A stretch of DNA of 64,000 nt from Methanolobus psychrotolerans (GTDB taxonomy: Archaea > Halobacteriota > Methanosarcinia > Methanosarcinales > Methanosarcinaceae). Made by a program: the position numbers and the translations under genes. Positions 1-64,000 of the stretch are shown here, in pieces. The notes beneath the pieces are model-generated. The model had not been told where the DNA came from, did no database searches, and worked only from the letters and a program-made list of their open reading frames with translations. Where the stretch lies: positions 1 to 64,000 of the forward strand of contig NZ_MBKP01000009.1 in the NCBI RefSeq assembly GCF_002243045.1, in the 5' to 3' direction. Each line of letters begins with the position of its first letter. Position 1 is the first letter of the stretch.

Positions 1-413
1 TCAGAATGACGAAAGTACAACAGAAGATATCCGGTACCTTCCGTAGTGAACAAGGTGCGAGAAATTTCTGCCGGATAAGAGGATACGTTTCTACTGTTAG
101 CAAGAATTCCATGTCTGTTATAGACTCAATTAATGCAATATTCTATGAGGGTTCACTTATTCCAATATTGCAGAATTGATCGTAGAGAGAGAAATCAGCT
201 TGGTGGAAGGGAGCTAGGCTGAATAGTTACCGATTTTTTAATAGTTGTGCACACTAATCCATTAAATTGGATGCTAAGATACAATTATCTGCCTATGCTT
301 CTTGACTAATAGGTAATCATTCAAGAACAACAAATTTTGTCTTTTTCTTCATCTTTTATCCAAAACTATATCTCTCCTAAAGTCATCATTTCCTGCTGTA
401 AGGAGCCAACAAT

Positions 414-2774
414 ATGCGAATTGGAATATATATCTGTCATTGCGGGCTGAACATAGCACATACTATAAACGTCAACTCACTGCGGGACAAGGTCAGTAAG
501 CTGGATGGTGTTGCAGTTGCAAAGGACATACAGTTCATGTGTTCTGATTCGGGACAGGATTCTATAGTCCAGGACATAAAGGAACATGACCTGAACCATA
601 TTCTTGTGGCAGCCTGTTCTCCCCATCTGCATGAGCAGACATTCAAGAGGGTGCTGGAGAAAGCAGGTCTTAATCCTTTTATGCTTGAGATGGTCAATAT
701 CCGTGAGCAGTGTTCATGGGTGCACATGGAAGATCCGCAGATGGCAACCCAGAAGGCATTCGATCTTATCAGGATGGGCATAGCCAGGCTCAAACTGCTG
801 GATCCGCTGCAGATTAAGAAAGTGTCTGTTACAAAGGATGTACTTGTTATCGGTGGGGGTGTTGCAGGAATAGAGGCGGCACTGACCCTTGCCAACTCCG
901 GTTATCACGTTTTTATGGTGGAAAAAGAGCCAACCATCGGCGGGAAGATGGCACTGCTCAATGAGGTATTCCCTACCAACGACTGCTCTATCTGTGTGCT
1001 TGCCCCAAAGATGACGGATGTGAACCAACATCCAAACATCGACCTCATCACCCTTGCAGAAGTTACCGAGGTCACAGGCCCTGTAGGCAATTTTCATGTT
1101 ACAGTGACTGCAAAGCCCAGATATGTCATAGAGGACAAATGCAAAGGCTGCGTAGATGAATGCGGACGTGTCTGCCCGGTGGAGATACCCAACAGGTTTG
1201 ACTTCGGGCTTGGGAAAACAAAAGCCATCAATATGCCTATCCCCCAGGCAGTTCCACAGGTCGTCTATATTGACAGTGAGTTCTGCGTAGGCTGCGGACT
1301 CTGTAAACAGGCATGTCCGGCAGATGCTGTTGACTATCACCAGAAAGAAGAAAAGCTTGAATTCACAGTCGGTGCTATTATCCTTGCAACCGGGTACAGC
1401 CATTTTGATGCATCACGAAAGCAGGAGTATGGTTATGGCATCTATCCTGATGTGATCACTAATATGGAACTAGAGCGCCTTCTCAACGCCTCCGGTCCTA
1501 CAAGAGGCAAGGTACTTTCCCCGTCAACAATGGAAATACCGAAAAAAGTCGCATTCATCCAGTGCGTCGGTTCAAGGGACGAGCAGGTAGGCAATCCTTA
1601 TTGTTCCAGGGTCTGCTGCATGTCCAGCATGAAGAATGCCCAGTTGCTCAAGGAACGTTATCCTGATATTGACATTACTATTCACTACATAGACATACGT
1701 GCGTCAGGGGAGATGTATGAGGAATATTACATACGCACCCAGGCAATGGGTGTCAATTTCATCCGTGGCAAAGTAGGCGAGATACTGCGGGATTGCCAGG
1801 GCAGGCCAAACCTGCGCTATGAGGATACTCTTACCGGTGAGATTTGCCAGGACCCTTATGACCTCGTTGTCCTTGCAACAGGCATGGAAGCCGTCAAAGA
1901 TGCTGACAGGATCTCCAGAGTACTGAACCTTACACGACGCACAGACCGTTTCTTCTCTATTGCACATCCCAAGATGCGCCCTGTTGATTCGCATGTAAAA
2001 GGTATATACATAGCAGGCTGTGCTTCTGGTCCTAAGGAGATCCAGGTATCCATAGCGCAGGGAAGTGCTGCTGCTGCCAAGGTCATGCAACTGCTGGCAA
2101 AAGGCGAGCTGGAAATGGACCCCCTAAGTGCCCATGTGAATCCTGATCGGTGCATAGGGTGTGGTATTTGTGTGGATGCATGTAAGTTCAATAAAATAAA
2201 CCTCATTGACCGCAAAGCTGTGGTTGACGAACTCTCCTGTATGGGATGCGGTGCATGCAGTGCATCCTGTCCCGCCGATGCCATATGGATGCGTAACAGC
2301 ACTGATGAGCAGATAATCGCCCAGATACATGCTGCCACCGAGGTCAAATCCGAATTCCCGCTTATTGTGGCTTTCCTCTGCAACTGGTGCAGTTATACAT
2401 GTGCAGACCTTGCAGGCACATCAAGAATACAATACCCTACAAATATCCGCATCATCCGTGTCATGTGTGCCGGGCGTGTAGACCCCTCCTTTGTACTTGA
2501 AGCCCTTGAAAGCGGTGCTGACGGTGTACTTGTTGCCGGATGCCGGCTGGGAGAATGTCATTACATCTTTGCGAATTATAACGCAAAACACCGGATGGAA
2601 GCACTGAAGGAAGTGCTTGAGGACGTGGGCATAGACCCTGGACGCCTCAATGTGGAATGGATATCGGCCTCCGAAGGTGAGAGGTTTGCCAGCTCCATTG
2701 TAGGCTTTGTTGACTATCTGGATAAGATCGGTCCAATAGGTTCTGAGATCAGGGACACGGAGGGGAAGCAGTGA
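414..2774 (+). CDS. hdrA: CoB-CoM heterodisulfide reductase subunit A with C-terminal MvhD-like domain (HdrA2-type)
   Basis: GGGVAGIEAALTLANSGY FAD motif, several CxxCxxCxxxC ferredoxin motifs, and a C-terminal MvhD-like block (FLCNWCSYTCADLAG...GCRLGECHY). Confidence 0.93.
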   Translation: MRIGIYICHCGLNIAHTINVNSLRDKVSKLDGVAVAKDIQFMCSDSGQDSIVQDIKEHDLNHILVAACSPHLHEQTFKRVLEKAGLNPFMLEMVNIREQCSWVHMEDPQMATQKAFDLIRMGIARLKLLDPLQIKKVSVTKDVLVIGGGVAGIEAALTLANSGYHVFMVEKEPTIGGKMALLNEVFPTNDCSICVLAPKMTDVNQHPNIDLITLAEVTEVTGPVGNFHVTVTAKPRYVIEDKCKGCVDECGRVCPVEIPNRFDFGLGKTKAINMPIPQAVPQVVYIDSEFCVGCGLCKQACPADAVDYHQKEEKLEFTVGAIILATGYSHFDASRKQEYGYGIYPDVITNMELERLLNASGPTRGKVLSPSTMEIPKKVAFIQCVGSRDEQVGNPYCSRVCCMSSMKNAQLLKERYPDIDITIHYIDIRASGEMYEEYYIRTQAMGVNFIRGKVGEILRDCQGRPNLRYEDTLTGEICQDPYDLVVLATGMEAVKDADRISRVLNLTRRTDRFFSIAHPKMRPVDSHVKGIYIAGCASGPKEIQVSIAQGSAAAAKVMQLLAKGELEMDPLSAHVNPDRCIGCGICVDACKFNKINLIDRKAVVDELSCMGCGACSASCPADAIWMRNSTDEQIIAQIHAATEVKSEFPLIVAFLCNWCSYTCADLAGTSRIQYPTNIRIIRVMCAGRVDPSFVLEALESGADGVLVAGCRLGECHYIFANYNAKHRMEALKEVLEDVGIDPGRLNVEWISASEGERFASSIVGFVDYLDKIGPIGSEIRDTEGKQ

Positions 2775-4102
2775 CCGGAGAATGCAGGGAAAGCTCTCTA
2801 TGTGTTGATAAGGACATGGATATAGAGGGTTCTCATTTCATATACCGCCAGATAACTGATAAGTCTGTGAAGTTCCTCGATTATGATTATAAGAGGTGCG
2901 TGGGTTGTGGGATATGTGTGGGTCTTTGCCCTACAAAGGCTCTGGAACTTGGCCCTATGCAGGAGATATCCACAGGACTTGATGCCCCTCCTGTGATGAT
3001 GGATCTTGAGAAGTGCACTTTCTGTTCCATGTGCGCCAACTTCTGCCCGGTCAATGCCTTTAAAATGACTGCAGAAGGCGATTTTCCTGAAAAGGAAGAT
3101 TTCCCTGAATATGACTCCTATGTTATCATGAACGAAAAATGCCTGCCATGTGCACTTTGCAGGGCAGCATGTCCGGAGGAGGCCATAGACGTGCAGTTCA
3201 CTTTCCCGAAAAAAGAGGAGATAGCACCTTTTAAGGAAGATGCAGAAGGTGAGATAGAGATCGACACTGAGAAATGCAATTTCTGTGGCTTATGTGCGGA
3301 GTTCTGTGATGCTTTCCTTCTTGTGGAAAAGGAAGCAATTCCAACTGATCCAAAGCCATTTGACCTGCTTCTTGTTGATGAGGATAAATGTGATTACTGT
3401 GTGCTCTGCCAGGATCTGTGCCCCGAGGATGCCATAAAGGTCAAAGGCGAAAAAAGAGGCGAAGCTCCGCAGATCGAGGGAATTGTCACTGTGGATGATG
3501 AGAAATGCACCCGATGCACCTGGTGCCAGGTTGTCTGTCCTTATGATGCTGTGGATATCAAAAAACAGTTTGAGGGTCAGCTTACCCTGGTGGAAGTCAA
3601 CATCGATAAATGTGATCCTCAGGGTTGCCATGGGTGTTTCAATGTATGTCCCTCCCACCTGTGGTATGTACCCGAAAATGGAGCTAAGATCGCAATAAAA
3701 GAGGATTATTGTACCTATTGCGGTGCCTGTGTCAATGCATGTCCCAAGGATGTTATGAAAGTTGTCAGGACAAAGGTGCATCATACAGATATTCCGGATT
3801 CTCCCTGGGCCGGCCAGTGGAAGGATGCTGTGGATTCCATGGTAACTGAAAAGAGGAACTATCCGGATGTTTCCAGGGCTCTTGAAGTTGAGAAGGAAGT
3901 CCATAAAGAGCATGTTGAAGTGGAACTTCCCAGAGTTGATGTTTCACTCCTTAAATTGGCAAAGGAACGTATCGGAAAGGCAAAACCATTGCTTGACAAT
4001 GTGAAGCTTAGGAAAATGCTTGAGGACTGTCCTTCTGATGATGTGCGTGAAGAGTTCCGTAAAAAGATACAGAAGGAAATCAAACGGAACTTCGAACAAT
4101 AA
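2771..4102 (+). CDS. polyferredoxin (multiple 4Fe-4S) partner of HdrA
   Basis: GTG start overlaps the hdrA stop (GTGA); many CxxCxxCxxxCP motifs. Confidence 0.88.
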   Translation: MTGECRESSLCVDKDMDIEGSHFIYRQITDKSVKFLDYDYKRCVGCGICVGLCPTKALELGPMQEISTGLDAPPVMMDLEKCTFCSMCANFCPVNAFKMTAEGDFPEKEDFPEYDSYVIMNEKCLPCALCRAACPEEAIDVQFTFPKKEEIAPFKEDAEGEIEIDTEKCNFCGLCAEFCDAFLLVEKEAIPTDPKPFDLLLVDEDKCDYCVLCQDLCPEDAIKVKGEKRGEAPQIEGIVTVDDEKCTRCTWCQVVCPYDAVDIKKQFEGQLTLVEVNIDKCDPQGCHGCFNVCPSHLWYVPENGAKIAIKEDYCTYCGACVNACPKDVMKVVRTKVHHTDIPDSPWAGQWKDAVDSMVTEKRNYPDVSRALEVEKEVHKEHVEVELPRVDVSLLKLAKERIGKAKPLLDNVKLRKMLEDCPSDDVREEFRKKIQKEIKRNFEQ

Positions 4103-4191
4103 CTTTATACCTGCGTGCGCGTTTTGTTGTGTAGATATCTTAACTATAATTCAAAAGATCCTAATTATTCATTTATACGGTGAGATTTTCC

Positions 4192-6093
4192 ATGAATGAT
4201 AAATTCAACTATGCTGAACTGGGTTTGAAATGCGGTCTTGAGATTCACCAGCAACTGGACTCAAAAGAGAAACTTTTCTGCAGGTGCCCCACAAAGATAC
4301 GGAACATAGAAGAATCCAGCCACGAATTCTTCCGTTATCTTCGCCCTACAGCAAGTGAGATGGGAGAAACTGACAGGGCTGCCCTGGAACAGTCCAAGCT
4401 CAGGCGTAAGTACGTTTACAAAGCATATGATACCACCTGCCTTGTAGAGAACGATGATGAGCCTCCCACAGAAGTAAACAGGGAAGCCCTTGACATTGCG
4501 CTTAGTATTACAAAGCTGATGAATATGGTACCTGTGGACCAGGTGCACGTAATGCGCAAGATAGTGGTTGACGGATCCAATACATCTGGTTTCCAGAGAA
4601 CTGCTTTCCTAGCCAAGGATGGTTATCTTGATACTTCTGTTGGCCCGGTTGGTGTGGGTGTGCTCTGCCTTGAGGAAGAGGCATGCCAGAAGATAGAAGA
4701 TCAAGGCGATTCTATAATATACTCCCTGGACCGCCTTGGCATTCCACTGGTTGAGATCGGTACAGACCCGGATATCATCTCCCCGGCACACGCAAAGGAA
4801 ACTGCACAGCAGATCGGTATGCTGCTGCGTTCCACAGGAAAAGTGAAACGTGGTCTTGGAACTATTCGCCAGGACGTTAACATATCCATTGCAAAGGGTG
4901 CACGTGTGGAACTTAAAGGCGTGCAGGCTCTTGATATGATAGAGACCATGGTTGAGCGTGAAGTAGAGCGACAGGTCAATCTCCTTGCAATTAAAGGTGA
5001 ACTTCTGGAGCGTGGCGCATCCGTATGTGACACAATTTTCGATGTAACTGAACTATTCATGGAAACGCAGTCCAAGGTTGTCAAAAAGACCATCAGGAGT
5101 GGTAAGGTCTATGCTATACTTCTGCGCGGCTTTGACGGATTTGTGGGAAGGGAAGTACAACCGGGAAGGCGTCTTGGTACCGAATTCTCAGACCGTGCAA
5201 AGACATCAGGTGTGGGGGGCATATTCCATACTGATGAACTTCCAAATTATGGTATAACTGAAGAGGAAGTGCAGGCACTGCGCACAGAAGTTGGTGCCGG
5301 TGAGAATGATGCTGTTATTATGGTTGCAGACCGTGAGGAGCGTGCCAGGGGTGCCATGGAAAGTGTCATAGCCCGTGCTAAGGAGGCACTGCAAGGTGTA
5401 CCGGAGGAAACACGCAGGGCACTTCCGGATGGGAATAACTCTTATTTAAGACCGCTTCCAGGTGCTGCAAGGATGTATCCTGAGACCGATGTTCCACAGG
5501 TGAATATCTCGGCCGGATATTTCGCTTCAATTGAAAAACCCGAACTTCTCACCGAAAGGGCAAAACGATTCGAGTCGGAGTTAGGGCTTCACCGAGAGCT
5601 TGCCGAGAAAATGGCATATTCAACATACCTTCCACTGTTTGAAGAGATAATCCAACTCATAGGCGATAACCAATACGTCAATGCAACTCTGGTGGTTAGG
5701 ACACTTACAGGAACGCTGCCCGAACTGAAACGTGACGGTGTGGAAACAGACAAACTTGAGGACAGTCACTTCATAGAAGTGTTCAGCCTCCTTGCGGAAG
5801 GCGGGGTTGCAAAGGAAGCTATTGACGGTTTGCTTCGTACGATCGCCGTTGAACCGGGAATGTCTGCAAAGGATGCAGCCTCAAAGATGGGGTTTGGAAA
5901 TCTGGATGTGTCTGAAGTCGAGGAAATGGTGGAGTCTGTCATAATGCAGCGCCAGGATTTTGTGAGAGAGAAGGGTTTGGGGGCTGTGGGTCCTCTTATG
6001 GGTGTAGTGATGGCTGAGGTTCGCGGGAAGGTTGACGGTAAGATTTTGAACGAAATTCTGAAACAAAAGATTAATAAATATATGGCTACATAA
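4192..6093 (+). CDS. gatE: Glu-tRNA(Gln) amidotransferase subunit E
   Basis: [25 protein letters not shown]...; start moved from 4180 to the ATG at 4192 behind a GGTGAG RBS. Confidence 0.95.
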
Positions 6094-6103
6094 TATATTT
6101 TCG

Positions 6104-7177
6104 ATGTGTATTTCTTTTACGATCAGGTTCAGAGAATTATTGAGCAGGTTTTTTTTCCTGCTTGTTTTTTTGGTTTTGTTTGTATCATTTGGATCTGGAA
6201 CTCTTGTCATTGAAAGTGATGAAAAGCTTACCAGTACCACAGGTGCCGGTCATCCTTCATGGAGTCCGGATGGAAAGAAGATAGTCTATACTGCCAATCA
6301 GGCAATATGGATTATGAACAGTGACGGTTCCGGACAAAAGAAACTGTACGACGGGCTTGCCTGGGAAGGGGATCCACAGTTCAATGAGGATGGTACAAAG
6401 ATCTATTTTGCCACGGAAAGTAAAAAAGCCTATTCTGCACGCTATATTAGTATCCATGTGATGGATCGGGATGGTAATAACGGTCTCAAACTTACAGAAA
6501 CCACAGATTCCAGAGCACCTTCCGTAAGTCCGGATGGCACCAGACTGGCATATGCTTCACGTGCTTCTGGCAATTATGATATATGGGTCATGACAACTGA
6601 CGGAACCGATAAGGTCCGGCTTACTGATGCTGCAGTTGACGAGAGTTCTCCTTCCTGGAGCCCTGATGGGAGTACAATTGTCTATTCTTCCATGGGGGAT
6701 ATTTTGACAATTGGTATCGATGCTGTAAGGCCAGTTAAACTTACAAATGACTCGTATAACAACGTTGAACCCGCCTATAGCCCGGATGGGAAAATAATTG
6801 CCTATGCCTCTGATCTTGGAGGGGATTATGACCTGTGGATTATGGATTCCACTGGCAGCTCTGAAATGCAACTGACAAGTGATCTTTCTTCAGAAAGAGC
6901 TCCTTCATGGAGTCCGGATGGCCGGAAAATAGCCTATGTGTCTGACAGGACCGGGAAATACAATATATGGGTTATGACCATTGGAAATGAGGAGATAGAA
7001 TTTGAAAATTCTGAAGTGCCTGTAGAAGCGAAAGAAAGGGAAATCAACAATGCACATGTTGAAAATTTGCGTGAATATGCTGTAAACAAGCCCGGAGAAT
7101 TCATAGGTATAGTACTTTTGGTATCTTTTGGATTTGTTTTTTTGATTGTCGGATCTTTTATGCGCAAGATCTCATAA
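6104..7177 (+). CDS. TolB-like beta-propeller protein with N- and C-terminal hydrophobic segments
   Basis: Repeated PSWSPDGxxIVY / DIWVM blades; C-terminal IVLLVSFGFVFLIVGS. Confidence 0.8.
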   Translation: MCISFTIRFRELLSRFFFLLVFLVLFVSFGSGTLVIESDEKLTSTTGAGHPSWSPDGKKIVYTANQAIWIMNSDGSGQKKLYDGLAWEGDPQFNEDGTKIYFATESKKAYSARYISIHVMDRDGNNGLKLTETTDSRAPSVSPDGTRLAYASRASGNYDIWVMTTDGTDKVRLTDAAVDESSPSWSPDGSTIVYSSMGDILTIGIDAVRPVKLTNDSYNNVEPAYSPDGKIIAYASDLGGDYDLWIMDSTGSSEMQLTSDLSSERAPSWSPDGRKIAYVSDRTGKYNIWVMTIGNEEIEFENSEVPVEAKEREINNAHVENLREYAVNKPGEFIGIVLLVSFGFVFLIVGSFMRKIS

Positions 7178-7268
7178 CTTTACTTTTGTACTTTACTTCC
7201 TGTAAAAAGTAAAAAACTCATCGCAACGCTTATAGCCTATTCATCACATCTATTCGCAGGTTCTAAAG

Positions 7269-8366
7269 ATGAATGCAGTACTAGGATTAGAAGATGGGAC
7301 AATTGTTAAAGGCACTGGTTTCGGTGCTGAAGGTATCGTTTCCGGGGAACTTGTTTTCACAACTCAATACACTGGCTATGAGGAGGCTCTCACAGATCCT
7401 TCCTATAAAGGCCAGATCCTTATGTTCACCTATCCTCTCATCGGCAATTACGGTGTCAGTAACAACTGTTTTGAATCCGATGGTGTAAAAGCTGAAGGTC
7501 TTGTGGTCAGGGAGGCGTGTCCCGAGCCGTCCCACCACATGTCAAAAAAGACCATTTTCCAGCTTATGGAAGACGAAGGCAAGCCCGGCATCGCAGGCGT
7601 GGATACACGAATGCTAACTATAAAGACCCGTGAACACGGGACAATGCGCGCAGCTCTTATCAACGGCAGTGACGATGGCGAGGAGGCAGTCAGGATAGCA
7701 CGTGCCCAGAAGAGCATATCGGATATCGATTTCATATCACAGGTATCCTGCCCGCAGCCATTTCGGCTTGAAAGCCCGGTCAGGGACCCGAAAAACCCAC
7801 TCAATGTGGTCCTTGTGGACTGTGGCCGTAAGCTGAGCATTGAAAGGAGTCTGCTGGCAAGGGGAATGGATGTGACCGTTGTACCGGGCAATGCGCCGGT
7901 TTCAATGATCCAGTCCTATGAGCCTGACCTCCTGTTCTTCTCGAATGGACCAGGAGACCCGTTAAAGGCACAGGACGCGATATCAGCTGTAAAACACTTT
8001 GCAGGCGAGTTACCGATAGTCGGTATATGTCTGGGCCACCAGATAATTTCCCTCGCACTTGGAGCAGAGACATACAAGCTGAAATTCGGTCACAGGGGCG
8101 CAAACCAGCCTGTAAAGGACCTGGAAACCGGAATAGTGCACATCACTTCCCAGAACCACGGTTTTGCGGTTGATGGTGATTCCTTTGAAGAGGCAGAAGT
8201 AGCGATCACTCAGTTCAATACAAATGACAAGACCGTTGAAGGTATTGCCCATAAGTATCTGGACATATTCAGTGTACAGTACCACCCGGATGCGCACCCC
8301 GGACCGCTTGATTCAGAAAAGATATTCTTTGAAAAGGTACTCAAACTTGCAGGAGGGAAAAAATAA
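7269..8366 (+). CDS. carA: carbamoyl-phosphate synthase small subunit
   Basis: [31 protein letters not shown] glutaminase motif; overlaps carB. Confidence 0.97.
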
Positions 8367-11300
8367 TGCCAAAGTGTGAAGACATTAAAAAAGTACTCCT
8401 GATAGGTTCAGGACCTATTATGATAGGGCAGGGCGCAGAGTTTGACTTCTCCGGCAGCCAGGCATGCAGGTCACTTAAGGAAGAAGGACTGCAGGTTGTG
8501 CTTGTCAACTCAAACCCCGCAACTATAATGACCGACCCCGAGATGGCAGATGCGGTCTACATCGAACCCATTGAAGTAAAAGCGGTGGAGAAGATCATCG
8601 CAAAGGAAAGACCTGACGGTATCATTGCAGGTATAGGAGGACAGACCGGCCTTAATATAACAAGTGAGCTTGCAGAGCATGGGATCCTTGAGAAGTACAA
8701 TGTCCGGCTCCTTGGAACTCCCCTTGACGCGATCAAGAATACCGAAGACCGTGAGCTGTTCAAGAGGACAATGGAGAGGATAGGGGAAAAAGTACCCCGC
8801 AGCAGGGCCATATCCACGCTCAAGGAAGCAGAAGAAATTATAGATGAACTCGGACTTCCTCTTATCATCCGTCCGGCATATACTCTTGGTGGCGCAGGCG
8901 GCGGTATCGCTCACTCAAAGGAAGAACTTCTTGAAATTACTGAAAGGGGTCTTCGCCGAAGCCGTATCAGCCAGGTGCTGATAGAGGAAAGTGTTCTGGG
9001 CTGGAAGGAATTCGAGTATGAGGTAATGCGTGATTCCAATGATACATGCATAGTTATCTGTAATATGGAAAACCTTGACCCAATGGGAGTACACACCGGT
9101 GAGTCTATTGTAGTTACCCCTTCCCAGACCCTCAGTGATGTGGAACACCAGATGTTAAGGACCGCTGCCATTAAGATCATAAGGGCATTAGGTATTGAGG
9201 GTGGCTGTAACATCCAGTTTGCTGTAAAGGATGGCGACTACCGTATAGTGGAAGTCAATCCACGTGTATCACGTTCATCAGCCCTTGCATCAAAGGCAAC
9301 AGGCTACCCTATAGCCAGGGTTACAGCAAAGATAGCTATCGGCATGACACTGGATGAGATCCTCAACGATGTGACCAAGAAGACACCTGCATCATTTGAG
9401 CCTACAATCGACTACATCGTTACGAAGATACCCAGGTGGCCATTTGATAAGTTCGTTAATGCGGACAAGACCCTTACCACTGCCATGAAGAGCACCGGAG
9501 AAGTAATGGCTATTGGACGCACCATCGAGGAGTCACTATTAAAAGCTGTGCGTTCCCTTGATATCAAAATGGACTTTGGTACCGATGAGTGGTCCAACAA
9601 TGAGGTAAAAACCCTGCTCCAGACGCCTACAAGTGAGCGCCTGTTCGTAATGTACCATGCTCTTTGCAATAGTTTCTCAGTGGAAGATGTATCCCAGTTA
9701 ACAGGTATTGATATATTCTTCATCAGGAAGCTTAAAAACATTATTGATATGGAAGACATGGTCAGAGAAGAAGGTTTCTCCGGAAACGTATCTGATGACA
9801 TGATGCGGGATGCTAAACGCATCGGGCTTACTGACACCCGTATTGCCGAACTTACCGGCAAGACACGTGAACAGATCAATGACCAGAGGCGCAAAGCAGG
9901 TATCACCAGCACATACAAGATGGTAGATACATGTGCAGCGGAATTTGCGGCAGAAACTCCTTATTATTATTCATGTTACGAACAGATGTGTGAAGCAGAC
10001 CCTTCCGACCGTAAGAAAATACTGATACTCGGTTCAGGACCTATACGCATAGGACAGGGAATAGAGTTCGATTACTGCACGGTTCATGCGGTTGCAGCTA
10101 TCCGTGAGGCAGGTATCGAAACCCATATCATCAACAACAACCCGGAAACAGTCTCTACTGACTATGACACATCTGACAAGCTTTTCTTTGAGCCCCTCAC
10201 ACTTGAAGACGTGATGAATGTTATCGATAAAGAAAATCCTGATGCTGTGCTTGTGCAGTTTGGAGGGCAGACATCCGTAAACCTTGCGCTTCCTCTTGAA
10301 AAGGAACTTAATAGGCGCACTGATCTTAAGACTGTTATTCTTGGTACATCTCCTGCAGATATAGATGTGGCAGAGGACCGTGAGAAGTTCAACCTGAGGA
10401 TGGGCAAGCTGGGGATCAACCAGCCGGATGCGGGTTACGCCACATCACAGAACCAGGCCATTGAGATAGCCACACGGATCGGATACCCGGTACTGGTACG
10501 CCCTTCCTATGTGCTTGGTGGCCGTGCAATGGAGATCGTCTATGACCAGAATGACCTGGAGCGCTACATGCGTGAGGCTGTGAAAGTCTCACCAGAACAC
10601 CCAATACTTATCGACGATTTCCTTGAGGGGGCCGTTGAGATAGATGTTGATGCAGTATGTGACGGCAAGGACGTACTTATTGGTGCCATCATGGAACACA
10701 TCGAGGAAGCAGGTGTTCACTCAGGTGACTCTGCATGTGTTATCCCGCCGCAGTCACTCTCAGAAGAGGTTCTTGAAATTGTACGCGATTATACCCGCAA
10801 GATCGCACTTGCACTGAATGTGAAGGGTCTTGTGAACATCCAGATGGCAAAGAAAGGGGACAAGGTCTTCGTCCTTGAAGCAAATCCCCGTTCAAGCAGG
10901 ACCATACCATTTGTGTCTAAGGCAGTTGGCCTGCCTCTTGCAAAGATAGCAGCTCGTGTTATCATGGGACAGAGCCTGGAGGAGCAGGGCTATTCAACAT
11001 GCAATGAGCCTAAAGTCAATCATGTTTCTGTGAAGGAAGTTCTCCTGCCCTTTGACAAGCTCCCCGGAGCAGACCCTGTGCTTGGTCCTGAAATGAAGAG
11101 TACCGGAGAGGTCATGGGTATAGATTACGATTATGGAAGGGCATTCTTCAAGGCACAGCTCAGCGCTGATAACCTGCTCCCGCTTACGGGAAAGGTATTC
11201 CTTTCAGTAAGGGATGAGGACCGGGAACAGCTTATTGATGTTGCACGCAAGCTCAGGGATACAGGTATCGAACTGCTGGGTACAAAAGGTACGGCAGATT

Positions 11301-11590
11301 CCCTTTCTGAATATGGTATCGAAATGGGCATTGTGAAGAAGGTCCATGACGGCAGCCCCAATGTTATTGATATGATGCGCAGGTATGAGGTTGCTCTTGT
11401 CATCAATACCCCAAATGACAAACTATCCCGTGAGGACAGTTCAAGGATACGCCGTGCAGCTGTTGATTTCAAGGTACCTTACATCACCACCATCCAGGCC
11501 GCTATTGCAGCATCCAACGCGATCGTCGCCATGAAACAGGGTGAGGGAGACGTTAAGTCAATTAATGAGTATCACCGGGAGATCGCATAG
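8366..11590 (+). CDS. carB: carbamoyl-phosphate synthase large subunit
   Basis: [32 protein letters not shown] and the duplicated [20 protein letters not shown] half. Confidence 0.97.
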
Positions 11591-11616
11591 GTCTCCTGTA
11601 TTCAGGATCAGATATT

Positions 11617-12798
11617 ATGACAAAGAAAGTAGTACTTGCTTATTCAGGCGGACTTGACACTTCTGTGTGCATCCCGCTGCTCAAAGAGGAATACGGCTAC
11701 GATGAAGTTGTTACGGTAGCAGTAGATGTGGGACAGCCGGAAGAAGATGTTAAGCAGGCTGAAGAGAAAGCACAGAGGATAAGTGACAAGCATTTCACCC
11801 TTGATGTGCGTGAGGAGTTTGTCAGGGATTACATCTTCCCGCTCATCAGGGCTAACGGCGACTATGAAGGATATGTGATGGGCACATCCATTGCACGTCC
11901 CCTCATTGCCAGGAAGGTCGTTGAGATAGCAGAGAAGGAAAATGCTGTTGCACTTGCACACGGATGTACCGGCAAGGGTAATGACCAGCTTCGTTTTGAG
12001 GCAATCTTCCGCCTGACCGACATGGATGTCATCGCACCAATGAGGGACATGAACCTAACCCGTGAGTGGGAAATAGAGTATGCAAAGAAACACGGCATAC
12101 CTGTGACCGTCACAGCCGCAAAGCCATGGAGTGTGGATGAGAACATCTGGAGCCGCAGTATCGAAGGCGGTAAGCTGGAAGACCCCGGATACATACCACC
12201 TGAGGAGATCTACAAGTGGACCGTGTCCCCTGAATCAGCTCCTGCAGCACAGACCATGGTTATTGGTTTTGAGAACGGTGTCCCTGTTTCCCTTGACGGG
12301 AAAAAGATGGACGGTGTCGAGCTTATAATGAAGCTCAATGAGATAGCAGGTTCCCACGGTGTTGGCAGGACCGATATGATCGAGGACCGTGTCCTTGGAC
12401 TTAAGGCACGTGAGAACTATGAACACCCTGCAGCCACAGTGCTCCTTACAGCCCACAAGGATCTTGAGAAGCTTGTGCTCACCAGAGCAGAGCTGAAGTT
12501 CAAGAAAGGCGTGGATGAACAGTGGTCAGAGCTTGCCTACTATGGCCTTGTTGACGAGCCGCTCTACCATGACCTGAACGCTTTCATTAACAAGACACAG
12601 CAGCGTGTAGCTGGTACTGTGACCGTGAAACTGCACAAGGGCAGCGTCATGATACTTGCACGCACATCCCCGTATGCACTCTACTCAGAAGACCTCGTAT
12701 CCTTTGACAGTGCGACCATCAACCAGAAGGATGCGGAAGGGTTTGCAAAGTACCACGGTTTCCAGGCAAGGATGTATAAGAAGGTTGTTGAAAAGTAG
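11617..12798 (+). CDS. argG: argininosuccinate synthase
   Basis: [24 protein letters not shown]...[15 protein letters not shown]. Confidence 0.97.
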
Positions 12799-12805
12799 GA
12801 TCGTG

Positions 12806-12857
12806 TGCCGGGAAACCGGCAATTCATCCATTTTCTGCTCATTTTTTATTTTTACAT
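12806..12857 (+). terminator. hairpin TGCCGG-GAAA-CCGGCA followed by T-rich tract
   Basis: Perfect 6-bp stem with GNRA-type loop just after argG, then T-rich sequence. Confidence 0.45.
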
Positions 12858-12893
12858 TTCCTGTTGTTCCGGAAAAATCAGATAAATATAACT

Positions 12894-14432
12894 TCATTTC
12901 GGCATGTACTTTATCCTCTTACCACATGCCATGCAAAAATTGCCTTCTGATGGCATTGTACTGCCGCAATAAGGACAGGAGGTAATCCTGGAACCAATAT
13001 TGGAACGCTGGACAACAGAATCTTTTATATGTGTCTCTATCCTGTCTCCATAATGTATGTTCTGTATCACTGTCTGGCCATCGGCATGTGCTTTTGTCCC
13101 ATCATCTTTTGTTTTCATGTTTTTGGCGCTCCTGCTAAGGAACTTTATGAAAATGAGGATGATAAGGGCCACAATCATTATTCCTGGTAGCTGGGAACTG
13201 ATGCCGGAAGAAGCATTTGTCGAAGAACTCGAAGAACTATAAATGGATGAACTTGATGCAGAACCACCACTTACCGTTGCAGTAACTTTTTCTGAGAGGC
13301 TCAGGCGGTCCATTGATACTGAGACAGAGGCAGTGGCTCCATCCTTTACGGTAACCGTCCTGTCCAGATCCTTATAACCTTCTTTTATCAGCCGGATATT
13401 ATATGTTTCAGGAGGGATGTTTTCAATATACATGGGTGTTACTCCCTTGTAAGTACCGGCCAGATATACGCTTGCACCCGATGGTGCGGAATCGATATCG
13501 ATATTCCCATTTTTTTTAACTAATACCATAGAATAAGTTGTTGAAGTGCCTGCATTGATATAAAAGGAATCAGACACATCTCTGTAACCGTTCATACTCA
13601 AAGCAATAGTATGTGAACCAGGTATGAGTGCGTCCAGTGTTAGGGGACTAACTCCTGTATATCTGCCATCTATGCTGATAGAGGCACTCCTTGGATCAGT
13701 TGATATACTCACACTGCCAGTTTTCTGAGAAAGTTCCTTTGAAAGTGAACTTTGAGAGTCTGCCGTGACATCGACACTGGTACTCAGATCATTATAGCCA
13801 TCTTTTTTTAGGAGAACAGTATGTTTTCCTTTCATCACACTGGAGATGGTCATAGGTGATCTGCCTACATATTTTCCGTCAAGATAGATGTCAACATCAG
13901 GCGGCGTTGTACTGACAGCTATCTGTCCATATGGATTATTTATGGTAAAAAATTGTTGATCATGTATGTAATATGGTCCGAAGGTATTGATATTGAACAG
14001 GTCCATCTCATAGTACTTGACCGTGACAGCTATAGTTCGTGTCCCTGGTGTTGCAGTATCGCTCAATTCAATGGGGAAATAGAATGACTTACTCGAACTT
14101 GTTCCTATTCTGGATATGCCCTGTGAAACTGAACCTCCGGCAACCCCGCTGGAAGGTGATACCTGGACAGATACAGTGACATCCTTTACCCAGTCATTCC
14201 CACCAACCTCTGATACAAGAACACTCAAAGTTGCAGATCCACCTGGATAGAGGGCAGGGGTGAAACCTATCTGGGTAACAACCACAGGTGTTCCTGCATG
14301 TGCCGGGGATGACATGAACAAAAGGATTAACAATATCAATGCTGTTCTTCCTACGTTTAATGGAAGGGTCGTTTTTGAACACTGAATTACCAACATAAAA
14401 ATTCCCCGAATGATATATGCACTTTTAAACAA
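12894..14432 (-). CDS. secreted/membrane PEGA-domain protein with C-terminal TM and zinc ribbon
   Basis: Repeats of the type TPPDVDIYLDGKYVGRSPMTISSVMKGKHTVLLKKDGY; TM segment; terminal CPYCGS...CMACGK. Confidence 0.85.
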   Translation of the reverse strand: MFKSAYIIRGIFMLVIQCSKTTLPLNVGRTALILLILLFMSSPAHAGTPVVVTQIGFTPALYPGGSATLSVLVSEVGGNDWVKDVTVSVQVSPSSGVAGGSVSQGISRIGTSSSKSFYFPIELSDTATPGTRTIAVTVKYYEMDLFNINTFGPYYIHDQQFFTINNPYGQIAVSTTPPDVDIYLDGKYVGRSPMTISSVMKGKHTVLLKKDGYNDLSTSVDVTADSQSSLSKELSQKTGSVSISTDPRSASISIDGRYTGVSPLTLDALIPGSHTIALSMNGYRDVSDSFYINAGTSTTYSMVLVKKNGNIDIDSAPSGASVYLAGTYKGVTPMYIENIPPETYNIRLIKEGYKDLDRTVTVKDGATASVSVSMDRLSLSEKVTATVSGGSASSSSIYSSSSSSTNASSGISSQLPGIMIVALIILIFIKFLSRSAKNMKTKDDGTKAHADGQTVIQNIHYGDRIETHIKDSVVQRSNIGSRITSCPYCGSTMPSEGNFCMACGKRIKYMPK

Positions 14433-14487
14433 TAAGTAAATATATAAAGAATGTATTTATAACTTTGCAAAATAGGTGAGAGATACA

Positions 14488-14937
14488 ATGGTCGATATAA
14501 TGCCACTGCTAACTGATTATGGATACATAAGCCTCTTCATTACAAGTTTTCTTGCCTCAACGATATTGCCACTTGGCTCTGAAGGTCTTGTAGTATTAAT
14601 GGTCCTTGGTAATTTCAATATCTATGCTGTCGTTCTTGTTGCATCAATAGCAAATTTCCTGGGAGCATGTACTTCATACTACATCGGATCCACAGGACGG
14701 ACTCTATTAATAAGCAAATACATGCATATATCCGATAAGCAACTTAAGCGTGCAGAAGAAGGGTTCATGAAATATGGCGCTTTTTCGCTTCTTTTCACCT
14801 GGTTGCCAGGTATAGGTGATGCCATCACTGTTGCCGGAGGTCTTTTACGGTACAGATTCAGCTACTTTGCCATCCTTGTCTTCGCAGGAAAACTTTTCAG
14901 GTACACGGTTGTTGCCTACATTGCCAGCAGGTATTGA
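14488..14937 (+). CDS. YqaA/DedA-like (SNARE-associated/VTT) membrane protein
   Basis: GYISLFITSFLASTILPLGSEGLVVLMVLGN...; ATG at 14488 behind GGTGAG. Confidence 0.8.
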   Translation: MVDIMPLLTDYGYISLFITSFLASTILPLGSEGLVVLMVLGNFNIYAVVLVASIANFLGACTSYYIGSTGRTLLISKYMHISDKQLKRAEEGFMKYGAFSLLFTWLPGIGDAITVAGGLLRYRFSYFAILVFAGKLFRYTVVAYIASRY

Positions 14938-15051
14938 GCAGTATAAAGTTCTCTTTTGCTGATTGCCGGCTGATTCTAAATGAAACAGGTTGATGAGTTA
15001 CGTCCGCAAACAAAAAAAGTATCTATGTCGTGTAATCATTGAGGCAATGCT

Positions 15052-15170
15052 ACTATCATTATTCTCGATCTTACAGTATGAACTACGGTAAACGCTTGTG
15101 AGGCCAAATCGTTGGGTTTGGCAATGACCTGGAAGCCACGCTTTTTAATGGTTGGTAGTTTACGGAATAA
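15052..15170 (+). pseudogene. decayed IS200/IS605-type TnpB C-terminus plus right-end hairpin
   Basis: Reading NATIIILDLTV*TTVNACEAK resembles the TnpB tail AAINILNRAVGTTVQACG at 49.3 kb; followed by GGAAGCCACGCTTTTTAATGGTTGGTAGTTTAC, similar to the right end at 49296-49330. Confidence 0.5.
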
Positions 15171-15600
15171 CAAGTACTGGTCTTTTTGCATGCCGTACTA
15201 CATTCTCTGCGACACTTCCAAGCAGGATATGACCAAGCCCTGTAACTCCCAATGTTCCCATCACAATCAGGTCTATGTTGTTCTCTGTAGCAAAATCGAC
15301 AATACCGTCTGCAGGTGTTTTATCTTCAATGATCACAGGCTCTACTTTAACTCCTTCCTTTTTGCCGACATCCGCTACATATCCGGTAGCTTTCTCACCT
15401 ACTTCCTTCAGATGGTTTTCAAGTGCTTTTGACCACATCTCCCCACGCATGGCAAGAGTAACACCTGTATGAGGCACAACATAAAGAGCACTGACCTTAG
15501 CACCGTTCGCTTTTGCCAGTCCTATACCCCATTCCACTGCGTTCTTTACTTTATCCGATCCATCGGTAGCCACTGCTATTGTTCTTATTTCTGCACTCAT
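15160..15600 (-). CDS. universal stress protein (UspA family)
   Basis: IAVATDGSDKVKNAVEWGIGLAKANGAKVSALYV...VMGTLGVTGLGHILLGSVAENVVRHAKRPVLVIP. Confidence 0.95.
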   Translation of the reverse strand: MSAEIRTIAVATDGSDKVKNAVEWGIGLAKANGAKVSALYVVPHTGVTLAMRGEMWSKALENHLKEVGEKATGYVADVGKKEGVKVEPVIIEDKTPADGIVDFATENNIDLIVMGTLGVTGLGHILLGSVAENVVRHAKRPVLVIP

Positions 15601-15816
15601 GCTTTTAACCCCTAATAATTATTCTATTTTCACGAAATATATACCTGTTGGGTCAAGCATCAAAGAATATACCTGAGGAAATCAAAAGCAGATATCGGGA
15701 TGATAAATTAACCAAAAAGTAGGATGCGGAGTAAACTGATCTGTAGATATTTCGGCGTTCAGTTCACCTGTATTTTTGTAATTATCCTTTGTACTGGATT
15801 GTGGGACCTATGGCAA

Positions 15817-17148
15817 TCAACCGATCGTATAATTCGCATCGAACCCGTTTATGTAAGTGTAACCTGGATCGAACTCGAGCCGGAAATCGATGCCATTTGA
15901 AGGTCTTATGTCGTACAGCCGGATCTCAGAACCATTCGGCGGGTACCAGCCAATGAGTACATTACTGCCCCCGTTTTCAGTGAAATAGGTCTGGGAGAGG
16001 TCTGCAGGCAGGTAATACGATAATGTGGATTCGAAGTTGTCGGCCTTACTTATGAAAATACTTGTTATATCCCCTGTATCTGTCAGGACACCGTTCATAT
16101 AGAACTTAACATTGAAGTCATATGTTGTGATCTTTCGGGACGAGCCAGAGATGCTTATATCTGATTCGCCTGATGTCTGGTGGCCGTTCATAACAAGCAT
16201 GACATTTCTGTTGTTTGGGATGCTGGTTGGGACACCATCGATAGTTATCGAACTGCCACCGCCTCCGGTCTTGAACTGGATGTAGTTCCCATCTGCAATA
16301 TATCCTCCTTTGTAGGATTTCTGCAGACGCATGTTCACTCCCGGGACAGGTGCAGATGTATCCGATACTACAGTCCATGTCCATGTCAGTGAATCGGTAA
16401 GAAGGGGATTTGTGTTGTTCTTAGCTATCAGTGTTACCGTATATGTGCCCTCAGATGCACTTGTATTTGTATAGGATGGACTGGTTCCGTTGGACCATGC
16501 AAAGTGCTGGCCATTCAGGAGGAATTCATTTATGGAGGACTGGCTGCTGATTGCATTGAAGGTTACAGATTGTGAGGTATTGCTCTGGTATGGGGTTAAA
16601 GGATTCTGGCCGGACAGGACCGGAGCTGTCGGTGACGGTGTTGGTGCTGAAGTATTTCCCGACGGAATAACATTCATGCTGTCTCCAAGCAGGGTCCCGC
16701 TTTTGATCACAAGATTTGAATTCGTAGTGATAAGGGCAATAGCAACGTAATCATCCTGGCCGATATTATATGACCACAGTTGTGAAGCATTGATCCTTAT
16801 AATTTCACCAAGATCCCAGGTGGCACTTTGTTTAATCTGTTCCAGCTCAGAGGATGAAAGCTCCCTTCGGGTGTTGTTGATGTCCAGTAACAGGCGGACT
16901 TCAGGTATGTCTACTCTCTCTCCGCCTGCATGACGCAGATAAATAGTGTCAGAATCCACATCGACCCAGCCCTGGATGTCAGCATGTACTTTTTCCAGGG
17001 GAGTGGCATATGAGAATATGAACACAGTGATCACTGAGAATGCAAGTACAGCAATAGCTGTCATCAGTACCTCTCCAATGATTTCGGAGACAGCATCTGT
17101 ATTTTTAAGAAATGTACTGTTGTGACGGTTCATGCGGACCTGTATCAT
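15817..17148 (-). CDS. archaeal type IV pilin N-terminal domain protein
   Basis: AVSEIIGEVLMTAIAVLAFSVITVFIFSY class III signal peptide/pilin N-domain. Confidence 0.85.
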   Translation of the reverse strand: MIQVRMNRHNSTFLKNTDAVSEIIGEVLMTAIAVLAFSVITVFIFSYATPLEKVHADIQGWVDVDSDTIYLRHAGGERVDIPEVRLLLDINNTRRELSSSELEQIKQSATWDLGEIIRINASQLWSYNIGQDDYVAIALITTNSNLVIKSGTLLGDSMNVIPSGNTSAPTPSPTAPVLSGQNPLTPYQSNTSQSVTFNAISSQSSINEFLLNGQHFAWSNGTSPSYTNTSASEGTYTVTLIAKNNTNPLLTDSLTWTWTVVSDTSAPVPGVNMRLQKSYKGGYIADGNYIQFKTGGGGSSITIDGVPTSIPNNRNVMLVMNGHQTSGESDISISGSSRKITTYDFNVKFYMNGVLTDTGDITSIFISKADNFESTLSYYLPADLSQTYFTENGGSNVLIGWYPPNGSEIRLYDIRPSNGIDFRLEFDPGYTYINGFDANYTIG

Positions 17149-17605
17149 TAAATGGTCTGTGTAATGGATATTAAGGTATGCGTATTCTTAAGAAAAGCTG
17201 GGCACGGTAATTGTACTGTAATTGTACTGTAATATCTCTTTTACTTTTGGCCACTATCAGCTTGTATATAGTTATTATCATGTATAATATATAAAAACAT
17301 GGCATATTATATCTGCTCTATTTACCAAGCTACTTTTCTCCCGATATAATAGCCTGTTTCAGGATCATGGAACAACGCTTTATTGATCTCATATCTTGCG
17401 TTTTGACATTTAACAGATTTACAGGCAGCCTGATCAATAAATGAAGATTGCTTCGCCGAATTGCACAGGATAATGGTGATGTTAATATAGAAGTCCTCAT
17501 AAATTATATCACGCTTCATCAGGTCAGCTTTTTACCTGTGGAAAAACTGCACTTGTGGGTTGTAGGAGTTCCGTGTTCCAAAAAATAAAAGGGAAGGTTC
17601 GAAAA

Positions 17606-18406
17606 ATGCCATTGTTGTATCTGATATCCTGTCGTATGTTTGAAGATGAACTTGTCCATATATTCGAAGAGAAAGATAAGAGTGCCTGCTTGATACTAAT
17701 TGATAACGAGAACGTTGAAGGAATTGAAAAGAAGCTAAATGAAGTATCTGTAAAATATCAAAAAACATCCGTTGAGGATCTGCCTTCAAAACTTTGTTCC
17801 ACAAATGACTTTGTAGTAGTCCTGAATTTATTGGAGTTTGCACTGGATGCTAACCCTCCGCTTTTAAAAGAAAAAGTTTATAGGGCTATCGAAGAGAAGG
17901 GAGAATTATTTGACGGTATACTTGTCTTTTATGGTCTCTGTGGAAATGTGCTTGGTTCACTTGAAAAGGATTTTGCTTATCTGGGTATTCCTGTGAGGAT
18001 ACTTAAAGATGCTCATGGGAACATTGTAGATGATTGTATATGTGCTGCCTTTGAGAACAGGAGTACTTATGTTGAGGCTGTTATAGGTGACAAAAGAGGA
18101 GAAGGAACATACTTCCTTACACCAATGCAGGCGGCTAACTGGAGGGAAATGCTTGTTCTTGCGAAATTAGCACCCAATCCGGAAGATACCGAAATGATGA
18201 AAATGGTTTTTGATTATTCCGGTTATAAAAATGTCGGTAAGGTTGATACAGGATTATGTTACGAAAAAGAGTTTGGGAACATCGTAGATGAATTTGCCTC
18301 CCTCTTTGGCTTTGAACAAATATTGTATAATGGTTCCACGAAAATAGCTGAAGAATGCTATCATTCCATTAAAAAAGATATCACAATGTTAAACGATTTA
18401 GAGTGA
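17606..18406 (+). CDS. DUF1638 family protein
   Basis: MPLLYLISCRMFEDELVHIFEE...GILVFYGLCGNVLGSLEK; internal ATG at 17606 is the likely start. Confidence 0.8.
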   Translation: MPLLYLISCRMFEDELVHIFEEKDKSACLILIDNENVEGIEKKLNEVSVKYQKTSVEDLPSKLCSTNDFVVVLNLLEFALDANPPLLKEKVYRAIEEKGELFDGILVFYGLCGNVLGSLEKDFAYLGIPVRILKDAHGNIVDDCICAAFENRSTYVEAVIGDKRGEGTYFLTPMQAANWREMLVLAKLAPNPEDTEMMKMVFDYSGYKNVGKVDTGLCYEKEFGNIVDEFASLFGFEQILYNGSTKIAEECYHSIKKDITMLNDLE

Positions 18407-19243
18407 TATCAGAATAATTGCCGCCAGAACACAGATCACACCAACCCACTGCCTGGGTGCCAGTTTCTCTTTAAGGATCAACCAGGCAAGCAGCACCGTG
18501 CCAGCAGGATAAAGTGAAGAAGTGATCGATGCGATATCAAGCCTGCCTGCCTGGGAGGCAAGTGCATAGAATGTGTTCCCACCGGTGTCAAAAACACCTG
18601 CAATCAGAACAACAGGCAGAACACTGCGGGAAGGCATTTCCACCTGGCCGGAAAGGATGATGAATGCCAGCAGTACTCCCACAGCAGCGATCCTGGCAGC
18701 AGTAAGTGGCCAGAGAACGGCGTTTTCGCTCACGTGGTCTATGGTTACAAAGAAAAGGCCAAATCCCGTTCCTGCAGCAAAGGGTAAGTATAGGTCTTTT
18801 TTCTGTATCCTGATACCTTCACTGTTACCTGCGATAAGCCATACTGCTATAAGGGCAATTACAAAACCTATGATCTGCTGGATCGCAGGCAGTCCTTCAT
18901 AGAAGGCACCATATACAACCGGTACACTTGCAGCTACAACAGCAGATACCGGAGCTACAAAGCCCATTTTGCCTAGTGACAGTCCTTTATACAGGGCTAA
19001 CAAGGCAATGCTTATGAAAATTCCCGCAAGGCCCCCCCAGATCATGCCACTTAAAGAAGGCATCTGTTCATCCAGTACGTAGGCAGATCCTGCTAAAAGA
19101 AAAACTCCAACTGCTTGTGTGATCAAAACAACAGAATAAACATTTGCCTTCTTCGAGGCAAAACCCCCGCTAAAATCTCCAGCTCCCCATGAAGCTGCAG
19201 AGATAAGTCCAAAGAACACAACAAGAAATTCGGCAGGTATCAA
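18398..19243 (-). CDS. EamA/DMT-superfamily transporter
   Basis: About ten hydrophobic segments; ASWGAGDFSGGFASKKA N-terminus and an internally repeated EamA pattern. Confidence 0.88.
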   Translation of the reverse strand: MIPAEFLVVFFGLISAASWGAGDFSGGFASKKANVYSVVLITQAVGVFLLAGSAYVLDEQMPSLSGMIWGGLAGIFISIALLALYKGLSLGKMGFVAPVSAVVAASVPVVYGAFYEGLPAIQQIIGFVIALIAVWLIAGNSEGIRIQKKDLYLPFAAGTGFGLFFVTIDHVSENAVLWPLTAARIAAVGVLLAFIILSGQVEMPSRSVLPVVLIAGVFDTGGNTFYALASQAGRLDIASITSSLYPAGTVLLAWLILKEKLAPRQWVGVICVLAAIILISL

Positions 19244-19294
19244 GTGCTTACTCCATGATAGATCACAACTGCGGGAAAGTTCCCTCGAGCACGA

Positions 19295-19696
19295 TCACTG
19301 TCTGTTCTTAAGAATGAACCGGAGCAAGTCAGGACTCATATTCAGTTCTCTGTCCATCTTTGCTTCGATCTCCTTGTCTGAAAATCCTTCTTTCCTGTAC
19401 TGGTCAATGTGGTCATAGACGCTCTGTGAGATCTCAGAGTACTCGTTGATATCCTTGCGATGACCCCATACATCACCCTCGATAAGTGCAATACCCTTCA
19501 TTTCAAGGAACATCCCGGTGGATCTGGAAATGGTATTCTTATAGGATGGAGGAACATGAAGCGCTTTTACACTTGGGCATTTTGTCACCAGGGATAAGAT
19601 ATCGGTGTTTGAAGGTCTGAATGTAAGATGCACGATCTCTTCGTTAGGTCCAAGAGTGTTTATCTCTTCTTTTGAACTTACAACTCTGATTTTCAT
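19295..19696 (-). CDS. DUF1699 family protein
   Basis: MKIRVVSSKEEINTLGPNEEIVHLTFRPSNTDILSLV... methanogen family pattern. Confidence 0.75.
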   Translation of the reverse strand: MKIRVVSSKEEINTLGPNEEIVHLTFRPSNTDILSLVTKCPSVKALHVPPSYKNTISRSTGMFLEMKGIALIEGDVWGHRKDINEYSEISQSVYDHIDQYRKEGFSDKEIEAKMDRELNMSPDLLRFILKNRQ

Positions 19697-19921
19697 TTTT
19701 ATCTATTGTCTCCAATATACTTACACAATCTTAAAAATCGATTTTCACTCGAGTCGCACCCATAATATTTAATAACTTCCATAACTTCCATAAATAGCAG
19801 GACGATCCACCAAAAAAACTTCCTCTTTTGTACAGTCAATGCTATCTATCTCATTACCCTTTCAAATTACTTACAATAATCCGACATAAAGTCCATGATC
19901 CATTCTTCATCCATTCATCTC

Positions 19922-21640
19922 TTAGTAGCAGCAATATGCATTGAGCACATATTCCTGCATCATCCTATGGGTATTGAAGAAAGAACCATTGATGGCAATT
20001 GAATTACGCATCACATCGATGAAACTGTTGCGGTCATGGTAGTACATAGGAAGGATGATGCTTTCCAGTTTGTCATACATTGATGCCGCGTCCTGTAAGT
20101 GCTTGTTCTCTTCAGTGGCTGTGGAAGCACCATTACCTATTGCCCAGCCGGTCACTCCTTCTATATTCCCTTCTATCCACCACCCATCCAGCACGCTCAG
20201 ATTGGGGACCCCGTTTAAGGCGGCTTTCATCCCGCTTGTACCGGAGGCTTCTTTGGGTGGTTCTGGAGTGTTAAGCCAGATATCAACCCCAGAGGTTATC
20301 AGTGCTCCAAGATCCATGTTGTAATTCTCAAGATAAACTATCTTTATATCGTTGGCAAGGGCATGTTTTGCTTGGAATATCCTTTTTATGAGCTGCTTCC
20401 CGCCATGGTCTGCAGGATGTGCTTTGCCTGAAAAGATCACCTGGATCTTCCCGGCATTGTCTGAGATATTCCTTAAGTGTTCAATATCATGGAACAGCAG
20501 GTCAGCCCTCTTGTAGTTAGCAGCCCTTCTTGCAAAACCAATTGTCAGTACATTATCATCCATGTATGATCCGGTTTTATTGCTGACATGGTCCATTAGT
20601 TTCCTTTTGGCTTGCATATGAGCTCCCCATATCTCTTCCTTTGGGATACTCAATGCATAGCGAAGACTGAAATTGTCTTTTTGCCACATGGGAATATAAT
20701 GATCGAACAATTTACGGAATGGATCTGAGACCCATGTGTCTGCATGAACGCCGTTGGTGATGGAATTTATTGAATAGCCAGTAAAAAGTTCCCCCGAAAT
20801 TTTCCCATGACTTTTGGCCACGCCGTTTATATAGCGACTCATATAAAGGGCCAGGTATGTCATATTTAGAGTATTTCCATTATACAGTACCCCCGGCAAT
20901 CCAAAGAAATCATCTCTTTTTCCAAGGATCATCTCTGCCATTTCTCTGGTGAATTTGTCATGGGCTGCAGGAACGATGGTATGGGTGGTGAATACGCATT
21001 TTTTATTAACTATTTTACAGTCCTCTTCCAGCACATGATCCCTGCCAGCCTTTTTAGCTTCCTCATCAAGCAGTTCCAGGGTAAGCAGTGCAGAATGTCC
21101 TTCGTTCATATGGAAACTGCGGATATTCTTATGGCCAAGCTCATTGAGCATCCGGGCTCCGCCTACACCAAGTATCAGTTCCTGGCATAATCTATAGTAG
21201 TTATCTCCTCCATAGAGGTGGTGGGTGAGTGTCCGATCCCATTCAGAGTTCCCGGGCAGGTCTGCGTCAAGGAAGTAGATAGGAACTACAAAACCGCCTA
21301 TACCCTTAATCTCATATTTCCAGGCCCTCAAATGAACTGTTCTTCCATGGACAACTACATAGATCCTTGCGGGCATCTCCTGCATGAGCTCTTCCACAGG
21401 CCAGGGATCCGGCTCCTCATGCTGCCATCCATCTTTCCCCAGTTTTTGATGAAAGTGTCCCATCCTGTAGAGGAGAGTAATTGCGACCATAGGCACCTTA
21501 AGATCAGCAGCTGAGCGTATAGTGTCACCTGCAAGTATACCAAGTCCTCCACTATAGGTGTGTATCTTTTCGTCAATACCTATCTCCATTGAAAAGTATG
21601 CCACACTACTTCTGTCATTGAGCATATCCTGCATTTTCAT
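19922..21640 (-). CDS. glgP: alpha-glucan (glycogen) phosphorylase
   Basis: [35 protein letters not shown]...[25 protein letters not shown]. Confidence 0.95.
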
Positions 21641-21655
21641 TCTCCATATCCTTAT

Positions 21656-22603
21656 TTACATTAGTTTCTTAGGTGCTGATATCATTTTTGCATAGAGGCG
21701 TTCAGTATCTTCTTTTCGGCATAGTTTTGTCCCAGGTGTCATCACAGCAGCAGAACCTGCAGCTATCCCGTATAGAACAGCTTCACGCAGTTTGTCTCCC
21801 CTGGACAGGCCCAGGACAATACCTGCCACCATACTGTCACCTGCTCCTACTTTGCTGCTGATGGGCACGGTTGGTGGAACAATGTGCTCCACGTTATCCC
21901 TGGTAACAAGCAGAGCGCCGGCTGCACCCAGGGATATGACCATCGTTTCGCACTTTCCGTCCCTGATCATTCTCTGAGCTGCTTCTGATATCTGTAACTC
22001 TTCTTTTATATCGTTGCCTGCAAGCTCCCTGAACTCGCGAACATTGGGTTTGATAAGATACACACCTTCATGAAGCGCATGTTCAAGGGCATCACCTGAT
22101 GCGTCAATGATAACCTTTGCTCCTATCTCATTCCCTACACGTGCGACACGTGCATAGAAATCTGATGGCACACCCAAAGGAAGGCTTCCACTGGCTACCA
22201 GATAATCCGGAGCAGGGCTGAGCGAGGAGATTTCTTGAAGGCATTGTTCCCATTCCTCCCGCTTAAGCTCAGGACCAGGCATTCCAAAGCGGAACTGTTG
22301 TCCTGTGGATTCCTCAAGGACGATAAGGTTCTCCCGTGTGATCCCTTTTATGGGCAAGGACAACTGATCCACTTCTTCCTGTTCCAGAAGTTCATTTAGC
22401 ATCTTACCAGACATGCCACCAGCCGGATAGATAAGCAGTGACTCTCCTCCAAGTTTTTTTATGGCCCTGGAGACATTAACACCGCCACCACCTGGTTCAT
22501 AGCTGGCAGGGCCGCAATGCAGTTTGTGTTCAGCTATCACATGTTCGGTAGTAGTGCTTTTGTCAATGGCAGGATTCATATTCAGGGTAACGATCTTCTT
22601 CAT
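21656..22603 (-). CDS. 1-phosphofructokinase/hexose kinase, PfkB family
   Basis: TLNMNPAIDKST...PGGGGVNVSRAIKKLGG...VGAGDSMVAGIVLGL. Confidence 0.92.
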   Translation of the reverse strand: MKKIVTLNMNPAIDKSTTTEHVIAEHKLHCGPASYEPGGGGVNVSRAIKKLGGESLLIYPAGGMSGKMLNELLEQEEVDQLSLPIKGITRENLIVLEESTGQQFRFGMPGPELKREEWEQCLQEISSLSPAPDYLVASGSLPLGVPSDFYARVARVGNEIGAKVIIDASGDALEHALHEGVYLIKPNVREFRELAGNDIKEELQISEAAQRMIRDGKCETMVISLGAAGALLVTRDNVEHIVPPTVPISSKVGAGDSMVAGIVLGLSRGDKLREAVLYGIAAGSAAVMTPGTKLCRKEDTERLYAKMISAPKKLM

Positions 22604-22781
22604 GGGTAATTCTCCATTGATAATATTTGCACGGTATGGATATCTCTATCTGATCCTCACAATGGTCAATATCAATTAATCCATGAATATCTGCATGATA
22701 TTTTATAAGTCTCCCGGTTTTCTGGAAATTGAAAAAGAAGAAGGAAAAAGGAAAAAAGCAGAGGTACATGTACTACTTTTA

Positions 22782-25508
22782 TTATTGCTCTATCTCTGTC
22801 ATTGTCTGAGATATCTGTTCAAGCAGATCGTATACACTATCCATTTCCTGCCCGTATCCTGCCCAGTCACCGTTTTGCAAATGTTCCTGTGCTCTGTTGT
22901 AATGCTCAAGTGCTCTTGAGGCCAATTCCCTTGCATCCTCTGACACATAAACAGGTGATCCCTCATCATCGATGAGCTCCTCTCCAAGCAATACCTGCAA
23001 TGATGTTTCCAGGTCAAGACCCATGTAGACTATTTCCCCTGAAGACACGATAATTCTTCTAAGCTCTGGTATCTCACCCTGGTCTGCACTGATGAACACC
23101 GGCTCAATGTATAGTATTGAACTGTCAAGTGGAACTACAAGCAGGTTCCCTCTTATCACACTTGATCCCTGTTGTCCCCAGAGTGTGAACAATTCGGATA
23201 TGAGCGGATCCTGATCTATCCTGGCTTCTATCTGATTTGGACCGTATACCAATCTATCCTTTGGGAATTCATAATGTACAAGTTGTCCGTAATTTTCTCC
23301 GTCAGATCTTGCAGCTACCCATGCGATCATATTCTGCCGGTTCCTTGGTGTGAATGGCTGCATGAGTATATACTCGATATTTTCTTCCTCAGAGAGTCTT
23401 GTCATTATGTAATAGGGTTCCATAGTAACTGTTGTTCCACGGTAGAACTCATTTGGGATCTGCCAGGCATCCTCTTTATTGTAGAATGTTTCAACATTTG
23501 TCATATGGTAGTTCCGGTATATTTGCATCTGAACACTGAAGAACTCTTTAGGATATCTGATGTGCTGTTTGAGATTTTCCGGCATTTCATCATATGTTTT
23601 GAACAGGTCCGGGAAGATCATGGCATATGTGTTGATAAGAGGCTCATCCTCCATTATGTAATAGTCCACAGTACCTTCATAGGCATCAATGACAACCTTA
23701 ACAGAATTGCGTATGTAATTCATGTTACCTGCACTGGTACCATATTTTTCAGAATATGGGTACTTATCAGAAACAGTGTATGCATCTATTATCCAGAACA
23801 CCTTCCCGTCATGTATCACAGGAATGGGATTACTTTCATAGACAAGAAACGGAGCTATCGTTGAAGCTCTTTGATTTACCTGATGGTCATAGATCACACG
23901 GCTTTCATCGGTTAGATACTGACTCAGTATGAAATTCACATCTCCAAAACGCACCATATAAGCCAGGCGCTTGAATATGGAATCCAGTTGTACACCACCA
24001 CTTCCCTTATAACTGGCATAGACATTCCCGTCGGCACTGGGATAGTCAAGTTCTTCGATGTCGGTGTTGACTATTTTATAATCTGTGGTAAGTTCCCCGT
24101 AATATATTCGGGGATTTGCGAGGTCGAAATCTCCCATGGGTGGTATGTCCTGAAGTGAGAAAACGGGTCTTCCATCATCTGTTTTTTCGTTCACATTGTT
24201 CATTACCGCACCAAATCCATGGGTGAAAACAAGCCGTTCATTTACCCATGTCCTGGCTGAGGGATCAAGATTAGATATATCCATTTCCCTGACACCTATC
24301 ATAAACTGCCTGTACTGCCCGTCAATATTGTACCTGTCTGTGTCAATATCGTTGAAGTCATAATATGTTCTGATCTGCTGGGTCTGTTTGTATGTACTCT
24401 GAAGAGCCCTCTCATCCCATATTCGGATATTATCTATGATATCTCTGTTGTTTTCAATGGTAGCATGAGTAAGTTCCGGATCATAATCAAATGGTCTTAT
24501 ATCAATGTCTGAAAGTCCAAAGCCGGCTCTTGTATATTCAATATTGTACAGCAGATAAGGCTCCTCAAGCTGCAGTTCAGTAGGCTCTACTTTGATCTGC
24601 TGGTACGCCGTTGGAGCAAAGGAAGTAAGAAGGATCATGAGCACAATTGCGCTTATCCCCAGGACCGGGATTTTTCTGTTCTTCAATTTTACGTTGGCTA
24701 TCAATCCGGTCGCTACTAAGGTACAGACCAGTGATGTGATGGTGAGCAAAGGTAATCTTACATGGATATCTGTGTATCCCGCGCCAGTTACTATTCCTTG
24801 CTGTGAGAACAATATCTCGAATCGGCTCAGATAGATACTGTAAGCGATAATTAAAGTAATGAGTCCCAGGAGCACTGAAATGTGCACAAGTACCCTGTCC
24901 GGGGTTCTATCAACAATACCTGATATGTCCGTTCCAGCGGGCATGTACTCGTCAGAATCGATCGTGTACTTTGGTTCCAGTATGCTCTCCAGTTTGTAGA
25001 GATAGAAGACGCCGGTTATTATGAGTGCAAGAACTGTAAGTGAAAGTGCAACCGTTCTGATAAGTTCAAGCAAGGGAAGCTGGAACATGTAAAAAGAAAT
25101 ATCCCTTAAAAAGATGGGGTCTTCTATACCTGCCGGCACCATATTGAAATAGAGTATTATTGTTTCCCATCGGTTGCTCAGATATGAGCCGAATATCAGT
25201 GATATGATTACTGTGGCTGGCATCACCAGTCCTTCGATATCTGTATATTTTTCCTTATTGCCTAATATTCTATTTACAGATGATCTTGCAATTTTGATGT
25301 TGAAATAGAGAAAAGCAAATGCAAGTAATACACTTGTCAGGAATATCAATATTTTCCAGCTTAGGATGCTCAAAAAGACAGACGCATATCCGGTTGCATC
25401 AAACCATAGATATTCAGTGAAATAAGTAACTGCAGGCCTAAGGCCGAAGAATATAGCAATCAGTATTAAGAGAACTATCGGTTTTAAATTCATGAGTTTA
25501 CCACACAC
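22782..25508 (-). CDS. UPF0182 family large membrane protein
   Basis: N-terminal multi-TM region, then ...YNIEYTRAGFGLSDI...FTPRNRQNMIAWVAARSDGENYG... Confidence 0.9.
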   Translation of the reverse strand: MCGKLMNLKPIVLLILIAIFFGLRPAVTYFTEYLWFDATGYASVFLSILSWKILIFLTSVLLAFAFLYFNIKIARSSVNRILGNKEKYTDIEGLVMPATVIISLIFGSYLSNRWETIILYFNMVPAGIEDPIFLRDISFYMFQLPLLELIRTVALSLTVLALIITGVFYLYKLESILEPKYTIDSDEYMPAGTDISGIVDRTPDRVLVHISVLLGLITLIIAYSIYLSRFEILFSQQGIVTGAGYTDIHVRLPLLTITSLVCTLVATGLIANVKLKNRKIPVLGISAIVLMILLTSFAPTAYQQIKVEPTELQLEEPYLLYNIEYTRAGFGLSDIDIRPFDYDPELTHATIENNRDIIDNIRIWDERALQSTYKQTQQIRTYYDFNDIDTDRYNIDGQYRQFMIGVREMDISNLDPSARTWVNERLVFTHGFGAVMNNVNEKTDDGRPVFSLQDIPPMGDFDLANPRIYYGELTTDYKIVNTDIEELDYPSADGNVYASYKGSGGVQLDSIFKRLAYMVRFGDVNFILSQYLTDESRVIYDHQVNQRASTIAPFLVYESNPIPVIHDGKVFWIIDAYTVSDKYPYSEKYGTSAGNMNYIRNSVKVVIDAYEGTVDYYIMEDEPLINTYAMIFPDLFKTYDEMPENLKQHIRYPKEFFSVQMQIYRNYHMTNVETFYNKEDAWQIPNEFYRGTTVTMEPYYIMTRLSEEENIEYILMQPFTPRNRQNMIAWVAARSDGENYGQLVHYEFPKDRLVYGPNQIEARIDQDPLISELFTLWGQQGSSVIRGNLLVVPLDSSILYIEPVFISADQGEIPELRRIIVSSGEIVYMGLDLETSLQVLLGEELIDDEGSPVYVSEDARELASRALEHYNRAQEHLQNGDWAGYGQEMDSVYDLLEQISQTMTEIEQ

Positions 25509-25854
25509 AAGTGATCGTTAATCATTTATTGAGATAACTGGCTTCTTTGCTTCTTTATATATTCAGGTCAACGTTCACACTAATATCTTTCCCCACGGCA
25601 AATGGATGTCAATACAGTTTCTTGAATTGCCCCGATCCCAAAGATATCGTATATATCTCAGTGGCCTTAAAACTTAAATACGAATAACGTTTCTTTACTG
25701 AATGCTGGTGTTGGAATGCGCTGCTGCCGTGGAATTGTTGCTTATCGCACCGCTCTTATCCCTGAAACTATGTTGCAGTTCCTGTCAGATATGTCCTGAA
25801 CAAGGACACTTTAATCATTTTTGAGCGCTAAAGTGTATTATACATCAGAACAGG

Positions 25855-26712
25855 ATGGGACTATCAATGCAAAGCAAGCAAACAGGCACACTTATCAGGA
25901 TCATCACGCTGGTAACTTTTCTGGCAATGATCATTGTCAATGCGCTGGCCAATATCCTCCCTATCAACGGGGTCAGCACAGGCCAGGTCTCGGACTCTTA
26001 TCCCAACCTTTTTGCCCCGGCAGGGATAACCTTTGCAATATGGGGACTCATTTATCTGTTGCTGGCAGGGTTCACACTTTACCAGCTTGGCATCTTTCAA
26101 GGCAATACAAATACTAACAGGTCCGTCAACAGGTCCGTCAACAGGTCCGGGCTGTTGCACAAGACCGCAATACTGTTCTCAGTTTCTTCCCTTGCCAATG
26201 CCGCCTGGATCTTTGCCTGGCACTATGGGCTCATCCCCCTTTCCATGTTACTGATGCTTGTGATCCTTGTCTGCCTGATCCTGATAACATCAACGATAAA
26301 CAAAGAACGTCTCACAACAAGAGAATATCTTTTCATCAGACTCCCCTTCAGCGTCTACTTCGGCTGGATAACCATTGCAACCATCGCCAATGTTACCATA
26401 TTGCTTGTAAGCATAGGCTGGAAAGGTTTTGGTTTAGCCGAAACGATCTGGACCGTCCTGGTGATCATCGCCGGCCTTATTATCGCAGCCACAACAATGC
26501 TAAAAAACAAAGATATTGCCTATGGACTCGTTATAATCTGGGCCTATGCAGGAATTCTCCTTAAGCACATTTCGCCTGAAGGTTTTGGATCACAATACCC
26601 TTCGATAATCACCACAACGATAGTTTGCATCCTCCTATTAGTTCTTGCAGAGGCATATCTGGTTTATATGGTCTCAAAAAGGAAAAGTCCTGTCACGACC
26701 TCACAAGAATGA
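25855..26712 (+). CDS. TspO/MBR-like tryptophan-rich sensory protein
   Basis: PNLFAPAGITFAIWGLIYLLLAGFTLYQ; multiple TM segments. Confidence 0.7.
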   Translation: MGLSMQSKQTGTLIRIITLVTFLAMIIVNALANILPINGVSTGQVSDSYPNLFAPAGITFAIWGLIYLLLAGFTLYQLGIFQGNTNTNRSVNRSVNRSGLLHKTAILFSVSSLANAAWIFAWHYGLIPLSMLLMLVILVCLILITSTINKERLTTREYLFIRLPFSVYFGWITIATIANVTILLVSIGWKGFGLAETIWTVLVIIAGLIIAATTMLKNKDIAYGLVIIWAYAGILLKHISPEGFGSQYPSIITTTIVCILLLVLAEAYLVYMVSKRKSPVTTSQE

Positions 26713-26826
26713 GCCCCATCATCCGTGAATGCGGAAACCTGACAAAAAAGAGTTCATGCCATCAAATTTGCGCGTTGATCGGGTGAGATGGGATCATGAT
26801 CCTGTACCATCCGGCAGTATCCGTTT

Positions 26827-27185
26827 ATCACCGGATGCAGATATATTACAGTGGATTCAAAACCCGGATCTACAGGATTTTACATCAGATATGGATTTAA
26901 GATCGTTAAAAGATCTATTAAGAAAGACTACACGTCCCTGTAGCTGAACATGCATCCGATAATAGAGGGCCTTGAATAGATCTTCCCATACAACAAAGCC
27001 CAATTATCGTACATGTACAGCAGTGAGCATTAGTGGGAGGTCCGCTTTTGCGGGGAGAATGGATGGCATCCTTTGTATCCGTGCAGGAACGATCAATGCC
27101 AGGACCAGCCTTTCCAGGACGGCATCTTTGCGTTAGATCCGGAAGTGAGAATTTTGTTCTTTTTATGGGAGTGGAATGTGCTGCC
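26827..27185 (+). repeat. degenerate segmental duplicate of 30952-31343 (GNAT 3' end plus downstream)
   Basis: Near-identical run from ccggatgcagatatattacagtggattcaaa to gggagtggaatgtgctgcc, with a 32-bp deletion. Confidence 0.9.
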
Positions 27186-27300
27186 CGCTGCTGTATGGTT
27201 GTTTTGTTCTTAGACCTGAACGCTTTTTACTTTTGATAAGCCAACTTTCGGGATTCCCTTCAAGAAACTTAATAAGAATTGTCACCAATAGATATGTGAG

Positions 27301-27606
27301 ATGAAATGTGATAGTATGGCTGAGAAGCAGATCGATGAGTACAGAGGACGAATTGTTCCAATACTGCTGAAAAACGGTGTGGATAAAGCTGGCATCTTTG
27401 GCTCGTTTGCAAGGAACGAGGCAGGTGTGGAAAGTGACATCGATGTTCTTGTTCGCTTTAAGGGCAGGAAAAGTCTCTTTGATCTTGCAAGGCTTGATCT
27501 TGAGCTAGAGAAGGAAGCCTGAAGAAAGGTTGAGGTCATAACTTATGATTCCATTAGTCCTCTTATCAGGGAGCGGGTCCTCAAAGAAAAGATGAGGATA
27601 CTATGA
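27301..27606 (+). pseudogene. MNT-type minimal nucleotidyltransferase antitoxin interrupted by in-frame TGA
   Basis: GIFGSFARNEAGVESDIDVLVRFKGRKSLFDLARLDLELEKEA*RKVEVITYDSISPLIRERVLKEKMRIL*. Confidence 0.85.
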
Positions 27607-27662
27607 AGGATCCTGGAGTCTTTATCAGGGACCATTATCTGGTCATAGGTGTTAAATACTAA
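27603..27662 (+). pseudogene. N-terminal stub of a HEPN (DUF86) gene
   Basis: ATGA overlap with the preceding MNT; MKDPGVFIRDHYLVIGVKY*. Confidence 0.5.
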
Positions 27663-27694
27663 AGGAGTAAGCTCAATAAATGGAGAAGTTATCG

Positions 27695-27775
27695 ATGGCC
27701 GGAAAAGAGAAAAACCTTACTGGGATTGACAACATAAGATTCCTGATCAAGGAGCACAGGGATGAGATCAGATAG
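27695..27775 (+). pseudogene. N-terminal stub of a second MNT gene
   Basis: MAGKEKNLTGIDNIRFLIKEHRDEIR* matches the start of the gene at 29383 (MDNIRLLIKEHRDEISQLF). Confidence 0.75.
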
Positions 27776-28121
27776 TTGTTATGAGAAGTTCAATGAAATT
27801 CGCGATACATTCGATCTGGTAGAGGCCCTTGGCCTTTCCAGGGACATAGGAGAGGAGCTTCTGGATATTTGCAGACAGAATGATATCGCTTCTCTTGGGC
27901 TGTTTGGCTCTTATTCGAGAGGTCAGCAAAGCCAGGATAGTGACCTTGATCTTTTGGTCACGTTCTCAAAAGGAAAGAGTCTTATTGATCATATAAGGAC
28001 CGAGAAAGCCTTTGAAAACCTGCTTGGGATAAAAGTGGACCTTGTAACTGAAAGATCATTGAGCCACCATCTTGCCCCGGCTATTAAAAAGGATATAAAG
28101 AGGCTGTATCATGAAAGATGA
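27762..28121 (+). CDS. MNT-type nucleotidyltransferase antitoxin
   Basis: LGLFGSYSRGQQSQDSDLDLLVTFSKGKSLIDHI (GSYSRG-x7-SDxD). Confidence 0.9.
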   Translation: MRSDSCYEKFNEIRDTFDLVEALGLSRDIGEELLDICRQNDIASLGLFGSYSRGQQSQDSDLDLLVTFSKGKSLIDHIRTEKAFENLLGIKVDLVTERSLSHHLAPAIKKDIKRLYHER

Positions 28122-28440
28122 TGTTTTTTTCCTGGAGCATATACTTGATGCAGTGAATCAGATAGGAGAATACACCAATATATCGTATGATGAATTCCTT
28201 GAAACACGACTTATACAGGATGCGGTTGTCAGACAGCTTGAAATAATCGGTGAGGCTACAAAGAACCTTTCCGGGATCACGACAGAACGCTGTCCGCATG
28301 TTCCCTGGAAAGAAATTGCAGGAATGAGGGATAAGCTGATACATGCTTATTTTGGTGTTGATCTTGATGAAGTCTGGAACACTGCAAAAAAAGACATCCC
28401 ATATCTAAAGGAAGCTGTCGAGGGGCTTCTGACAAAATAA
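28111..28440 (+). CDS. HEPN (DUF86, HepT-like) toxin
   Basis: MRDKLIHAYFGVDLDEVW (Rx4HxY); overlaps MNT. Confidence 0.9.
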   Translation: MKDDVFFLEHILDAVNQIGEYTNISYDEFLETRLIQDAVVRQLEIIGEATKNLSGITTERCPHVPWKEIAGMRDKLIHAYFGVDLDEVWNTAKKDIPYLKEAVEGLLTK

Positions 28441-28453
28441 GGATTGATAAATA

Positions 28454-28717
28454 ATGATCCCGGATAGATGTGGTTTTTGCAAAGGTAAACTTGTTGACGG
28501 AAAGCATGAGTTCGTTGTGAAGGTAGGTGAAACCATGCTTGCCATCAAAGATGTTGATGCCTTTGTCTGCCAGGAATGCGCAGAAGCATATTACACACCG
28601 CAAACATCCAGACGCATGGACAAGGTTATGCAAAAGTTTTACAGATCATCTTTGCGTGTCCATCCGCTTGCTGCAGGGGAAATCAGCCTTAGCGAGATAG
28701 AGGCTGAAAACTGCTGA
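28454..28717 (+). CDS. YgiT-type zinc-finger protein (MqsA-like antitoxin family)
   Basis: CGFCKGKLVDGKHEFVVKVG...VDAFVCQECAEAYYTPQTSRRM (two CxxC). Confidence 0.88.
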   Translation: MIPDRCGFCKGKLVDGKHEFVVKVGETMLAIKDVDAFVCQECAEAYYTPQTSRRMDKVMQKFYRSSLRVHPLAAGEISLSEIEAENC

Positions 28718-28734
28718 TCTTATTCTGAAATGAA

Positions 28735-28860
28735 CCGCAGATACACTCACCTCTTACAGAGTTGAGTGCCTGCTAAACATCCGTTTAGCAGGTAACGCAG
28801 ATGCACGCAGATATTATTTATTCTCATCTGTGTCTATCGTTGGTCAGGTGAACATTCGCA
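28735..28860 (+). repeat. single copy of composite palindromic repeat with nested double-hairpin insert and end cap
   Basis: gaaccgcagatacac[tcacctcttacagagttgagtgcctgctaaacatccgtttagcaggtaac]gcagatgcacgcagat...ggtcaggtga. Confidence 0.85.
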
Positions 28861-29143
28861 TCTCTACAAAAGCAACATATTTTGATGATGGAACACACCA
28901 CCTGCCAGCGAACCTTTGTCCTCCCCCCTATTCCCCTCCCATCCATCACCTGCCCATCACAAGTTCCCTGACCTCACAGGAAGGTCCCCTTCTTAACAGC
29001 TAAGCCTACAATACCCCTGCATCAGAACTCCCGTTCCCTTTAGTGGGTAGTTCACAACTTAAATGATATTGAACTCAAGAAGGTCTGATTTCCTTTTAAA
29101 ACGGGAAAATCTTTAATGTATAGAATTACTATATAAGCTAAAT

Positions 29144-29287
29144 ATAGCGACAATAACTCTGTCTGTCCAGGATGATCTGATCAAAGAGATGAGCAGATAT
29201 AAGGACATAAACTGGTCTGAGGTTGCAAGAGAAGCTATCAGAATAGATCCTACAAGATATAAAACGCTACGTAACGACTTTGCATGA
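29144..29287 (+). pseudogene. VapB/RHH-like antitoxin remnant with ATG to ATA start
   Basis: (ATA)ATITLSVQDDLIKEMSRYKDINWSEVAREAIRIDPTRYKTLRNDFA*. Confidence 0.65.
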
Positions 29288-29382
29288 TACTACAGAGCAC
29301 ACATCATGTTATCTTTTCTTTCCGCGGGAGTTAAATACTAAAGAAGTTAGCTCAATTAAAAGAGATATTAATAGGTGAAAAT

Positions 29383-29685
29383 ATGACTAAATATGTTAAA
29401 ATGGACAACATCAGGCTCCTGATCAAAGAGCACAGGGATGAGATCAGTCAGTTGTTCAATGCAGAGATAGTTGGTATTTTCGGTTCTTATGCCAGGGGTG
29501 AAGAGAAGATCAACAGTGATGTTGACTTACTTGTAAATTTTAATGAGGATGCTACACTTTTTGACCTTGTTGGACTTGGTGACTATCTGGAAGAGCGGAT
29601 TGGGCTTCCAGTGGACGTTGTTTCAATGAGAGCTTTGCATCCAATGATGAAGAATGAAGTTCTAAAAGAGATGGTAACTATATGA
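29383..29685 (+). CDS. MNT-type nucleotidyltransferase antitoxin
   Basis: VGIFGSYARGEEKINSDVDLLVNFNEDATLFDLVGLGDYLEERIG. Confidence 0.9.
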   Translation: MTKYVKMDNIRLLIKEHRDEISQLFNAEIVGIFGSYARGEEKINSDVDLLVNFNEDATLFDLVGLGDYLEERIGLPVDVVSMRALHPMMKNEVLKEMVTI

Positions 29686-30053
29686 GATTACCGTCGCTGT
29701 ACATTTCAGAGATAATTAGTGCCATTGACTCCATAGATAATTTTACTTCAGGTATGAACAAAGATGGTTTTCTGGATGATGAGAAAACAAAAAGTGCTGT
29801 TGTACGACAGTTTGAGATAATGGGAGAAGCCAGTAAAGCTTTACCAAAGAGCATTAAAGAACTTGCACCGGACATTCCCTGGAGCAATATTGCAGGAATG
29901 AGGGACCGACTTATACACGCTTATTTTGTTGTAGATTATAATCTTGTGTGGAAGACATTGGAAGAAGAATTGCCTGGACTTAAAGAAAGACTTGAAAGAC
30001 TTGAAAGACTTGAAATGCTTCAGATCGATGCTATAAAAGATGAGAAACTCTGA
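29682..30053 (+). CDS. HEPN (DUF86, HepT-like) toxin
   Basis: MRDRLIHAYFVVDYNLVW (Rx4HxY); ATGA overlap with MNT. Confidence 0.9.
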   Translation: MRLPSLYISEIISAIDSIDNFTSGMNKDGFLDDEKTKSAVVRQFEIMGEASKALPKSIKELAPDIPWSNIAGMRDRLIHAYFVVDYNLVWKTLEEELPGLKERLERLERLEMLQIDAIKDEKL

Positions 30054-30427
30054 AGGACAAACATTATCCCTTGACTAAAGTTTTGTTGCTAGAACTTGAT
30101 CCATGAGCAGATCGTAGAATACATAATCTTGAGGTTTGTTTCTATTTCTTACCACTACTCAGCAGCATGGCAATGTACCGCCTGCGCCGGTGTGGTTTGG
30201 TTGCGTTGTTATCAGACCTATAAAAGAGTATGCACCAGATCTCATCAGACCGACCAGCGGACCCTTAGATAAGCGATACAAGGGTCCTGGATGTGTGAAT
30301 GGGGACTGTCATACATACATCGTGAATAGTTCTCATGGTAAATTATATACCCACGTAAGAACAATATCTCACGTATGTCAATATTATTGACAACACAATT
30401 GAAGTCATATTAAAGGTGAAAAAGATA

Positions 30428-30571
30428 ATGGCAAAACCTATTGAACTGGGACTTGTGCTGGAAGGTGAAGATGCAAAAGAGTTCTGGGATAATGAGAAAA
30501 AGCCAGCTACCAGGCAACAGGTAGAAATGTTCAAAAAAGCCAGGAAAATATCCGATAGTATCCGTTTTTAG
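30428..30571 (+). CDS. 47-aa small protein, putative antitoxin of the GNAT gene
   Basis: Below ORF-track cutoff: MAKPIELGLVLEGEDAKEFWDNEKKPATRQQVEMFKKARKISDSIRF*; 13 nt upstream of the GNAT start. Confidence 0.7.
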   Translation: MAKPIELGLVLEGEDAKEFWDNEKKPATRQQVEMFKKARKISDSIRF

Positions 30572-30584
30572 TCCCGGCATCGAT

Positions 30585-31100
30585 ATGTCTGAATCTGATC
30601 TTTCTATTTCTGCGCTTTCTAAGAGAGACGATGTTTTGCTTTTTTGCTGCAATAACGATGATTTGAATGATTTTTTAAAAAATGATGCTCTGAGCAATCA
30701 GGAACAACTCATAAGTAAAACCTATGTTTGTTATTATCGGGGACACTTTGCAGGATACTTTACCCTGACCACAGATACTATAAAAGTTAGATCCGTTGAT
30801 GATTCTGACTGTGTTGATGATTTCCCATATTCCCGTTATCCGGCTGTAAAACTCGCAAGGCTTGCCACTGACAAAAGATTTGAAAGAAAAGGTATTGGCT
30901 CGCATATGTTGTTTGCAGCAATAGGTCTTGCCCAAAGGGTAGCTGACATCACCGGATGCAGATATATTACAGTGGATTCAAAGCCCGAATCTACAGGATT
31001 TTACATAATATACGGATTTAAGATCGTTAAAAGATCTATTAAGAAAGACTACACGTCCCTGTATCTGAACATGCAACCGATAATAGAGGACCTTGAATAG
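30585..31100 (+). CDS. GNAT-family N-acetyltransferase (possible TacT/AtaT-like toxin)
   Basis: ARLATDKRFERKGIGSHMLFAAIGLAQRVADITGCRYITVDSKPESTGFYIIYGFK. Confidence 0.85.
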   Translation: MSESDLSISALSKRDDVLLFCCNNDDLNDFLKNDALSNQEQLISKTYVCYYRGHFAGYFTLTTDTIKVRSVDDSDCVDDFPYSRYPAVKLARLATDKRFERKGIGSHMLFAAIGLAQRVADITGCRYITVDSKPESTGFYIIYGFKIVKRSIKKDYTSLYLNMQPIIEDLE

Positions 31101-31343
31101 ATCCCCCGCCCATACAACAAAGCCCAATTATCGTACATGCACAGCGGTGAGCGTTAGTGGGGTTCGCTTTTGCGGGGAGAATGGATGGCATCCTTTGTAT
31201 CCGTGCAGGAACGATCAATGCCAGGACCAGCCTTTCCAGGACGGCATCTTTGCGTTATATCCGGAAGATATCGCTTAAATGCTGGAAAGTTTCCGGAAGT
31301 GAGAATTTTGTTCTTTTTATGGGAGTGGAATGTGCTGCCTGCT
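30952..31343 (+). repeat. GNAT 3' end plus downstream, duplicated at 26827-27185
   Basis: Direct visual alignment of the two segments. Confidence 0.9.
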
Positions 31344-31772
31344 TCCTAAACGGATACTTTTGTACAAAGAACTACGAGTATGCCTGTGTTATCTGCTAAA
31401 CGACTGTTTAGCAGGCACTCAACTCCGTAGGAGGTGAGTGTATCCGTGTTCATCTGTGGTTTCTTTCAAAATATGAACCGCAGATAAACGCAGATACACG
31501 CAGATATTGCTTCTTGTCGTCCGTGTCTGTCGATGGTCAGGTGACCATTCGCATCTCTGCAAGATGAACATATATTCATGATGAACCGCACCGCCTGCGG
31601 CGGGGTGGTTGCATTGTTATAAGATCCACCAAAGAGCATGCAACAAATCTCAGCAGACCGACCAGCGGACCCCGTCTTATAGTGATCCACAGCTTAAAAC
31701 AGACAGATCAGCATCATTATCCCCTCAATATATATAACACCGCAAATTATTCTTGCGAGATTTTCACAAAAC

Positions 31773-31780
31773 TTAAATAT
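31773..31780 (+). promoter_or_regulatory. archaeal TATA-box candidate (TTAAATAT)
   Basis: Same box in the copy at 36190-36197; about 25 nt upstream of the first helix of the leader. Confidence 0.55.
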
Positions 31781-31798
31781 GTTCCCTGAGTTTAGTTT

Positions 31799-31849
31799 AC
31801 CCAACGAAGTATAATTATACAGGCATACGATCTGCCTGCTGTGTTGGGT
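31799..31849 (+). ncRNA. candidate structured 5' leader (three-way junction), copy 1
   Basis: P1 ACCCAAC/GTTGGGT, P2 GTATAATTATAC, P3 AGGCA/TGCCT; P1' overlaps the GGGTGA RBS. Confidence 0.5.
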
Positions 31850-31858
31850 GAATGAAAA

Positions 31859-32035
31859 ATGGTGGTAGTGAGCAGTCTTTCTGATCTTAGGATTCTGGTT
31901 ACAGGTGGCGCCGGCTTCATCGGCAGTCACGTAGTTGACAGGCTTGTAAAGTCAGGTAACAAAGTTACCGTTTTTGACAACCTCAGCTTCGGCAGGATGG
32001 ATTTCATAGCCCATCATCATAATAATTCTTATTAA
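31859..32035 (+). pseudogene. 5' fragment of an NAD-dependent sugar epimerase (GalE/SDR-like)
   Basis: [58 protein letters not shown]: Rossmann GxxGFIG then abrupt end. Confidence 0.85.
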
Positions 32036-32040
32036 TATCT

Positions 32041-32262
32041 ATGGATGTAACTGAGCACTATCTGATCGAGGAGTACTCAAATGGCAGAATAAGTAAGGGA
32101 AAAGCTGCCAAGATGCTGGATATCAGTATTTATGAGATCAACGACCTGTTCGAAAAACATCGTGTTAAAGATAGTATTAGCTATGAGAACTTTATCAAAG
32201 GCATGGAAATTGCTGAGAAATACAGCAAGTATGGTCCTGATAAAGAGAAAAAGAAAGAATGA
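32041..32262 (+). CDS. small UPF0175-like/HTH antitoxin-type protein
   Basis: LIEEYSNGRISKGKAAKMLDISIYEINDLFEKH. Confidence 0.6.
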   Translation: MDVTEHYLIEEYSNGRISKGKAAKMLDISIYEINDLFEKHRVKDSISYENFIKGMEIAEKYSKYGPDKEKKKE

Positions 32263-32324
32263 TCATGTTAGTTTTAAGCGTGATGCATGACTCTTTTATA
32301 AGTCAATGCAGGCAGAGGGAGATG

Positions 32325-32630
32325 TCAGATCTGATTCTCCAGTTCGTCCAATAGATCCCGTATCATAGGCTTTGCTTCCGGGATGCCTTCCTTTACGCTG
32401 AGCCAGACAACTTCAAGGTTTACACCAAAATATCCATGGATCAGCTTGTTCCGAATGCCTGCCAGATCTTTCCAGGGAATTGAAGGGTAATTTTGCCTTA
32501 TATCCTCAGGGACTTTCTTTGCTGCTTCACCAATTATCTCCAGGGCCCGTATCACGGCGTATTGAGTCTTGATATCTTTTAGGAAATCCTCAAAAGTACA
32601 GCCATAGACAAAGTTCTCTGCTGCATCCAT
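32325..32630 (-). CDS. HEPN (DUF86) toxin, possibly N-terminally disrupted
   Basis: IRNKLIHGYFGVNLEVVW; frame continues upstream to the MNT stop but the expected ATG at the ATGA overlap is out of frame by one. Confidence 0.8.
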   Translation of the reverse strand: MDAAENFVYGCTFEDFLKDIKTQYAVIRALEIIGEAAKKVPEDIRQNYPSIPWKDLAGIRNKLIHGYFGVNLEVVWLSVKEGIPEAKPMIRDLLDELENQI

Positions 32631-32681
32631 GGCATTGCAGATGTCCTGTACATAGTCCCTTATATCCCGAATGCTAATCCC

Positions 32682-32984
32682 TCATATGGCTTCAACTTCC
32701 TTAAGTATGTATTTTCCGATATTTGGTTTCAGTGCATCTTTCATGACAAGATCCACTTTGATCCCCAGATAATCGGAAAGGTAGTTCTCCAGATGAACGA
32801 ATCTGAAAATAGTAGGAGTTTTGCTAAACTCCACCAGCACATCAAGATCACTTTCCGTAGTGTGATCTCCCCTTATATAGGACCCAAATAATCCTATGTA
32901 ACTTACATTATATTGCTCTTTCAACTCCGGCAGCATTTCGCGGAGTTTGGTTCTGTATAGTTCAACATCTCTATTATCTGGCAT
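32682..32984 (-). CDS. MNT-type nucleotidyltransferase antitoxin
   Basis: IGLFGSYIRGDHTTESDLDVLVEFSKTPTIFRFV. Confidence 0.9.
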   Translation of the reverse strand: MPDNRDVELYRTKLREMLPELKEQYNVSYIGLFGSYIRGDHTTESDLDVLVEFSKTPTIFRFVHLENYLSDYLGIKVDLVMKDALKPNIGKYILKEVEAI

Positions 32985-33164
32985 ATTGATCTTAGAAGGG
33001 ACTTTCTAAGTTAATGTTAGTTTTATTGATATAAGTTGTTTGTCCTTTGCTGGAAAAGGCACAGATATTCAATAGACGGCCAAAGGGCTTAGGAGAGATG
33101 ATAGTGTATTAAGCTCATCACTTCAGTGATGGGATTTTCGAAGTTTTTTTTAAATCTAGCTCGT

Positions 33165-33395
33165 TGATAAGGAATGCGCAGAAGCATACTATACCCCGCA
33201 GACTTCCGGACGCATAGACAAGGTTATGCAAAAGTTTTACAGATCATCTTTGCCTGTCCATCCGCTTGCTGCAGGGGAAGTCAGCCTTAGCGAGACAGAG
33301 GCTTAAGAAATGCTGGTCTTATTCTGAAATGAACCGCAGATACACTCACCTCTTACAGAGTTGAGTGCCTGCTAAACATCCGTTTAGCAGGTCAC
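33165..33395 (+). pseudogene. duplicated C-terminal fragment of the YgiT gene plus repeat unit (parent 28573-28795)
   Basis: aaggaatgcgcagaagcatactataccccgcagacttccggacgcatagacaaggttatgcaaaagttttacagatcatc... Confidence 0.9.
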
Positions 33396-33975
33396 GCAGA
33401 TGCACGCAGATTTTTGTTTATTCTCATCCGTGTTTATCCGTGTTCATCTGTGGTTTTATTTCACATTGGACCGCAGATAAACGCAGATGCACACAGATAT
33501 TGTTTATTCTCATCTGTGTTTATCTGTGTTCATCTGTGGTTTTAATTAATAGCGAACCGCAGATAAACGCAGATGCACGCATATATTGATTCTTGTCGTC
33601 CGTGTTTATCTGTGTTCATCTGTGGTTTTAATTAATAGCGAACCGCAGATAAACGCAGATGCACACAGATATTATTTATTCTCATCTGCGTTAATCTGTG
33701 TTCATCTGTGGTTTTAGTCAATAGCGAACCGCAGATACACGCAGATGCACGCAGATATTGGTTAGTCTCATCTGCGTTAATCTGTGTTCATCTGTGGTTT
33801 TATTTCACATTGGACCGCAGATAAACGCAGATGCACGCAGATTTTTGTTTATTCTCATCCGTGTTTATCCGTGTTCATCTGTGGTTTCTTTCAAAATATG
33901 AACCGCAGATAAACGCAGATGCACGCATATATTGATTCTTGTCGTCCGTGTCTATCGATGGTCAGGTGACCATTC
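33334..33975 (+). repeat. 86-bp-period palindromic repeat array (7 units, first carries hairpin insert)
   Basis: CCGCAGAT unit starts at 33334, 33471, 33557, 33643, 33729, 33815 and 33903; ends at ATGGTCAGGTGACCAT (33958-33973). Confidence 0.95.
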
Positions 33976-34253
33976 GGTTCTCTATAAAATTAACATATAT
34001 TCATGATGGACCGCGCCGCCTGCGGTGAAGTGAGTGGACTGTTCCAGGCCTAAATACTTTTTATTTGTTTCCTTTTGTGCGACCACACAAAAGAATTAAC
34101 TCAGCTGGCGACAACTGAAATGCATCACTGGGGATAGAACTTAAAACAGTTAGTTAGTTCTTTGTTACTTGATATAATTATTTTAAAACCAGGTTTATGC
34201 TCATCTTCTTAGGAATTACTTCAAGGGAGTAATGATGGCGATATAACGTGTTT

Positions 34254-34865
34254 CTAATTGAACAGGTTCCAGAAATAGTTTGCTGCATATCCTGCCAGGA
34301 AGGAGAGGAGAATAGTTAAGGCGTTTTCTTTGAGCCAATAACCTGTTCTGAATTTCTGTATATTGCAGGCTTTGTTAGTGTCAATATATCCGAGAAGCCT
34401 TTTTCCTATACGAATGGTTTCTTTGTAGGCTTCAACTGCATCAAAAGGAGAATTACCTACTGATCTCATTTCGATGTTCCTGGCATCCTGAGCCTTTGTT
34501 TTGAAGTCTTCGAATTCCTTGATGAATACATGTTCAGGAACATTTATAAAAAACTCAAGGTCCCTGTCATCAGAAACAAGGTCCAATTCCTTTTTCATTT
34601 CTACCCATAAGAGCTTATATGAATCCAGGGTTGCCCTTGTCAGATGGTTCTTTGCCTTTTGAAGGTTCTCAAGACGCTTTTCATCCGGGTAATCCGGATT
34701 ATATATGTGAGAGACATGGGCAAGAGTATTGTCCAATTCATTTGTTATCTGAACAGGTTTGTTCCCTATGTATCCTACAAGGTCAGCATAAGCGGGTACA
34801 AAGACATCTCTGTATATCTCGAATATCTCTTCAACTGAACTGTTATCCACTACCACAATGATCAC
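34254..34865 (-). CDS. hypothetical protein with C-terminal TM segment
   Basis: Soluble N-region, then ENALTILLSFLAGYAANYFWNLF; start overlaps upstream gene stop by 4 nt. Confidence 0.6.
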   Translation of the reverse strand: MIIVVVDNSSVEEIFEIYRDVFVPAYADLVGYIGNKPVQITNELDNTLAHVSHIYNPDYPDEKRLENLQKAKNHLTRATLDSYKLLWVEMKKELDLVSDDRDLEFFINVPEHVFIKEFEDFKTKAQDARNIEMRSVGNSPFDAVEAYKETIRIGKRLLGYIDTNKACNIQKFRTGYWLKENALTILLSFLAGYAANYFWNLFN

Positions 34866-35131
34866 TTTTTAAGAGCTTTTTCAAAAACAGTGTCGATGTC
34901 TATATCCGTTCTCGGAAAGACACAACCCTGTATAGTGACTATATTCTGCTCAAGTGATACGATCTTCAACTCGTCCTTTCCCAGCCTTTTCGCTACAAAA
35001 CTGTCGACATCTTCTGTGGTGGAGAAATCACTGATCTTGACATTGAACTTATCTTCAAAAAGGACAGTATCGGCTTTTAAGGACATGTTTTTTCTCCACT
35101 CTATAATACAGGAATATAAAGGAATGAACAA
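34862..35131 (-). CDS. hypothetical small protein coupled to 34254-34865
   Basis: Internal Met gives MSLKADTVLFEDKFNVKISDFSTTEDVDSFVAKRLGKDELKIV...; 4-nt overlap with next gene. Confidence 0.55.
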   Translation of the reverse strand: MFIPLYSCIIEWRKNMSLKADTVLFEDKFNVKISDFSTTEDVDSFVAKRLGKDELKIVSLEQNIVTIQGCVFPRTDIDIDTVFEKALKK

Positions 35132-35339
35132 TATATAACTTTTTCCAGATGACGACTTTTAAAACAAAAGAGTGGATTTTAGTTGAGATCATGCTTCGTG
35201 ATGGTATTGTCATGCAATTACAATTAAATTTACAATAGATTTTTATTATTTTATCAGAAGTTATGGAATGCGCCGCCTGCCTCCGGAACGGATGCTTTTG
35301 TACAAAGAACTACGGGTATGCCTGTGTTATCTTCTAAGT

Positions 35340-35651
35340 TGAGCAGGCACTCAACTCCGTAGGAAGTGAGTGTATCCGTGTTCATCTGTGGTTTTAATTA
35401 ATAACGAACCGCAGATAAACGCAGATGCACACAGATATTGTTTATTCTAATCTGCGTTAATCTGTGTTCATCTGTGGTTTTAGTTTATAGCGAACCGCAG
35501 ATAAACGCAGATGCACACAGATATTGTTTATTCTAATCTGTGTTTATCCGTGTTCATCTGTGGTTTTAGTTAATAACGAACCGCAGATACACGCAGATGC
35601 ACACAGATATTGTTTATTCTCATCTATGTCTATCGATGGTCAGGTGACCAT
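35340..35651 (+). repeat. 86-bp-period palindromic repeat array (3 full units plus degenerate hairpin insert and end cap)
   Basis: CCGCAGAT at 35409, 35495 and 35581; cap ATGGTCAGGTGACCAT 35636-35651. Confidence 0.93.
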
Positions 35652-36215
35652 TCGGATCTCTACAAAATTAACATATATTGATGATGGAACGCACCACCTG
35701 CCACCGATATGTTTACGCCATTATCAAACCCACCAAAGAGCATGCACCAGATCTCACCAGACCGACCAGCGGACCCCTGGACAAGCGACACAAAAGCCCG
35801 GGTATAGATAGAGCTGCTTCTCAGAACAACCCGTTATTCTTCCAGAAGAACTTTTTTTCGCAACCCCTTTCAAACTCCTCCAAAACACCGGGATAAAGCG
35901 CCGGACACCTGGCTTCTTCCAGTGTTATACAAAATATCATCACCCATGAGATAAATACACCCCAACGCCCTCAACAGTCTCAATAAACACACAACCTCCC
36001 CCATCAGACAGTACTGTCGATCCTGCTGACAGATCCTGCTAATATCCAGGGATATATCCTTTTTCTCCTCTCCGCCCGGACCGACCCCCAGCTTTTAGCA
36101 ATCCAGGCTTAAAACAGACAAATTACCACCATTATCCCCACCATTTATATATAACGCCGCAAATTATTCTTGCACTATTTTCACAAAACTTAAATATGTT
36201 CAATGAATCTAATGT

Positions 36216-36266
36216 ACCCATTGAAGTACAAATGTACAGGCATACGATGTGCCTGCTGTGATGGGT
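36216..36266 (+). ncRNA. candidate structured 5' leader (three-way junction), copy 2, upstream of flippase
   Basis: P1 ACCCATT/GATGGGT, P2 GTACAAATGTAC, P3 AGGCA/TGCCT; TATA at 36190-36197; GGGTGA RBS at 36263-36268. Confidence 0.5.
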
Positions 36267-36333
36267 GATTGAAAAATGGTGGTATCAGACAGATCATATT
36301 TTACTCATGTTTTCTTTCTGAGCTGGTAATATC

Positions 36334-37614
36334 ATGTTCAACTTCAAGCTCACCAAAACGATGCGTGATGTCCAGTGGTCATTCATCAGCCTTGCCACTG
36401 CATCTTTATCCCACCTGCTGCTAAGGATAGTTCTGGGAAGGGAGCTTGGACCTGAGGGTTTGGGAGTTTACACGCTGGTTTTTACCATTTATCTTTTTGG
36501 AATGCAATTTGCAGGTTTTGGTATTGGATCAGCTTTAACTAAATATGTTGCTGAGTTCAGTGACGAATCCAGCAAAGTCAAAGAATATGTTTCAGCAGGA
36601 TTTTCAAGTTCAATAATCACTGGCGTTATGATGGCCATTGTACTTTATTTAGTATCTGATTTTATAGCTATGTCAGTGTTCCACATTCCTGAAATGGGTG
36701 ACTTTCTTAAATTTGTATCTTTCTGTTTGCCATTCATAGCTATTCAAAAAATGGTATTAGGAGCCTTGGTTGGCCTTCGTAAAATGAAATTGTATGCATT
36801 GATAAATATTATCCAGAACACGTTCATCTTTTTATTATCTATTTACCTGGTTTTGGTCTTAAATGCTGATGTAAGAGGAGCAGTATTTGGTTTTGTTATC
36901 CCTACTATAATAATAAGCATTATATCTGCCTTTTTCATTAAAGACTTGTACAAAATTACATATTTGTCCTTTACAGACAAATTTAAGGACGTAGCATGGT
37001 TTGGATTTTATTTTGTTCTGGCAAATTCAATTGGAATGATTAATACTCAAATTGATAGCTTGATGGTTGGACATTTAATGGATGCTACAAGTGTAGGAAT
37101 ATATGCTGTTGCAATAATAATAATACATGGAATCACGTTGATACCCAATTCTGTTCATACTGCAATAGCACCGCCTATAGCGTATCACTATGGAAAAGGT
37201 GAATATGAAAAGACGATTAATTTGATTAGACAAACGATGCTTAAAGTATTTATTGTCATATTCGTTATTGCTTTAGTATTGGCTTTTTTTGGAGAAACTT
37301 TAATCGTTTTACTATTCACTAATGATTTTATATTTGCATATTCTCCCTTGCTAGTTTTACTAATTGGTTATTCTATTTATTCACCTGTACATTCTGTTGA
37401 CTGTACACTTTTAAGCATAGGGAAAGTTAATGTAATATACAAAATAGCTTTAATATGTGCTATTTGCAATATTATATTCAATATTTTACTAATTCCTAAA
37501 TATGGGATATTAGGTGCCTCATTGGCCACCAGCATGTCAATTATTTTGTTGTCAATATTGAAATTATATTTTATTAAAAAATACGTATTGGATTTGAGAA
37601 ATACTTTAAAATAA
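36334..37614 (+). CDS. flippase/oligosaccharide exporter (MATE/MVF superfamily)
   Basis: LLLRIVLGRELGPEGLGVYTLVFTIYLFGMQFAGFGIGSALTKYVAEF; about 12-14 TM. Confidence 0.9.
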   Translation: MFNFKLTKTMRDVQWSFISLATASLSHLLLRIVLGRELGPEGLGVYTLVFTIYLFGMQFAGFGIGSALTKYVAEFSDESSKVKEYVSAGFSSSIITGVMMAIVLYLVSDFIAMSVFHIPEMGDFLKFVSFCLPFIAIQKMVLGALVGLRKMKLYALINIIQNTFIFLLSIYLVLVLNADVRGAVFGFVIPTIIISIISAFFIKDLYKITYLSFTDKFKDVAWFGFYFVLANSIGMINTQIDSLMVGHLMDATSVGIYAVAIIIIHGITLIPNSVHTAIAPPIAYHYGKGEYEKTINLIRQTMLKVFIVIFVIALVLAFFGETLIVLLFTNDFIFAYSPLLVLLIGYSIYSPVHSVDCTLLSIGKVNVIYKIALICAICNIIFNILLIPKYGILGASLATSMSIILLSILKLYFIKKYVLDLRNTLK

Positions 37615-37634
37615 AGAGAGTTTGTATTAGACTG

Positions 37635-39551
37635 ATGGAAATTTACTGTGGGACGGGTATGGAAAAAGATAACAATAGATTCAAAATAACTGCTAAGTTA
37701 ATTCTATACGCATTACCCATAATGGGCATACTTGGCCTGCTAATCCCAACGATAATTGGCCAATTCAATCTAACACTTTTAGGTAGTTATCTTGCAATCC
37801 CTATGATTGTAGCACCCCTTATTTATCATAAATATAAAGACAACACTTCGGATTCAATAGAATTAAACAACAGAATCTTTATTCTGCTTCTAAGTGTTTA
37901 TTTTATTTGTATTTTTTTAGCTACTATTATTGTGTATATTAGTGAAGTCAGACCAATTTTATTTTACTTAATTGTCACAATAATGAGCTTAATTATATTG
38001 TTTGAAATTTTGCTGTTCAATGATTCAAATATGAAAACAAAGGTCATTCTTTTTCAGTCAATGATATTGATGCTTTGTATCTTGTGGAGTGTAAACCTTA
38101 ACTATTTTTATTATATTTCTCGTACAGATCCGATATTTCATGTTGCAGCAATTGAATCCCTTATAAATAATGCTTATATTGAAGCAGAAATTTTCGAAAT
38201 ATATAAACCGTTTCCCTTGTGGCATGTTTTATGCACTATGGTTTATTACATATCTGCTTTAGATTTACCTATACAAAAAATAATGTTTTTCACAAATGGA
38301 ATTATTTATTCCTTCACTCCTGTAATCACATATCTCATTTCCAGAAAAATATTTAGCAATAACAAGGTTTCATTGTTAAGTGCTTTATTCATAGTTTTAA
38401 ATCCTGATGTGATTGGTTATGGAATGGCATCCATTTCCAGAAGCGTTGTATCTTTTTTATTTTTACTGTTAATATTATCACTTCTCTATAAGTCAAACTT
38501 GAAAATGGTTTTTCTTTCAATAATGTTAATATTCCCAATTGTAATGTACCATACAGCTTCAACTCCTTTTATATTTACAATTCTTTTATTACTATTGATA
38601 GGACAACATATCTACGATAAAAATAAAAACATATTTACATATAACTTTCTAGTAATTTTTATTATATTCAATCTGTTGTATTGGATGTTTTATGCTGAAT
38701 TATTATTTGAAACAATAATAAGTACCATCATAAGAGAAGCACCATCTGGCATAATTACAAGTTCTATCATTTATACGCCCTTAAACGAACTTTTTAATTA
38801 CCTTCAATACACACCTATGCTTTTTTTTGTTATAATTGGTACGCTGGGAACTTTATACTCCAATAGGCTTCCATCAATTGCCAAAATTTTTGTCTTGTTA
38901 GGGCTATTATCAGTTGTGGTAGCTTTTCCTGGTCCAGCACTTCTTATTAATAAATTTGCAGGAAATTTTAATGTAGGAAGATTTGGACAATATTTATTCC
39001 CATTTATTACTTTTGCCATTGCTATTGGTTTTTATACAATGTACAAAACAACACAAAAATATTCAAAAAGTTTTTTGTTATTATTGTTCATATCTCTAGC
39101 TTTTTTATCTGTTTCAAATGATTTTATAGCATCAGACAACCCCATAATCGAAAGACCATTTTATACATATTATCTAACAGAACAAGAAATTAATTCCTTT
39201 AACACTATAGGTATATTTACTTCAGGATCTATTATGTCGGATTATGTAACAACCAGATATACATCTCTTTCAAATACACCCCATAGTGATAAAAGACATA
39301 TTTTGGTGGTTGATTCCACGAACATGAAAGTTTTAAGAGAAAAAGATAATGATGTTTTTTTGATAAGACAGAGTGAATTGTCAAAAAGACCTTTGAAATT
39401 GTATTCTAACACGGATGGATATTTCAAGCCAAATCCATCATGGGAAGGGGGGAGCAAAATCGATTACTACTATAAAGATTTAAGCTTGTGGAATGATTTT
39501 GAATCCTACAATAAAGTTTATGATACAAAGAGTATTCTAGCTTTTACTTGA
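37635..39551 (+). CDS. polytopic membrane protein, surface-glycan cluster (glycosyltransferase/DUF2206-like)
   Basis: Many TM segments; RTDPIFHVAAIESLINNAYIEAEIFEIYKPFPLWHVL. Confidence 0.65.
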   Translation: MEIYCGTGMEKDNNRFKITAKLILYALPIMGILGLLIPTIIGQFNLTLLGSYLAIPMIVAPLIYHKYKDNTSDSIELNNRIFILLLSVYFICIFLATIIVYISEVRPILFYLIVTIMSLIILFEILLFNDSNMKTKVILFQSMILMLCILWSVNLNYFYYISRTDPIFHVAAIESLINNAYIEAEIFEIYKPFPLWHVLCTMVYYISALDLPIQKIMFFTNGIIYSFTPVITYLISRKIFSNNKVSLLSALFIVLNPDVIGYGMASISRSVVSFLFLLLILSLLYKSNLKMVFLSIMLIFPIVMYHTASTPFIFTILLLLLIGQHIYDKNKNIFTYNFLVIFIIFNLLYWMFYAELLFETIISTIIREAPSGIITSSIIYTPLNELFNYLQYTPMLFFVIIGTLGTLYSNRLPSIAKIFVLLGLLSVVVAFPGPALLINKFAGNFNVGRFGQYLFPFITFAIAIGFYTMYKTTQKYSKSFLLLLFISLAFLSVSNDFIASDNPIIERPFYTYYLTEQEINSFNTIGIFTSGSIMSDYVTTRYTSLSNTPHSDKRHILVVDSTNMKVLREKDNDVFLIRQSELSKRPLKLYSNTDGYFKPNPSWEGGSKIDYYYKDLSLWNDFESYNKVYDTKSILAFT

Positions 39552-39566
39552 TATTTTACTGTTTGG

Positions 39567-40901
39567 TTATATCTCACTAACAATAAACTTATACTTTCCC
39601 GCTTTCGTCCGCTCTATATGATCCACAAGTTTGAACTCAACATCCCATTTTTGAGATTTGCTTTTCACAATCGAAAGCATAGATTCAAGTTGCTTTTCAT
39701 CAAAGTCCTCGCTTAGTACAAGCTTAATAACAATTTTTTCTAATGATTTTTGTATAACTTGAAACTCTATAACTCCATTGATATTCCCAAATAGATAACT
39801 ATTGAAAAATGCACCGTGAACATATTTACCTTCGGGGGTTTGGAGCATGTCCTGCTGTCTTCCTACAACTTCCTTCAATAACTTAGATTCCCGCCCACAC
39901 CCACAACTATCCTCAATAATATGCCCCATATCTCCGGTCTGATATCTTATAAATAGCATTGCATAATTATTCAGACTTGTCGCGAGAATATCTCCTGTGC
40001 CTTCATCGATCTGAGATTCATTATCATCAACAATTTCCATGATGCTTCTTTCAATATCTATATGTAGGCCATTGTGTTCTGGACACTCGTAAGCACCCAG
40101 ACCACCATCGTTTAGACCATAGGCATCGAAAACATCGCACTCAAAAGCATTGCCAATTGTTTCCCGCATATGAGGAAGAAGTTTTTCAGCTGTTGTGAAT
40201 ACATAATCAGGATTATGGATTTTTATATCATTCTCCTGCAACCATTTCGCATAGAAGTAGATGGAAGATACATATCCTCTGATCGACTTAGGCTGAAATG
40301 AGTTTAAAATATCATTATATTGCTTCATGTCATTCTCGCCCATATCAAATGAAGAGAGCTTTCTGATATTTCGAGTGACCTCGTGGATTTTCTTATCGAG
40401 AACCGATTTAGTCCCAACGCCAAGGGAAGAACCTGCAAGAAAAGCCATTTTATCTCCAAGTTCATAGCCTGCGTATCCCCACCCACGATAAAGTAGAGCA
40501 GCACTCAAAAACCTATCAGATTTCAGCAATCTGTATTTGAAAGGAGTACCTGTGGAACCACCGGTTGCCTGCTCATAATATTTCATGGAAGACAGAGTTG
40601 CAGGTTTAAAATCTTCCCAGTTTGATTTAATTATATCTTTAGTGAGTATAGGCAGTTTTTCTAAGTCTTCAATAGTTCGAATATCTTCAGGAGATAAGTT
40701 TAGCTCTTTGAAAAGCCTGTGATAATAGGGAACGTTCTCATAAGCAAAGCTGATCATATGCCTAAGCTGCTTTTCCTGCTGTACCTTCTGCTCATCGTAT
40801 GGTTTCCATTGGTTTTTTACCACATTCTTATATGTTGAATGAAATTTAGGATATTGTGTCTGGTGAGCGAGTACGAATAGTGGTTTGTGCAGCATTTTCA
40901 T
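39567..40901 (-). CDS. phenylacetate-CoA ligase/CapK-family adenylate-forming protein
   Basis: YYEQATGGSTGTPFKYRLLKSDRF...DAYGLNDGGLGAYEC...IRYQTGDMGHI. Confidence 0.85.
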   Translation of the reverse strand: MKMLHKPLFVLAHQTQYPKFHSTYKNVVKNQWKPYDEQKVQQEKQLRHMISFAYENVPYYHRLFKELNLSPEDIRTIEDLEKLPILTKDIIKSNWEDFKPATLSSMKYYEQATGGSTGTPFKYRLLKSDRFLSAALLYRGWGYAGYELGDKMAFLAGSSLGVGTKSVLDKKIHEVTRNIRKLSSFDMGENDMKQYNDILNSFQPKSIRGYVSSIYFYAKWLQENDIKIHNPDYVFTTAEKLLPHMRETIGNAFECDVFDAYGLNDGGLGAYECPEHNGLHIDIERSIMEIVDDNESQIDEGTGDILATSLNNYAMLFIRYQTGDMGHIIEDSCGCGRESKLLKEVVGRQQDMLQTPEGKYVHGAFFNSYLFGNINGVIEFQVIQKSLEKIVIKLVLSEDFDEKQLESMLSIVKSKSQKWDVEFKLVDHIERTKAGKYKFIVSEI

Positions 40902-41947
40902 CCCATTTTATTTTCATTGTAATAATTCTCAACGAACTTTACCATGAACTCTGTTACATCAATTTTTTCTTCAAGAAGTATATTTCTTTTAGCTTTCCAT
41001 TCTTCTTTGAGGTATGGTTTTTGGAGAAATTCTATTGCCTTTGATAATGCAGCCTCTTCTTCTTTGAATGAAAATATCATACCATATTTGTCTTCAAGTT
41101 CTGTGAAATTACCCATTGTGCCAGAAAGAGAAGAGATAAATATTGCAGGTGTTCCCAGAACAGCAGCTTCAGAAGCTGTAGTGCCCCCTTCTCCGATATA
41201 GATGGTTGCATAATAAAGCAGATCAAGGAGTTTTTCTGAAGATACTTTTATCTTGTATTTTTCAAAGTCAGGACCAAGGTCTGCTTCAGAAGTTATGAGA
41301 ACATGAGCATATTTTTCAAGCTCTTTTAAGACTTCCAATTTGTTCTTTATGCCATGATGTCCAACATCATGACTGGCACCCCATGAAACAAATCTTACAA
41401 TGATGAATCTGTCGTTCTCTGTTAATCCTATATCCTGCAAAACATCTGGGTTTGGAGTAAAGTAATTGGGGTGCAAATATGCAAGCTCGTGATAACCTTC
41501 ATAAGTGACTTGTTTTTTTCCAATGGATTTATTGAAGCACGAGGGAGTACAAATAACATCTGAAAACGGATATGTGATCTTCTGGGCAAAAATTGCATGC
41601 TCAGTATCATTAAAAATAATTGATTTTTTTCTCAACAGCCATGATACATGAGCAACAGGAGGATTTAAAATACCGGTCAGAACATCGGGTTTGAATTTTC
41701 GGGAGATCTGCAGGAGTTTGTAATCCCTGATTATCCATTCCTTGATCAGGTTTCCTTTTCCCTGCTTCATTGATGAAAGAACTGTGTGCTCGATGCCATA
41801 GGCTTTCAGGAGTTTTACAGTTACCTCTTTATCCCTGGCAGTGACAAGAACTTCATGGCCTCGGTTTTCAAGCTCTTTGATCGTGTTCTTGTAGAAATGG
41901 ACGTGTGCAGGGTGACCGATATCAATCAAAACTTTCATTATGTTCAC
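40898..41947 (-). CDS. DUF354 family protein (UDP-GlcNAc 2-epimerase-like fold)
   Basis: MKVLIDIGHPAHVHFYKNTIKELENRGHEVLVTARDKE...EGGTTASEAAVLGTPAIF. Confidence 0.85.
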   Translation of the reverse strand: MNIMKVLIDIGHPAHVHFYKNTIKELENRGHEVLVTARDKEVTVKLLKAYGIEHTVLSSMKQGKGNLIKEWIIRDYKLLQISRKFKPDVLTGILNPPVAHVSWLLRKKSIIFNDTEHAIFAQKITYPFSDVICTPSCFNKSIGKKQVTYEGYHELAYLHPNYFTPNPDVLQDIGLTENDRFIIVRFVSWGASHDVGHHGIKNKLEVLKELEKYAHVLITSEADLGPDFEKYKIKVSSEKLLDLLYYATIYIGEGGTTASEAAVLGTPAIFISSLSGTMGNFTELEDKYGMIFSFKEEEAALSKAIEFLQKPYLKEEWKAKRNILLEEKIDVTEFMVKFVENYYNENKMG

Positions 41948-41985
41948 CTTACATATTTAAAGAAAGGGTCCGTATTTACTGCATC

Positions 41986-42531
41986 ATGCTCCCTTTCGCA
42001 CACATCGGCATAACCCTTGCACTCTTCTACATAGCCGCAAAGGCCTTTCCAAAAATTCGACCCCATATAAGCTACTGGTATGTGGTCATAGGGTCTATGC
42101 TGCCGGATATTATTGATAAGCTCATAGGGAGGGTGCTCTTTGAGGATATCTTTGCAAGCGGGAGGATCTTTGCGCATACTTTGCTCTTTGTTGTGGTGCT
42201 GAGCATGGCAGGCTACTATCTTTTGCGCAGGAGGAACGATGCAAAAGTGCTCATGCTGGCAGGCGGGAGTTTTGTGCATATTGTGCTGGACAGTATGTGG
42301 AAAAGCCCGCAGACTTTGTTCTGGCCTTTGATGGGGCTGGGCTTTGGCAGGGGGACTGAGTATGGGTCCTTCTGGACCTATCTTGCCGTGGTTTACAGGA
42401 ACCTTGGGAGGATAGGGGACCCGGAGGTGCTTTCCATGTTCATGGGGGAGATAGTGGGGCTTGCTGTGATAATTGTTTTTGGGCTGGGTTATCTCAGGAG
42501 CAGGGTGATGGAGGGGAAGAGCAGGCGTTGA
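41986..42531 (+). CDS. membrane-bound metal-dependent hydrolase-like protein (DUF457/YdjM type)
   Basis: MLPFAHIGITLALFYIAAKA...GSMLPDIIDKLIG...FAHTLLF...HIVLDSMW. Confidence 0.8.
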   Translation: MLPFAHIGITLALFYIAAKAFPKIRPHISYWYVVIGSMLPDIIDKLIGRVLFEDIFASGRIFAHTLLFVVVLSMAGYYLLRRRNDAKVLMLAGGSFVHIVLDSMWKSPQTLFWPLMGLGFGRGTEYGSFWTYLAVVYRNLGRIGDPEVLSMFMGEIVGLAVIIVFGLGYLRSRVMEGKSRR

Positions 42532-42609
42532 ACTGCTGTGGGATCCTGCCAGTGCAATGTAGTTAGAAAAGGTCATTGTTCTATTACCATCCCTTTTTTG
42601 ATTGAATAT

Positions 42610-44184
42610 TCAGATACTATGAGGGTTACTCATCGCACAATTGCATTCCTGCATATCAAAGAGCATGGCAAACAGGGTGAACTGTATGCCTGTGATCAGG
42701 AAGACTGCATCAAGCAGGGGGAGGTTGGTGGAGACGGTCCAGCCAAGCAGCAGTTTTGCCGCAAGGATGTAGCCGCCAAGCAGCACACCCAATGGCACCA
42801 GTATCATGCCGAATATGTAGAACAGCACCAGAGGGTGGAAGCTCAGGACCATGTACTTTGTTTTGAGTCTCCAGAGGAACTTGCGGAAGAGCATTATTGA
42901 AACTCTGCCCATGTATTTGCTGTATTTTATGGAGGAGCGTTCCTGGCCGTAGCGGGCTGGCATGGTTATGTCAAGGGTGCGGAAGCCGAAGGTGTTGAGT
43001 TTGACAAGCATGTCGTTGCAGTAGCCGTAGTAAGTGTAAAGGTTGTGAAGGTCCATGTTAGAGAGGGCCTTTTTGGAGATGGCTGTGTAGCCGTTCTGGG
43101 GGTCCATGATGTGCCAGTAGCCGCTGGAGATCTTGGTGATCATAGTGAGCAGGCCGTTGCCGAATGCTCTCCATTTGCTCATGCCTACACGGAACTCCTC
43201 ACTGAGCAGGCGGTTGCCTTTTGTGTAGTCAGCTTTGCCTTCGATGATAGGCATCAGGAGATTGGGGAGCTGCATGGGGTTCATCTGGTTGTCACCGCCC
43301 ATGACGGCGATCAGGTCCATGTTCTCCTTCAGTGCATTCTGGTAACCGTGGAGGATAGCTGCACCGACTCCCTGGTTCACTGCGTGGGTGATAATGTGCA
43401 GACGGGGGTCATCTATGGACTCCAGCACCTCGGCTGTACTGTCTGTACTGCAGTCATTGATGACATATATGCGGTCCACGTATTCGGGGATGCCGTTCAC
43501 GGTGACCTTGATGAGTTTCTCCTCGTTGTAGGCAGGAACAACGACTCCTATGCGATATTTCTGTAAAACATCAAGATCGTGATTCCATAAACGTGATGCA
43601 GGAAGCGTTTTTATATCATGGCCTGCAGTTTTTGCATCCATGATCAGGGAAAGTTCAACTGCAGTGCCATTCTCATAGAATTGAAGCGAATCAAAAGTAC
43701 TTGATGAAAATGCAGTGAATCCCATGCCCAGATCTACAAGACCCTGGCTCACGCCAGTATCGCAAAGCAAGGAACCTTCAAGATTATCGTCCATGCCTAA
43801 AAGAGATAGAACCTCCTTATCTTTAAAAGAGGTATTTCCCGAAACAACATCCGCCTGAAGCCAGTATATAGGCTCAACAAGCTTTGGTATGTCTTCAGGA
43901 TTATGATAGCCATTTGCGTAAAGAGTGACTATTATCCTCGGTTTAAGTTCCCTTGCAACCCTGAATCCTGATCTCAGGGCTTCAGCCCTTCCCATGTTAG
44001 TCTCATGCCTTACAAGCCTGACACCAAGGCTCTGAGCAATAAAAGCAGTTGCATCTTTGCTGCAATCATCAACTACAACGATCTCATCCACATAGTGTTT
44101 TGCTTTTTTTATCACATCGTGTATGTGAACTTCCTCATTGAATGCAGGAATTACAGCTACAATTGTCATACTGGTACCACCCAT
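42610..44184 (-). CDS. tandem family-2 glycosyltransferase (two GT2-like domains) with C-terminal TM
   Basis: MTIVAVIPAFNEEVHIHDVIKKA... and, after residue 210, RIGVVVPAYNEEKLIKVTVNGIPEYVDRIYVINDCSTD... Confidence 0.88.
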   Translation of the reverse strand: MGGTSMTIVAVIPAFNEEVHIHDVIKKAKHYVDEIVVVDDCSKDATAFIAQSLGVRLVRHETNMGRAEALRSGFRVARELKPRIIVTLYANGYHNPEDIPKLVEPIYWLQADVVSGNTSFKDKEVLSLLGMDDNLEGSLLCDTGVSQGLVDLGMGFTAFSSSTFDSLQFYENGTAVELSLIMDAKTAGHDIKTLPASRLWNHDLDVLQKYRIGVVVPAYNEEKLIKVTVNGIPEYVDRIYVINDCSTDSTAEVLESIDDPRLHIITHAVNQGVGAAILHGYQNALKENMDLIAVMGGDNQMNPMQLPNLLMPIIEGKADYTKGNRLLSEEFRVGMSKWRAFGNGLLTMITKISSGYWHIMDPQNGYTAISKKALSNMDLHNLYTYYGYCNDMLVKLNTFGFRTLDITMPARYGQERSSIKYSKYMGRVSIMLFRKFLWRLKTKYMVLSFHPLVLFYIFGMILVPLGVLLGGYILAAKLLLGWTVSTNLPLLDAVFLITGIQFTLFAMLFDMQECNCAMSNPHSI

Positions 44185-44530
44185 TTTTTTTTGTTGCGCG
44201 CATCGTCACAGACCGTAAATCAGATTCAGGCGCAGGCATATATTGTATATATGCGTTACATCTATCCTGTGCACAGTATGAAGATTACTTATCACATATA
44301 AAAGTTTCCTTATTAGTACGCAATTTGTTTTATAATTAAAGTTAAATATAACAATGTACAGATATTTTAGTTTGTTCGCTGGATTGCGAATAAATTTGCA
44401 CGCAGGATCGCAAGTATATTACTATGGATAAAGAAATTGATCATGAACCAAAAAACAGGGGACACTACATCCATATACAAAAGAAAGAGGTGGTTCGGTT
44501 ATTTTCTGTAATTCTCTCTATTATTTGTTA

Positions 44531-44716
44531 CTATCCGGGGACCTCTCCCGTGTGGTTACACGGGTGAGATAGGGAAACAATGGGGGTGGGAGTAACTGGA
44601 GGAGACCCTGCAGAGAAGATACGGTATTTGCCACAATACGTGCCACCGCCGCTGCTGGTGCAGGTAAGGGCTGAAGAGCTGGCATGTTCACACTTGTCAT
44701 AGTATTTACACTTCAT
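44531..44716 (-). CDS. small Cys-rich protein (paralogue of 48030-48209)
   Basis: MKCKYYDKCEHASSSALTCTSSGGGTYCGKYRIFSAG... Confidence 0.65.
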   Translation of the reverse strand: MKCKYYDKCEHASSSALTCTSSGGGTYCGKYRIFSAGSPPVTPTPIVSLSHPCNHTGEVPG

Positions 44717-44824
44717 GATATTCCCTCTATATATTTACATTATTATTACTCAAATATATAGTTTTGGAATTATAATTGTGCAACGTGTAGCAGATCGGCG
44801 TTGGTGGTATAGAATGAACATCTG

Positions 44825-45475
44825 CGTTCATCTGCGTTTATCAGCGGCTCACTATTAAAACTAAAACCACAGATGAACACAGATAAACACAGATGAGAAT
44901 AAACGATATCTGCGTTCATCTGCGTTTATCTGCGGTCCACTATTAACTAAAACCACAGATGAACACGGATAAACACAGATGATAATAACCAATATCTGCG
45001 TTTATCTGCGGTTCACTATTAACTAAAACCACAGATGAACACGGATAAACACAGATGATAAAAGCCAATATCTGCGTTTATCTGCGTTTATCAGCGGCTC
45101 GCTATCAAAACTAAAACCACAGATGAACACGGATAAACACAGATGATAATAACCAATATCTGCGTTCATCTGCGTTTATCTGCGGCTCACTATTAACTAA
45201 AACCGCAGATGAACACGGATAAACACAGATGATAATAACCAATATCTGCGTTCATCTGCGTTTATCTGCGGTCCACTATTAACTAAAACCACAGATGAAC
45301 ACAGATAAACACAGATGAGAATAAACGATATCTGCGTTCATCTGCGTTTATCTGCGGTTCACTATTAACTAAAACCGCAGATGAACACGGATAAACACAG
45401 ATGATAATAACCAATATCTGCGTGCATCTGTGTTTATCAGCGGTTCGCTATTGACAAAAACCACAGATGAACACG
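44825..45475 (-). repeat. 86-bp-period palindromic repeat array (8 units)
   Basis: ACCRCAGATGAACAC starts at 44866, 44952, 45028, 45116, 45202, 45288, 45374 and 45460 (spacings 86, 76, 88, 86, 86, 86, 86). Confidence 0.95.
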
Positions 45476-45761
45476 AATACAAAACAACCACCCGCCGCAG
45501 GCGGCACCTTCCATCATCACTGAATAAAGTCAAACTTTATTGTCATAACAATAATTGTATACACAATAATACTTAACACTTACCAGAACAGATCCACAAC
45601 ATCCACCATAGTAACTCAGACCCACAACCAACCCACAGCAGGATGCACCTTCCATCGTCAACAAACAACATACTCCGCGACAAAAACAACGATCAGCGCA
45701 AATACAAAGATCAGCGCGGATACAAAAACAAGAGCCACAACCACCCGATCCCGGACAACCA

Positions 45762-47342
45762 TCACTTGATCTCAATTTCCATTTGCTTTAAAAGATCAAA
45801 GCCCTTACCCGTAGTCCTGTACTTCTGGAGTCTGCTCCTTGGTTTTTCGGGTATCGTATAATCCAGCAGATCATATCTTATCAGCTCTGCTATGGCCTTC
45901 TTAACACTTCCCGAAACTTCTGAATGCCCCAGCATCTGCGCAATCTCTCTTTTCGACTTTGGATCAGTGGTGCATTCGGATAATATCTTCACTTGTGTAT
46001 CTGTTATTTTGACTTGGGCCTCGACTTGGGCCTCGACTTGGGCCTCGACTTGGGCCTCGGAGTGGCTTCTTAAAACAGTAAGAAAGTAACTTCTCTCGTC
46101 ATCCGTCTTAAATACAGGTCCAGGCGATCCGTTGTTCAGCAGTGCCTTCCTTATCTTCCGAAAACCAGTGTTCCTGCCTTCTGTCAGATGCAATTCCTTG
46201 AGGAAATCACCTATTATCCGGTTCCTGTATCTTCTTGAAGAGATATTTTCATCCATCAGATTATCCTTATTCAGAGGAGGCAATGGCCCCGGATAGCTCA
46301 GTATCTCGATCCTGGCAGGATAGATCCTCACTTCCACAGGCTCATATATCTCATAGCTTTTGTGATAGACTGCATTGACAAGAGCTTCTTCGAAAGCCTC
46401 ATAGGGATAATTAAAAAAGCGTATAGCTTCTGCCTGGTCAGGAACTTTCCGTACAGTCTCTGCTATGATATTGTTCTTTATATATGCAAGAACAGAAACT
46501 ATCTGCTGTCTCAAAGGACCTGTGAATATTCTTTCTGTGAAACTGTCCCCTACCTCATCCTGAAACTCAACGACATCTATCTGTGCCCCCTTAAAGAATC
46601 TGTGAGGCTCATCATTAAAGAACAAAAGACCTGCATTCTTTGGTCTGATATACTCATCAGGTCCTCCAACGATATTCATCCTTCTGCAAAGATCAGCAAA
46701 CGGTATTGAATCAGCCACGGACAAAAGATCACTTCCCACCACCTTAAGATGGGCTTTGGTGAGGGTGAAGTTCAGGTCGTTAATACTTGCATTGTGATTT
46801 ATCCTGTCATCAAAGGGTATCGACGCAGTCATAGACAGCAGTTCCCTTTCATCATCCCCCTGAGCCTTTACGGTCTTTGAAAATCTCCGGATATAATATG
46901 CATACTCCTTTCTCTTACCAAGGGAAACAGGAGCTTTATATGGGCGGTTCTGTCCTCCTGGCACCCAGATGATCAAAATTTGTTCATTATGCAAATATAT
47001 AGGTTCAACAACCGGAAAATAGGCTGGATATAGCAGATTGCACAGCTCATGCAATTCCTTCTGTATCCGGTCTACTTGTTCACTTTTAAGTCCGAAAGGA
47101 GGCAACAGGGGTCGTCCATTCTTTTCCTCGATCCCCAGAATGATGTAACCGCCGCCCCAATTGTTAAAATCATTGGCAAAAGCACAGATACTGTGTAAAA
47201 CAGATTCCGGATTCCATCCCTTTTTAAATTCAATGCGCTCCCATTCAACAGTACGGCCATTAATAAGTTCTTTGATATTTACAGGAAGTGGCATTACATG
47301 CGTTCTCCTTTTGTCTCTCTTTCTTCCCTTCAGATCCATCAT
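45762..47342 (-). CDS. AlbA_2 (Schlafen-type)/RecG-like ATP-binding putative transcriptional regulator
   Basis: ESVLHSICAFANDFNNWGGGYIILGIEEKNG...FFNYPYEAFEEALVNAVYHKSYEIYEPVEVRIYPARIEILSYPGPLPPL. Confidence 0.88.
   Translation of the reverse strand: MMDLKGRKRDKRRTHVMPLPVNIKELINGRTVEWERIEFKKGWNPESVLHSICAFANDFNNWGGGYIILGIEEKNGRPLLPPFGLKSEQVDRIQKELHELCNLLYPAYFPVVEPIYLHNEQILIIWVPGGQNRPYKAPVSLGKRKEYAYYIRRFSKTVKAQGDDERELLSMTASIPFDDRINHNASINDLNFTLTKAHLKVVGSDLLSVADSIPFADLCRRMNIVGGPDEYIRPKNAGLLFFNDEPHRFFKGAQIDVVEFQDEVGDSFTERIFTGPLRQQIVSVLAYIKNNIIAETVRKVPDQAEAIRFFNYPYEAFEEALVNAVYHKSYEIYEPVEVRIYPARIEILSYPGPLPPLNKDNLMDENISSRRYRNRIIGDFLKELHLTEGRNTGFRKIRKALLNNGSPGPVFKTDDERSYFLTVLRSHSEAQVEAQVEAQVEAQVKITDTQVKILSECTTDPKSKREIAQMLGHSEVSGSVKKAIAELIRYDLLDYTIPEKPRSRLQKYRTTGKGFDLLKQMEIEIK
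46011..46058 (-). repeat. 4x 12-bp in-frame tandem repeat (EAQV) in AlbA_2 protein linker
   Basis: gacttgggcctc x4. Confidence 0.97.
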
Positions 47343-47766
47343 AGCTAGATATTTTTTCAGGAAAGACGTCTTTCAGTATTGACAACGTTAATCTTCCTTT
47401 ACTAGTAAGCCATTCTTACATTTGTCCTTATCGTCTAACAGAGATACAAAAAAGTATCATTCAGAATAAAAGTTATTATCTTCAGTTTAAGGACAAACAG
47501 GACAGGAATGCACGGATACAACACACAAACAACCACATGCCACAGGCGGCACCTTCCGCCACCGCACAAAACACCCCGCGACCAACCCAAAGATCAGCGC
47601 AAATACAAGAACAACAGCCATAAGCACTCAATTCCCGTATTTTTCACAAATACTTACCGCATCTTCAATTCGTGGGTCTTGATCAGAATTCTGCGCATGG
47701 AGACCACCCAATTCATAGATAGAGGAAATATGAAGAATTCTGATGAAAATATATATCTGTTAGTAG

Positions 47767-48002
47767 CTTCCTGTGGCCGCTGCTGGGGGTGAGAGTTTGA
47801 GAGGAAGGCATCATACGGGTCCTTCTGGCAGTTTTTGGCCGGGGTCTACGGCAGGCTCGGGGACATTGGTGATCCAGCCATACTATCGCTGGTCATGACC
47901 GAGATCTTCGGGCTGGTCGTAATGGCGGTGTTCGGGCTGGCCTGGCTTAGAGGCAGGATAAAAAGGATCAAAGGGATGGAAGGGATGAAAAGCAGGCAGT
48001 GA
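47767..48002 (+). pseudogene. 3' remnant of a DUF457 membrane hydrolase paralogue
   Basis: ASYGSFWQFLAGVYGRLGDIGDPAILSLVMTEIFGLVVMAVFGLAWLRGRIKRIKGMEGMKSRQ* vs EYGSFWTYLAVVYRNLGRIGDPEVLSMFMGEIVGLAVIIVFGLGYLRSRVMEGKSRR at 42.4 kb. Confidence 0.85.
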
Positions 48003-48029
48003 AACTGCACAGCTTAGCCGTCTGCCTGG

Positions 48030-48209
48030 TCAGGCGAGGATCTCTTCTGCACGGGCGCCGGGCTGGGGGCGAAAGGAAACATGACCACATTCACAGGCTC
48101 CTGCAGAAAAGACACGATACTTGCCGCAATAGGTACCTCCGCCGCTGCTGGTGCAGGTAAGGGCTGAAGAGCTGGCATGTTCACACTTGTCATAGTATTT
48201 ACACTTCAT
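48030..48209 (-). CDS. small Cys-rich protein, 59 aa (below ORF-track cutoff)
   Basis: MKCKYYDKCEHASSSALTCTSSGGGTYCGKYRVFSAGACECGHVSFRPQPGARAEEILA*. Confidence 0.7.
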   Translation of the reverse strand: MKCKYYDKCEHASSSALTCTSSGGGTYCGKYRVFSAGACECGHVSFRPQPGARAEEILA

Positions 48210-48715
48210 GATATTCCCCCTATATATTTACATTATTAGTACTCAAATATATATTTTTGGAATTATAATTGTGCAACGTGTAGCAGATCGGCGTTGGTGG
48301 TATAGAATGAACATCTGCGTGCATCTGCGTTTATCAGCGGTTCGCTATTGACAAAAACCACAGATGAACACGGATACAAAACAACCACCCGCCGCAGGAT
48401 GCACCTTCCATCATCACTGAATAAATTCATACTTTATTGCCATAACAATAATTGTGTACACAATAATGTTTAAAAATACCGGAACAGATCCACAACCTGC
48501 ACCGTGCCATCATCAAGATCTTTAACACAACCCAGAAATAATCACAGAACTAAAACAACCACCCGCCGCAGGATGCACCTTCCATTGTCAACAAGCAACA
48601 TACACCCGCGACCAACCCAAAGATCAGCGCGGATACAAGACCAACAGCCACAAACACCTGATCCCCGACAACCATCACTTGATCTCAATTTCCATTTGCT
48701 TTAAAAGATCAAAGA
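48170..48715 (-). repeat. segmental duplicate of about 44690-45800, collapsed to one 86-bp unit and ending 30-40 bp into the AlbA_2 gene 3' end
   Basis: ttggaattataattgtgcaacgtgtagcagatcggcgttggtggtatagaatgaacatctgcgt... shared; ends in cacttgatctcaatttccatttgctttaaaagatcaaag. Confidence 0.9.
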
Positions 48716-48812
48716 AATTCACAGGCAAATCACCAATTATAAGAACTCATAATGTATTAATGATATTACATAATAACTTATAACTCAGTATATACCATAA
48801 AAAAAGGAAGAA

Positions 48813-49016
48813 ATGAAAATGACAACAAAAGAAGCGACAACAATACCAACCACAAAGGTGGTGCGGGACAGACTGAAAAGCTATGGCCTAAAAGGAGATA
48901 CCTATAGTGATATTCTTGAGCGCTTGATGGACACGGTGGACAAGGAGGAATTCATGGACCGCATGTACAGACGCCTGGAAGAAAAAGATCAGTTTGTCTC
49001 ACTGGATGAGATCTGA
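48813..49016 (+). CDS. antitoxin (RelB/VapB-like) of RelE pair
   Basis: TTIPTTKVVRDRLKSYGLKGDTYSDILERLMD; directly upstream of RelE-like gene. Confidence 0.75.
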   Translation: MKMTTKEATTIPTTKVVRDRLKSYGLKGDTYSDILERLMDTVDKEEFMDRMYRRLEEKDQFVSLDEI

Positions 49017-49027
49017 AAGAGACTTAA

Positions 49028-49294
49028 ATGAGCTACAAAGTAAGTATGCATCCACATGTCAGGAAGTTTTTGAATTCGCTTGATCCTGAAACAAAAACAC
49101 GGCTTGTAGAAGGCCTTCGAAAAATGGAGAACAACCCATTAGATAACGATGTCAAAAAACTGAAAGGTACAAAAGGCCGGCAAGACCTTTACAGGCTACG
49201 CATCGGAGATCACAGAGCTATTTTTGCGATCGAGACCGATAATGTATACGTACTCGAGATAATTAAGCGTGAACGTGGCTACAAATGGCTGTGA
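49028..49294 (+). CDS. RelE/ParE-family toxin
   Basis: KVSMHPHVRKFLNSLDPETKTRLVEGLRKMENNPLDNDVKKLKGTKGRQDLYRLRIGDHRAIFAI. Confidence 0.9.
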   Translation: MSYKVSMHPHVRKFLNSLDPETKTRLVEGLRKMENNPLDNDVKKLKGTKGRQDLYRLRIGDHRAIFAIETDNVYVLEIIKRERGYKWL

Positions 49295-49295
49295 A

Positions 49296-49592
49296 CTACC
49301 AACCTATGAATAGGGTGGCTTCCTGCTTCATTATCGAGTCCAACGACTCAATTCCACAGGCTTGAACTGTAGTTCCTACAGCACGATTGAGAATATTAAT
49401 AGCGGCATTATGGTCACGGTCAAGAACTAATCCACAGTGAGGACAGTTGTGTGTTCTTACCGCTAATGATTTTTCTACCTTTTGACCACAGTTGCTACAT
49501 AGTTGAGATGTGTTATATGGATTTACTAATTCTACAAACTTACCAGCTTCTTCCGCTTTGTATTTTGTGATTTGAATTAGATTACCATCCCG
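49296..49592 (-). pseudogene. IS200/IS605-family TnpB C-terminal fragment with right-end hairpin
   Basis: GNLIQITKYKAEEAGKFVELVNPYNTSQLCSNCGQKVEKSLAVRTHNCPHCGLVLDRDHNAAINILNRAVGTTVQACGIESLDSIMKQEATLFIGW*. Confidence 0.92.
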
Positions 49593-49672
49593 CCGCAGGC
49601 GGCAAGGTCCACCGGCGCTGCAAAAAAAAGGAACAGATGTGACCCTGTAGTGAGCCTCCCGGAAATGAAGTA

Positions 49673-49782
49673 TTATTTCAAATGATCCAGGAAATCTTCC
49701 AGTGAGACGTTTGCCTGTTTAAGAATACTATTCAGTGTGCCTCTTTTGAGTGCTGCTCGGAAGTAACTGGTAGTTCAGGCAC
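49673..49782 (-). pseudogene. internally deleted HicA toxin remnant
   Basis: VPELPVTS... joined out of frame to AALKRGTLNSILKQANVSLEDFLDHLK*. Confidence 0.75.
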
Positions 49783-49981
49783 TTACAACATCAACCTTTG
49801 CAATCTCACCAAGAATTCGAGCCTGCTCTGCTGTAACTTCAAGCACAAGCCCAATGGCCTCTTTGATGTTCTCCAAAGTTTCCTCTTTAGTATCGCCTTC
49901 ACTTATCGCTGCCGGAAGCTCCAGACAGCGTGCAGTGTATCCACCTTCCTCTGCAACCTCAAGAACTATTGTGTACTGCAT
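49775..49981 (-). CDS. HicB-like antitoxin
   Basis: MQYTIVLEVAEEGGYTARCLELPAAISEGDTKEETLENIKEAIGLVLE. Confidence 0.88.
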   Translation of the reverse strand: MQYTIVLEVAEEGGYTARCLELPAAISEGDTKEETLENIKEAIGLVLEVTAEQARILGEIAKVDVVSA

Positions 49982-50194
49982 AATTACTCATCAGTACTTC
50001 TGGTATATTAAATTGTTACCAATTTCATTAAAAAGTTTGTCATTTTTCACTCATCCATGCTAATTAGTCTATAATAAGTGTATGTTCAACAAACATGCAG
50101 ATACAAAACAACCATACGCCGCAGGCGGCACAGTCCCTCACGACCAACCCAAAGATCAGCGCGGATACAAAAACAACAGCCACAAGCACCCGAT

Positions 50195-50290
50195 TCCCGA
50201 CAACCATCACTTGATCTCAATTTCCCTTTGCTTTAAAAGACCAAATCCCTTACCCGTAGTCCTGTACTTCCAAAAGCTGCTCCCCGACAT
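50195..50290 (-). pseudogene. 3'-end relic of the AlbA_2/RecG-like gene
   Basis: gacaaccatcacttgatctcaatttccctttgctttaaaagaccaaatcccttacccgtagtcctgtacttc vs 45748-45827. Confidence 0.85.
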
Positions 50291-50402
50291 GACCCTCATG
50301 GAGGATACGTGAAACGATCAGGGTCTGCATCGAGCCATATGAAGGAATGGATACTTTCATATCCTTTTTAAAAGCATTAGTAAAGACACCTTCGTATCTC
50401 AT
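50250..50402 (-). pseudogene. truncated YafQ/RelE-like toxin N-terminus fused into AlbA_2 relic
   Basis: ATGA overlap with antitoxin; MRYEGVFTNAFKKDMK then KVSIPSYGSMQ...QLLEVQDYG*. Confidence 0.5.
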
Positions 50403-50596
50403 TCAAATCCAAGTTCGGCCTTAAGTTCTTCAAGAGTACAAACATTGCCCTCTTTAATGTCCTTTTTTGCCTCCTCGATGCGTTGGATAGTCTTTTTATC
50501 CAATGGCACAAGGTCAACTCCAACGGCTTTAGAACAAGACCTTTTTGTTTTTAAACAGTTATGAGTATTCAGGGTCATCAATTTCATTATTCCCAT
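50399..50596 (-). CDS. type II antitoxin-like protein
   Basis: C-terminal VPLDKKTIQRIEEAKKDIKEGNVCTLEELKAELGFE pattern. Confidence 0.65.
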   Translation of the reverse strand: MGIMKLMTLNTHNCLKTKRSCSKAVGVDLVPLDKKTIQRIEEAKKDIKEGNVCTLEELKAELGFE

Positions 50597-50736
50597 ATTT
50601 ACTTAAATAGTTGATGCAAAGTATTTCAGTATTATTTCACTATCAAAGAGGATAATACAAAACAACCATCCCGCCGCATGCGGCACAGTCCGTCACCAAA
50701 GATATAAAAAGAAAATCCGCAGAATAGTCTTTACCT

Positions 50737-51996
50737 TCACTCAAGCAACCATTTCCATACAGGCCTCACGCTTATTTTCCTGCCATCCATTTCAAGCGCG
50801 TCCTGTGTATCTTCTGTTAGTATGAGGCCTTCTTTCAGCCCGTACTTTTCCATAGCTTCCAGAAGTCCTGATATCTCTCTTTTTTCATTTGATCTTTCCA
50901 TTCTCTGAGTTACCTGTATTGCTTTTATGATATGCCCCTTCTCCATCAGTATGAAATCACACTCATTCTTATCCACATGGTAATAGATATCATGCCCCCT
51001 GTTTTTCAGTTCAAGGAATACAATATTCTCAAGTATCTTGCCTGTATCCTTTGAGAATTTGAAGGCAAGAACGTTCATCAGTCCTGTATCTATAATATAG
51101 ACCTTCTTCTTTGAATATATCTGCTTTTTAAGAGAGTAATCAAAAGCATTGATCGTGAAGATCAGATAAGAGTTCTCCAGGTGATCTATATAGTTTTTCA
51201 CAGTGGTCTGGCTGCCGATGCCCAGGACGTTCTTTAACCTGTTGTAACTTACCTCAGTTCCGGGGTTAGTTATCAGATAGTATGCAAGAGATCTTATCGC
51301 AGTCTCGTCCTTAACCCCATATCTTACGATTATATCCCTGTACAGGATATTATCATAGAGGTTCCTGATTATGTCTTTATTTCCGTATTTATAGTACTCC
51401 GGAATACCACCATTTTCAAGATACTGACTGAATTCTTTTTTTATCCTTGCCCTTTCCTCTGTAAGGTAAAACTCCTTTTCGGTTTCAATGCCCTTTGAGC
51501 CTATCAGTTCTTTAAAAGAGAAGGGATAGAGTTCGAGTTTGACATGTCTTCCGGTAAGCTTTGATCCCAGCTCCCTGCTCATCAAAGAAGAATTTGAGCC
51601 GGTGATGTAGAATTTGAAACCCCGGTCATACATCCGCCTTACGAATGCTTCCCAGTCGGGTATGTTCTGTATCTCATCAAAGAAAAAGACCTTGCTCTGT
51701 TTTGATGTTTCCAGGAATGATTCATACAGGGCATTGAAATCACCTACTTTGAAGTCAAGCAACCTTTCATCTTCAAAATTCATGTAATAGATGTTCTCTT
51801 CCGGATAGTATCTTTTTTTTATCTGTTTTAAAAGGGTGCTTTTACCCGCACGCCTGAGACCTGTAATAACAACTATATGAGGAATTTGGGAGTAACTGTC
51901 TATTTCTTCAAGCTTCTGGCGTCTTATTGTCGGCACCTCCATTTCAAACTCCTGCTTTTGCTCTTCTATGAGCTCCTTTATCTGGTTCGTGTCCAT
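50737..51996 (-). CDS. AAA ATPase with DUF4143-like C-terminal domain
   Basis: IVVITGLRRAGKSTLLKQIKKRYYPEENIYYMNFEDERLL...FFFDEIQNIPDWEAFVRRMYDRG. Confidence 0.9.
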   Translation of the reverse strand: MDTNQIKELIEEQKQEFEMEVPTIRRQKLEEIDSYSQIPHIVVITGLRRAGKSTLLKQIKKRYYPEENIYYMNFEDERLLDFKVGDFNALYESFLETSKQSKVFFFDEIQNIPDWEAFVRRMYDRGFKFYITGSNSSLMSRELGSKLTGRHVKLELYPFSFKELIGSKGIETEKEFYLTEERARIKKEFSQYLENGGIPEYYKYGNKDIIRNLYDNILYRDIIVRYGVKDETAIRSLAYYLITNPGTEVSYNRLKNVLGIGSQTTVKNYIDHLENSYLIFTINAFDYSLKKQIYSKKKVYIIDTGLMNVLAFKFSKDTGKILENIVFLELKNRGHDIYYHVDKNECDFILMEKGHIIKAIQVTQRMERSNEKREISGLLEAMEKYGLKEGLILTEDTQDALEMDGRKISVRPVWKWLLE

Positions 51997-52027
51997 GAAT
52001 TACATTCTGCAATGAATGCTTATATAC

Positions 52028-52120
52028 ATTTCCATTTAAAATGGAGATTATTACTAATAAATTGCCATTAGTAATAGATATTATAGCAATAATATCTCCA
52101 TTTAAAATAGAGATATTATA
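52028..52120 (-). promoter_or_regulatory. cluster of consecutive palindromes / diverged ~33-bp repeats upstream of the ATPase gene
   Basis: TCCATTTAAAATGGA; ATTACTAAT...ATTAGTAAT; ATAATATCTC...GAGATATTAT. Confidence 0.5.
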
Positions 52121-52304
52121 CTCCAAAGCACATTATACGAAAAGCATATACGCATATCGACCAAAACCATCCCGAAGCATGCGGCACAGTCCACCGGCAC
52201 TGCAACAAAACAAATCAACAGACACACCAAAGAAACAGAGTTATCAACATAATGCAAAAACATGATTAACCTGTTCTTATATCATGGATTAAGCTTCATT
52301 CATC

Positions 52305-52672
52305 CCTTCTCTTTAAAACCTCAATTCCCTCCCCGGTTGTCCTGTACTTCCGGAGCCTGCTCCTTGGTTTTACAGGTTCCTGCCTTTTGTCAGATACACT
52401 TCCCTGAGGAGATCCCCTATTATCCGGTTCCTGTATCTTCTTGAATCTGCGTGCATCTGCGTGCATCTGCGTGACCTGCTAAACGGATGTTTAGCAGGCA
52501 CTCAACTCTGTAAGAGGTGAGTGTATCTGCGGTTCGCTATTGACTAAAACCAGGTATCTTCGTGATGATATACCCACATCTATCAGATTATCCTTATTAA
52601 GAGGAGGAAGTGCCCCTGGACAGCTCAGCATCTCGGTCCTGGCAGGACATACCCTGGCCATGGGAGGTTCAC
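52305..52672 (-). pseudogene. AlbA_2/RecG-like gene relic interrupted by the composite repeat (52445-52553)
   Basis: cctgccttttgtcagatacacttccctgaggagatcccctattatccggttcctgtatcttcttgaa...catctatcagattatccttattaagaggaggaagtgcccctgg vs 46170-46300. Confidence 0.9.
52445..52553 (-). repeat. composite palindromic repeat inserted in gene relic, with nested double hairpin
   Basis: tctgcgtgcatctgcgtgcatctgcgtgacctgctaaacggatgtttagcaggcactcaactctgtaagaggtgagtgtatctgcggttcgc... Confidence 0.9.
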
Positions 52673-52681
52673 ACCACAGGT

Positions 52682-55003
52682 TCAATAGTCAACGTATTCA
52701 TCATCCTGAAAAAACTTTTCATATTCACTGCGCAGCTCTTTGACCCTTGAATCATATCGTGCAGCTTCTTCGGTCTTTCCTTCTCTGGAGAGAACATCTG
52801 CATATCCGCTAAAAGCTTTTATCTGCATGTCAAGGAACAAGTAACGCTGCTGCGGGTATTTTGCGATGATCTCTTCCAGCGTATCGATCGACTTTTCAAA
52901 AGCCGGTCTTGACAACTCAGACCTGTCAACAGCGCAGTAGGCCGCCCCAAGCCATGCATACACCGTTGCGGTATTGCTCAGAAGAACCATATCATCAGCA
53001 TTATCCCTTGCTGCAATCTCCAGGAGTACTAAGGAGCTCTGGTAATTACTGATTGCCTCTTCCGGGTAGCCGGTACTGTAATTAATGAACCCTATCTGCC
53101 GCAGGGTCCTGGCAAGACATTCCACCATTTCCAAGTCGCTCATATCCATTTTGCAGATATTTTCGTAATAAGTGCGGCAAAGTTCCAGATAGGACCTTGA
53201 GACCTCATAATTTTCATCACGCATATAAAGGCTGCCTTCCAGCAGAATATCCCTGGCCAGCTTGTCCCGGGTATACAGGATACAGGGCTCATCAAAAAGA
53301 GCATGCGAGTACGTATCCAGCGCTTTTGAATGGAACTTTGAGGACATAGCTGCATCCCCTGCCAGATCATAGATGACAGCCAGAGCACTGTACTGGTTTC
53401 CGAGTTCCTTAAAAAACACCCCCATATCCGGCGAGTTTTTAACCATTTCCTCCAGAATGACAATTGCCTGGTGCAGGGGGGAAATCGCAGCCTCGTATTG
53501 CTCCCGGCCGCTATAGAAATTTGCCAGGTCTTTCAGGGTTCTTGCATAGGCCAGCGATGCCCATTCTTTTCCGGAAACCTCAGCTTCTATCCGCTTAAAT
53601 ATATCCAGGGCTTTCCCATAATACCCCTCTGCAAGCTCCCCGCCACTATCTGAATAAAGGTTTCCCAAAGAATCGAGGATACGTGCAATATCTATCTCGT
53701 AGCCGATCTCCCGGGGGTACTCCAAGAGCAGTCCCTCATAAACAGCCAGCTCCTTTTCATAGTATTCTTTTGCTTTTTCCGTGTCTTCTTCAAATCCATA
53801 GAGCTTTGCTATCTGGCCAAAGGTCTCTGCAATACACAATTCATTATCTGTTACATCGATACCTGCTTTTATCATGCAATTATAGACCCTGACTTCATCC
53901 AGATAGCATCTGACCGCTTCTTCAAATGGTTCGTTTTCCTCAAAGAATACGGCAATACCCTCAAGCAGTTCAATATAATCATCAAATAAAAATTCATACT
54001 CCTGCGGCAGCTCAAGAAGATCTTCAAAAGTTTCCAGTGCCTTCTCATAATAGGATCTTGCGCTATCATAATCTCCTGATCCTGAATAAAGCAGTCCCAT
54101 CTTCCCGAAAATTCTGCTGCGGGAAAGCATGTAGAAAATATCTTGATCTTCCCTCCCAAGACGGTTTTCAAGCACGGAAAGCGATTTCAGGTAATACTGA
54201 TACGCTTTTTCCGTATCACTTATCTTAACGTAGAAAGAAGCCATAAGATCATATGTATTCGCCAACAAACCAAGCAAACTGACATCATCCGGCCTGCTTT
54301 TAAGAAGGTCTTCGGAAATACCCTGCAGTTTCTCATATACCTGTTGTGCCTCTCCCATACAATCGCAATCCATGCAGTAGTCTGCAAACTGCTCTGTCAT
54401 CTCATATAGACTGTCAGGAATATCCGGATTATCAGGGTCCAGTTTCATTATCTTCCCATAGGTATTCATGATATCCAGTACCAGCGGCAACTGGCTTTCA
54501 CCCCGCAGAGCCGCCATGTGGCAGAATACGATACCTGAACTTATCCTTAGATAATTGTTTAAATATTCAATATCATCCGGTTTATAGCTAAGGAGTCCTG
54601 CATATTCCTCGCATATCTTTGCAAATGTTGCTTTCTCATTATCACAGATGCCCTCTGCAAGTGCATTCTCATTGATATGTCCCAGAATGCGGGCCACAGA
54701 GAGCATAGAATCCGAAAGAGCTTCATGTAAGTGATATTTAGCACTGTCTTTAAAGAATAGCTCTGATGAAAGTTCAAAAGCACCTTCGTAAATATCCAGC
54801 GCTTCATTCAGCCTGCCGGTTTCCTCACACACCTTTCCTTTCAGCAGCAGGCATATATGGGAAAGTTGAGGTGCATCTTCGCTTTCCAGTTGCTTTTCGG
54901 CCTTTTCCAGGATATCAAGGGCTTTTTGGTAGTTTCCCTTTCCGATATGGGCAGAAACAGACCTCATCGAGCGATAGATAGAATCTATGACCTGTTTTGA
55001 CAT
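52682..55003 (-). CDS. tetratricopeptide-repeat protein
   Basis: Many TPR-like units (e.g. ARSYYEKALETFEDLLEL, YQYYLKSLSVLENRLG). Confidence 0.88.
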   Translation of the reverse strand: MSKQVIDSIYRSMRSVSAHIGKGNYQKALDILEKAEKQLESEDAPQLSHICLLLKGKVCEETGRLNEALDIYEGAFELSSELFFKDSAKYHLHEALSDSMLSVARILGHINENALAEGICDNEKATFAKICEEYAGLLSYKPDDIEYLNNYLRISSGIVFCHMAALRGESQLPLVLDIMNTYGKIMKLDPDNPDIPDSLYEMTEQFADYCMDCDCMGEAQQVYEKLQGISEDLLKSRPDDVSLLGLLANTYDLMASFYVKISDTEKAYQYYLKSLSVLENRLGREDQDIFYMLSRSRIFGKMGLLYSGSGDYDSARSYYEKALETFEDLLELPQEYEFLFDDYIELLEGIAVFFEENEPFEEAVRCYLDEVRVYNCMIKAGIDVTDNELCIAETFGQIAKLYGFEEDTEKAKEYYEKELAVYEGLLLEYPREIGYEIDIARILDSLGNLYSDSGGELAEGYYGKALDIFKRIEAEVSGKEWASLAYARTLKDLANFYSGREQYEAAISPLHQAIVILEEMVKNSPDMGVFFKELGNQYSALAVIYDLAGDAAMSSKFHSKALDTYSHALFDEPCILYTRDKLARDILLEGSLYMRDENYEVSRSYLELCRTYYENICKMDMSDLEMVECLARTLRQIGFINYSTGYPEEAISNYQSSLVLLEIAARDNADDMVLLSNTATVYAWLGAAYCAVDRSELSRPAFEKSIDTLEEIIAKYPQQRYLFLDMQIKAFSGYADVLSREGKTEEAARYDSRVKELRSEYEKFFQDDEYVDY

Positions 55004-55504
55004 GGAAATAGATAGGGTTAAAGATAGTTATATATTTTTATATTTCGGCATCCTGTGTGTCAATGTTGATCTCATTTCCATGTGTTGATCGGATATTGTA
55101 TGAGTATTTGTATACAGTTTCAACATCTTTGAAAGACAGATCTACATGAAAATCAGAAAAAAACGTTTAAATAATAATACTGCTACAGCTTCACCGCTTC
55201 TACGGTATATTATAGTTTAGATAAGATAATACAAATATCTTCTAAAAACTAGCAGATTAGCAGTGAAAACTTTTAAATTTAAGCTGAAAATATTCATGTG
55301 ATCTTAGGAGAGATCATGCCAAAACAATTTAGTTCCCAATAGGATCGCACAGAACCACATCTCTCAAAATTTAATAGACATTCTTTTTTATATTATCACG
55401 GTAATTGTATACATTACAGCACATACGTGTGCCATGTATAATGTGCAGCCACAGTAAATCTCACATTTTAGAATACCCAGGTCCTTTTTGATGAAAGGTG
55501 TCGT

Positions 55505-57622
55505 ATGAATACTGAAATGTTAATACCCCTTGTAAACAATGCGGCTTTACTTCTAGCTATCGGTGTCCTTTACGATGTTTTTTTCTTTAATATTGATATC
55601 AGCACACGCTTGAAAAGTATAGCTTCAGGGATGATCATTGGGCTGATAGGCATTGCTTTGATGCTAAATCCATGGGAACTTTCCCCTGGATTATTCTATG
55701 ACACGCGTTCGATTCTACTTAGCATCGTTGCTCTATTCTTTGGATCTATTCCTGCAGTCATTGGAGCACTTATGGTCGTTTCTCATCGCCTCTATCAGGG
55801 TGGCGTTGGAGCTGTGGTCGGTATATCTGTAACAATATGTTCTGTGGTATTGGGACTACTATGGAGACGATTTCATGAAAGACTTCAAAAACTCTTTGGC
55901 ATATTTGATCTATACATTTTTGGTATTCTTGTCCATATTTTCATGCTTATTTGCATGTTGCTGCTTCCGTGGCCATATGCTTTTGAAGTTCTAAGATCTA
56001 TAAGTGTTCCAGTAATGTTGATATATCCCATTGGGACGGTGTTACTGGGAAGCCTTCTGAAAAATCAGTTGTCCCGCAAAAAAATCCAGGATGCTTTGAA
56101 AGAGAATGAAGAAAAGCTTCAAAATTTCATTGATAATGTCCCTGTAGGGATGTTCCGTATAAGTTCCGAAAGGAAAGTGATCCAAACCAATCCGGAAATG
56201 GCCCTTATTTTGGGTCTGAATACTCCTGATCAAGTCAGCAGTTACATCGAGAATATAGGGGAACAGTTCTATATTGATCCCAGGCGCAGTGAAGAACTGA
56301 TTAACCAAATCAAAAAGAAGGGATATGTTCATCATTTTGAATTTGAGGCTTTGCGTTCAGATGGCAAGCACAGATGGCTATTAATGAACTTGAGAAAAAA
56401 CAGTGGATTGAATGGTGGATCATTTACTGTTGATGGTTTTGTCCATGATATCACCGAGCAAAAAATTGCAGAAGAAAAGCTGAAACAAACTGAAAGGAAG
56501 TACAGGCAGGCATACAATCTTTTGCAGGGAGTACTTGAAAGCCCAAAAGATATAGGTATATTCGCTCTTGACAGGGAAAACCGATATCTTGCCTTCAACA
56601 AAAATCATCAGGCAACTATAGAGCATATATGGGGGGTCAGGATCGAACTTGGCGTTAGCATGCTCGGTTACATCAAAGATCCTGTATATAGGGAGAAAGC
56701 AAAAGTTAATTTTGACAGGGTACTCGCTGGTGAAGCATTCACCAGTATTGAAGAATATGGCGATCTATCACTCAACAGGTGCTGGTATTCCAATACTTAT
56801 AGCCCTCTTAAAGACGACGAGGGATATGTAACAGGTCTTACTCTTATCTCAATGGACATCACCGAGCGCAAACAGGCAGAGAAGGATCTGTTGATGGCTA
56901 AACTGGAAGCTGAATATGCTAACAAAGCAAAGTCGCAATTCCTTGCAAACATGAGCCACGAATTAAGAACTCCACTTAATGCAATAATTGGTTTTTCAGA
57001 GATGTTGAGTAATGCTATGTTTGGTGAACTGACAGAGAAGCAGCTTAGATATGCTAATAATATCAGCAAAAGTGGTAAGCATCTTCTGGAGCTTATAAAC
57101 AATATTCTTGACCTGTCAAAGATAGAAGCCAGAAAAATGGATCTTAAATGCGAGGAATTTTCTGTTACTGAAGTATTTGACGAGATCTTTACACAGATGG
57201 CTCAAATAGCATCAAGGAAAAACATCAGTATTAACATTGAAAATAAAATCCCGACAGATGAAATATTCGCAGACAGACAGAAATTCATTCAGATCATGTA
57301 CAATCTTCTCAGTAATGCCATAAAATTCACATCCGATAATGGTAAAGTCTTTGTTGTCGCAAAAAAGACGGACAACGGGATTTGTGTATCTGTCTCAGAT
57401 ACTGGGATTGGAATCCCTGAACATAGGCTGAAAGATATATTCACTCCCTTCACACAGATCGATGGATCGAACAAAAGGAAGCATGGTGGAACTGGATTGG
57501 GACTTTCTCTTGTCAAGCAGTTTGTTGAAATGCACAAAGGGAATATCCGGGTTAAGAGCGAAGAAGGAAAGGGAAGTACTTTTACGTTCACAATTGCAGA
57601 TCGGGTCAATGCTAGCAGATGA
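55505..57622 (+). CDS. sensor histidine kinase: 5TM-5TMR (LytS-like) N-terminus, PAS domains, HisKA, HATPase
   Basis: MSHELRTPLNAIIGFSEML; NLLSNAIKFTSDNGKV; DTGIGIPEHRLKDIFTPF; GTGLGLSLVKQFVE. Confidence 0.93.
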   Translation: MNTEMLIPLVNNAALLLAIGVLYDVFFFNIDISTRLKSIASGMIIGLIGIALMLNPWELSPGLFYDTRSILLSIVALFFGSIPAVIGALMVVSHRLYQGGVGAVVGISVTICSVVLGLLWRRFHERLQKLFGIFDLYIFGILVHIFMLICMLLLPWPYAFEVLRSISVPVMLIYPIGTVLLGSLLKNQLSRKKIQDALKENEEKLQNFIDNVPVGMFRISSERKVIQTNPEMALILGLNTPDQVSSYIENIGEQFYIDPRRSEELINQIKKKGYVHHFEFEALRSDGKHRWLLMNLRKNSGLNGGSFTVDGFVHDITEQKIAEEKLKQTERKYRQAYNLLQGVLESPKDIGIFALDRENRYLAFNKNHQATIEHIWGVRIELGVSMLGYIKDPVYREKAKVNFDRVLAGEAFTSIEEYGDLSLNRCWYSNTYSPLKDDEGYVTGLTLISMDITERKQAEKDLLMAKLEAEYANKAKSQFLANMSHELRTPLNAIIGFSEMLSNAMFGELTEKQLRYANNISKSGKHLLELINNILDLSKIEARKMDLKCEEFSVTEVFDEIFTQMAQIASRKNISINIENKIPTDEIFADRQKFIQIMYNLLSNAIKFTSDNGKVFVVAKKTDNGICVSVSDTGIGIPEHRLKDIFTPFTQIDGSNKRKHGGTGLGLSLVKQFVEMHKGNIRVKSEEGKGSTFTFTIADRVNASR

Positions 57623-57799
57623 GAAGCTTGCAGAGAAGGTTTTGGGAATCTTGAAAAGGTATCTCAGAAATCCGTACATTTCAGTTCTTCCTGGCCAAGG
57701 ATATTGAGAAGAGAATTATGTTAAAAGGTTGCATTTGATCATTCAGTGATATTAACGACTTTACTGATATGTGCATGTAATTTAATCAGAGGTGATTTG

Positions 57800-60628
57800 A
57801 TGGAAAAAATATACAAATATTATCCGGAAGATTTTGGAGAATTAACTGTAAAAGTATTACACATGGACCTTCTTTTCGATATGTTTGCTGATCATACAAA
57901 GGTAACATCCCATCTGAAAGTGCAAACTCTTGATAATCCCATCAATGAAATTGAGCTGAATTGCAAGAACCTTGAGGTCCTATCAGTTAGTTGCAGAGAA
58001 TATCATATTGATCATGAATACAGGAAAAAAGATGATGTCCTGTTGATCAAATTCGGCCAGACAGTACCTGAGAACACCGGGATCTTGATAAACACCCAGA
58101 CCATCTGCAGACCTACTAAAAATATACTGGAAGGTCTCTATTATGATGAAACTCCGGCAGGCGCTCCGCCACAACAGATTACCCAATGTCAGCAATGGGG
58201 ATTCCAGAGGATCGTACCTTGTATAGATGATATGGTAGCCAAATGCACTTACACTACAACCATCATCGCCGATGAGAGATATACCAATCTCATAACCAAT
58301 GGCGACATTATAGAGGCAAGGCATTCGGTTGGGAACGGAAGGGACATGATCATCTATGACAACTCAATTACCCCTATGGCAACTTATCTCTTTTTCCTGG
58401 GTGTAGGCACCTATGACACATTCAAGAGAGAATTCGAATATCCGGATGGGCACACCTTTTACCTGGAATTGCTGGTGCCTCCTGGCTCTGTTCCTCTTAT
58501 AGCCCGGAGAGCTCTTGATGTCCTCTACGATTCTATTATGTGGATCCATCTTTTCACAGGTCCTGAGCAATACGATCAGCTTGAAAAACGCAGAGAGATC
58601 ATGAATATGATCAAAGAAAGGGACCTTCTTAAAAAAGATGATGAAGGTGCTGGTGAGAAAATCGAAAAGATCAGGGAAGAACTAAAGAAGAAAGTAGGAT
58701 CGATCCAGACAGGATACAAGTATACTGGTACTGTTTACAGAGAGGTCGGTATGCAGAATTCCAATTTTGGTGGTATGGAAAATGTAGGGAATACAACCAT
58801 CAGCACCAATCGCATAATGCCATTCTCCCACATGACAGACAGTGCTTTTGAGTATATGATGAGGGTAAAGGTCCATGAATTCTACCACAACCTGAACGGT
58901 TCAGAGGTAACAGGGAAAAGTCCTTTTGAAATATGGCTTAACGAGGCAGTTACCGTTCATATAGAGAGAATGTATCACGCATACCATTTTGGCGAAACAT
59001 ATAGTCGTCTTCAGGAAGTCCTTGATTTTCTGGCTCCTGGCTTTGGAACCTTTGCCATTGACATGGGAGCAGCTTCCATGCCTATCATTCCGGAAGGATT
59101 CAACGATCCGGATGATCTTATCAGTGCAGTTACATATGTAAAATCTCCGGAATTTGTACGTATGATAGAAACCCTGATGGGAAAAGAAACATTTGTCAAG
59201 GCGCTGAATGTCTATCATTCCAGATATAAACACTCAAACGCCTCCAGCTGGGACTGGATCGAAGTAATGGAAGAAGTTTCGGGACAGGAATTTAAAGACA
59301 TGGCAAGGACCTGGCTGAAACAGACACAGTTCCCGCTAGTCCATGTAAAAGCATCCTATAATGAAAAAGAAAGAATTTTCACATTATTCTTAGAACAGAA
59401 AGTTCCAGATGGTAAAACATTCCGGGAATTCCCTGTATGTGCAGCTCTTGTAGACAAGGAAGGGAATGATCTTGCCGATGTTATGGAGCGTATGAAGGGT
59501 AAGGAGAAAAAGATAGTTATCACTGATGTGGACAAACCTGCTTTTTTATCCCTTAACCGGGGGTATACTTTTTTTGGGAAAGTAGTTTACGACGTGGGCA
59601 TTGATGAGCTGATCTTGCAGGCCAAAAAGGACCGGGATCCGATAAACAGGTTCATTGCATTCTACAAGATAGTGGATATGGAAAAAATGAAACTGATCGA
59701 GGACTCCAATCATGTCCCCTCAAAATATTTCACAGACCTCTATCATGAGCTCATCCTGGATAATGACCTGATGAAGGAAGCAGGGGCTCAGTTCCTGACG
59801 ATCTTTGAATCCGTGGAGGATGAGGAACTTGCACAGAGGTATCAGTTGTTATATGAGGTCAGGCAAAGACTTCTTAAAGCGATAGCAAGCAGACATGGTG
59901 ATTCCCTAATATCGCTCTACCAGATATACAATGGAACGGATAATAAAAGTACTGATCATCTGACCGAACAGGTAAATGCGATCAAGGATCGCCAGGTAAA
60001 GAATACATGTCTTTCTATCCTTTCAATCCTTGATACTCCCATAGTACATGATATGATAAGGCAACAGTTTGAGATGGCCCAAAACGCAACGGATAAATTA
60101 AGCGCTTTCAGTTATTATCTAAATAGTTCCGCACCTGACAGGATTGCACTTCTGGAAGCTTTCCAGAAAGAAGCAGAAAAACACCCAGTAAGCTGGGAAG
60201 CTTTCCTGAGGGTCATAGGAAGCAATAGTAGTGATGATGTGTTTGACCTGGTAAGGCAGGTTGAACAATGCAATGCTTTTAGGCTAGAGCAGGCAAATGA
60301 CCAGAGAGCTCTTTATGGAAGTTTTGCATTGAACCGAAAGAAATCTCTGCAAACCGAAAAGGGACGAAAATTGCTTGAGGATATAGTTTTCAGGCTGGCA
60401 GAGGTCAATGAGTACAATACCGTGAACATACTCAACGTCCTTGCCAACATTGATAAAATGGAAGATGAATATCACATACCTCTGGTGGGAATGATGGTTG
60501 TTTTCCTGATCAGACTTGATCCGGATCATACACCAAGCGTGTACAACAGGATCAGGAAGATACTGCTTAATTCTCCAAAAGCCGTGAAAAGATATGAATC
60601 GGTCAATGGGAATGTTAATCTGGGTTAA
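57800..60628 (+). CDS. M1-family (aminopeptidase N-like) metallopeptidase
   Basis: HEFYHNLNGSEVTGKSPFEIWLNEAVTVHIER (HExxH-x18-E); ATG at 57800 behind GGTGAT. Confidence 0.85.
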   Translation: MEKIYKYYPEDFGELTVKVLHMDLLFDMFADHTKVTSHLKVQTLDNPINEIELNCKNLEVLSVSCREYHIDHEYRKKDDVLLIKFGQTVPENTGILINTQTICRPTKNILEGLYYDETPAGAPPQQITQCQQWGFQRIVPCIDDMVAKCTYTTTIIADERYTNLITNGDIIEARHSVGNGRDMIIYDNSITPMATYLFFLGVGTYDTFKREFEYPDGHTFYLELLVPPGSVPLIARRALDVLYDSIMWIHLFTGPEQYDQLEKRREIMNMIKERDLLKKDDEGAGEKIEKIREELKKKVGSIQTGYKYTGTVYREVGMQNSNFGGMENVGNTTISTNRIMPFSHMTDSAFEYMMRVKVHEFYHNLNGSEVTGKSPFEIWLNEAVTVHIERMYHAYHFGETYSRLQEVLDFLAPGFGTFAIDMGAASMPIIPEGFNDPDDLISAVTYVKSPEFVRMIETLMGKETFVKALNVYHSRYKHSNASSWDWIEVMEEVSGQEFKDMARTWLKQTQFPLVHVKASYNEKERIFTLFLEQKVPDGKTFREFPVCAALVDKEGNDLADVMERMKGKEKKIVITDVDKPAFLSLNRGYTFFGKVVYDVGIDELILQAKKDRDPINRFIAFYKIVDMEKMKLIEDSNHVPSKYFTDLYHELILDNDLMKEAGAQFLTIFESVEDEELAQRYQLLYEVRQRLLKAIASRHGDSLISLYQIYNGTDNKSTDHLTEQVNAIKDRQVKNTCLSILSILDTPIVHDMIRQQFEMAQNATDKLSAFSYYLNSSAPDRIALLEAFQKEAEKHPVSWEAFLRVIGSNSSDDVFDLVRQVEQCNAFRLEQANDQRALYGSFALNRKKSLQTEKGRKLLEDIVFRLAEVNEYNTVNILNVLANIDKMEDEYHIPLVGMMVVFLIRLDPDHTPSVYNRIRKILLNSPKAVKRYESVNGNVNLG

Positions 60629-60629
60629 A

Positions 60630-60655
60630 ACCTGAAAACCACTTCAGGTTTTTTT
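60630..60655 (+). terminator. intrinsic-terminator-like hairpin
   Basis: ACCTGAA-AACCAC-TTCAGGT followed by T7. Confidence 0.65.
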
Positions 60656-60672
60656 ATGCAAGTATATAAAAC

Positions 60673-61413
60673 TTAATCTGCTTTCATGGGCGGTGCTTCG
60701 ATCTCTATCTTAGCATTGTAATTATAAACATCAACACGGTTGTTTATAGTTACCGGTGACATCAGACCTTGTATATTCATCATGAATTCGATATGGCTTT
60801 CTATTGATATGATACGGTAACCTTTTTTTTCAATAAGGTATCTTATGTAATATTCGTTCAGGCGTTCATCTCCTTTAAGCTGAAGGCCGGCCTTTTCAGC
60901 CTCTGCTATCAACGCATTATTGTCCGGAAAAGCGGTGAGGATGAAATATGCATCAGTTTTTTCCATGCTCAGGTTTGTGGAATTTGCCAGAAGAAGGTTA
61001 GTGGTTGTTAATTGGTCATAACTACTCCACATCTTCTGGTTCAGTTTCTTTGTTTCCCATGAAGTATCACCGTTTTTTAAATAAGCAGTTCCATTAACAA
61101 CTATAAAATCAATTGAATCTGCCATGGATCTTAATCTGACGGCCATATTTTCATTAGAATAATCTACAGAACCATTTCCTCTGATAAGAGAGAAAGACTC
61201 TTCCATCATTGAGATGTTACTTTGGATATCGAACTGGTAGGAACTGACATCCCCGGAAGCTTCCAGTGTCCTGCCAGCAAGCGTGTAAGCACTTTTCACT
61301 TCTCTGTGCTCAGCATAATAGACTGCAAAAAAAATCAAAATGCAGGCAATGCCAAGAGAAACAAGTATTTTTGTATCTATTCTTTTTCTTTCCGGTAATG
61401 ACACCCGGATCAC
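60673..61413 (-). CDS. hypothetical membrane-anchored exported protein
   Basis: N-terminal LVSLGIACILIFFAVYYA anchor, then beta-rich soluble domain. Confidence 0.6.
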   Translation of the reverse strand: MIRVSLPERKRIDTKILVSLGIACILIFFAVYYAEHREVKSAYTLAGRTLEASGDVSSYQFDIQSNISMMEESFSLIRGNGSVDYSNENMAVRLRSMADSIDFIVVNGTAYLKNGDTSWETKKLNQKMWSSYDQLTTTNLLLANSTNLSMEKTDAYFILTAFPDNNALIAEAEKAGLQLKGDERLNEYYIRYLIEKKGYRIISIESHIEFMMNIQGLMSPVTINNRVDVYNYNAKIEIEAPPMKAD

Positions 61414-61451
61414 TCCCTGCTTTATTCATTTTTCATGCAATTTTTGCAGGA

Positions 61452-64000
61452 TCATCCTCTTCTCCTGGAAAGTACCAGGTAGGATAATACAACTATAATA
61501 CCTGCAAGTATCAGCCATATCATAGCAGGCAATGATGTTTTCTTATCCGAAGCAGTTTCCTGCGGGGCAGGGTGCACTATCTCATGATCACCTGAAGGTT
61601 CTTCAGGAGTATCAAAAGCTTTTATCTCATCTTCCTGAACTGCCCCGAAAGGCACAAGGGGATCAGGATCAAGTGAATCGATCATGCCGTCTCCATCCGT
61701 GTCAGGGTTGAAGGGGTCAGTTCCTATCCTGTACTCCATAACATTGGGTAGTCCGTCCAGGTCGGAGTCAAGAGGGCCACCAGTATCTGGCATAACATAC
61801 TTTCCTGCAAGAGAGAAAGAGGATAGATGTGATACTCTTGCCCATACATAGCCTGCGTAAGACTCACCGTACATCTCAACATCTCCAGTATGAATCCCTG
61901 TATAGGGGAGCTTTATCCATCTGCGTGTGTCCTCATTGAAATAATAGATGCACAGTGTGTTCTCATCGATGTCGTAAGGATCGGAGACATCACCATCACC
62001 GTTGCGGTCCAGTTCGCTGAAACGGTAGTAGATGGTCACCAGGGTACTGTTCATTATACTGCCGTTGGCATTCTCTATATTCTCACTTACCGTTATGTCC
62101 AGATACTTTCCAATTGCATACTCTTCTGATGCGAGTCCGGTGCCCGAGGACAGCGGGATTGATGAAGAGTCAGATATCCTTAGTTCTATCCACGGTGTTA
62201 TGTTGGCATCAAGAACCATGCCTGCTGACGAATCTGTCCTTTTTATTGAGTCCGCAGACTCCACAACAAAAATATTCCCCGGTGCCATATATTCCACATG
62301 CATTGAATTGGCGGAGGCCGTGACCTGTTTGCTCCTGAAAGCATCCAGTATCCTGCAATAGTCATACATATAGGGTTTAGAGAGCATAACAACAGTCTGT
62401 GTTGCATTCCATACTCCATGCCTGACAGTCATTCTGTCATGATCGGACGTGAGCATATTTGGCAGGACATTCCCATTGTTGCTGAGCACATTGTAGGTAA
62501 TGTTACCTGCAGTACCATTCACTGCTACAGGTCTGCCAAGCAGCAGGATGTATGGCTCATCTGTATGATCAAGCATAAGCTCATCTGCTGAATAGACCGT
62601 TATGTTGGTATATGTACTCAAGGTCTCCAGCAGATTCTCATTTTCCTCACTCATATCATATACCACAGCGATGTTCCTTACATTCTGTATAAAAGAATCC
62701 ATGTCAAGTGAATCATTGAGATTATCGCCGTCCGTATCCTCATTCAACGGATTTGTGCCGAGGTTTATTTCCTGTAGATCGGTCAATCCGTCATTGTCCG
62801 TGTCTGCTGAAAGTGGGTTTGTAAGCAGCTCCAGTTCCACCGGGTCCTTAAGGCCATCAAGGTCTGTGTCCTCTGACAGAGGATCTGTTCCCGTGCCATG
62901 CACCTCATGCCCGTCATCCAGTCCATCGCCATCAGTATCAGGGTCAAGCGGGTCTGTACCGTAGACCCATTCAAGGTAGTCGAACAGGCCGTCATCATCG
63001 GAATCGGGTTTGAGCAGATCGGATCCGAATCCATATTCTTCAAGATCGGTCAGACCGTCGTTGTCTGTGTCCGCCTTCAGGGGGTTTGAGGATAGAAGGT
63101 ACTCATCCAGATCATCCAGTCCATCACCATCTGTATCCATTATCAACGGGCTGCTTCCCCAGAATATCTCCGTGCCATCGTCCAGCCCATCGCCATCGGT
63201 ATCATAACTTCTGGGGTCGGTGCCAAGAATGTACTCCACATAATCACTCAGGCCATCGGTATCTGAATCATGATTACGGGGATCAGACAATGCGATGTAA
63301 CACTCTGTATGGTCATCCAGCCCGTCAAAATCACTGTCCTTGAATCGCGGATCGCTGGTCACATGGATAGTGTACGTACCTGTTGAATTGGTAATTTGTA
63401 CAGGCCAGCCTATCTGTTCATTCACATCTATGAGACTGTCCCTGTCCCTGTCCTCTCCGGAATTCACCCAGCCCTGTTCCTTTGCAGGATAATCGTGGGT
63501 ATCGATTATCCCTATGACATCCCTATCTTCTTCAGGAGGTGCAGGCAGGGATAGGTTCCAGGTCTGATAGAAGCGCAACTTAAAGACATCTGTGCTGTTT
63601 GAGGCATTGAACCACAAAGTGGCAGACCCGGATGTCTCAGTGCCAATGGAAGGTGTGCCATTGTATATTTCCTCATGCACCGTGGAATTGTCCAGGCTCA
63701 CAAGCAGCCAGCATCTTGCAGGCTCACTGGTGTTATTTGAAGCAGGATCTGCTTTTCCTGTCAGAGTGTAATCAATAACTGCCGTGATATTCGTTCCCTT
63801 ATCCGCCTTTATGCTGCTACCCATGCCGTTCAGGTCAACATTGCTTATGTATGCTTTTGATATGAAGTTAGGATCATCAGGGTCCGGGATGCCGTTGCCG
63901 TTCGTATCCTTTGAATGGGGGTTCAGTCCTTTGAGGAATTCACTGAAGTCACTCAGGCCGTCATCGTCAGTATCCTGCTTCAGGGGGCTTGACCATACAT
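61452..64000 (-). CDS. TSP3/calcium-binding acidic repeat surface protein with C-terminal TM (5' end outside window)
   Basis: Multiple DTDGDGLDDGTE-type repeats; the frame stays open past 63824 (SSPLKQDTDDDGLSDFSEFLKGLNPHSKDTNGNGIPDPDDPNFISKAYISNVDLNG) to the window edge. Confidence 0.88.
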   Translation of the reverse strand, partial: VWSSPLKQDTDDDGLSDFSEFLKGLNPHSKDTNGNGIPDPDDPNFISKAYISNVDLNGMGSSIKADKGTNITAVIDYTLTGKADPASNNTSEPARCWLLVSLDNSTVHEEIYNGTPSIGTETSGSATLWFNASNSTDVFKLRFYQTWNLSLPAPPEEDRDVIGIIDTHDYPAKEQGWVNSGEDRDRDSLIDVNEQIGWPVQITNSTGTYTIHVTSDPRFKDSDFDGLDDHTECYIALSDPRNHDSDTDGLSDYVEYILGTDPRSYDTDGDGLDDGTEIFWGSSPLIMDTDGDGLDDLDEYLLSSNPLKADTDNDGLTDLEEYGFGSDLLKPDSDDDGLFDYLEWVYGTDPLDPDTDGDGLDDGHEVHGTGTDPLSEDTDLDGLKDPVELELLTNPLSADTDNDGLTDLQEINLGTNPLNEDTDGDNLNDSLDMDSFIQNVRNIAVVYDMSEENENLLETLSTYTNITVYSADELMLDHTDEPYILLLGRPVAVNGTAGNITYNVLSNNGNVLPNMLTSDHDRMTVRHGVWNATQTVVMLSKPYMYDYCRILDAFRSKQVTASANSMHVEYMAPGNIFVVESADSIKRTDSSAGMVLDANITPWIELRISDSSSIPLSSGTGLASEEYAIGKYLDITVSENIENANGSIMNSTLVTIYYRFSELDRNGDGDVSDPYDIDENTLCIYYFNEDTRRWIKLPYTGIHTGDVEMYGESYAGYVWARVSHLSSFSLAGKYVMPDTGGPLDSDLDGLPNVMEYRIGTDPFNPDTDGDGMIDSLDPDPLVPFGAVQEDEIKAFDTPEEPSGDHEIVHPAPQETASDKKTSLPAMIWLILAGIIVVLSYLVLSRRRG

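Follow-up and report, generated by a model that had tools for sequence, protein, structure and literature searches.

A candidate structured leader RNA recurring at variable polysaccharide loci of Methanolobus

Two leader copies and their promoters

The window analysed here is a 64,000-nt stretch of Methanolobus psychrotolerans DNA (assembly GCF_002243045.1, contig NZ_MBKP01000009.1, positions 1–64,000, forward strand), in which a promoter, a predicted structured leader, a ribosome binding site and the start of an open reading frame (ORF) occur together twice. The features of both copies are as follows.

31741–31757, plus strand: inverted repeat CGCAA-N7-TTGCG 5′ of the TATA box, copy 1, a possible regulator site
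31773–31780, plus strand: TATA box TTAAATAT, copy 1, inside the conserved block TTTCACAAAACTTAAATATG; kept across homologues, with a spacing that fits PMC5378194
31799–31858, plus strand: leader copy 1, 60 nt (covariance model R1, 84 bits, E about 1e-18)
31799–31805, plus strand: P1 5′ arm ACCCAAC, pairing with 31843–31849
31809–31820, plus strand: P2 hairpin GTATAATTATAC, unpaired in the minimum-energy fold of copy 1
31821–31837, plus strand: P3 hairpin AGGCA-N7-TGCCT, the best conserved of all leader elements
31843–31849, plus strand: P1 3′ arm (P1′) GTTGGGT, overlapping the ribosome binding site
31847–31851, plus strand: ribosome binding site GGTGA, copy 1, read from the sequence and complementary to the usual archaeal 16S tail
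31859–32035, plus strand: 58-codon remnant corresponding to the N-terminal part of an NAD-dependent sugar-nucleotide epimerase (relatives in L080 and L082 are full-length, with 324 codons)
32041–32262, plus strand: 73-codon ORF, beginning 5 nt past the stop of the remnant
36158–36174, plus strand: upstream element CGCAAATTATTCTTGCA, copy 2
36190–36197, plus strand: TATA box TTAAATAT, copy 2
36216–36275, plus strand: leader copy 2, 60 nt (P1 36216–36222/36260–36266, P2 36226–36237, P3 36238–36254, ribosome binding site 36264–36268)
36276–36329, plus strand: 17-codon ORF MVVSDRSYFTHVFFLSW, proposed coupling ORF
36334–37614, plus strand: polysaccharide flippase (MOP/Wzx-like; Pfam PF01943, E 1.4e-25), beginning 4 nt past the stop of the 17-codon ORF

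An earlier note on this DNA had read positions 31799–31849 as a candidate three-way junction that would hide the ribosome binding site, in the manner of a translational switch or thermometer, an interpretation that is, as a whole, partly supported. Re-reading of the sequence located P1, P2 (GTATAATTATAC), P3 and P1′ where that note had placed them, and a second copy of the structure was found at 36216–36266. Both leaders sit in a 139-nt repeat (87% identical) that spans the promoter and the ATGGTGGTA start, and between them there are two fully compensated pairs (P1 A-U/U-A and P2 U-A/C-G) plus one C-G/U-G exchange. The ATG at 31859, to which the note had assigned the ribosome binding site, opens only the 58-codon epimerase remnant; a search of this genome for an intact epimerase orthologue (E up to 1e-90) found none, and the 73-codon ORF behind the remnant may itself be a fragment. 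Ribosome binding site complementarity was scored against the usual archaeal 16S tail; the 16S end was not found in this assembly.

In Methanolobus psychrophilus, the distance from promoter to start site is about 19–22 nt (PMC5378194), and the same spacing counted from the TATA box at 31773–31780 predicts a start at 31799–31802, that is, at the first base of P1. The proposal that the transcript begins with the structure agrees with this published spacing, from which we infer the start site in the present genome. The inverted repeat at 31741–31757 and 36158–36174 is recognisable 5′ of several homologous promoters. Several matches to the promoter pattern, found ahead of a TetR-like regulator gene or other genes, lacked a leader and were rejected as candidates.

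A narrowly distributed leader family

A covariance search across the family and the order returned 13 clear homologous leaders. Within the family, all 13 score at least 64 bits with model R1; they are spread over 11 of the 112 genomes (going by the named contigs, ten Methanolobus and one Methanomethylovorans metagenome-assembled genome), and the next best match reaches about 25 bits. Among the 186 genomes of the order no clear copy was added, the one weak match (G167) scoring 28.5 bits. Rfam gave no match in the window at the gathering score; at E up to 1 there was none for copy 1, and the two sub-threshold snoRNA matches for copy 2 were taken as noise. Epimerase orthologues elsewhere in the family, inspected by eye, had no such leader. 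Judged from these searches of sequence, the leader is real and narrowly distributed within one archaeal family.

Two subfamilies are distinct in the register of P1 and P2: set A comprises the two window copies with L019, L034, L021, L029, L020 and L022, and set B comprises L023, L024, L010, L026 and L039. A third group (set C, L090–L094) has the promoter block in common but a different leader, followed by a short ORF and then a wecB remnant; this ORF is 17 codons long in four of the five members and overlaps or abuts the remnant. One further pattern match, on a viral contig (L155), was attributed to chance because its context differs and it lacks a match to the model.

Conservation of the predicted structure

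Folding of the two window copies is predicted to yield -17.5 and -17.8 kcal/mol; compared with dinucleotide shuffles, z is about -3 for both (over 31799–31849 for copy 1), and 1–2 of 200 shuffles are equally stable. Since the minimum-energy fold of copy 1 lengthens P1 onto P3 by an AG/CU step and leaves P2 open, the three-way junction of the earlier note holds as one of two near-equal predicted forms, and not as the most stable one.

Nearly every homologue retains P3, with a loop whose length ranges from about 4 to 9 nt; in P1 and P2 some changes are compensatory. The covariation score of the six close set A copies was reached by 4 of 500 shuffles and that of twelve copies by 20 of 500, and set B alone did no better than shuffles (116/500); exchanging P1 arms between copies gave p = 0.08. 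P1 is strong in eight of the 13 copies and cut to little more than ACC/GGU in the other five. The leader thus appears to be structured, with the compensated pairing in homologues that characterises a conserved structured mRNA leader, although statistical support is modest, strongest for P3 and weakest for the uneven P1.

Predicted pairing of P1 with the ribosome binding site

The overlap of P1′ with the ribosome binding site was borne out, with coverage limited to the GGU of GGUGA. Strong P1 pairing to this site is predicted in eight of the 13 copies, both window copies included, and all eight are remnant sites; put the other way, strong P1 occurs at 8 of 10 remnant sites as against none of five leaders before intact or nearly intact genes, a pattern noticed post hoc among few, related sites. 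No such pairing is predicted for L019 and L029 (both with intact genes of 324 codons), for L010, whose epimerase has a premature stop after codon 299 (the stop being codon 300), or for the diverged leaders L107, with an ORF that is open as far as the contig end, and L097. The pattern requires two changes when placed on the tree relating all 13 leaders, so it does not reflect a single inheritance. Gene integrity is not mirrored in how strongly the binding site matches the 16S tail. For comparison, among 57 neighbouring genes that have such sites, 28% are predicted to be as occluded as the two window copies, and 3.5% to have 5′-arm pairing of this kind. Because the leaders of intact or nearly intact epimerases, together with L107 and L097, lack the pairing, masking does not stand as the conserved function: in the predicted folds the masking geometry is present in both window copies, yet it is not the conserved core of the leader.

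The further suggestions of a thermometer and of a ligand-binding switch fared less well. Predicted P1 pairing is hardly altered from 15 to 50 C in either window copy, remaining closed where the binding-site helix of an RNA thermometer would melt within the physiological range, which makes a thermometer unlikely. A ligand switch is unsupported, given the absence of a credible Rfam relation at E up to 1, and no conserved unpaired pocket was seen.

ORFs behind the leader

Polysaccharide genes, in many cases a flippase, follow the leader at most sites. At L080 and L082 it is followed by the epimerase together with wecB and a nucleotide-sugar dehydrogenase, and at other sites by remnants and then by a flippase, aminotransferase or other genes, with leader ORFs ranging from 9 to 324 codons. 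At 9 of the 13 sites (the two window copies, L019, L029, L021, L034, L024, L026 and L039) the leader ORF stops between -4 and +8 nt from the next start, the exceptions being L022 (+77), L020 (none), L010 (+122) and L023 (only from a TTG). Random junctions would be expected in that range in 11–25% of cases, and with six of nine independent junctions inside it the tail probability is about 0.0006–0.01, for a count made post hoc on few, related sites. Archaeal translational coupling requires overlaps or very short gaps (PMC10666635). As measured on the sequence, the stop-to-start distances, +5 and +4 nt for copies 1 and 2, fit the published limits for a termination-reinitiation pair (PMC10666635).

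Interpretation and alternatives

The reading that we prefer, to which we give a probability of about 45%, is that promoter, leader and coupling ORF form a conserved head for variable polysaccharide operons, in which the structure tunes ribosome entry and termination-reinitiation feeds the first real gene. The head would consist of the promoter, a structured leader of about 60 nt (P3, usually P2 and variably P1), the ribosome binding site and the start of the first ORF. Ribosomes would enter at the leader site, read the first ORF, whether the original epimerase or a short remnant, stop beside the start codon of the next polysaccharide gene and re-initiate there. A strong P1, as in both window copies, would hold the GGU of the binding site and should reduce entry, and no such pairing is predicted where the first ORF is an intact or nearly intact enzyme; because P1 grips the GGU where it is strong and leaves it unpaired before such enzymes, the leader may set the rate of ribosome entry into the variable operon.

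Other explanations draw on the same observations. If P1 at the predicted first base, together with P3, shielded a long mRNA from 5′ decay, with effects on translation secondary, the position of the predicted start and the retention of the leader where the first gene was lost would both be accounted for, and in a cold-adaptive methanogen the long mtaA and mtaC 5′ untranslated regions (UTRs) are reported to add to the stability of transcripts in the cold (PMC5378194); five copies have a weak P1, however, and we regard such a stabiliser as unlikely. Control of the first ORF by the opening of P1, as a switch or thermometer, would suit the overlap of P1′ with the binding site in both window copies and the temperature-dependent start selection of M. 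psychrophilus, with its predicted site-burying 5′ UTR (PMC5378194). It is nevertheless quite improbable in view of a P1 that is predicted to stay closed over the whole temperature range, the missing pairing before intact or nearly intact genes, and the lack of both a ligand-pocket signature and a relative in Rfam.

Conserved DNA operators, with P2 and P3 acting as palindromes beside the promoter and the RNA structure incidental, would explain why, at the DNA level, several copies have a perfectly palindromic P2 and why the promoter block and upstream inverted repeat are conserved; yet the P3 loop varies in length, which is unusual for an operator, and the P1 arms co-vary in close copies despite lying 37 nt apart, so that we hold this account to be decidedly improbable. 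The bacterial eps-associated RNA acts by processive antitermination, and by analogy an element working at the level of transcription could serve long polysaccharide operons, at whose heads the leader sits. We found no similarity to support this, the leader stands at several sites before a remnant behind which there is little, if anything, on the same strand, and we consider it very improbable.

In methanogens, the known conserved cis-acting leaders are few; the present candidate is small, narrow in range and recurrent at variable surface-polysaccharide loci. Like it, the epsC and wcaG RNA motifs (Weinberg 2010, PMC2864571) are structured elements in the 5′ UTR ahead of exopolysaccharide genes, but they are bacterial and phage motifs, whereas the Methanolobus leader is archaeal, within one family and without an Rfam match. 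Short overlaps or gaps between ORF and gene are common to archaeal termination-reinitiation pairs (PMC6728339, PMC10666635) and to the sites described here; unlike in the known pairs, a conserved structured leader here precedes the first ORF, which in many cases is a mini-ORF or what is left of a gene, and the second gene is not the same from site to site. The 5′ UTR of the M. psychrophilus Hsp20 gene (PMC5378194), from the same genus, is likewise predicted to bury its ribosome binding site, although the evidence there is a temperature-dependent selection of start sites. If the coupling reading is true, an archaeon may retain one regulated expression head while the genes behind it are exchanged. 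A bolder version, which we find rather doubtful, would make it a natural archaeal bicistronic expression head, with the leader and a gene remnant retained as coupling ORF while polysaccharide cassettes are swapped, and P1 strength adapting to enzyme or remnant.

Neighbouring features of the window

Adjoining HepT-like and nucleotidyltransferase (MNT-like) ORFs at 32325–32984 on the minus strand are likely to be a toxin-antitoxin pair (Pfam PF01934, PF01909). Repeats of the CAGATAAACGCAGATGCACACAGATATT type, with an 86-nt spacing, flank the polysaccharide genes at 33343–33962, at 35281–35728 and, inverted, at 44811–45000. The segments 26827–27189 and 30948–31343, spaced about 4.1 kb apart, are duplicates with 94–98% identity.

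What the first reader, a model, noticed from the sequence alone, without database searches (positions are those of the whole stretch)
36216..36266. Second copy of the leader shows compensatory base changes in two helices
Copy 2 reads ACCCATT...GATGGGT and GTACAAATGTAC. P1 position 6 is A-U in copy 1 (A31804-T31844) and U-A in copy 2 (T36221-A36261). P1 position 7 is C-G vs U-G. The P2 fourth pair is U-A in copy 1 and C-G in copy 2. Both copies are exactly 51 nt with the same spacing to TATA box, RBS and ATG. Two sequences are weak covariation evidence, but double changes that keep pairing are unlikely under neutral decay of a ~70-80% identical duplicate. The copy lies upstream of the surface-glycan flippase; the first ATG after it (36276) would give only a 17-codon leader peptide (MVVSDRSYFTHVFFLSW*).
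Basis: partly seen in the sequence, partly recalled or inferred. Interest (0 to 1): 0.76.

Follow-up and report, generated by a model that had tools for sequence, protein, structure and literature searches.

The report
Shared start region of archaeal glycan operons
The two matching leaders are real and belong to a family of promoter-plus-leader 'operon heads' in front of cell-surface sugar genes in one group of methane-making archaea, but relatives confirm only one small hairpin and not the base-pairing changes that drew attention.

Summary
All 17 pairs kept with at least two double changes has p = 0.0004 under random substitution. The copies belong to a longer repeated block (31692-31870 / 36107-36284): promoter, leader and first codons. 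I found 23 promoter-anchored heads in 16 of 27 congeners and one other genus. Across 15 alignable leaders a different hairpin, P3 (CAGGC...GCCUG), is kept (91% paired). P2 fails. P1 is patchy: strong in both window copies and one clade, broken in others, and own strands pair no better than strands swapped between species (p = 0.63). P1's 5' strand lies at the predicted transcription start and its 3' strand is the Shine-Dalgarno, so both have other reasons to be conserved. The more interesting fact is that the head outlives its gene: galE is intact at 8 of 23 heads; most others have a galE or wecB stub before an unrelated glycan gene. The '17-codon leader peptide' is probably such a remnant. 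Best reading: a conserved promoter/translation-start module reused before changing glycan operons. SD-sequestering regulation by P1 remains possible but unproven.

The parts
31692..31870 (+). Copy 1 of the repeated head block: upstream region, promoter, leader, first codons
   Evidence: 85% identical to 36107-36284
36107..36284 (+). Copy 2 of the repeated head block
31741..31757 (+). Upstream inverted repeat CGCAA-N7-TTGCG, copy 1 (possible regulator site)
   Evidence: also in G026a and G095
36158..36174 (+). Upstream inverted repeat, copy 2 (last base changed: CGCAAATTATTCTTGCA)
31762..31782 (+). BRE/TATA promoter TTTCACAAAACTTAAATATGT, copy 1
   Evidence: only two matches with up to 3 mismatches in the own genome, both here
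36179..36199 (+). BRE/TATA promoter, copy 2 (identical to copy 1)
31799..31849 (+). Leader copy 1, P1 ACCCAACG...TGTTGGGT; TSS predicted at or just after its first base
   Evidence: TATA-to-TSS distance 19-22 nt from PMC5378194
36216..36266 (+). Leader copy 2 (the finding), P1 ACCCATTG...TGATGGGT
31820..31838 (+). P3 hairpin copy 1 (CAGGCA...TGCCTG)
   Evidence: P3 is the helix supported across homologues
36237..36255 (+). P3 hairpin copy 2
31847..31851 (+). Shine-Dalgarno GGTGA copy 1, overlapping the 3' strand of P1
   Evidence: sequence; 7 nt before ATG 31859
36264..36268 (+). Shine-Dalgarno GGTGA copy 2, overlapping the 3' strand of P1
   Evidence: sequence; 7 nt before ATG 36276
31859..32035 (+). 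58-codon stub of a galE-like NAD-dependent epimerase (first 53 residues 81% identical to the intact gene of G021)
   Evidence: no intact orthologue in the own genome
36276..36329 (+). 17-codon ORF, probably a remnant of the same start (MVV plus unrelated codons); stop 4 nt before the flippase ATG
36334..37614 (+). Polysaccharide flippase (Polysacc_synt, PF01943)
37635..39551 (+). 638-aa ORF, next gene on the same strand, no Pfam match

Best explanation
The element is one of two copies of a conserved operon head of surface-glycan genes in a Methanosarcinaceae genus (probably Methanolobus). It consists of a strong, unusually conserved BRE/TATA promoter, a roughly 60-nt 5' UTR whose start of transcription falls at or just after the conserved TACCC, one conserved stem-loop (P3, CAGGC...GCCUG), a GGTGA Shine-Dalgarno and an ATG. 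Its original context was a galE-like epimerase (or, in a subtype, wecB). The head drives transcription and translation initiation. During turnover of the glycan cluster it is kept or copied while the gene behind it is truncated and replaced, leaving a short stub ORF before the new first gene. Shown: conservation of the block, the hairpin, the stubs and the swapped genes. Inferred: promoter activity, the TSS, and retention because the head supplies expression signals and shared homology for exchange. In the window copies P1 can also pair the mRNA 5' end with the SD and could dampen translation, but this is not a conserved feature of the family.
For: Leader and promoter homologues in the genus and in one G095 locus, none elsewhere among 186 genomes of the order at E <= 0.05. 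Intact galE-like gene (PF01370) behind 8 of 23 heads: G021, G026a, G007, G003, G012, G008, G014c, G001b. Stubs or very short ORFs at 15 heads, followed by flippase, DegT-type aminotransferase, manC-like, acyltransferase, dehydrogenase or rmlC-like genes (names beyond Pfam hits read from sequence). Own genome holds no intact orthologue, only the 55-codon match behind copy 1. P3 paired in 82 of 90 cells, p = 0.005 or less against unconstrained evolution from a paired root for fraction paired, p = 0.002 in the strand-swap test, and the only helix in the consensus fold of all 15.
Against: No expression data for this genome; TSS and SD are predicted. Homologues come from one genus plus one locus, so shared ancestry explains part of the conservation. 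P3 is weak in G003, G016, G026c and G015. That stubs are kept by selection rather than slow decay is not shown. Gene swapping is inferred from comparison of loci, not from sister strains.
Confidence: 0.68

Rival explanations
1. SD-sequestering cis-regulatory RNA: P1 joins the extreme 5' end of the mRNA to the Shine-Dalgarno; a ligand, protein or temperature opens it to switch on surface-glycan genes (riboswitch-, thermosensor- or protein-attenuator-like).
For: P1 strand pairing probability about 0.97 in both copies with GGUG only about 0.28 unpaired at 37 C. The difference pattern between copies keeps all pairs (p = 0.0004). Clade B consensus fold contains P1. Excluding the G021/G026/G095 clade, the strand-swap test gives p = 0.035, a post hoc exclusion. 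SD-masking stem-loops have been predicted in 5' UTRs of Methanolobus psychrophilus (PMC5378194).
Against: P1 broken in G026a, G026b, G003, G014b and weakened in G021 and G095; no strand-swap support over all 20 (p = 0.63) or one per clade (p = 0.39). P1 is not in the consensus fold of all 15. A TSS even 2-4 nt downstream of the first A removes much of P1's 5' strand. No Rfam match.
Confidence: 0.17
2. DNA-level element: the palindromes at P2 (GTATAATTATAC / GTACAAATGTAC) and the upstream CGCAA-N7-TTGCG are operator or activator sites for a glycan regulator, and the leader conservation is DNA-binding constraint.
For: P2 is a perfect inverted repeat in both window copies although it does not appear in the MFE RNA fold. 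The upstream repeat is kept in win1, win2, G026a and G095. TACCC keeps a fixed position relative to TATA in nearly all galE-type leaders.
Against: The P2 palindrome is degenerate in G001, G009, G025, G026a and G026b and absent from the wecB-type heads; the upstream repeat is missing in most species. P3 conservation through changed pairs fits RNA better.
Confidence: 0.1
3. Plain decayed repeat: a local duplication of an old galE promoter region without present function.
For: galE is a stub behind copy 1 and almost wholly gone behind copy 2; the region is full of repeats and toxin-antitoxin-like modules.
Against: Promoter identical in both copies and matched within 1 mismatch at most heads across the genus; P3, SD and ATG spacing kept in species where the gene is gone; copy 2 sits just before an intact flippase, separated only by the short ORF and 4 nt.
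Confidence: 0.05

Closest known systems
JUMPstart/ops element of enterobacterial polysaccharide operons (RfaH system)
   Same: A short conserved sequence in the untranslated leader of many different surface-polysaccharide operons whose gene content changes (PMC6391919; JUMPstart recalled from general knowledge).
   Different: Archaeal; the conserved block includes the promoter and start codon. The GGCGGTAG core is not present: GGTGGTAG over codons 1-3 in win1, GGTGGTAT in win2. No RfaH-type factor was sought.
EAR (eps-associated RNA) of Bacillus exopolysaccharide operons
   Same: Structured RNA near the start of exopolysaccharide genes (recalled; named in PMC7858274).
   Different: No Rfam match at gathering score or at relaxed E-value for the copy-2 region; one short hairpin instead of a large multi-helix RNA.
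SD-masking structured 5' UTRs reported in Methanolobus psychrophilus
   Same: Same probable genus, 5' UTR of similar length (65 nt in Hsp20), predicted burial of the ribosome binding site (PMC5378194).
   Different: Those are temperature-dependent alternative TSS isoforms of single genes; here the same head precedes different glycan genes.

Membership tests
Covarying structured cis-regulatory RNA (three helices P1/P2/P3) | P1 pairs maintained through compensatory change across homologues | tested here: not met
   Strand-swap p = 0.63 all, 0.20 galE type; broken in several lineages; marginal only in selected subsets
Covarying structured cis-regulatory RNA (three helices P1/P2/P3) | P2 pairs maintained across homologues | tested here: not met
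   Pair 1 formed in 7/15, pair 4 in 9/15; absent from consensus folds
Covarying structured cis-regulatory RNA (three helices P1/P2/P3) | P3 hairpin maintained | tested here: met
   82/90 cells paired; C-G to A-U at pair 1 and C-G to U-A/A-U at pair 5
Riboswitch or thermosensor | Ligand- or temperature-dependent switch of SD access | not testable with these tools
   Needs probing or reporter assay
JUMPstart/ops (RfaH-dependent) | ops core GGCGGTAG in the leader | tested here: not met
   No such core in the leaders printed; nearest is GGTGGTAG over codons 1-3, last base not conserved
JUMPstart/ops (RfaH-dependent) | Specialised NusG/Spt5 paralogue acting on it | not tested
   Not searched
EAR or any other Rfam RNA family | Match to an Rfam covariance model | tested here: not met
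   Nothing at gathering score in the window; only sub-threshold snoRNA noise near copy 2
Conserved glycan-operon head | Same promoter and leader ahead of different glycan genes in several species | tested here: met

The most novel reading that the evidence does not exclude
An archaeal counterpart of a polysaccharide-operon leader: a portable promoter-leader-start module that stays at the head of glycan clusters while the genes behind it are exchanged, and that in some lineages carries an SD-sequestering RNA switch, with the short stub ORF coupling translation to whatever gene follows.
Probability: 0.2. Interest if true: 0.7.

Novelty: new variant of a known kind. Interest (0 to 1): 0.4.

Why it matters
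Leaders shared by otherwise different polysaccharide operons are known from bacteria, where they control long glycan operons. I found no description of one in archaea in the literature and Rfam searches made here, which were limited. If the head is selected as a reusable expression module, the stubs left behind would record how often methanogen surface-glycan clusters are rebuilt, and would give a simple marker for finding such clusters. The result is also a caution: two-copy covariation that looks convincing can vanish when homologues are added.

Tried and rejected
First own-genome pattern search used a wrong spacing and found nothing; corrected. The genome-contig scan with the P3 core found only unrelated bacteria, so no named relatives were obtained; the genus name is inferred. 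MAFFT alone misaligned the 3' half of the leaders, so pair counts were made on a hand-anchored alignment. A null without a paired ancestor gave too favourable p-values and was replaced by one evolving from a paired root. A shifted P2 register fits G019 and G007 but not the family. Rfam at relaxed E-value gave only sub-threshold snoRNA noise. Weak CM hits in G005, G013, G008 (second hit) and G010 (second hit) were judged chance. Selection for translational coupling by the stubs was considered, but several next-gene starts are uncertain and no test was made.

Full report
CHECK OF THE OBSERVATION. They differ at 7 of 51 positions. P1 pair 6 (A-U vs U-A) and P2 pair 4 (U-A vs C-G) change on both sides, P1 pair 7 changes C-G to U-G, and two differences fall in loops. 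Random placement of 7 substitutions keeps all 17 pairs with at least two double changes in 0.04% of trials. This is a post hoc figure with equal rates at all sites. The similarity is not confined to the leader: 31692-31870 matches 36107-36284 at 85%, covering an upstream inverted repeat, an identical BRE/TATA element (31762-31782, 36179-36199) and the first codons.

HOMOLOGUES. BLASTN, a pattern and a covariance model (R1) found the head in the window's genus and in one locus of another genus of the family (G095), with no other match among 186 genomes of the order at E <= 0.05. I collected 23 promoter-anchored heads from 16 of the 27 genomes in the genus plus G095. Fifteen have galE-type leaders that can be aligned by hand-set anchors, four are a wecB-type (G006, G010, G026c, G015), and four are strongly diverged (G012, G008, G014c, G001b). 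A further wecB-type head, in front of a near-complete wecB, appeared later in G021.

WHICH HELICES ARE REAL. P3 (CAGGCA...TGCCTG) is paired in 82 of 90 cells, with C-G/A-U at pair 1 and C-G/U-A/A-U at pair 5. Its fraction paired exceeds unconstrained evolution from a paired ancestor (p = 0.005 or less). Its own arms pair better than arms swapped between species (p = 0.002), and it is the only helix in the consensus fold of all 15. P2 pair 1 is paired in 7/15 and pair 4 in 9/15, and P2 is absent from consensus folds and from the MFE folds of both window copies. P1 pairs 1-3 hardly vary and so carry no covariation. Pairs 4-8 are paired in about 67% of cells, within the null from a paired root (p about 0.13-0.25; the count of double changes is borderline, 0.04-0.07). 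In an alignment-free test the P1 strands of a species pair no better than strands taken from other species (p = 0.63 for 20 leaders, 0.20 for 15). Dropping the G021/G026/G095 clade gives p = 0.035, a post hoc choice. P1 is strong in both window copies (about 0.97) and in the G001/G009/G025 group, and absent or weak in G026a, G026b, G003, G007 and G014b.

WHY P1 STRANDS LOOK CONSERVED ANYWAY. In Methanolobus psychrophilus, BRE/TATA lies about 19-22 nt from the TSS in 81.6% of primary transcripts (PMC5378194). Counted from CTTAAATA (36189-36196), this puts the start at about 36216-36219, inside ACCC. The 3' strand contains the GGTGA Shine-Dalgarno, 7 nt before ATG. Both strands thus have independent reasons for conservation, and whether P1 exists in the RNA depends on the exact start nucleotide.

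WHAT THE HEAD IS ATTACHED TO. In G021 and G026a the head precedes an intact operon of a galE-like epimerase (PF01370), a wecB-like UDP-GlcNAc 2-epimerase (PF02350) and a UDP-sugar dehydrogenase. At 8 of 23 heads galE is intact or nearly so. G007 is 299 aa and G003 294 aa, with only the first 90 residues of G003 aligned. At the other 15 heads the first ORF is short (9-72 codons): mostly a truncated galE start, a 17-codon ORF followed by a truncated wecB start (G006, G026c, G015), or too short to assign (G001, G016, window copy 2). The next full gene is flippase (window), acyltransferase then flippase (G016), a DegT-type aminotransferase (G019), a manC-like gene (G014b), a dehydrogenase (G009) or an rmlC-like gene (G026c) (most names read from sequence). 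The own genome has no intact orthologue of this galE, only the stub behind copy 1. Copy 2 keeps MVV, and its 17-codon ORF ends 4 nt before the flippase ATG. It is most simply a remnant of the old start, possibly serving translational coupling (not tested).

MECHANISM. The best reading is a conserved transcription and translation start module of glycan operons, with one stable stem-loop, retained or copied while the genes behind it are replaced. Promoter function and retention by selection are inferred; conservation, stubs and swapped genes are shown. SD sequestration by P1 is physically plausible for the window copies but not a family trait.

COMPARISON. The closest functional analogue is the JUMPstart/ops leader of bacterial polysaccharide operons (PMC6391919). 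Membership fails on the ops core. There is no Rfam family match. I found no paper describing this head, but the library holds only open-licence papers and few searches were made.

VERDICT. Observation confirmed. Interpretation partly supported: structured leader yes (P3), covarying P1/P2 no. Moderate interest, mainly for the operon-head pattern.

Noticed in passing
window 33394-33956, 35374-35625, 44820-45479: Arrays of an 86-bp tandem repeat (ATCCGTGTTCATCTGTGG... family), two in one orientation and one inverted, flanking the glycan genes; not a multiple of three.
   Followed up: no
window 27762-28440 and 29383-30053: Two neighbouring nucleotidyltransferase/HepT-like gene pairs (toxin-antitoxin type, PF01909/PF01934) with repeated DNA around them.
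   Followed up: partly
window 31741-31757 and 36158-36174: Inverted repeat CGCAA-N7-TTGCG just upstream of the BRE (one base changed in copy 2), also in G026a and G095: possible regulator site.
   Followed up: partly
L144 (G021:C30, wecB at 10981), L045, L036, L047: wecB-type heads carry a similar 17-codon ORF (MLVTIFPKSFLFGGIRP, MLHIPFPDIFFFGGAHP, MLFIVFWNCSLPGGVLP, MLFIMFLNYSLPGGVLQ) ending at the wecB start; looks conserved and may be a coupling or leader peptide.
   Followed up: partly
L040 1917-3176 (minus strand): UDP-sugar dehydrogenase ORF with a run of 12 isoleucines near its N-terminus, suggesting a variable simple repeat.
   Followed up: no
window 46011-46059: Four perfect copies of a 12-bp repeat (GACTTGGGCCTC) inside the SLFN/AlbA_2-domain ORF.
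   Followed up: no
window 32041-32262: Short ORF MDVTEHYLIEEYSNGRISKGKAAKML... (73 codons) right after the galE stub, resembling small antitoxin-like proteins by eye.
   Followed up: no
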